Shown piece after piece: positions 1 to 32,502 of a stretch of DNA of 32,502 bases. A program made the position numbers and the translations under genes. This DNA is from Actinomycetales bacterium Ga0077552. GTDB lineage: Bacteria > Actinomycetota > Actinomycetes > Actinomycetales > Microbacteriaceae. Each line of letters opens with the position of its first letter. The stretch's first letter is position 1. The DNA lies in the NCBI GenBank assembly GCA_001464255.1, contig LNFD01000238.1, forward strand, positions 1 to 32,502, written 5' to 3'. The notes below the pieces were generated by a model. It was not told the DNA's origin and ran no database searches. It saw nothing but the letters and a program-made list of their open reading frames with translations.

Positions 1-433
1 GGCGGCGCAGGAGCTCGTCGAGGCGGGCGACCCGTGAGCCCGTGAAGCGCTCGACCGCGTCGCGGCCGAGCCACCGCCCGAGCGCGAACGCCGCCGCCGC
101 GCCCAGGAGCGCGCCCACGTAGACGAGCACGAGCGCGAGCCCGAAGCCGAAGACGAGCCCCGCCGCGACCGACAGCACGTTCTTCGGGGCGGGGGTCAGC
201 GTGATGGCGGCGTACAGCAGCGCGAAGACGATCGCGCCGGACCAACCGAGCCCCGCGACGGTCTCGCGCACCTGCTCGAGGGAGGGCAACGGCACGAGCA
301 GCCCAACCGCAACGGCGACGGCGACGAATACCGCGAAAGCGATCGCGCGCGCGACGATCGACGACCGGCTGGCCGGAGTTCGACCGGCCGCCGTGGCGGA
401 TGCACCCGTGTCGGAATCGGGCGCATCGGTCAT
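1..433 (-). CDS. TVP38/TMEM64 (DedA/VTT-like) membrane protein, 3' part cut by the left window edge
   Basis: Reverse strand from ATG at 433 reads MTDAPDSDTGASATAAGRTPASRSSIVARAIAFAVFVAVAVAVGLLVPLPSLEQVRETVAGLGWSGAIVFALLYAAITLTPAPKNVLSVAAGLVFGFG...GRWLGRDAVERF without a stop; hydrophobic with a VTT-like pattern. Absent from the ORF track because it runs off the edge. Confidence 0.75.
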   Translation of the reverse strand, partial: MTDAPDSDTGASATAAGRTPASRSSIVARAIAFAVFVAVAVAVGLLVPLPSLEQVRETVAGLGWSGAIVFALLYAAITLTPAPKNVLSVAAGLVFGFGLALVLVYVGALLGAAAAFALGRWLGRDAVERFTGSRVARLDELLRR

Positions 434-512
434 GGTGGGTAAGTCTAAGAGTCAGCCGAATCGCGACGACCACCCGAGACGATCGACCCCGCCCCGGAAT
501 CCAAGGAGAACC

Positions 513-1754
513 ATGTCACCGCAGCACCCCGCGAGGCGCTCCGCCCTCGCCGCCACGATCGCCCTCGGCCTCGTCATCCCGCTCGCCGCGTGCTCCGCGC
601 CCGCGAGCGACGACCAGCAGTACGAGACCTGGGACGAGGTGGTCGCCGCAGCCCAGGGCCAGACCGTCAAGCTCTGGATGTACGGCGGAGACGAGCAGGG
701 CAACGCCTACGTCAACGATGTGCTCGTGCCCGCCGCGGCCGAGCTCGGTGTCACGCTCGAGCAGGTGCCGATCGCCGACACGCCCGATGCCCTCAACCGC
801 GTCCTCAGCGAGGTGCAGGCCGGCGAGACCGACGGCGAGGTCGACCTCGTGTGGGTCAACGGCAACAACTTCGGCACGGGCAAGGAGGCCGGGGCCTGGG
901 AGTGCGGGTGGACGGACATGCTGCCCAATATGGCGCTCACCGACCCCGCCGACCCGCTGCTGCTCGACGACTTCGGCACGCCCGTCGACGGGTGCGAGGT
1001 GCCCTGGCACAAGGCGCAGTTCACGTTCGTCTACAACAGCGAGACCGTCGCCGACGTGCCGAGCTCGCTCGAGGAGCTGCTCGACTGGGCCCGCGCGAAC
1101 CCCGGCCGATTCACCTACCCGGCTCCGCCGGACTTCACGGGCTCGGTGTTCGTGCGCGAAGTGCTCTACAGCGTGAGCGGCGGCTACGAGAACGTTCCGC
1201 TCGCCTTCAGCCAGGAGGCCTTCGACGAGCTCACACCCGCGCTCTACGCCGAGCTGCAGGATCTCGAGCCGAGCCTGTGGCGCGGCGGCGAGACCTACCC
1301 GCAAGACTCGAACGAGCTCAACCAGCTCTTCGCCGACGGCGAGGTCGACTTCACGATGACCTATGGCCCCGCGACGCTCACCGAGCTCGTCGCGAACGGC
1401 ACCTACCCCGCCGGCACGAAGGTGCTCACGCTCGACGAGGGAACGGTCGGCAACGCGAGCTTCCTCGGCCTCGCCTCGACCTCGGGCAGCAAGGCCGGCG
1501 CGATGGTCGTCGCCAACCTCTCGCTCTCGGCCGAGCAGCAGGCGGCCAAGGCCCAGCCCGACGTGTGGGGCCAGTTCACGGTGCTCGACCTCGACCAGCT
1601 GAGCGACGAGCAGCGTGCGCTGTTCGACGCCCTGCCCTCCTCGCCCGTCGTGCCCGCGTACGACGTGCTGAGCGAGAACGCCAACCCCGAGCTCGCGGCG
1701 GCATGGGTCACGCCGATCGACGAGGGCTGGCGCCAGCTGGTGCTCGCGCAGTAG
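513..1754 (+). CDS. ABC transporter substrate-binding lipoprotein, YnjB-like (COG4134-type)
   Basis: ATG 513 after AAGGAG; lipobox-like LAACS; WMYGGDEQGNAYVNDVLVPAAAELGVTLEQVPIADTPDALNRVLSEVQAG...DLVWVNGNNF resembles YnjB as I remember it. The ORF-track start at 201 is an upstream extension. Confidence 0.82.
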   Translation: MSPQHPARRSALAATIALGLVIPLAACSAPASDDQQYETWDEVVAAAQGQTVKLWMYGGDEQGNAYVNDVLVPAAAELGVTLEQVPIADTPDALNRVLSEVQAGETDGEVDLVWVNGNNFGTGKEAGAWECGWTDMLPNMALTDPADPLLLDDFGTPVDGCEVPWHKAQFTFVYNSETVADVPSSLEELLDWARANPGRFTYPAPPDFTGSVFVREVLYSVSGGYENVPLAFSQEAFDELTPALYAELQDLEPSLWRGGETYPQDSNELNQLFADGEVDFTMTYGPATLTELVANGTYPAGTKVLTLDEGTVGNASFLGLASTSGSKAGAMVVANLSLSAEQQAAKAQPDVWGQFTVLDLDQLSDEQRALFDALPSSPVVPAYDVLSENANPELAAAWVTPIDEGWRQLVLAQ

Positions 1755-1822
1755 GGCCGAGCACCATCGTCGCCATCGACTCCCTGACGCCGGGGGCCCG
1801 CGCCGCGGGCTCCCGGCGCTGG

Positions 1823-2647
1823 GTGTCGGTCGCGCTCGTCGCCCCCGCCGTCGCGATCGCCGCCTTCGTCGTCGTGGGCGGCATCGGCATGTCGCTCGTG
1901 CAAAGCCTGGGGCTGCTGCCCCTCGTCGGCGTTCCGAGCCTCAGCCTCGACGCCTACCTCGCCAACGGCGACGAGCTGCTGACGGGCCTCGGGCTGTCGC
2001 TGGGCATCGCCACCGCATCCACCGTGCTCTCGTGCGTCATCGGCCTCACGGCGGCCGTCGTGATCACGCAGGGGCGCATCACCGGCCGGCTCGTCGCCGC
2101 GCTCAGCGCCCTCACGATCCCCGTGCCGCACCTCATCGGCGCCGCCGCCGTCGGCCTCCTGATCTCCGACGCGGGCGTGCTGCCCCGGATGCTCGGCATC
2201 GACGGCACCGACTGGCCCGACCTCGTCGGCGGGCCCTGGTGGGTCGCGGTGGTGCTCGAGTACACCTGGAAGGAGTCGGCGTTCGTCGCCCTCGTCGTCG
2301 CGGGCGTGCTCGCCTCGCGCGTCGCGCGCTACGACGAGACCGCCGCCCTGCTCGGCGCTTCGCGCGCCCGCCGGCTGCGCCACGTCGTCATCCCGCTCGC
2401 GACCCCCGCCGTCATCGTGAGCGCCATCATCATCTTCGTCTACACCTTCGGCTCGTACGAGGTCGCCTGGCTGCTCGGCCGGCCGTACCCGGAGCCCCTG
2501 CCCGTGCTCGCCTTCCGGCTCTTCGACGCCATCTCGCTCACCTCGCGGCCCGAGGCCGCCGCCGTCGCCGTCATCACGACGGCCGTCTCGCTCGTCGTCG
2601 TCGCGCTCGGCATGGCCCTGCTGCGGCGCACGCCGCTGTGGAGGTGA
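1823..2647 (+). CDS. ABC transporter permease (YnjC N-half-like)
   Basis: Multi-TM protein with EETAALLGASRARRLRHVVIPLATPA-type EAA loop (YDETAALLGASRARRLRHVVIPLATPAVIV); start uncertain, GTG 1823 chosen. Confidence 0.75.
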   Translation: MSVALVAPAVAIAAFVVVGGIGMSLVQSLGLLPLVGVPSLSLDAYLANGDELLTGLGLSLGIATASTVLSCVIGLTAAVVITQGRITGRLVAALSALTIPVPHLIGAAAVGLLISDAGVLPRMLGIDGTDWPDLVGGPWWVAVVLEYTWKESAFVALVVAGVLASRVARYDETAALLGASRARRLRHVVIPLATPAVIVSAIIIFVYTFGSYEVAWLLGRPYPEPLPVLAFRLFDAISLTSRPEAAAVAVITTAVSLVVVALGMALLRRTPLWR

Positions 2648-2654
2648 CGCGGCG

Positions 2655-3563
2655 ATGGCCATGATGATCCCCTACGGCGAGCGCGTCACGCCCGACGACC
2701 GCACGGTCGCGGCGCGCCCGCTCATGCGCCCGCGGCCCGCCGGCCGCACCCTGCGCATCGTCGTGGCGAGCCTGCTCGCCGCGTGGTTCGCGCTGCCCCT
2801 CGTGCCCCTGCTGCTGTGGTCGGTCGCGAACCGCTGGTCGGCACCCGCCGCGCTGCCGACCGAGTGGGGACTCGACGGGCTCGCCTCGGCCGTCACGGCG
2901 GGGGCGGTGCCCGCCTTCGGGCGATCCCTGCTGCTCGGCCTCGTCGTCGCGGCCGTCGCCACACCGCTCGGGGCCATGGCCGCCCGGGCGCTGGCCCGGG
3001 GTGCCGTGCCGGCACCGCGGCTCGTGAGCGGCATCCTGCTCGCCCCCCTCGCCCTCCCGGCCTTCGTCGCCGTCATGGGGCTCACGATCGTGCTGCTGCG
3101 CGCCCGGGTGCCGGGGCTCATCGGCGTCGTGATCCTGCTCGTCGCGGCCGCCCTGCCGTACACCGTCTACACGATGCGCGTCGCCTACGCGGCCCACGAC
3201 CTGGCGTACGAGGAGGAGGCGCGCACCCTCGGGGCGTCGCGCGTGCACGTGCTGTGGCGCGTGCACCTGCCCCTCGTGGCCCCCGGGCTCGCGCGCGCGG
3301 CGTTCCTCGCCTTCCTCGTCGGCTGGAGCGACTACGTCGTCACCGTGCTCGTGGGCGGCGGCACGATCGTGACGCTGCCGCTGCTCGTCGCCTCCTTCGC
3401 CGGCGGCGTGGGCAACGACGCCATCGTCGCGGTGCTCTCGCTCAGCGCCATCGTGCCGCCGCTCGTGCTGCTGCTCGGCCTGGGCCGCTTCGGCCGCCGC
3501 TACCCCACCGCCCGCTACCTCACCGGCCCCACGGCCAGTCGTTCCCCGAAAGGTGCCCCGTGA
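2655..3563 (+). CDS. ABC transporter permease (YnjC C-half-like)
   Basis: Multi-TM, EAA loop YEEEARTLGASRVHVLWRVHLPLVAPGLARA. Confidence 0.85.
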   Translation: MAMMIPYGERVTPDDRTVAARPLMRPRPAGRTLRIVVASLLAAWFALPLVPLLLWSVANRWSAPAALPTEWGLDGLASAVTAGAVPAFGRSLLLGLVVAAVATPLGAMAARALARGAVPAPRLVSGILLAPLALPAFVAVMGLTIVLLRARVPGLIGVVILLVAAALPYTVYTMRVAYAAHDLAYEEEARTLGASRVHVLWRVHLPLVAPGLARAAFLAFLVGWSDYVVTVLVGGGTIVTLPLLVASFAGGVGNDAIVAVLSLSAIVPPLVLLLGLGRFGRRYPTARYLTGPTASRSPKGAP

Positions 3564-4627
3564 GCGCCAGCCTCGCCCTCGACTCGCTGACGAAGGTCTT
3601 CGACGGTGCTGCCGCGCCCGCGCTCGACGGCGTCTCGCTCACCGTCGATGCGGGCGAGTGCCTCGCCATCCTGGGCCCTTCGGGCTCGGGCAAGAGCTCG
3701 GTGCTGCGCGCGATCGCGGGGCTCGACGCGCCCACGGCGGGGCGCATCCTCGTCGACGGCGCCGATGTCGCGGGTGTCGCCCCCGAGCGTCGCGGCATGG
3801 CCATGGTCTTCCAGCGACCCCTGCTCTTCCCGCACCTGAGCGTTCTCGACAACGTCGCGTTCGCGGCGACCGTCGCCGGGCAGCCGAAGCGCGAGGCACG
3901 GGCCGACGCCCGGCAGTTCCTCGAGCTCGTGCAGCTCGAGGGCTTCGGCGAGCGCCCGGTCACCGCGCTCTCGGGCGGACAGGAGCAGCGCGTCGCCATC
4001 GCGCGCGCCCTCGCCGCGCGCCCGCGCGTGCTGCTGCTCGACGAGCCGTTCAGCGCGCTCGACCCCGAGCTGCGCACCGACATGCACGCGCTGCTGCGCC
4101 AGATCCGGCAGCAGCTCAACCCGACGATCGTCATGGTCACGCACGACCGCGACGAGGCCGCCGTCGTCGCCGACCGGGTCGCCCTGCTGAGCGCGGGGCG
4201 CCTGCTGCAGCACGACACCGTCGAGCGGCTCTACACGCGGCCCGTCGCGCTCGCGGTCGCGCGCCTCATGGGCGGCCGCATCGAACTGCCCGGCGAGGTG
4301 CGCGACGGCGTGCACCGCTCGGCGCTCGGTGACATCGCGGCGCCCGACGGCGAATCGTGGCCCGAGGGCCCCGGGATGCTCGTGGTGCGCCACGAGGCCG
4401 TGCACGTGTCGACGCTCGAGGCGGCCGTCCCCGTCGGGATGGTGGGCGTCGAGGTCGTCGTGGCCGACCGGCGGGCGCGCGGACCGCGTGCCGAGATCAC
4501 CCTGGCGAGCGGCGAGGCGATGCTCGAGGCCGAGGTGCCGGCGAGCCGGCCGCTCGTCGTGGGTCAGCGCGCGACCGCGCACATCCCGCGCTCGGCGTGC
4601 ACGGTGGTCCCGCTCGACGAGCGGTAG
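3560..4627 (+). CDS. ABC transporter ATP-binding protein (YnjD-like)
   Basis: GTG 3560 overlaps the permease stop (GTGA). Walker A GPSGSGKSS, signature LSGGQEQRVAIARAL, Walker B LLLDEPFSALD. Confidence 0.9.
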   Translation: MSASLALDSLTKVFDGAAAPALDGVSLTVDAGECLAILGPSGSGKSSVLRAIAGLDAPTAGRILVDGADVAGVAPERRGMAMVFQRPLLFPHLSVLDNVAFAATVAGQPKREARADARQFLELVQLEGFGERPVTALSGGQEQRVAIARALAARPRVLLLDEPFSALDPELRTDMHALLRQIRQQLNPTIVMVTHDRDEAAVVADRVALLSAGRLLQHDTVERLYTRPVALAVARLMGGRIELPGEVRDGVHRSALGDIAAPDGESWPEGPGMLVVRHEAVHVSTLEAAVPVGMVGVEVVVADRRARGPRAEITLASGEAMLEAEVPASRPLVVGQRATAHIPRSACTVVPLDER

Positions 4628-4666
4628 GGCATCCAGCGCCCCCGCGTACCGCGCGCGCCGCGCCCG

Positions 4667-6130
4667 CTACCAGCGCGAGGCGCTGTCGGCGAGCTCGTCG
4701 ACCTTGCCGTTCGAGATGCCGGTACGGCGCTCGCCCTTGGGCTCGAGCGGCAGCAGCGTGCGCAGGCCGATGTTCTCGATCGGGTCGAGCACCGAGTGCT
4801 GCGCGCAGGCCGGCACGAGCTCACCCGTCTCCGGGTGGCTCATGGCGTACATGCACGCTCCGAGGCGCTCCTGCGTCTCCTTGAGCTTCGGGTCGTCGGC
4901 GACGATGCCCTGCTTCATCATCTCCCAGGCCGGCTTGACCTGCTCGGCGTCCATGAAGTTGTGCACGACGAAGGTCTTGAAGCTGACCTTGCCGCGCCGG
5001 GCCGCGCGCAGCAGCGCGCGCATGCCGCCGCCGCGCTTGACGATGCGCGACATCAGACCGATCATCGGCGGCAGGTCTTGCGGGTGGCTCAGCACCGCGC
5101 GCATGACCTTGATGGTGAGCGCCCAGGTGGGGATGTCGCCGAAGATCATGCCGCCGTAGTGCTTGAGGAAGCGGTCGCGCGCCGCGATGTCCTTCGGCTC
5201 GTCGGCGTCCAGCACCGAGGCGAAGCGGCCGTCGACCATGACACCCACGGTGTGGCGGTTGCAGCGCGGGTCGCCGAACTGCACGGCTTTGTGCGGCAGC
5301 TTCTGGCCCGCGCCGGCCTCGATGCGCTCCCACACGGCGTCGATCGTGACCTCTTCGAAGTTCTCCTTCCACCGGCGGTCGTCGCCGATGAAGGCCGCGG
5401 GCTGGAACGACATCATGTCGTAGGGCATCGCGAGCACGTCGCGCGTGACCTGCTCGACCTCGTCGAGGTTGGTCGGGGTCACCGTCATGTTGTGGGCGAG
5501 GTACGAGTCGACCTTGTGCTCGGCCTTGAGCTTCTCGAACATGGCCGCGAACTCTTCACGGAAGGGGTTGAGCTCGGCCTCGCTCTTGGGCCGCACGGCG
5601 CCGCGGCGCCCGCGCATGAGCGAATCGAAGTGGGCCGCGAACGAGACCTTCTTGAAGGCGGGCTTGCCCTCCTCATCGAGCACGACGTCGATCAGGTAGT
5701 CGTAGTCGAAGTCGCCGTGCGTCATCGACATCGGCTCGCGGCCGACGGCGCGCATGGCGAGCAGCGTGTCGCGGTGCGCCTTGGGCGGCAGCAGGCTCAC
5801 CTCGCCGCCGATGAGCTGCGCGTGAGCGCGCGGGCCGCGGATCTGCCGCAGCAGGGCCATCTGCTTCGTCACCTCGGTGACGGTGTGGTCGCCGTCGATG
5901 CGCACCTTGTTGGCGTCGGCCGAGTGGTAGCACGGCGAGCACGTGAGGTTGCACTTGGGGAACACCCCGTGGGTGCCCTCGCAGCCGACCGCGCACTTGC
6001 CGAGCAGCTGCTCGGGCGTCTTCGCGTGCTCCGGCAGCTCGGCCCAGCGCTTGTCGAGCGCACGGCGCGTGTCGGGGTGGATCGGGCGCGTCTGCAGCTC
6101 GAAGTCGCGAAGGGCGGTGGCGATCGACAT
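4667..6130 (-). CDS. Radical SAM protein of unknown function
   Basis: CNLTCSPC (CX3CX2C) in GTHGVFPKCNLTCSPCYHSADANKVR, plus additional cysteines (KCAVGC, PRCNRH, GACMYA, PACAQH). ATG at 6130 preceded by GAGGAGAACA. Confidence 0.85.
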   Translation of the reverse strand: MSIATALRDFELQTRPIHPDTRRALDKRWAELPEHAKTPEQLLGKCAVGCEGTHGVFPKCNLTCSPCYHSADANKVRIDGDHTVTEVTKQMALLRQIRGPRAHAQLIGGEVSLLPPKAHRDTLLAMRAVGREPMSMTHGDFDYDYLIDVVLDEEGKPAFKKVSFAAHFDSLMRGRRGAVRPKSEAELNPFREEFAAMFEKLKAEHKVDSYLAHNMTVTPTNLDEVEQVTRDVLAMPYDMMSFQPAAFIGDDRRWKENFEEVTIDAVWERIEAGAGQKLPHKAVQFGDPRCNRHTVGVMVDGRFASVLDADEPKDIAARDRFLKHYGGMIFGDIPTWALTIKVMRAVLSHPQDLPPMIGLMSRIVKRGGGMRALLRAARRGKVSFKTFVVHNFMDAEQVKPAWEMMKQGIVADDPKLKETQERLGACMYAMSHPETGELVPACAQHSVLDPIENIGLRTLLPLEPKGERRTGISNGKVDELADSASRW

Positions 6131-6155
6131 TGTTCTCCTCGTGCGGGTCGTCCGA

Positions 6156-6179
6156 CGACGACTCCCTGAGGAGTCGTCG
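6156..6179. promoter_or_regulatory. Perfect hairpin/dyad in the radical SAM 5' leader
   Basis: CGACGACTCC-CTGA-GGAGTCGTCG: 10-bp perfect arms, 4-nt loop, about 26 nt upstream of the start. Confidence 0.55.
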
Positions 6180-6260
6180 AGCGTCAGTGTAAGCACGAAG
6201 TATTCGGAACGGTCGCCCTTTCCGATGGGATGCTCAGATCATGGCGAGCGTGGCGCGCGA

Positions 6261-6995
6261 CTACTGCGCGCCGTTAGCCCGCATCCACGGCACCGGGTTG
6301 ATCGTCACGCCGTCGACGCGCAGCTCGAAGTGCAGGTGCGGAGCGGTGACCACACCGGTCGCTCCGACGAGCCCGACGGGGTCGCCGACACGCACGCGGT
6401 CGCCGAGCTGCACCGGGATCGAGCCCGCCACGAGGTGGGCGTACACGCTCGTCACGAGCTGGCCATCGACGATGTGCTCGATCTCGAGGTGCGTGCCGAG
6501 CGCGGCGCCCGGATTGCCGATCATGCTCACGACGCCGTCGGCGATCGAGACGACGGTGGTGCCGTAGCCGGGGTTCCAGTCGACGCCGTTGTGCACCGTC
6601 GGGCAGGATGCGCAGGGCGCGGCCCGCAGCCCGAAGGGGCTTCCCACGGGGGCGTTGATGCCCACGGGGTAGACGAGCGGAGGTCGCTGGTCGATCGTGA
6701 AGGGCTCGCGCGCAGCGGGGCCGGGCAGCGTCGCCGCGCTGAGGGTCGCCGTCGCCGCCGCGGCCGCATCGGGCTGTGCCGGGGCGGGTATGGCATCGGG
6801 TGCGGCGAGGAAGACCTGGCTGCGCGGCTCGCGCGCCGCGCTCTCGGAGGCCGCCGCGAGGGTGGCGGAGACCGTGCTGCTGAGCATGAGCCCGAGGGCG
6901 ACGACCGTCGCCGACACGACGAGGGCCTGCTGGCGCAATCGGTGCGGATCGAGCGCCGCGGCGCGGGACAAGGAGGGATGCACGAGGTGGAGCAT
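6261..6995 (-). CDS. M23 (LytM) family peptidase
   Basis: VHNGVDWNPGYGTTVVSIADGVVS...LEIEH...VYAHL...GLVGATGVVTAPHLHFELRVDG; N-terminal TM. Start chosen at MLHLVHPSL. Confidence 0.85.
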   Translation of the reverse strand: MLHLVHPSLSRAAALDPHRLRQQALVVSATVVALGLMLSSTVSATLAAASESAAREPRSQVFLAAPDAIPAPAQPDAAAAATATLSAATLPGPAAREPFTIDQRPPLVYPVGINAPVGSPFGLRAAPCASCPTVHNGVDWNPGYGTTVVSIADGVVSMIGNPGAALGTHLEIEHIVDGQLVTSVYAHLVAGSIPVQLGDRVRVGDPVGLVGATGVVTAPHLHFELRVDGVTINPVPWMRANGAQ

Positions 6996-7229
6996 GAGGA
7001 GAAAGACACTTCCTGGTGGCGGCCGGCAGGCCGTGGACACGGTGAGTGCACGTCATTGCGCAGTTCGATCTCGCGGCACCCCATCCGGGCACTCGGCACA
7101 AGACCAGGAGGTCGCAGCACCCTCTCCGGCGGAATCTCTCACACCGGCGGCACTCGCCCCTATCGGCTACGCAGCCAACACCCCAGCGTGACCGACGAAC
7201 CTGTGAAAGTGCTGTTCGTCTCCGAACGA

Positions 7230-8312
7230 TCAGACGACGGTCGCCCCGAAGGCGAGCCCGAGCAGATACGTGGCCGTCGCCGCGCCGTAGCCGATCGCGA
7301 GCTGGCGCAGGGCGCGCTTGACGGGCGAGGCCCCCGAGAGCACGCCGACGATGGCCCCCGTCACGAGCAGCGCGAGGCCCACGAGCACGGCCGCGACGAC
7401 GATCGCCGTGAGTCCCTCGAGCCCGATCAGGTACGGGATGACGGGGATGATCGCTCCCGAGGCGAAGAAGCCGAAGCTCGAGAGCGCGGCACCCCACGCC
7501 GAGCCGATCGCCTCGTGCTGCTCGGCCTCGACCTCGGCGGCGCGCGCCGCAGCGGCGACGGGGTCGTACTCGGCGAGGGTGCGACGCGCGTGCGCGACGG
7601 CCTCCTCCTCGTCCATACCGCGGGCGCGGTAGACGAGGGCCAGTTCGTTGGCGTCGACATCGAGGTGCGGCAGCGCCGTATGCGCCTCGGGGTCGGGCGT
7701 CGAGGCGTCGAGCAGCTCGCGCTGCGAGCGCACCGACACGTACTCCCCCGCTCCCATCGAGAGGGCGCCCGCGAGCAGACCGGCGAGGCCCGTGAGCAGC
7801 ACCGCACTCGGCCCGAGGCCCGCCGCACCGATGCCCATGACGAGGGCGAGGTTGCTGACAAGGCCGTCGTTGGCGCCGAACACCGCCGCGCGGAACGTGC
7901 CCGAGAGTCGCTGGCGGCCGCGAGCCGCGAGCCCGCGCACGACCTCGCCATGGATGCGCTCGTCGGCGGCCATCGCGGGCGTCGCGTGAGCATCCGCCGC
8001 ATACGGCGACCGGGTCTCGGCCCGCTGGGCCAGGGCGAGCACGAAGACGCTGCCGAAGCGCCGCGCGAAGAAGCCGAGGATGCGCGTGCGCACCGAGACG
8101 GCCGGCACCCGGTCGGCGTGCGGGCCGAGCAGGGCGACCCAGTGCGCCTCGTGCCGAGCCTCGGCCTCGGCGAGGGCGAGCAGGATCGCGCGCTCCTCGC
8201 CGGTGCGCCGCGCCGCGAGGTCGCGGTAGACGGCGGCCTCGGCGCGCTCATCGGCGAGGTACCGCCGCCAGCGGCGGATCTCGGCGGGGTGCGGCTCGGG
8301 GCGTGCGCTCAC
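7230..8312 (-). CDS. VIT1/CCC1 family transporter with N-terminal ferritin-like domain (erythrin-VIT1/MbfA-like)
   Basis: N-terminal helical ferritin-like segment with LADERAEAAVYRDLA...LAEAEARHEAHWVALL, followed by FGANDGLVSNLALVMGIGAAG and GALSMGAGEYVSVRSQRELL. Confidence 0.88.
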   Translation of the reverse strand: MSARPEPHPAEIRRWRRYLADERAEAAVYRDLAARRTGEERAILLALAEAEARHEAHWVALLGPHADRVPAVSVRTRILGFFARRFGSVFVLALAQRAETRSPYAADAHATPAMAADERIHGEVVRGLAARGRQRLSGTFRAAVFGANDGLVSNLALVMGIGAAGLGPSAVLLTGLAGLLAGALSMGAGEYVSVRSQRELLDASTPDPEAHTALPHLDVDANELALVYRARGMDEEEAVAHARRTLAEYDPVAAAARAAEVEAEQHEAIGSAWGAALSSFGFFASGAIIPVIPYLIGLEGLTAIVVAAVLVGLALLVTGAIVGVLSGASPVKRALRQLAIGYGAATATYLLGLAFGATVV

Positions 8313-8368
8313 GCGCCCATGATGACAGCGGGGCGCGCTCAGCGCAGTTCGGTGCTCCTAAACCCGGA

Positions 8369-8866
8369 CTACCAGCCCCAGGTGCCCGTGCCGCCCTTGA
8401 ACGGCCCGACGATGTTCGCCGTGATCCAGCCGCCGTAGAAGCCGCCCTCCTGGGGCGTGACGGTCTCGCCGTCAACCGTGCAGCGATACATGCGCCCGGG
8501 GTACACCGAGACGAAGCCCGCGATCGGCTCGAAGCCCCGGCTCGGGCTCGGGTAGTACCAGCCCGCGCCGGGGGCGACGGTCTCGCCGCCGACGATGTCG
8601 TAGTACGCCGCGCGGCCCTTGAACTCGCAGAACGACGAGCCCTCGGCGGGCACGAGCGCGCCCGCGACGAAGTCCTCCGGCGGCAGGTAGTAGGCGGGCG
8701 GATGACTCGTCTCGAGCACGCGCATCGCGCGGGTCGTGTCGGCGATCAGCCGACCGCCGAGCTCGATCGTGACGCGGGCGCGCACGGGCTCGACCCGCGG
8801 CGGGCGGGGATAGTCCCACACCGACTCCTGGCCCGGCCCGGGCTCGATGCGCTTCGGTCGCGCCAT
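8369..8866 (-). CDS. DUF427 domain protein
   Basis: LGGRLIADTTRAMRVLETSHPPAYYLPPEDF...FCEFKGRAAYYDI...VYPGRMYRCTVDGETVTPQEGGFYGGW. Confidence 0.88.
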   Translation of the reverse strand: MARPKRIEPGPGQESVWDYPRPPRVEPVRARVTIELGGRLIADTTRAMRVLETSHPPAYYLPPEDFVAGALVPAEGSSFCEFKGRAAYYDIVGGETVAPGAGWYYPSPSRGFEPIAGFVSVYPGRMYRCTVDGETVTPQEGGFYGGWITANIVGPFKGGTGTWGW

Positions 8867-8875
8867 GATCGCGGC

Positions 8876-9445
8876 CTAGAACCCGAAGTCGCCGAAGTCG
8901 CCGAACCCGCCGCCGTCGAAACCGCCCGCGTCGGCGCCGCCGTCGAACCCGCCGGCGTCGCCCCCCGCATCCGCCCCGGCGTCGGTTGCACCGGTATCCG
9001 CCGCGCCCGCGTCGGTCGCGCCCGCGTCGAACGGCGGCAGGAAGGCGCTCGCGAGCGCTGAGCCGATGACGTAGCCGGCGACCGTGCCGAGCAGCGAGGC
9101 GCCGACCATCTGGCCGAACGAGGGCCCCGCGAGCGAGCGCTCCATCGTGCCGGGCTGGCGCAGCTCCGAGCGCGTCGCGGCTCGCGCGAGCGTGGCAGGC
9201 TGGTCGTCGAGGGGCGCCTCGCCCGCGGGCGCCGTGCGCGCGAGCTCGTCGAAGACGAGGCGGCGCTGCTCGGGGCTGAGCTTCTCGAAGGCCTCGGCGT
9301 GAACCTGCTCGATCGTCTCAGGGGGCGCCGTCTGCAGCAGGTAGCGGTAGCGCTCCACGGCGCGCTCGTCGTCACCGCGGGGGGCGGCGCGGCGCGCCTC
9401 GGGCTCGGGCGTGGGGGCGCCGAAGAGTCGGTCGAAGAAGCTCAT
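8876..9445 (-). CDS. Hypothetical protein with low-complexity Gly/Ala/Asp-rich C-terminus
   Basis: MSFFDRLFG...; ATG 9445 with AGGAGAG RBS; tail FDAGATDAGAADTGATDAGADAGGDAGGFDGGADAGGFDGGGFGDFGDFGF. Confidence 0.8.
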   Translation of the reverse strand: MSFFDRLFGAPTPEPEARRAAPRGDDERAVERYRYLLQTAPPETIEQVHAEAFEKLSPEQRRLVFDELARTAPAGEAPLDDQPATLARAATRSELRQPGTMERSLAGPSFGQMVGASLLGTVAGYVIGSALASAFLPPFDAGATDAGAADTGATDAGADAGGDAGGFDGGADAGGFDGGGFGDFGDFGF

Positions 9446-9535
9446 GCGTCTCTCCTGGTGGGTCGGGGTGCCCACGCTAGGGCTCCTCGTTCGGTGCTGG
9501 CTGTGCAGAGCTCGTGTAACAACTCGGTGAAGGAT

Positions 9536-9551
9536 GGGGCCGTTCGGCCCC
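9536..9551. promoter_or_regulatory. GC-rich hairpin between divergent genes, upstream of the cold-shock gene
   Basis: GGGGCCG-TT-CGGCCCC perfect inverted repeat. Confidence 0.4.
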
Positions 9552-9661
9552 CGGTGCACTACTGTCAGAACCGAAGTTGATACGCCTCGGCGGTCCGAAC
9601 GTGCGGTGCAAGCAGTACGTGCTCTCGTATAGAGCAGGATTCACGAGTGGTTCGACTGGTG

Positions 9662-9678
9662 GTTTCGACAGTCGAAAC
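9662..9678. promoter_or_regulatory. Hairpin in the cold-shock 5' leader
   Basis: GTTTCGAC-A-GTCGAAAC, perfect 8-bp arms, ending 24 nt before the start codon. Confidence 0.5.
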
Positions 9679-9702
9679 TCCGTGAGTAACAAGGAGTCAG
9701 CA

Positions 9703-9906
9703 ATGACGACAGGCACTGTCAAGTGGTTCAACGCCGAAAAGGGTTTCGGTTTCATCACCCCCGATGACGGAAGCGCCGACGTGTTCGCGCACTTCTCCGC
9801 CATCCAGTCGAACGGGTACCGCTCGCTCGACGAGAACCAGAAGGTCGAATTCGACGTCGCGCAGGGCCCCAAGGGTCTGCAGGCCGAGAACATCCGCCCG
9901 CTCTAG
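9703..9906 (+). CDS. csp: Cold-shock protein (CspA family)
   Basis: [76 protein letters not shown]. Confidence 0.96.
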
Positions 9907-9950
9907 TTCCCTCCCCTCGTCTCGAGCCCGCTCGAGCTGAGACACACGAG

Positions 9951-9981
9951 AGCCGCCCCCCGATGACGTGGGGCGGCTTTC
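9951..9981 (+). terminator. Terminator of the cold-shock gene
   Basis: AGCCGCCCC-(10 nt)-GGGGCGGCT followed by TTCG, about 45 nt after the stop codon. Confidence 0.78.
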
Positions 9982-9996
9982 GTCATTCCCGCCCCC

Positions 9997-10838
9997 TCAC
10001 TCGGCGGTGACGAAGTCGATGAGCTGCTCGACCCGGCCGAGCAGCGCCGGGTCGAGATCGGCATAACCGCGCACACTGCCGCGAATACGGCGCCAGGCCG
10101 CCGCGCGATCCGCCGCCGTCTCATGCGGCCAGCCGAGCGCGCGGCACGTGCCGGTCTTCCAGTCCTGCCCGCGCGGAACGTCGGGCCAGGCCGCGATGCC
10201 GACCGCGGCCGGGCGCACCGCCTGCCAGATGTCGATGAACGGATGCCCGATCGCGAGCACGTGCCGGGCATCCACTCGCGCGATCGCCTGCTCGACCAGC
10301 CGCACCTCCTTCGAGCCGGGCACCCAGTGGTCGACGAGCACCCCGACCCGGCGCCCGGGCGAGGGGGCGAAGTCGACGAGCAGCTCGGCGAGGTGGTCGA
10401 CGCCCTCGAGCTGCTCGACCACGACCCCCTCGATGCGCAGGTCGTCGCCCCACACCTGCTCGACGAGCTCGGCGTCGTGCTTGCCCTCGACCCAGATGCG
10501 GCTCGCGCGGGCGACCCGGGCTCGGGCATCCGGCACGGCGCGCGCGACCCGGGCGCTGTCGGCGCCGCGGGGGCGACGAGCCGCACCGGAGCGCCGTCGA
10601 CGAGGAAGCCCGCCCCGAGCGGAAACACGCGCACGCGGCCGTGCCGGTCTTCGAGGTGCACGGTGCCGGCGTCGACGCGCACGACGGCGCCGACGAAGCC
10701 CGCGGCGTTGTCGGCCGCATCCCCGTCGGGCAGCTCGACGACGAGGCCGAGGTCGGCGGGGGTCTCGGGCACGACCGCCCGCCCGCGCGTTCGCCAGTCG
10801 CCGGAGAGCACGTCGGCGCCGTAGGGATCGAAGGTCAC
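9997..10838 (-). pseudogene. DUF3097 family protein, reading frame disrupted
   Basis: N-part VTFDPYGADVLSGDWRTRGR...HLEDRHGRVRVFPLGAGFLVDGAPVRLVAPAA in one frame (GTG 10838); C-part VPDARARVARASRIWVEGKHDAELVEQVWGDDLRIEGVVVEQLEG...GHPFIDIWQAV...PRGQDWKTGTCRALGW in another; switch near 10545-10580. Confidence 0.78.
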
Positions 10839-10854
10839 CCGGCGACGGTACCGG

Positions 10855-11874
10855 TCAGAGGCGGCGGGCCCGCTGCTCCACGCCGAGCTCGCCGTAGGGG
10901 TAGTCGGGAGTTCGCGGCGCGCTCGCGGCGTCGAGGCGCGCGAGCTGCTCGGCGGAGAGCTCGAGATCGGCCGACGCGAGGTTGTCGCGCAGCTGCTCGA
11001 CCGTGCGCGCACCGAGGATGACGGAGGTCATGCCGGGCCGCGTCTGAAGCCAGGCGAGCGCGACGCGCGAGGGCGGCACGCCGTGATCGTCGGCGATCGC
11101 GTGCAGGGCGTCGAGCACGAGCCACGTGCGCTCGTCGGCCGAGCGGCGGTCGTAGGCCTCCATGCCGCGGTTCGGGTCCTCCCCCAGTCGCGTCGCACCG
11201 GTCGGCGCCGCATCGCGGCGGTACTTGCCCGTGAGCCAGCCGCCCCCGAGCGGCCCCCACGGCAGCAGCCCGATGCCGGCGTCGAGCGCGGCCGGCACGA
11301 TCTCGAACTCGATCTCGCGCGCGAGCAGGCTGTACTGCGGCTGCAGCGTCACGGGGGCGTCCATGCCGCGCGCGGCGGCGCGGTGCACGGCCTTCGTCAG
11401 CTGCCAGCCGGTGAAGTTCGACACACCCCAGTACGAGATGAGCCCGGAGCGGATGGAGTCGTCGAGGAAGCTCAGGGTCTCGTCGAGCGGCGTGATCGGG
11501 TCCCACGCGTGCAGCTGGTAGAGGTCGATGTGCTCGACCCCCAGCCGCCGCAGCGAGGCCTCGAGGGCGCGGCGCAGGTGGCGGCGCGAGGTGCCGAGGT
11601 CGTTCGCGTCGTCGCCCATCGGGAAGCGGCCCTTGGTCGCGATGACCATGCGCTCGGCCGTGGCGGGGTTCGCGGCGAGCCAGCGCCCGATGATCTCCTC
11701 GCTGCGGCCGCGGCTGTAGACGTCGGCGCCGTCGATGAGCGTGCCGCCTGCCTCGGCGAAGGCGTCGAGCATGGCGTGGCTCGTCGCTTCGTCCGATTCG
11801 GCGCCGAAGGTCATGGTTCCGAGGGCGAAATCGCTCACGATGGTGCCGGAGTTTCCGAGAGTGCGCTGGGTCAT
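10855..11874 (-). CDS. Aldo/keto reductase
   Basis: FALGTMTFG...GGTLIDGADVYSRGRSEEIIG...VIATKGRF...DLYQLHAWDP...YWGVSNFTGWQL. Confidence 0.92.
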   Translation of the reverse strand: MTQRTLGNSGTIVSDFALGTMTFGAESDEATSHAMLDAFAEAGGTLIDGADVYSRGRSEEIIGRWLAANPATAERMVIATKGRFPMGDDANDLGTSRRHLRRALEASLRRLGVEHIDLYQLHAWDPITPLDETLSFLDDSIRSGLISYWGVSNFTGWQLTKAVHRAAARGMDAPVTLQPQYSLLAREIEFEIVPAALDAGIGLLPWGPLGGGWLTGKYRRDAAPTGATRLGEDPNRGMEAYDRRSADERTWLVLDALHAIADDHGVPPSRVALAWLQTRPGMTSVILGARTVEQLRDNLASADLELSAEQLARLDAASAPRTPDYPYGELGVEQRARRL

Positions 11875-11904
11875 GGGCGCCATGCTAATCGAGATCCGTT
11901 CGCG

Positions 11905-11922
11905 CATCGAATCGATTCGATG
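11905..11922. promoter_or_regulatory. 18-bp perfect palindrome (candidate operator) upstream of the aldo/keto reductase
   Basis: CATCGAATCGATTCGATG reads identically on both strands. Confidence 0.55.
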
Positions 11923-12007
11923 TTGCCCGCCCCCGGCGCCCCGACGCGGTGCCGACGGCCCGCCGCTACAGTGGCCGCATCACGACACGCGATACGAGGG
12001 GGATGCC

Positions 12008-12853
12008 GTGCGCTCGACCGGTCAACTGTTCCGCTGGGGGCTCACGTGCCTGCTGCTGGCCCCCGTCGCCGGCTTCGCATGGTTCACGGCGGGCGGCTCG
12101 GGCGCCGCCACCGGGTTCCTCTGGCTCGCCCTCGCCCTCGTGCTGCTCGGCGGCGGACTCAACGCGGCGGCGATCGTGCGCGGCGTGCGTCGTGTCGGCC
12201 GGGGCGACCTCATGACGAGCCTCGACGGCATGACCGCGGCCGACCGGGCCGGCGACTTCCTCGAGGAGCCGATCGTGCCGCGGCAGCGCGTCATCCTCGT
12301 CGACGGCACGGTCGTGGGCGAGAGAGGCACCGGAACGGGGGCGGCTTCGGGCCCGGAGTCGCGCGGTCAGCGCCGCCGCGTCGGCCTCGCCGCGGCGGCG
12401 GCCCTGCTGGGCCTCGTCGCGTTCGGCGCCTACACGCTCGCCATAGAGCAGCCCCTCGCCACCGCGGAGGGCCAGCTCACGCTCGACGAGGTCTACGCCG
12501 TCTGGAACACGGCCTCGCGCGTCGGGTTCACGATCTCGCTGACCATCTGGGTGGCGCTCTCGCTCGCCATCACGCTCGGCGTCGCCGTGCTCGCGCTGCT
12601 GCCCGCGATCGCCGCCGACCGCATCCTGACGCCGCGGCGCATGCTCGCGGTCGCGTGCATCGCCGGCAGTGTCATCGTGACCGCGGCGTTCGCTCCCTAC
12701 TTCAGCGTCGGTATAAGCCTGCCCGACGACCTGCCCTTCCCCGCGGGCGGCGTGCAGAGCCCCGCGAGCCTCGCGTTCGGGCTCACGGGCGTCGCGCTCA
12801 GCGCCATCGCCATCCTCATCACGGTTCCCGACTGGCGGCGCGCACCCCGCTGA
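12008..12853 (+). CDS. Multi-TM membrane protein of unknown function
   Basis: GTG 12008; VRSTGQLFRWGLTCLLLAPVAGFAWF... several hydrophobic segments, good codon bias. Confidence 0.75.
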   Translation: MRSTGQLFRWGLTCLLLAPVAGFAWFTAGGSGAATGFLWLALALVLLGGGLNAAAIVRGVRRVGRGDLMTSLDGMTAADRAGDFLEEPIVPRQRVILVDGTVVGERGTGTGAASGPESRGQRRRVGLAAAAALLGLVAFGAYTLAIEQPLATAEGQLTLDEVYAVWNTASRVGFTISLTIWVALSLAITLGVAVLALLPAIAADRILTPRRMLAVACIAGSVIVTAAFAPYFSVGISLPDDLPFPAGGVQSPASLAFGLTGVALSAIAILITVPDWRRAPR

Positions 12854-12874
12854 CCGCCCCGCTCACCGGGGCGC

Positions 12875-12904
12875 TTGACACTCGTGCGGTTCTCTGGTTA
12901 GTTA
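12875..12904 (+). promoter_or_regulatory. Putative sigma-70-type promoter of the GntR/ABC operon
   Basis: Consensus -35 TTGACA (12875-12880), 17-18 nt spacer, weak -10 (TTAGTT/TAGTTA) at 12898-12904 overlapping a dyad. Confidence 0.55.
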
Positions 12905-12918
12905 CTTGACTAAGTAAC
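12901..12918. promoter_or_regulatory. Operator-like inverted repeat upstream of the GntR gene
   Basis: GTTACTT-GACT-AAGTAAC, perfect 7-bp arms, 21 nt before the start codon. Confidence 0.65.
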
Positions 12919-12939
12919 CAACACAGAAGGGAGGCTCGC

Positions 12940-13293
12940 GTGGACGACGGTCGACCGATCTTCCTCCAGATCGCCGAGCTGATCGAGAACCAGGTGATCG
13001 ACGGCTCGCTCGTCGAGGGCGCCCAGGTTCCCTCGATCAATGAGTTCGCGGCGTTCCACCGCATCAACCCGGCCACGGCGCTCAAGGGCATCACCCTGCT
13101 CGTCGACGCGGGCGTGCTCTACAAGCGCCGCGGCATCGGCATGTTCGTCGCCGAGGGCGCGCGGGCGCGGCTGCTCGCCGAGCGCCGAGAGCGCTTCGCC
13201 ACCGAGTACGTGCAGCCGCTCGTCGTCGAGGCGCGCGCGCTCGGGCTCACCACCGACCACCTGATCGAGATGATCCGAAAGGGCACCCCATGA
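12940..13293 (+). CDS. GntR family regulator, YtrA-like
   Basis: PIFLQIAELIENQVIDGSLVEGAQVPSINEFAAFHRINPATALKGITLLVDAGVLYKRRGIGMFV; short (117 aa), immediately upstream of ABC genes. Confidence 0.92.
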   Translation: MDDGRPIFLQIAELIENQVIDGSLVEGAQVPSINEFAAFHRINPATALKGITLLVDAGVLYKRRGIGMFVAEGARARLLAERRERFATEYVQPLVVEARALGLTTDHLIEMIRKGTP

Positions 13294-14183
13294 CCACCAT
13301 CGTCGAGGCGCGCGGCCTCACGAAGCGCTATCGCGGCATCACCGCCGTCGACGGCGTCGACTTCCAGATCGCGCGCAACAGCATCACGGGCCTGCTCGGC
13401 CGCAACGGCGCGGGCAAGACCACGCTCATGCACCTGCTCACGGGGCAGGAGTTCGCGACCGAGGGCAGCATCACCGTCGCGGGCGAGAGCCCGGTCGAGA
13501 ATCCTGCTGTGCTCCAGCACACGTGCTTCATCAAGGAGAGCCAGCGCTACCCCGACGACTTCAAGCCGAAGCACGTCTTCGCGGCGGCTCCGGGCTTCTT
13601 CCCGCACTGGGATGCCGACTTCGCGCGCGAGCTCGCCGCCGAGTTCCGGCTGCCGGTCGACCGCCGCATCAAGAAGCTCTCGCGCGGTCAGCTGTCGAGC
13701 GTCGGCATCATCGTCGGGCTCGCCGCGCGGGCGCCGATCACGATCTTCGACGAGCCCTACCTCGGCCTCGACGCGATCGCGCGGCAGGCCTTCTACGACC
13801 GCCTGCTCGCCGACTACGCCGCGCACCCGCGCACGGTCATCCTCTCGACCCACCTCATCGATGAGGTCGCCGACCTGCTCGAGCACGCGCTCGTCATCGA
13901 CAACGGGCGCATCCTCATCGATTCGCCGGTGGATGCCCTGCGCTCCCACGCCGCCACCATCGCCGGCCCGGCCGAGGCCGTCGAGCAGGCGGTCGCGGGC
14001 CTCGAGGTGATCCACCGCGAGCGCCTGGGCGGATTCGTCAGCGCGACGGTCGCCGGCGACACCGAGGCCGCCGCGGGCCGCGCCCGCGCGGCGGGCCTCG
14101 AGGTCGGGCCGGTCTCGCTGCAGCAGCTCATCATCCGCCAGACCGGCGGCACCCCCACCGAGCACGAGGAGGTCTCGCGATGA
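13290..14183 (+). CDS. ABC transporter ATP-binding protein
   Basis: Walker A GRNGAGKTT, signature LSRGQLSSV, Walker B ITIFDEPYLGLD; overlaps the GntR stop by 4 nt. Confidence 0.92.
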   Translation: MTTIVEARGLTKRYRGITAVDGVDFQIARNSITGLLGRNGAGKTTLMHLLTGQEFATEGSITVAGESPVENPAVLQHTCFIKESQRYPDDFKPKHVFAAAPGFFPHWDADFARELAAEFRLPVDRRIKKLSRGQLSSVGIIVGLAARAPITIFDEPYLGLDAIARQAFYDRLLADYAAHPRTVILSTHLIDEVADLLEHALVIDNGRILIDSPVDALRSHAATIAGPAEAVEQAVAGLEVIHRERLGGFVSATVAGDTEAAAGRARAAGLEVGPVSLQQLIIRQTGGTPTEHEEVSR

Positions 14184-14947
14184 CCACGACCACCACCCCC
14201 GCCCCGCTGTCGCTGGCACCGCGACCGCTGTCGACGCGCGTCGCCATCGTGGTGCGCCTGCTGTTCGCCAATCCGTGGACGGCGATCTACACGCCGCTGC
14301 TCATTCTCGGCGTCGTGTTCCTCATGAACATGGCGATCTGGGGGATCGTGCGCGCGAGCATCCCGCCGGAGGGCGAGATGGACGCGTCCATCAACGGCGG
14401 AGTGCTGTTCCTGTTCATCTACATGCTCGTGGTGGCCGTGCAGAGCGTGAACCAGGCCTTCCCGCTCGCACTCGGGTACGGCAGCACGCGACGGGACTTC
14501 GTTCTCGGGTTCGGGGTGTTCGCCCTCATCCTCTCCCTCGGATACTCGGTTCTCCTCGTCGCCGCATCATTGCTCGAGCGCGCGACGGGCGGGTGGGGAA
14601 TCGGCCACAGCTTCTTCACGACCGACGAGCTCTGGCGGGCGGAGTGGTGGGAGGGCTTCACGCTCAGCCTGATCGCCTTCCTGCTCTTCTTCTCGATCGG
14701 TGCCGCCACCGCGTCGGTCTACGTGCGCTGGAAGGCCCTGGGCATGTACGCCTTCTGGGGCGGGCTCGTCTTCCTCGGCATCGGCGGCGCTGCCCTCGTC
14801 ACACTGCTCGGCGCCTGGGGGCAGGTCGGCGAGTTCTTCGTGTGGGCCGGCGTGCTCGGCTCGGCCGCGTGGAGCCTCATCATCACGGCGCTGTGCTGGC
14901 TCGCCGCCTGGGCGATCCTGCGCCGGGCGACGCCCTCGCAGGGCTAG
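14180..14947 (+). CDS. ABC transporter permease/membrane subunit
   Basis: Multi-TM, start overlaps upstream stop (ATGA). Confidence 0.82.
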   Translation: MTTTTTPAPLSLAPRPLSTRVAIVVRLLFANPWTAIYTPLLILGVVFLMNMAIWGIVRASIPPEGEMDASINGGVLFLFIYMLVVAVQSVNQAFPLALGYGSTRRDFVLGFGVFALILSLGYSVLLVAASLLERATGGWGIGHSFFTTDELWRAEWWEGFTLSLIAFLLFFSIGAATASVYVRWKALGMYAFWGGLVFLGIGGAALVTLLGAWGQVGEFFVWAGVLGSAAWSLIITALCWLAAWAILRRATPSQG

Positions 14948-16485
14948 ACCGCGAGAAGCAGGAACCCGGTCACGACGAGCTCGCGCACCCGCGGCAGCAG
15001 ATCGTCACGCAGGGCGCCCTCGTCGACCTCGAGCAGGTCGGCGAGGGCGCCGACGATCTCGGCGACCGTGAGCTCGCCGTCGCTCGCGCCCACGAGGCCC
15101 GCGAGCGCGGCATCCGCCTCGATCGTGCGCGCGAAGCCGCCTCCCTGCCGCAGCCGGATGACCGTGGGGTTCTCCTCCCCCGGCCAGTAGTGGCGCTCCT
15201 CGGTCACGTCGGGGGCGACGTCGAGCCGCAGGGCGCCGAGGCCCGCGTCGTCGATCGCGGCGATGCGGTCGTGCGCGCGCAGGCCCGCGAGCAGGTGGTC
15301 GCCGATGCCGGTCGGCGTGCCGCCGAGCGGAGAGCCGAGCACCTCGGTGCGCAGCAGGCGCACCGCATCCGGCGCCGACGGCCGGCGCAGCACGATGTAG
15401 CCGAACCCGACCGCGGTCACCCCGCGGGCCGCGAAGTCGTCGAGCCACTCGGCGGCGAGCGCGTCGTACTCGGGGGTGCCGACGCGCGTGCCGCCGTCGC
15501 GGATCCACGTGGCGGCGTACTCGGCGGGGCTCTGCCGCTCGCGCTCGACGACCCAGCCGTCGAGGCCGGCCTCGTCGATCCACCGGCGCACTCGCGCGAG
15601 GCCGTCGCCGCCGAGGGCGTCGCGGTACTCCCAGTTGCCGAGCAGGTGCGCCGTGCCCCCGAGGGTCAGGTGCTCGGCGGCGCCGCGCACGACCTCCTCG
15701 ACGATCGCGTCGCCAACCCGGCCGCCGTCGCGGTACTCGTAGACGGGAACGCCCTCGCGGCGCGGCGTGATGACGAAGGGCGGGTTGCTGACGATGCGGT
15801 CGAAGCGCTCGCCCGCGACGGGCGCGTAGAGGTCGCCCTGCCGCAGCTCGACGGCGTCGACGGCGTTGAGGGCGAGCGTCAGCCGGGCCCGGTCGAGCGC
15901 GCGGGCCGAGAGGTCGGTCGCGACGACGCGGCGGGCGTGACGGCCCGCATGCAGCGACTGGATGCCGCAGCCCGTGCCGAGGTCGAGCACCGAGTCGACC
16001 GGCTCGGTGGGGATGAGCGCGGCGAGCGTCAACGAGGCGCCGCCCACGCCGAGCACGTGCTCGGGCGGCAGCGCTCCGCCGACGGCGAGCTCGCCGAGAT
16101 CGGACGCGATGAGCCACTGCACCGCTCCCCCGGCGTCGATCGCCGTGTAGGGCCGCAGGTCGAGCAGCGCTCGGCCGTGCGCGTCGACGAGCCCGAGTGC
16201 CCGGGCGCCCGCGACGCCGAGGCTCGGCAGCGCGCGGCGGAGGGCCTCGTCGGCGACGGGCTCGCCGAGCACAAACAGGCGCGCGAGCTCGGCCGCCGGA
16301 CCATCCGCCGCCTGCAGGACGCGGCGGGCGGGTACCCGGTCGCCGCGCGCGAGCGCCGCGTCGGCCTCGTCACCCCACAGCTGGCGCAGCCGGTCGACCG
16401 TGTAGCCGGCGGCGAGCAGGTCGGCGCGGAGGAGGGCGGTGAGCGGAGCATCCACGCCCCTAGTCAACCTCACCGGGCGCTGCAT
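14944..16485 (-). CDS. Class I SAM-dependent methyltransferase (RsmC/HemK-like NPPF)
   Basis: SVLDLGTGCGIQSLHAGRHARRVVATDLSARALDRARL...FDRIVSNPPFVI; ATG 16485 (MQRPVRLTRG). Confidence 0.85.
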   Translation of the reverse strand: MQRPVRLTRGVDAPLTALLRADLLAAGYTVDRLRQLWGDEADAALARGDRVPARRVLQAADGPAAELARLFVLGEPVADEALRRALPSLGVAGARALGLVDAHGRALLDLRPYTAIDAGGAVQWLIASDLGELAVGGALPPEHVLGVGGASLTLAALIPTEPVDSVLDLGTGCGIQSLHAGRHARRVVATDLSARALDRARLTLALNAVDAVELRQGDLYAPVAGERFDRIVSNPPFVITPRREGVPVYEYRDGGRVGDAIVEEVVRGAAEHLTLGGTAHLLGNWEYRDALGGDGLARVRRWIDEAGLDGWVVERERQSPAEYAATWIRDGGTRVGTPEYDALAAEWLDDFAARGVTAVGFGYIVLRRPSAPDAVRLLRTEVLGSPLGGTPTGIGDHLLAGLRAHDRIAAIDDAGLGALRLDVAPDVTEERHYWPGEENPTVIRLRQGGGFARTIEADAALAGLVGASDGELTVAEIVGALADLLEVDEGALRDDLLPRVRELVVTGFLLLAV

Positions 16486-16550
16486 GATTTTTCCGGCGGA
16501 TGGGGAATAGACCGGCGACGCCCCCGCGTTGCAGGAGGAGTCGCCGCGCA

Positions 16551-16568
16551 TCGATGCGTTCGCATCGA
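16551..16568. promoter_or_regulatory. 18-nt near-palindrome (candidate operator) in the divergent methyltransferase/yceI intergenic region
   Basis: TCGATGCG-TT-CGCATCGA, perfect 8-bp arms. Confidence 0.5.
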
Positions 16569-16641
16569 ATTGCTGCGCACCGTGTCGCGACGTCTCAGAG
16601 CCGACCGGCTCGACCTCGCCACCGACGAAGGAGAACCCCTC

Positions 16642-17205
16642 GTGACCACTCTCACCGCCGACACGATCCCCGGCTACCGCACCGGCACCTGGACCGTCGA
16701 CCACTCGCACACCGAGATCGGCTTCAGCGTGCGCCACCTCGCGATCAGCAAGGTCAAGGGCGTGTTCGAGTCGTTCGACGCGACCGTCATCGCCGCCGAG
16801 AACCCCCTCGAGTCGAGCGTCACCGTGACGGTCGACATGGCCTCGATCAACACCAAGAACGCCGACCGCGACGCGCACCTGCGCACCAACGACTTCTTCG
16901 CGATCGACGAGCACCCGACCATGACCTTCGTGTCGACGGGCCTGCGCATCGAGGGCGACGCCCTGCTGCTCGACGGCGAGCTCACGCTGCGCGGCGTGAC
17001 GAAGGCCATCACCCTCACGGGCGAGTTCGGCGGCATCGCCACCGACCCCTACGGCAATGTGAAGGCGGCGGCGAGCGGCAGCACCGTCATCAGCCGCAGC
17101 GAGTTCGGCGTCAGCTGGAACGCCGCGCTCGAGACCGGCGGGTTCCTGCTCGGCGACGACGTGACGATCACGATCGACGCGCAGTTCGCGCTGCAGGGCG
17201 AGTAG
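16642..17205 (+). CDS. YceI family protein
   Basis: GYRTGTWTVDHSHTEIGFSVRHLAISKVKGVFESFDATV...DFFAIDEHPTMTF...LTLRGVTKAITLTGEF; GTG 16642, AAGGAG RBS. Confidence 0.93.
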   Translation: MTTLTADTIPGYRTGTWTVDHSHTEIGFSVRHLAISKVKGVFESFDATVIAAENPLESSVTVTVDMASINTKNADRDAHLRTNDFFAIDEHPTMTFVSTGLRIEGDALLLDGELTLRGVTKAITLTGEFGGIATDPYGNVKAAASGSTVISRSEFGVSWNAALETGGFLLGDDVTITIDAQFALQGE

Positions 17206-17255
17206 CCGGCAGCGCCGGATGCGGGGCGCTGCGCGCCCCGACCCCTGGCACGACG

Positions 17256-17286
17256 AACGGGGCGGCCCGAAAGGGACCGCCCCGTT
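17256..17286. terminator. Bidirectional terminator between convergent yceI and fasciclin genes
   Basis: AACGGGGCGG-(11 nt)-CCGCCCCGTT. Confidence 0.78.
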
Positions 17287-17304
17287 CTGCTGTCGCTGTC
17301 GCGA

Positions 17305-17703
17305 CTACGGCAGCAGCACCGCGTCGATGACGTGGATGACGCCGTTGTCGCAGACGATGTCGGCCGTGACGACGTTCGCGCCGTTGATCTTCACGCCGTC
17401 GGTCAGGTCGACCGTGAGCTCGGCGCCGTTGACCGTCGCGGCCTTCATGCCGTCGCTCAGGTCGGCGGCGTGCACGGCACCCGGCACGACGTGGAACGTC
17501 AGGATCGACGTGAGGGTCGGGATGTCGGCGAGCAGGCCCTCGACGGTGCCCGCGGGCAGGGCCGCGAACGCCTCGTCGGTGGGGGCGAAGACCGTGAACG
17601 GGCCATCTCCGTTGAGCGTGTCGACGAGGCCGGCAGCGCCGACGGCGGCGACGAGGGTGGTGAACGAACCGGCGCTGACGGCGGTTTCGACGATGGTGGC
17701 CAT
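17305..17703 (-). CDS. Fasciclin (FAS1) domain protein
   Basis: [34 protein letters not shown]...[15 protein letters not shown]...[12 protein letters not shown]. Confidence 0.93.
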
Positions 17704-17732
17704 GGGGGTCTCTTCTCTTCACGAGGGTCATC

Positions 17733-17751
17733 AGGGCGGTTGCACCGCCCT
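17733..17751. promoter_or_regulatory. Hairpin in the fasciclin gene leader
   Basis: AGGGCGGT-TGC-ACCGCCCT, perfect 8-bp arms, 30 nt upstream of the start. Confidence 0.45.
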
Positions 17752-17883
17752 CCCGACCGGTCTCGATCGGGTAGCCCTCACTCTGGGCCCTCCCACCCCC
17801 CGGGCACCCGTGCGCGGGCAGCGCATCGCCCCCACGCCAGCCGACCATCGCCTGTGCGTCGTGAACAGCAGGTGTCACGATCG

Positions 17884-19275
17884 CTACGCGCCGGGGGCCG
17901 CGCCCGATCCGGCGTCGTCGGGGTCGGGGTTCTCCTCGTCGGCGGGGCGCTGCCGGCCGCTCGCGGCCCCCGGGCCCGTGACGATCGGGCCCGTGTCGGT
18001 CGTCGCGACGATCTCCGGGTCGGTCAGCGGGTGCGCGAGCTCGTCGGGGCCGAGCCGAGCGATGAGCAGGGTGAGCGCGGCGAGCACGACGGGGATCGAT
18101 CCGGCGGCGAGGAAGGCGATCGGGATGCCGATGAGCTCGCCGACCGGGCCCGCGATCGCCATCGAGATGGGCATGAAGGCGAGCGAGACGAAGAAGTCGA
18201 GGCTCGAGACGCGCCCGAGCATCTCGGGCGGCACGCGGCGCTGCAGCAGGGTGCCCCACACGACCGTCGCGCCCGAGAAGAGCACGCCGCAGACGAAGAG
18301 CGCGATGACCATGACCCACAGCTGATCGGTGAGCCCGATGACGACGAGCGGGGCGCAGCCGAGGCCCCACGCCGCGATCATGAGGGTGAGGTAGCGCCGC
18401 GGCAGCCGCATCGACGCGACGACGATCGAGCCGAGCGCCCCGCCGATGCCGAAGGCGGCGAGCGCCAGGGCGAAGTCGCCCGCACCGCCGCCCGTCTGGT
18501 CGCGCACCGCGAAGGGCAGCAGCACCTCGATGGGGCCCATGATGACGAGCACGAGCAGTGCGGAGTAGAGCAGCGTCGCGAGCAGCCAGCGTGTGCGCAG
18601 CATGTAGCGAACGCCGTCGCGCACGTCGACCCAGACCGCGCGCAGGGCGTGCACGGGCTCGGCATCGGCCTCGCGCCGCACCGCGGTCGTGCGCATGGTG
18701 ACGAGCAGCAGAGCGGCCGCTCCCTGGGTGGCCGCGACGATCGCGAACCCGAGGCCCGGTGACAGGATGGCGATGGCGGCGCTCGCGGCGGCGGGCCCGG
18801 CCGCCTGCATGAGCGTGGGCCGCAGCACGCCCTCGATGCCGTTCGCCGCGAGCAGGTCGTCGGCGGGCAGCAGCGCCGGCAGCCACGCCGAGTACGCCGG
18901 GTAGAAGAAGCCGTCGGCGGCCCCCAGCAGCAGCGAGACGACCGCGAGGTGCCAGACCTCGAGCGACTCCGTGAGCGCGAGCACGGCGATCGCCGCCGCC
19001 GAGGTCGCCTTCACCGTCTCGACCGCGGCGAGGATGCGCTTCTGCGGGATGCGGTCGGCGGCGACGCCCCCGAGCAGCACGGCGAGCACGAGCCCGATGC
19101 TGCCGCCCGTCGCGACGATCGACAGATCGACGGGGGTGCCGTCGAGCTCGATGACTTGCCAGACGACGGCGACGATCCACACGCCCGACCCGAAGAGCGA
19201 GAGCACGAGGGCGAGCGCGAGCAGGCGGTACTGTGCGACCGCGAACGGCCGCAGCGCGCGGGGAAGCGACGGCAT
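17884..19275 (-). CDS. MFS transporter (EntS/MFS_3-like)
   Basis: About 12 TM; VAVVWQVIELDGTPVDLSIVATGGSIGLVLAVLLGGVAADRIPQKRIL; start at MPSLPRALRPF. Confidence 0.88.
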   Translation of the reverse strand: MPSLPRALRPFAVAQYRLLALALVLSLFGSGVWIVAVVWQVIELDGTPVDLSIVATGGSIGLVLAVLLGGVAADRIPQKRILAAVETVKATSAAAIAVLALTESLEVWHLAVVSLLLGAADGFFYPAYSAWLPALLPADDLLAANGIEGVLRPTLMQAAGPAAASAAIAILSPGLGFAIVAATQGAAALLLVTMRTTAVRREADAEPVHALRAVWVDVRDGVRYMLRTRWLLATLLYSALLVLVIMGPIEVLLPFAVRDQTGGGAGDFALALAAFGIGGALGSIVVASMRLPRRYLTLMIAAWGLGCAPLVVIGLTDQLWVMVIALFVCGVLFSGATVVWGTLLQRRVPPEMLGRVSSLDFFVSLAFMPISMAIAGPVGELIGIPIAFLAAGSIPVVLAALTLLIARLGPDELAHPLTDPEIVATTDTGPIVTGPGAASGRQRPADEENPDPDDAGSGAAPGA

Positions 19276-19297
19276 GACGCACACCCTATCGGCCGCG

Positions 19298-19322
19298 CTC
19301 AGCGGGCGTGACGTACGCTGAG
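19298..19322. promoter_or_regulatory. Inverted repeat in the 52-bp divergent MFS/FBP intergenic region
   Basis: CTCAGCG-(11 nt)-CGCTGAG. Confidence 0.45.
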
Positions 19323-19327
19323 AGACG

Positions 19328-19822
19328 ATGAGAGAGCTCACCGCCGACCAGATCCGCGCCAGCATGGTCAACGCCAGCGAGGCCGAGATCGAGCGGATGC
19401 CCCTGCCGGGCCTGCACGAGACCGTGTGGGCCGACCGCGAGTACCTGGGGTGGCGCGATCCGGCCGGCTCCCCCCGCGGCTACATCGTGCACTGGGTCGA
19501 CGACCGGCCCGTCGGCATCCTCGTGCGGGCCGCGAGCACGGCGCTGCGCCCCGGCACCGGCGCGATGTGCTCGCTGTGCCACACGCCGCAGCCCTCGACG
19601 CAGGTCGTCATGTTCAGCGCGCCCCGTGGCGGCGAGGCCGGCCGCGACGGCAACTCGATCGGCACCTACATCTGCGCCGACCTGGCATGCTCGATCATGA
19701 TCCGCATCGTGCCGGGCACGAGCGAGCTCACCCTCATGCGCGACGAGCTCGTCGCCCGTCGCAGCGCGGGCCTGCGTCAGCGCCTCGAGAACTTCACGGC
19801 GAACATCCTCAAGACCGCCTGA
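19328..19822 (+). CDS. FBP-domain (treble-clef zinc-finger) protein
   Basis: MCSLCHTPQPSTQVVMFSAPRGGEAGRDGNSIGTYICADLACS; paired Cys motifs CSLC and CADLAC. Confidence 0.82.
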   Translation: MRELTADQIRASMVNASEAEIERMPLPGLHETVWADREYLGWRDPAGSPRGYIVHWVDDRPVGILVRAASTALRPGTGAMCSLCHTPQPSTQVVMFSAPRGGEAGRDGNSIGTYICADLACSIMIRIVPGTSELTLMRDELVARRSAGLRQRLENFTANILKTA

Positions 19823-19867
19823 TCCAGACGACCGCTGATCCTGAGGACCGCTGAGGCGCGGCGGCGA

Positions 19868-20044
19868 CTAGGAGTCGCGGCGACCCATGAGGTGGAAGGG
19901 GATGGCGAGCGAGAGCGACGCCGACATGATGCCCGTGAAGAACACGGCCGCGGCGAACTCCTCCGGCACCGCGTACGCGTAGGCGAACAGCACGAACGAC
20001 GACACGAAGAGGAAGACCGAGACGGCCACGGCGAGAATGTTCAT
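19868..20044 (-). CDS. Small membrane protein (58 aa)
   Basis: MNILAVAVSVFLFVSSFVLFAYAYAVPEEFAAAVFFTGIMSASLSLAIPFHLMGRRDS; two hydrophobic segments. Confidence 0.65.
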   Translation of the reverse strand: MNILAVAVSVFLFVSSFVLFAYAYAVPEEFAAAVFFTGIMSASLSLAIPFHLMGRRDS

Positions 20045-20084
20045 GATGGCTCCATTGTGCCAGGTCTGCTCGGGATAATGGCGC

Positions 20085-20873
20085 ATGACCACCGCCACCG
20101 CCGCATCCACCCGCCACCGCCCTGCCGGGCGCATCCGCCGCCGCGTGCGGGCGATCGGGCTCGGCGCGCTCGCCGCTCTCGCGCTCGTCGTCGTCGGCTT
20201 CCTGATCTGGGCCAACACGCCGTACCGCGCCGAGCGCGGGCCCGTCATCGACGTGTGGGCGAACGAGAACGTACAGGTGCAATACCTCGACGAGGGCATC
20301 CTGATGACCCCGGTCGCCGACGCGACCGACCTGCCCCCGAGCCCGACAGGCCTGGTCTTCGTGCCGGGCGCGCGCGTCGAGGCGAACGCCTACATGTTCC
20401 AGCTCAGCGGCGTGGTCGAGCAGCACGGCGTGACGGTGCTCATCACCGAGCCGACCCTCAACCTGGCTTTCTTTGACACGCGGTCGCTCGCGCAGTTCAC
20501 GACCGCCGCGCCCGACGTCGACCGCTGGTTCGTCGGCGGGCACTCGCTCGGTGGCGTGCGCGCATGCCTCATGACGCCGGGGTCAGACGCCGCGGGACTC
20601 GTGCTGTTCGGCAGCTATTGCGCCAACGACCTCAGCGGCTCCGCGCTCGAGGTGCTCAGCATCGCGGGTGAGAACGACGCGCTCTCGACCCCCGCGATCA
20701 TCGAGCAGAACGCGGGGATGCTGCCGGCCGACGCGCGCTTCGTCACGATCGCGGGCGCGAACCACGCGAGCTTCGGCGACTACGGGGCGCAGTCGGGCGA
20801 CGGCGAGCGCACGATCACGAGCGAGCAGATGCGCGCCGAGCTGACCGCTCTGCTCGGCGAGCTGCTCGGCTAG
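20085..20873 (+). CDS. Membrane-anchored alpha/beta hydrolase
   Basis: N-terminal TM, then LVFVPGARVEANAYMFQ...WFVGGHSLGGVRACLM nucleophile elbow. Confidence 0.85.
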   Translation: MTTATAASTRHRPAGRIRRRVRAIGLGALAALALVVVGFLIWANTPYRAERGPVIDVWANENVQVQYLDEGILMTPVADATDLPPSPTGLVFVPGARVEANAYMFQLSGVVEQHGVTVLITEPTLNLAFFDTRSLAQFTTAAPDVDRWFVGGHSLGGVRACLMTPGSDAAGLVLFGSYCANDLSGSALEVLSIAGENDALSTPAIIEQNAGMLPADARFVTIAGANHASFGDYGAQSGDGERTITSEQMRAELTALLGELLG

Positions 20874-21529
20874 GCCTTCGGGGTCGCGTCGGGCTTCGCG
20901 GCTGCGGGCTTCGCCGCGGTCTTCGCGGCGTCGGTCTTCGCCGCGGCGGGCGCCACCGCCGGCGCCTCCCCCACTGCCGGGATCTTCTCGCGCTTCGTGA
21001 GCGCCATGAGCCACCACACGAGCGCGCCGACGAGGATGCCGCCGACGAGCGCGATGACGGGCGTCAGCAGCACGGGGCCCGCGAGCCGGCTCTCGGTCAG
21101 CAGGTTGGCGAGGCCGACGTAGACCCAGAACAGCGCGATGTCGACGAGGGCCACGACGCCCACGGCCGCCATCGTGACCTTCCAGGGGTTGCGCAGGCCC
21201 GCGGCCGAGAGCATCCACCCGCTCACCAGGATGGCGAGGCCGATGAGGATGAGGCTGCCGATGAGGAACGAGAGCACGATCCAGAACAGCAGGTCGGAGC
21301 CGCCGTCGAGGGCCCGCAGGATCGCGTTGGGGTCGTCGCCGCCGAGCGCGCGCGTGATGCTGCCGATGATGTTGCCGAACAGCGCGGTCGCGACGAGCGC
21401 CGCGAGCGACATGCCGAACAAGAACCAGCCGGTCTGGAAGATCGTGTGGGCCACGGCCCCGGCGATCAGGCTGCTCTGCGTCTGGTTGCGGCTCAGCGGC
21501 TGCGTGCTGCGGGGCTGGGTGGTCGCCAT
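20870..21529 (-). CDS. Membrane protein with Ala/Lys-rich C-terminal tail
   Basis: Four or so TM segments; tail APAAAKTDAAKTAAKPAAAKPDATPKA. Confidence 0.78.
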   Translation of the reverse strand: MATTQPRSTQPLSRNQTQSSLIAGAVAHTIFQTGWFLFGMSLAALVATALFGNIIGSITRALGGDDPNAILRALDGGSDLLFWIVLSFLIGSLILIGLAILVSGWMLSAAGLRNPWKVTMAAVGVVALVDIALFWVYVGLANLLTESRLAGPVLLTPVIALVGGILVGALVWWLMALTKREKIPAVGEAPAVAPAAAKTDAAKTAAKPAAAKPDATPKA

Positions 21530-21581
21530 GGGGCTCCTCGGCTCGGGTGGACACTGCGAATCTAGCGCCTAGAGTGACCGC

Positions 21582-22616
21582 ATGCTGAAGAACGCCCTGC
21601 TCGTGGGCGGCTCGGGTCAGGTGGGCACCGCGGCCGCGCGTGCCCTGCTGGCGGCGGGGGTCGAGGTCACGATCGCACACCGCGGCACGCGCCCGCTGCC
21701 CGCCGATCTCGTCGGTCCCGTGCGCGAGCTGACGCTCGATCGCGCTGACGCGGATGCCCTGACCGAGGCCGCGCGCGGCCGCGACCTCGTGCTCGACTGC
21801 ATGGCCTTCGGCCCGGCCGACGCCGAGCCGTACGCCCCGCTCGTCGGGGAGCTCGGATCGCTCGTGGTGATCTCGACCGCCTCGGTGTACCTCGGCACCA
21901 ACGGCACCTGGATGGACGCGGCGACGGGCGACGACGACTTCCCCCGCCTGCCCGTGCCCGTCACCGAGCACGACCCGATCGTGACGGCCGAGGTCGAGGG
22001 CTACTCGCCGCAGAAGGCCGCGCTCGAGCGCGCCCTGCTCGCGGTCGACGGCCTGCCCGTGACGATCCTGCGGCCGGGCGCCATCCACGGCCCCGACTCG
22101 CCCGCCCTGCGCGAGTGGTACTTCATCAAGCGCGCACTCGACGGCCGCTCGCGGGTGCCCCTCATCGACCGCGGCGAGAGCCGGTTCGCGACCTCGGCGA
22201 CGGCGGCGATCGCCGAGCTCGTGCGGCTCGCGGGCGAGCATCCGGGCCGCCGCGTTCTCAATGCCGTCGACGAGCCCGCCGCGACCGTGCTGCAGATCGG
22301 CCAGGCCGTGTTCGCGCACCTCGGGCACAGCGCCGAGTTCGAGCTGCTGCCGCGCGGGGCGGGCGGGCCCGAGAGCGGCGTCGGCCAGACGCCGTGGTCG
22401 GTGCCCGTGCCCGTCGAGCTGAGCATGCAGGCGGCGCGCGAGCAGCTCGGCTACGAGCCGCTCGGCAGCCATCGGGCGACGATCGGGCCGGCGATCGAGT
22501 GGATGCTCGAGGCCGTCGCCGAGGCCGACTGGCGCGAGCGCTTCCCGGGCCTCGCGCGCTACGGCGCCGAGGCCTGGTTCGACTACGCCGCGGAGGACGC
22601 GCTGCTCGACGGCTGA
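21582..22616 (+). CDS. NAD-dependent epimerase/dehydratase family protein
   Basis: ALLVGGSGQVGTAAARALLAAGVEVTIAHRG...LVVISTASVYLG...PVTILRPGAIHGP. Confidence 0.88.
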   Translation: MLKNALLVGGSGQVGTAAARALLAAGVEVTIAHRGTRPLPADLVGPVRELTLDRADADALTEAARGRDLVLDCMAFGPADAEPYAPLVGELGSLVVISTASVYLGTNGTWMDAATGDDDFPRLPVPVTEHDPIVTAEVEGYSPQKAALERALLAVDGLPVTILRPGAIHGPDSPALREWYFIKRALDGRSRVPLIDRGESRFATSATAAIAELVRLAGEHPGRRVLNAVDEPAATVLQIGQAVFAHLGHSAEFELLPRGAGGPESGVGQTPWSVPVPVELSMQAAREQLGYEPLGSHRATIGPAIEWMLEAVAEADWRERFPGLARYGAEAWFDYAAEDALLDG

Positions 22617-23287
22617 GCGCCGTCGCTCTCGCCCGCCGCCGCGGCGCGCTGCGTGCCGACGCGCTCGGTGATGTACGACACGACGATCGCCGAGGCCGTG
22701 CCGACGATGACGATGCCGCCGCCCATGAGCAGCACGGCGAGGAAGCGGCCCGTGCCCGTCACGGGGTAGGTGTCGCCGTAGCCGACGGTCGCGAGCGTCA
22801 CGACCGCCCACCAGATCGCGTCGCCGAAGGTCGTGATCGTCGCCTCGGGCGCATCGCGCTCGACCTGCAGGGTCGCGAGGGCGATGACGTACACGTAGAC
22901 GAGCGCGTAGACGAGCGCGTGCGCGACGACCGAGCCGCGCACCGCCGCCCCGGTGCGGCCGCGCAGCACGGGGATGTGCCGCAGCAGGCCCGCGACGCGC
23001 AGCGCGCGGAACAGCGGCACGATGAGCGCGAGCACGTCGAGGGGGTGGGTGAGGAGGAACCGCAGGCGCCGCCCGCGGTCGCTGAGCGCCGTGCGCGCGA
23101 CCATGTCGACGGCGAAGACGACCCAGGTGCCGACGACGAGCACGGCGGTGAAGATGACGAGCCAGGGCTGCGGGTCGGGCACGAGCACCCACGCCGAGTA
23201 GGCGGCGAGGAAGAGCAGGCCGAGCATGGCGAGCGCCGACGAGGTGCGGGCCTCCCAGGCGAGGCGGCGGGGGTCGAGCGGGGTCAT
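22583..23287 (-). CDS. Ion channel, voltage-gated potassium channel-like
   Basis: TM segments, pore helix and filter WWAVVTLATVGYGDTYPVT; ATG 23287. Confidence 0.9.
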   Translation of the reverse strand: MTPLDPRRLAWEARTSSALAMLGLLFLAAYSAWVLVPDPQPWLVIFTAVLVVGTWVVFAVDMVARTALSDRGRRLRFLLTHPLDVLALIVPLFRALRVAGLLRHIPVLRGRTGAAVRGSVVAHALVYALVYVYVIALATLQVERDAPEATITTFGDAIWWAVVTLATVGYGDTYPVTGTGRFLAVLLMGGGIVIVGTASAIVVSYITERVGTQRAAAAGESDGAQPSSSASSAA

Positions 23288-23375
23288 GTGCACATTCTGG
23301 CCGACCGACCGCTCCCAGGTGCGGCCCGGCTCCGAATGATGAGATGGCAGCACCCACCTTGACCTCGGAGACCCC

Positions 23376-24323
23376 ATGCCCCGCACCGCCCTCGACACGA
23401 CCGTTCCGAACCTGACGGGCCGCCTGGCCGTCGTCACGGGCGCCAACAGCGGCCTCGGCTTCGGCCTCACCGGCCGCCTCGCCGCCGCGGGGGCCGAGGT
23501 CGTCATGGCCGTGCGCAACCGCGACAAGGGCGAGCGGGCGCTCGCCGAGCTGCAGGCGCAGCATCCGGAAGCCCGCCTGCGGCTGCTCGACCTCGACCTC
23601 GCCTCGCTCGCGAGCGTGCGCTCGGCGGCGCAGAGCCTGCTCGACGAGGAGCGCGCGCTCGACATCCTGATCAACAACGCCGGCATCATGGCCGTGCCCG
23701 ACCGCCGCGAGACGGCCGACGGCTTCGAGCTGCAGTTCGGCAGCAACCACCTCGGGCCGTTCGCGTTCACGGGCCTGCTGCTGCCCACGCTGCAGCGCGC
23801 CGAGGCACCGCGCGTCGTCTCGACGAGCAGCATCGCCGCCAACGCCGGGCGCTGGCAGTGGGACAACCTGCAGGGCGAGAAGAAGTACTCGGCCTGGGGA
23901 GCCTACGGCCTCTCGAAGCTCGCCAACCTCGTCTTCGCGCGCGAGCTGCAGCGCCTCAGCACGCTCAACGACTGGGGCATCACGAGCACCGCGGCGCACC
24001 CGGGCGGCACGGCGACGAACCTGCAGACCACGGGCCCGCGCGACGGGCGCGCGCCGACGCCCGCGCAGCAGAAGCGCACCGAGCGGTTCATGCAGGGCGT
24101 CGACACGGGCATCCTGCCCTCGCTCTACGCCGCGGTGAGCCCCGCGGCGACGCCCGGTGGCTACTACGGCCCCAACGGCTTCCTCGAGGTGCGCGGCCTT
24201 CCGGCGCCCGCTCGCCTGCCGCGCGGCGCGCGCGACGCGACCGCGGCCGTGCTGCTGTGGGACGCCTCGGAGCGCCTGACCGGCGTGCGGTACGCCGAAA
24301 TCGCTGAGACGGTGTCTCGATAG
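23376..24323 (+). CDS. SDR family oxidoreductase
   Basis: [30 protein letters not shown] catalytic motif. Confidence 0.93.
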
Positions 24324-24351
24324 CTCGGAGAGCGCGTAGCCTGGAGCTACT

Positions 24352-25631
24352 GTGACTGCTCCTCCCGCCGCGCGCCGCGGCCACCTCGTCGACCTGCGCC
24401 CGCTGCGCGAGAGCCCCGCTTTCGCCCGCATGTGGGCGGGGGCCGCGATCACCGGCATCGGCAGCCAGATGACGATCGTCGCCGTGGGGCTCGACATCTA
24501 CGACCGCACCGCGTCGACGCTCGCCGTCTCGCTCGTCGCGGCCTTCGCGCTCGGGCCGATGATCATCTTCGGCCTCTACGGCGGCGCGCTCGCCGACCGC
24601 TTCGACCGCCGCCGCGTCGCCCTCATCGCCGCGTACGCCGCCTGGGGCTCGACCGCCGCGATCGCCGTCTACAGCTGGCTCGGCGTGCCCGACATCTGGC
24701 CGCTCTACGCCTTCATCACCGTCAACTCGGTCGCCGCCGTCATGGTGCAGGTCGCGCGCCAGGCGATGATCCCCCGACTGGTGCGGCTCGAAGCGCGGGC
24801 GTGCAGCTCACCGTCGGCCCCGCCCTCGCGGGCCTCGCCGTCGCCTACCTCGGCTTCAGCGTCACCTACACGGTCGACGTCGTGCTCTTCCTCGCCGCGT
24901 TCTACGGCCTGTACACGCTGCCCGCGATGATCCCCGAGGGCGAGCGGCGCCGAGCCGACCTGCGCTCGATCGTCGAGGGCTGGCGCTTCCTGAAGGTCGC
25001 GCCGAACATCCGGGCATCGTTCGTGCTCGACATCGTCGCCATGACGTTCGGCAACCCGCGCGTGCTCTTCCCGGCCATCGGCGCGCTGCTCATCGGCGGC
25101 GGCGCCGTCACGGTGGGCATCCTGTCGTCGGCCGGCGCGGTCGGGATGCTCGTGCTGGGCCTGCTGTCGGGTCGCGTCGCCGCCGTGCGCGCCCACGGGA
25201 AGGGCATGGTGATCGCGGTCGCGGCGTACGGCGCGAGCATCCTGCTGTTCGGGGTGCTGCTGCTCGCGACAGCGGTGCTGCCCATCGAGGTCGGCACCGA
25301 CATCACCGAGGCCAATGTGCCCGCGCTCGTGATCGCCTCGGTGCTGCTCGCGCTCTCGGGCGCCGCCGACTCGGTGAGCATGATCTACCGCACGACGATG
25401 ATCCAGGCCGCCGTGCCCGATGTCATGCGCGGGCGCCTGCAGGGCCTCTTCACGGTCGTCGTCAACGGCGGCCCGCGCGTGGGCGACCTCTACGTGGGCG
25501 CGCTCAGCTTGACCGCGCTGCTGTGGTTCCCGCCCCTGCTCGGCGGGCTCATCATCATCATCGTCTGCGCGGTCTTCCTGCGCGTGTACCGCAGCCTGCG
25601 CGACTACGATGCGCTCGACCCGCAGCCCTGA
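24352..25631 (+). pseudogene. MFS transporter with disrupted reading frame
   Basis: N-half in frame of 24352 (MTAPPAARRGH...VQVARQAMIPRLVRLEA); C-half in another frame (AGVQLTVGPALAGLAVAYLG...YDALDPQP) with switch near 24785-24800. Confidence 0.75.
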
Positions 25632-25691
25632 TCGGCGGGCGCGCCTGACAGGATGGGGGCGACCGGGTCCCGACCCAGAAGGAGGCGACCC

Positions 25692-26654
25692 ATGGCCGAA
25701 TCGGCCGAGAACCGCGTGGCGGTCTACATCGACTTCGACAACATCGTCATCTCGCGCTACGACCAGGTGCACGGCCGCAGCGCCTGGCGCAAGGACAACG
25801 TCTACAAGCTCGCGCCGGGGTTGTCGGATGCGACTGCCGAGCAGAAGGACAAGGTGCGGCACGCGACGGTCGACATCAGCGCCATCCTCGACTTCGCCTC
25901 GTCGTTCGGCACGATCGTGCTCTCGCGCGCCTACGCCGACTGGTCGGTGGGCGTCAACGCCACCTACCAGGGGCAGCTCATGGAGCGCGCGGTCGACCTG
26001 ACCCAGCTCTTCCCGGCGACGCAGCAGATGAAGAACGGCGCCGACATCCGCCTCTCGGTCGATGTGGTCGAAGACCTCTTCCGCCTGCCCGACATCACCC
26101 ACGTCGTCATCGCCGCAGGCGACAGCGACTACATCGCGCTCGCGCAGCGCGCCAAGCGCCTCGGCCGGTACATCGTCGGCATCGGCGTGGCCGGCGGCAC
26201 GAGCAAGTCGCTCGCCGCGGCGTGCAACGAGTACGCCGACTACGACTCGCTGCCGGGCATCCGGCCGGCCGCGCACATCGTGGCCGACCTCGTCGTCGTT
26301 CCCGATGAGGCGGTCGCTGCGACCAAAGCGCCGCGCCGAGCCTCGACCTCCTCGGCAGTGTCCGAGCCGACATCGACCTCCGAGAGCGACGAAGCGATCG
26401 CCGTCGCAGAGACCGCCACATCGAAGCGTGCCGCCAGCAACTTGCTGGTCCGAGCACTGCGGCTCGCACTCGAGGCCACAGACTCCGACTGGGTTCACGG
26501 CTCAGCGCTCAAGCTACAGATGAAGCGACTCGACCCGGCCTTCAATGAGAAGGCGCTCGGCTACAGCAGCTTCTCGAAGTTCGTGAAGTCGCGCGCCAAC
26601 ATCGTGGAGCTCGACGAGTCGACACAGATCCACCTCGTGCGTCTGCGCGAATAG
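25692..26654 (+). CDS. NYN/PIN-like (LabA/DUF88) putative nuclease with C-terminal LOTUS/OST-HTH-like domain
   Basis: VAVYIDFDNIVIS...NGADIRLSVDVVEDLF...HVVIAAGDSDYIALAQRAKRLGRYIVGIG; C-term LEATDSDWVHGSALKLQMKRLDPAFNEKALGYSSFSKFVKSRANIVELDE. Confidence 0.88.
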   Translation: MAESAENRVAVYIDFDNIVISRYDQVHGRSAWRKDNVYKLAPGLSDATAEQKDKVRHATVDISAILDFASSFGTIVLSRAYADWSVGVNATYQGQLMERAVDLTQLFPATQQMKNGADIRLSVDVVEDLFRLPDITHVVIAAGDSDYIALAQRAKRLGRYIVGIGVAGGTSKSLAAACNEYADYDSLPGIRPAAHIVADLVVVPDEAVAATKAPRRASTSSAVSEPTSTSESDEAIAVAETATSKRAASNLLVRALRLALEATDSDWVHGSALKLQMKRLDPAFNEKALGYSSFSKFVKSRANIVELDESTQIHLVRLRE

Positions 26655-26672
26655 CAGGGCCGCCCGAGACGA

Positions 26673-26708
26673 CGAGAACCCCCGCACCTCTCGGTGCGGG
26701 GGTTCTCG
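26673..26708. terminator. Strong bidirectional terminator
   Basis: CGAGAACCCCCGCACC-TCTC-GGTGCGGGGGTTCTCG, perfect 16-bp stem between convergent genes. Confidence 0.85.
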
Positions 26709-26743
26709 CGAACGCGTGTCAGCAGCGCTCTCGGGTCAGTGCG

Positions 26744-27589
26744 TTACGGGCGGCCCGGCTTCCCGGCGGGCTTGCCGTTACCGGTCGAGGTCTCCTCGAC
26801 GGTCTCGTCGTCCGACTCGTCGTCGCTCTCGTCGTCGTCGCCACCCTGGCCATTGCCGTTGCCGTTGCCGTTGTTGCCGCCGTTCGCGGCGCGCTCCTCG
26901 GCCTTCTCGTTCTTGAGCTCGCGAGCCTGCTCCGACACGGCGGCACCGAACTCCGAGCCGACCTTGTTCGGGTCTTTCGCGCCCTGCTTCACCCAGTCGC
27001 TGAACTCCGACGAGCCGACGGGCAGGTCGTCCGCGCACTCCTCGGTGACGGTGCCCTCATCGGTGCCCTCGTCGACGATGCCCTCTTCGGTCGTGCCATA
27101 CAGCTCGTCCTCGGTCGTGCCCTCGTCAGTGGTGCCGTCGTCGACCGTGCCGTCGTCGACGACGCACTCCTCGGCCGCGCCGTCGTCGACGACCTCGTCC
27201 TCGGTCGCGGTGAACGACGAAACGACGCCGTCGAAGGCGTCTTGCGCCGGGCCGGGCAGCGCGCCCGCGGCGCCGACGCCGGTGAGTCCGAGGGCGAGAA
27301 CGCCCGTTGCAGCAGCCAGCTTGGCGGCGAGGCCGAGCCCCGCGATCGATGCAGCCATCTTCTTGATCCCCTTGAGTGGTGTCGGTTCCGCACCGGCGCT
27401 GACCCCCAGCGCCGGCTGGTCGAGCCGAGCCGCGAGCGCAGCCGAGGGCTGCGGTGCGACCAGCTGAGATGCATCACGACGCACGTCGGCGATCGAAGCG
27501 GCCAGCTCGGCAAGCTCGGGGCGGCCCTCAGGGGTCGCGCCCGACAGAAGCTGCTGCGCCTCGGCGTCGGTGATCGTGTGTTTTCTCAT
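26744..27589 (-). CDS. Putative transmembrane anti-sigma factor with acidic low-complexity extracellular region
   Basis: Directly downstream of an ECF sigma gene; N-terminal soluble part, one TM (IAGLGLAAKLAAATGVLALGLTGVGAAGAL), then D/E/T/G-rich tail. Confidence 0.72.
   Translation of the reverse strand: MRKHTITDAEAQQLLSGATPEGRPELAELAASIADVRRDASQLVAPQPSAALAARLDQPALGVSAGAEPTPLKGIKKMAASIAGLGLAAKLAAATGVLALGLTGVGAAGALPGPAQDAFDGVVSSFTATEDEVVDDGAAEECVVDDGTVDDGTTDEGTTEDELYGTTEEGIVDEGTDEGTVTEECADDLPVGSSEFSDWVKQGAKDPNKVGSEFGAAVSEQARELKNEKAEERAANGGNNGNGNGNGQGGDDDESDDESDDETVEETSTGNGKPAGKPGRP
27040..27210. repeat. Degenerate tandem repeats coding for the acidic D/E/T/G-rich region
   Basis: Repeated GTGCC(G/C)TCGTCGAC-like units; encodes VVDDGAAEECVVDDGTVDDGTTDEGTTEDELYGTTEEGIVDEGTDEGTV. 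Confidence 0.6.
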
Positions 27590-27590
27590 C

Positions 27591-28184
27591 TCATTTCTCG
27601 CTATCGTTCGCGGGCGCGTCAGGGGTACGGGTCTCGACAAGTTTTTTTCTGAGCCGCTCGAGCGCGCGGCGCTGCAGGGCTTTCACGGCACCCGGGCGCT
27701 TGCCGAGCACCTCGGCCACCTGCTCGACGGTGAGGTCGGCGACGATGCGCAGCGCCATGACGTCGCGCTGGTCGGCGGGCAGGCTCGCGATCATCGCGAT
27801 CGCCCGCTGGTCGCCGAGGCGGGCGGCGGCCTCGTCTTCGGCGCTGGATGCCCGGCGCGGGTCCTCCTCGGCGAGCAGCTCGACGGTCTCGCCGCGTCGG
27901 CCGCGCATCCGCAGTTCGTCGACGAGCCGGCGGTAGGCGATCGAGAACACGAACGAGCGGAACGCGGCCGCGTCGCCGCGGAACTCGGCGAGGCGGTCGA
28001 ACACGACGAGGAAAACCTCGCTCGTGAGGTCGTCGGGCTCGCGCGATCCGCGGGCGCTCACGAAGGCGGCCACCGCCGGGGCGTAGTCGCTCCACAGGCG
28101 TGTGCACGCCCAGCTCGCGCCCGCTTGCGCGGCGACGAGCACCGACGCGAACGCCTCGTCGCCCCTGCTCCCCCGGTCAGACAT
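27591..28184 (-). CDS. RNA polymerase sigma factor (sigma-70 family, ECF-like)
   Basis: DDLTSEVFLVVFDRLAEFRGDAAAFRSFVFSIAYRRLVDELRMRGR...LPADQRDVMALRIVADLTVEQVAEVLGKRPGAVKALQRRALERLRKKL; ATG 28184. Confidence 0.93.
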   Translation of the reverse strand: MSDRGSRGDEAFASVLVAAQAGASWACTRLWSDYAPAVAAFVSARGSREPDDLTSEVFLVVFDRLAEFRGDAAAFRSFVFSIAYRRLVDELRMRGRRGETVELLAEEDPRRASSAEDEAAARLGDQRAIAMIASLPADQRDVMALRIVADLTVEQVAEVLGKRPGAVKALQRRALERLRKKLVETRTPDAPANDSEK

Positions 28185-28336
28185 CGCCCCCAGGCTAGGC
28201 GCGCGCCCCGCCCGCGACAAACCGCGCTGTTCGCCAACCGAGCCAACCGCTTGCACGGGGGCAGGCCGCGCGCCACACTGAAACCCCGCTTTCCCCGAGG
28301 CGCATCCCGTGCCCTCCCTCTCGAGAGGCAACCCTC

Positions 28337-29284
28337 GTGACGGTGCCCGCCCTGCCGCAGCTCGCCGCGGACCTCTACCTAACCGACGGCGGCCTCGAGA
28401 CCACGCTCATCTTCCACGACGGGCTCGACCTGCCCGACTTCGCGGCCTTCCCGCTGCTCGAGCACGACGACGGCCGCGGGGCGCTCGAACGCTACTACCG
28501 CGCGTACCTCGACATCGCGCGGCGGCACGGCACCGGGCTCGTGCTCGAGACGCCGACGTGGCGCGCGAGCGCCGACTGGGGCCGACGGCTCGGCTACAGC
28601 GCGGCCGCCCTGCGCACCCTCAACATCGCCGCGGTCGAGCACCTGCGGCGGCTGCGCGACGCCCACGGCCAGGGGCAGCCGCCCGTCGTCATCAGCGGCA
28701 ATCTCGGCCCGCGCGGCGACGGCTACTCTCCGACGACCGTCATGACCCCGATCGAGTCGGCGGCGTACCACAGCGAGCAGATCAGGGCCCTCGCCGATGG
28801 CGGCGCCGACCTCATCACGGCGCTCACCATCACGCACGTCGACGAGGCGATCGGCATCGTGCGGGAGGCCGTCGAGCACGGCATGCCGGTCGTCATCTCG
28901 TTCACGGTCGAGACCGACGGCACGCTGCCGAGCGGGCAGCCGCTCGCCGAGGCCATCGCCGAGCTCGACGAGGCGACCGCCGCCAGTGCGGCGTACCTCA
29001 TGGTGAACTGCGCGCATCCGAGCCACTTCGCCGACGTACTCGACCCCGCGTCGGAGGAGCTCGGGCGCATCCGCGGCATCCGTGCCAACGCCTCGACCCT
29101 CAGCCACGCCGAGCTCGACGAGGCGGACGAGCTCGACGCGGGCGACCCCGTCGCGCTCGCGGGGCTGTACCGCGAGCTGCTGGCCCTGCTGCCGAACCTC
29201 ACGGTCATGGGCGGATGCTGCGGCACCGACGACCGCCACATCGAGGCGATCGCGGCGGAGTGCGCGCCGCTGCTGCCGCGCTGA
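28337..29284 (+). CDS. Homocysteine S-methyltransferase family protein
   Basis: LTDGGLETTLIFHDGLDLPDFAAFPLL...ISGNLGPRGDGY...VMGGCCGTDDRHIEAIA zinc-binding GGCCGT. Confidence 0.92.
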   Translation: MTVPALPQLAADLYLTDGGLETTLIFHDGLDLPDFAAFPLLEHDDGRGALERYYRAYLDIARRHGTGLVLETPTWRASADWGRRLGYSAAALRTLNIAAVEHLRRLRDAHGQGQPPVVISGNLGPRGDGYSPTTVMTPIESAAYHSEQIRALADGGADLITALTITHVDEAIGIVREAVEHGMPVVISFTVETDGTLPSGQPLAEAIAELDEATAASAAYLMVNCAHPSHFADVLDPASEELGRIRGIRANASTLSHAELDEADELDAGDPVALAGLYRELLALLPNLTVMGGCCGTDDRHIEAIAAECAPLLPR

Positions 29285-29293
29285 CCCCGGCTC

Positions 29294-29809
29294 TCAGTCG
29301 AGCAAGGCGAGCAGCGCGTCGACAGTGCGCAGGTTGCGGGCCGTGCCGACGACGCCGAGCGCGCGCAGCAGTCGGGTGAGGTCGAGCTCGGCGCGGCCGG
29401 CGCCGTTCGCGTAGCGCACGTGCAGGTCGTCGCCGATGACAGCCCACTCGTCGGCTCCGCGCGGTACGTCGGCGGCCGCGCGGGGGTCGGGCGCGCCGCT
29501 CAGCGGCACGAGGTACGAGAAGGCCGGGTCGACGATGGCGAAGGGATGCGCATCCCGCGCCGCGCGCAGCGCCGCCGCATCGCGCACGATGACCTCGCGG
29601 CGGAACCCGAATCGGGTCTCGACCGCGTCTTCGAGGGCGCGCGCGAAGGCGAGCGGGTCGCCCGTCGGTGTGGCGATGAGGTTGCCCGAGGCGATGTAGG
29701 CCTGCACGTCGGTGGCGCCGAGCTCGGTGGCGAGCGCGCGCAGCTCGGCCATCGGCAGCTTCGCGGTGCCGCCGACGTTGACGGCGCGGAACAGGAAGAC
29801 GTGCGTCAC
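29294..29809 (-). CDS. DUF1697 family protein
   Basis: FLFRAVNVGGTAKLPMAELRALATELGATDVQAYIASGNLIA...GTARNLRTVDALLAL. Confidence 0.93.
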   Translation of the reverse strand: MTHVFLFRAVNVGGTAKLPMAELRALATELGATDVQAYIASGNLIATPTGDPLAFARALEDAVETRFGFRREVIVRDAAALRAARDAHPFAIVDPAFSYLVPLSGAPDPRAAADVPRGADEWAVIGDDLHVRYANGAGRAELDLTRLLRALGVVGTARNLRTVDALLALLD

Positions 29810-30129
29810 GAGACGTCGACCAGTTCGATGTGCACGCGCGCCTCATCGCCCGCGCTCAGCCCCTCGGCCTGCCGCACGGCCTTCTTCACCGGCAGCACGT
29901 AGGCCTGCTGCTTCGAGTCGGGGAACAGGCTCGTCAGCCACTCGCTGCCACCGACACGCACGCGCACCCGCACACTGCCGAACCCGTTCGTGAGGCCGTG
30001 AGTGCGTGCGTCGATCTCGTCGCTGATCGCCACCGGAACGGTCACGAAGTGCCAGGCGGCGGGGCCCGTCCACTCGTAGAGGGCGGCCGTGAAGTCGTAG
30101 GTGGTGGTGTCGTCTGCGGATGCTCGCAC
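29806..30129 (-). CDS. DUF1905 domain protein
   Basis: YDFTAALYEWTGPAAWHFVTVPVAISDEI...GFGSVRVRVRVGGSEWLTSLFPDSKQQAYVLPVKKAVRQAEGLSAGD; GTG 30129 start. Confidence 0.9.
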   Translation of the reverse strand: MRASADDTTTYDFTAALYEWTGPAAWHFVTVPVAISDEIDARTHGLTNGFGSVRVRVRVGGSEWLTSLFPDSKQQAYVLPVKKAVRQAEGLSAGDEARVHIELVDVS

Positions 30130-30160
30130 CGGGTCAGTCTGCCGCAGAGGGGTGACGGCG

Positions 30161-30820
30161 CTAGGTGAGCAGCGTGATCTCGCCATCGACGACTCGCTCG
30201 ACGCGCACGACGTGACGCATGATGTCGGGCACCCCGCCGATGACGGTCAGTTCGCGCACGTCGGTCGGGCGCGTCGCCGAGGGATCCTCTCGCGCAGGGT
30301 GCGGGTACGCCGCGATCGGGGCGAAGGTCGCGCGGCTTCGTCTGCCCGGCACGTTCGGCCGCGCGAAGCCGGTGTTGATGCGCGCGAGCTCGATCGACTG
30401 CTCGTAGGTCTCGATCAGGGTGGCCGTATCCACCGAGATGATCACGCAGGGCTTCTGTCGATATGCCCTGGCGTTGACCAGCTCCATCACTCGATCACGA
30501 CGGAGGAAGAAGAAGACCCGCTCGTTCAAGAGAGCGAGCCACTCCTGCACTGACAGCCCGTCCAAGCGCTCGCTCAGTGTCGGCTCGTGCAGAGGCCCCT
30601 GGTCCCGGACGACCGCCTTGCCGTGCTGCGGGTGCTCGAGCACAGTTGACCTCGCACGAACGGTTGTCAACAGCTCACGTCGGGTCGGTTCCTCGACCTC
30701 CCACCGGTCGAGCAGCCCCTTCGTGCTGAGCAGCCCGTGCTCGCGAATGGTCGGCCAGCTGCCGTCGGCCGCGGTGTGGAACAGCGTCGGGTAGAGGCGC
30801 ACGAGGTCGGCAGTGAGCAC
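30161..30820 (-). CDS. DUF7002-like protein, possible ADP-ribosyltransferase-like fold
   Basis: LVRLYPTLFHTAADGSWPTIREHGLLSTKGLLDRWEV...VRELTVIGGVPDIMRHVVRVERV; family name from memory of the motif. Start 30820 (GTG) or 30847 (ATG). Confidence 0.65.
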   Translation of the reverse strand: MLTADLVRLYPTLFHTAADGSWPTIREHGLLSTKGLLDRWEVEEPTRRELLTTVRARSTVLEHPQHGKAVVRDQGPLHEPTLSERLDGLSVQEWLALLNERVFFFLRRDRVMELVNARAYRQKPCVIISVDTATLIETYEQSIELARINTGFARPNVPGRRSRATFAPIAAYPHPAREDPSATRPTDVRELTVIGGVPDIMRHVVRVERVVDGEITLLT

Positions 30821-30858
30821 GGGTCGACTGTAACCCGCGACAGCCATAGCCTCGACGC

Positions 30859-31029
30859 ATGGAGCCCGACACCGTCACCCCCGCCGATCTCGCCCGCGAA
30901 CTGGGCGTCACGTCGAAGTCTGTGCGCGACGTCCTGCGTGCGCACTACGGCACACTCACCCCGCCGGCGACCCGCTGGCGGGTCACGGACGAGCAGGCTC
31001 GGGCGGTGCGACAGCACTTCGCCCAATAG
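30859..31029 (+). CDS. Small HTH-like protein (56 aa)
   Basis: MEPDTVTPADLARELGVTSKSVRDVLRAHYGTLTPPATRWRVTDEQARAVRQHFAQ; below the ORF-track length cut-off. Confidence 0.65.
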   Translation: MEPDTVTPADLARELGVTSKSVRDVLRAHYGTLTPPATRWRVTDEQARAVRQHFAQ

Positions 31030-31706
31030 CCGCCCTGATCGGCGACGGCCAGCAGACCATCTACCCCGGCGGCTACTCGCTCGCCGAGGCGGGCATCTCG
31101 GTCGCCGGCCGCGGAGTCGTGCTCTCGACCAACTACCGCAACACCCGCGAGATCGCCCAGTTCGCCGCCACGATCGTCGAGGGCGACGAGTTCGTCGACC
31201 TCGAGGGCGGTCCGGGGCGGGCGGATGCTGCGCTCGACGTTCCCCGCACGGGCCCGTCGCCCGAGCTCGCGTCGTTCGAGTCTGTCGCTCTTCATGACGC
31301 CGCACTCGTGTCGCACGTGCGCACGCTGGTCGCGTCGAGCGTCGACCCCGGCGACATCGGCGTGCTGACGGCGACGAATCGGGATGCTCTCGCCATGCTC
31401 GCCGCGCTGCGCGCCGCCGGGTTCGGCGTCATCGAGTTGGAGAGCTACGCGGGCTTCGCCGCTCCCCTGGTGAAGGTCGGAACGATCAAGCGAGCCAAGG
31501 GCCTCGAGTTCAAGCAGGTGCTACTGGCGCGGGTCGATGGGTCGCTACTCTCCCCCGCTGCTTCAGGGCTCGACGAAGGCGCGCTCGAACGGCGCGAGAT
31601 CGAGCGGCGGGAGTTGTACGTCGGCATGACCCGCGCCCGCGATGGGTTGTGGGTTGGGAGAGCCAGTAACGGCGGCGTCGAAGCGCAAGGCGGATCTAGA
31701 AACTAA
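31026..31706 (+). pseudogene. 5'-truncated UvrD/Rep-like superfamily 1 helicase remnant
   Basis: IAALIGDGQQTIYPGGYSLAEAGISVAGRGVVLSTNYRNTREIAQF...VGTIKRAKGLEFKQVLLARVD...ELYVGMTRARDGLWVG: helicase C-terminal motifs with no Walker A N-terminal half upstream. Confidence 0.78.
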
Positions 31707-31720
31707 ACCAATGATGTATG

Positions 31721-31736
31721 TTCACGTTATCGTGAA
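31721..31736. promoter_or_regulatory. Operator-like inverted repeat before the AAA ATPase gene
   Basis: TTCACG-TTAT-CGTGAA, 18 nt upstream of the start codon. Confidence 0.45.
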
Positions 31737-31753
31737 GCAAGGGAGATGCGCAC

Positions 31754-32502
31754 ATGTTTCTGGAAACCCTAATCCTCGAGAACGTAAGGGGTTTTCGCAC
31801 TAGCGATGAGCCGATAAAGCTCGATTTCGCCCGGCCAGATGGGACTTACGCCGGGCTGACCGTAGTGGCCGGTCGGAACGGGAGTGGAAAATCCACGTTG
31901 TTGCGCTCCATCGCCCTCGCACTCTCTGGCCCGACTACAGCTCGGACGCTCTCGCCCGGGTTCCACGGATGGATATCCAACGGCACGCGCTCGGCCCGCG
32001 TCGAAGCCGCCTTCTCCCAAGGGCCGGCAGACGCATTCGGAACGGGAGGCGCCCCTCCGAAGACACGACCCTGGGCTGGACTGCGATGGGACCAGGAGGC
32101 CCCAACATCGTTCGTCGAGATGCAGGAGTCAATACCGAAGAGCTCTGCGAAACTGACCGCTCGACGGGGTCCCCCTTCCGGTTGGTTTCTGGCCGGCTAT
32201 GGACCCTTCCGGCGATTGAGTGGCGCGGCGGCAGAAGCACAGCGCTCGATGTTGGGCAGCAAACGCACAGCAGCGCTCGTCACGCTCTTCGATGAGTCCG
32301 CGTCACTGGCAGAGTCGACCTGGTGGCTCCAGGAGCTCTATCCGAAGAAGCTCGAGGGTGATCGGACCTCGGAAGCCATACACGAGGACATCCGTAGGAT
32401 TCTCAATGACGGATTGATGCCAGACGGCACCGAGGTCACCGATTACACATCGGAAGGGCTTCGGGTGCGTCAAGGGGGCGCGGAGCTCATCTTGGAAGAA
32501 AT
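31754..32502 (+). CDS. RecF/SMC/OLD-like AAA family ATPase, cut by the right window edge
   Basis: MFLETLILENVRGFRTSDEPIKLDFARPDGTYAGLTVVAGRNGSGKSTLLRSIALALSG...WFLAGYGPFRRLSGAAAEAQRSMLGSKRTAALVTLFDESASLAESTWWLQELYPKKLEG; Walker A GRNGSGKST; GGGAGA RBS; no stop before the edge. Confidence 0.85.
   Translation, partial: MFLETLILENVRGFRTSDEPIKLDFARPDGTYAGLTVVAGRNGSGKSTLLRSIALALSGPTTARTLSPGFHGWISNGTRSARVEAAFSQGPADAFGTGGAPPKTRPWAGLRWDQEAPTSFVEMQESIPKSSAKLTARRGPPSGWFLAGYGPFRRLSGAAAEAQRSMLGSKRTAALVTLFDESASLAESTWWLQELYPKKLEGDRTSEAIHEDIRRILNDGLMPDGTEVTDYTSEGLRVRQGGAELILEE

Follow-up and report, generated by a model that had tools for sequence, protein, structure and literature searches.

The right end of the contig analysed here raises the question whether it borders an accessory island, possibly one of defence genes, and if so, where such an island begins, what it carries and where it ends. 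The window, i.e., the whole stretch of DNA that was analysed, is an entire contig (positions 1-32502; 32,502 nucleotides) from a source genome of 2.29 Mb in 413 contigs, a bin that is 86% complete. For comparison one genome per species was used, among them 25 congeners, 24 of which were readable at the corresponding site, and the open reading frames of these relatives were predicted by means of a simple codon model built for the purpose. We read the right end, with a probability of about 0.86, as the left part of a defence hotspot that lacks an integrase and is flanked by core genes; its cargo starts with ptuA and is expected to continue with ptuB up to gatB.

Gene content and composition of the right end

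A sequence-only reading of this DNA had placed four elements within 2.3 kb at the right end, namely a DUF7002 gene, an ORF with a helix-turn-helix (HTH), a truncated helicase and a low-GC ATPase gene, and all four were recovered (Table 1). The same reading held that a segment of lower GC begins here, and this was borne out. GC content was 72.2% at positions 1-30160, 67.8% in the DUF7002-HTH segment, 69.0% in the helicase fragment and 60.7% at positions 31707-32502; 0 of the 619 same-size windows to the left of this last segment were as low. Third-position GC of the ATPase gene was 0.68 (vs. 0.85-0.96), and its host-codon score, calculated with a model trained on the window, was -0.16 compared to +0.21 to +0.45 for the neighbours tested, making it the only gene tested with a negative score. 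Segment GC and codon use thus set the border of composition at approximately 31707, the 3' end of the helicase, rather than at 30161, and the DUF7002 gene and the HTH ORF form a separate small replacement. The low-GC segment opens with a perfect 6-4-6 palindrome (TTCACG-TTAT-CGTGAA, 31721-31736), 17 bp upstream of the ATPase gene, which is possibly an operator. A role as an operator shared among loci was rejected, as the palindrome is present in a single copy in the window and the hotspot loci of the relatives.

Table 1. Features at the right end of the window, with positions counted from its first nucleotide.
Feature	Position	Strand	Evidence and remarks
Homocysteine S-methyltransferase-like gene	28337..29284	+	PF02574 E=1e-39; conserved left flank
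DUF1697 gene	29294..29809	-	PF08002 E=1e-30; conserved left flank, order conserved in congeners
DUF1905 gene	29806..30129	-	PF08922 E=3e-28; last conserved left-flank gene
DUF7002 gene	30161..30847	-	PF22531 E=4e-59, full domain
56-aa HTH-like ORF, divergent	30859..31029	+	weak matches only
NERD-UvrD helicase 3' fragment, pseudogene	31035..31706	+	UvrD_C E=1.5e-14
Start of low-GC segment	31707..31753		sequence; contains palindrome
ptuA (Septu), first 249 codons, cut by contig end	31754..32502	+	PADLOC PDLC00269 E=2e-65

The product of the low-GC gene had been described as an AAA ATPase with the motif GRNGSGKST. This Walker A motif is present, with its lysine at K46, and the profile identifies the protein as PtuA of the Septu system, residues 1-248 aligning with positions 1-255 of the 446 in PDLC00269. 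Its relatives, 36-47% identical, were actinobacterial and proteobacterial (Acrocarpospora, Herbidospora, Actinomadura, Planomonospora, two delta-proteobacterial bins, and others) and they share the motif GWFLAGYGP(F/Y)R. A PtuB-like HNH gene lay directly behind ptuA in 10 of 11 relatives, several of these pairs overlapping by 14 bp (for the pair at locus L044, the matches were E=2e-153 to PtuA and E=2e-68 to PtuB), and the missing partner in the window should therefore be PtuB. Neither ptuB nor gatB was found in the 86%-complete bin; a weak PtuB-like match on contig C291 was discarded, as the protein concerned is a common type of HNH protein of 166 aa whose gene does not adjoin a ptuA. The PtuA subfamily is rare in the host family (5 of 400 genomes at E<=1e-25, the window genome included), and the 25 congeners yielded no convincing match. 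Few of the relatives were on plasmids. None was found in phage records or viral contigs, on which ground a phage or prophage origin of ptuA was rejected.

The window gene agrees with Septu in its PtuA profile, in a Walker A motif at the expected place, and in relatives whose HNH partner gene takes its usual place; it differs in that the window shows the N-terminal 249 codons only and no PtuB. The PtuAB proteins of retron-Eco7 deplete tRNA-Tyr. Septu of E. coli B88 acts like abortive infection with reported cleavage of tRNA-Tyr, protection is lost on mutation of the Walker motifs in PtuA or of the H-N-H motif in PtuB, and the essential Walker B aspartate of EcB88 PtuA is located in the C-terminal half (PMC13096335). 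The contig stops short of this half in the window gene, so that a break in the unseen part is possible. By analogy with the Septu family, the window system would protect against phages: PtuA as the ATPase and PtuB as the nuclease would jointly destroy nucleic acid during infection, either nicked phage DNA or host tRNA depending on the member, and phage production would be stopped, often at the cost of the cell.

To the left of the helicase fragment, homology with the DNA of congeners stops at approximately 30162 (the matches to G016, G020, and G021 end at 30161-30162), and the neighbourhood of the S-methyltransferase gene is kept in G011, G016, G019, G022, and others. The DUF7002-HTH segment occupies 30162-31034, where the 5' two thirds of the helicase gene would be. 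The DUF7002 gene, which may start at 30820, has a counterpart among the 25 congeners in G022 only (60% identical); at the corresponding site this copy adjoins a further 3' piece of a helicase, and DUF7002 may thus be a recurrent passenger. Within the family it was detected in 9 of 300 genomes (E<=1e-10), in varied settings from which this HTH was absent. A two-gene module of DUF7002 and HTH was rejected, since no HTH adjoins the DUF7002 genes elsewhere. The earlier label "ART-like" for DUF7002 found no support: searches with the sequence and with an 8-sequence profile gave no relevant PDB match, and a single-sequence structure model was unusable (pLDDT 33). The 56-aa ORF is a plausible gene, with mad1 as its best PADLOC match at 22 bits and Pfam HTH-type models below the cut-off. 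A MADS system was rejected given a match of 22 bits only and no other Mad gene in sight.

The helicase fragment covers the gene for a 698-aa protein from nt 1447, or codon 483, on. It retains everything from motif III (GDGQQTIY) to the end and lacks Walker A and Walker B, and hence cannot yield a working helicase. The gene had been said to miss its N-terminal half; it is truncated, but the loss is larger, 482 of 698 codons or approximately two thirds. The 5' part was not found elsewhere in its own 86%-complete bin. Identity to the matching part of the 698-aa helicases of congeners, or to their fragments, reached 90-94%, with approximately 90% for the intact helicases, and a fragment in G020 is 94% identical and starts at the same place as that in the window, making an assembly artefact an unlikely cause of the truncation.

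A variable site in front of gatB

The gene order in congeners is ECF sigma factor, S-methyltransferase, DUF1697, DUF1905, other genes, NERD-UvrD helicase (+), cargo, and gatB-gatA-gatC (-). Not all left-flank genes are present in every congener, and the helicase is absent from 8 of the 24 readable ones. Thirteen congeneric genomes encode the 698-aa helicase (the G025 copy has its 5' end cut by a contig end), and the helicase precedes the cargo in 13. Linkage of the helicase with gatB was also seen in two further genera (G167 and G395). Across the 24 congeneric genomes the gap before gatB was filled with differing cargo of approximately 1.5-10 kb, and tblastx similarity was detected in only 21 of 300 cargo pairs. 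In most helicase-bearing genomes the cargo had a GC content of 53-61%, compared to 66-73% in the flanks.

Defence models matched the cargo in 13 of the 24 congeners: DruA with a kinase-ATPase (G001), Mrr-type and ThsB-like TIR (G004), SIR2 (G006), HEC-04 (G008), PDC-S37 (G009), BglII with MT-A70, a restriction-modification system (G011, and G022 by similarity to G011), PDC-S06 (G013), Pycsar cyclase and effector (G015), TIR (G017), GmrSD-like/NsnA (G020 and G025), and IetAS at a site without helicase (G024). Host-like genes were present in five (G003, G005, G007, G010, and G018) and unassigned genes, most of them low in GC, in six (G002, G014, G016, G019, G021, and G023). With a Septu PtuA profile in the window and defence genes at the same site in at least 13 of 24 congeners, the proposal that the sequence borders an accessory, possibly defence, island is upheld. 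The relatives also identify the flanking genes on either side, the S-methyltransferase, DUF1697, and DUF1905 genes on the left and gatB on the right; judged by this gene order, the housekeeping gene gatB probably closes the island a few kb to the right of the window. Relatives carrying both an intact helicase and the ATPase as core genes would speak against an island. The helicase was indeed intact in most of the congeners that bear it, but the ATPase was found in none. Points against the hotspot reading are the five congeners with host-like genes at the site and a contig and bin in which neither ptuB nor gatB was seen.

Ordinary decay, in which a helicase truncated at random happens to lie beside an unrelated ATPase gene and there is no island, would account for the helicase remnants that are also present in G004, G009, and G026. 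At this one site the congeners carry a dozen or so kinds of defence genes, and the composition changes at the same boundary between genes, which leaves this explanation next to no chance.

The helicase could also belong to a modular defence system as its invariant part, the gene that follows serving as a variable effector. The intact protein has a NERD-like N-terminal part and matches the PADLOC NERD+UvrD candidate C3a187 (E=1e-29), and in most helicase-bearing congeners the first gene of the cargo reads in the same direction as the helicase, mostly 5-111 bp behind it. Foreign-looking cargo was present in 17 of 17 genomes with the helicase or a remnant of it and in 3 of 8 without (Fisher p = 0.001, for categories defined post hoc and genomes that are related). 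However, several of the cargoes (Pycsar, BglII restriction-modification) are known systems in complete form, for which no helicase is required, IetAS sits at a site without one (G024), and the Pycsar and G014 genes are on the strand opposite to the helicase. Outside the genus, the helicases have ordinary neighbours in most cases, and in the window ptuA has kept its reading frame open beside a broken helicase. The likeness to C3a187 is one of domain composition in the intact helicase; the differences are that the gene is broken in the window and that the defence role is a candidate one. We consider a modular system of this kind decidedly improbable.

Fragments of the flanking genes and proposed movement of cargo

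Extra helicase 3' pieces were found in G004, G009, G020, G022, and G031, in addition to the remnants in G026. In five loci with four left partners the 5' break fell within approximately 12 bp (nt 1436-1448), immediately ahead of the codons for motif III, a clustering that would be very unlikely if breaks were distributed uniformly over approximately 2 kb. In coordinates oriented with the helicase on the plus strand, these fragments start at 31035 in the window, 7067 in L056, 9049 in L072, 10212 in L071, and ~9592 in L063, where the copy is too decayed for exact placement of the break.

The same helicase fragment is joined to a catabolic operon in L056 (G020:C3) and L072 (G004:C1:640000-658000); the operon comprises aldehyde dehydrogenase, tautomerase, and decarboxylase-like genes and an ABC transporter, and the G004 junction lies far from the hotspot. 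In L070 (G022), two copies of one 410-aa transposase-like gene were observed (8474-9706 and 12111-13343), one of which interrupts the helicase.

The breaks shared by the window, L056/L072, L071, and L063 would be explained if the helicase gene were an attachment site, at whose motif III codons an integrative element inserts and brings the cargo with it. Consistent with this, the fragments can be viewed as 3' ends left over beside a restored gene, as in G020, which has a full copy on another contig. Yet the cargo examined contained no recognisable integrase but IS transposases alone, in some loci, no direct repeat was noticed by eye at the other cargo end, and on the opposite side gatB 3' fragments form a comparable pattern, which together render an attachment site quite unlikely. 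These gatB 3'-terminal fragments lie inside or beside the cargo in L093 (G016) and L157 (G362), and thus in two genera, mirroring the helicase fragments; in G362, which belongs to another genus, they are found among low-GC genes behind the helicase. It is likewise unlikely, to a lesser degree, that the helicase gene is a dedicated landing platform, with cargo that recombines at a fixed motif III point or brings a helicase 3' end along, and that is placed behind the helicase for co-transcription.

The 3' pieces of both flanking genes fit, we infer, recombination through flanking-gene homology that leaves a partial copy behind. In this genus the 3' ends of the NERD-UvrD helicase gene (+) and gatB (-) point towards each other, and under the hotspot reading the stretch between them would be exchanged among lineages as short, low-GC defence cargo. 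The cargo in the window would consist of ptuA first and ptuB, encoding the HNH nuclease, directly next, with gatB within a few kb. The first 482 codons of the helicase are missing, with the DUF7002-HTH segment in their place, and the cargo is left untouched by this.

Relation to known hotspots

The core defense hotspots cDHS1 and cDHS2 of Pseudomonas aeruginosa, where GC content is 58.9% compared to 65.3% in the genome, resemble the present site in having conserved core flanks, diverse cargo of lower GC than the genome, no tie to one mobile element, and transposases as the commonest mobile gene (PMC10250203). Here, in another phylum, the flanks are a NERD-UvrD helicase and gatB, the cargo is approximately 1.5-10 kb whereas that of cDHS1 has a median of 26 kb, and leftover 3' pieces of the flanking genes record earlier exchanges. 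As in the integration hotspots of E. coli defence islands, defence cargo recurs between the same core genes; unlike in those, no integrase and no prophage or satellite backbone was recognised (PMC10121019). An actinobacterial survey notes defence islands and mentions neither gatB nor Septu (PMC10482375). The literature searched contained no report of a gatB-flanked defence hotspot, an absence that is not proof. Core-gene-flanked hotspots are thus a known kind, and the helicase-gatB site appears to be undescribed.

The interval from the helicase 3' end to gatB is a defined site that can be read for defence genes in any genome of the genus, and the flanking-gene fragments offer a way into the question of how small defence cassettes travel when no integrase is recognised. 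By their position, the unassigned genes in G002, G014, G016, G019, G021, and G023 are candidates for new systems.

Two observations concern cargo genes at the site. A protein of approximately 450 aa recurs in four genomes (oriented coordinates L063 8211-9557, L064 10259-11611, L098 12390-13739, and L099 13590-14939); by eye it has a possible PD-(D/E)XK motif, PDGLIR...LVEVKTG, and the L063 copy had no Pfam or PADLOC match. In G021 (L058 10288-14304 and L101 3766-7953) the cargo is long and low in GC and encodes a 1338-aa, weakly STAND-like protein, a 723-aa protein with weak similarity to a dCTPase model, and a small protein that by eye resembles adenylosuccinate synthetase; from this gene content, an undescribed system is possible.
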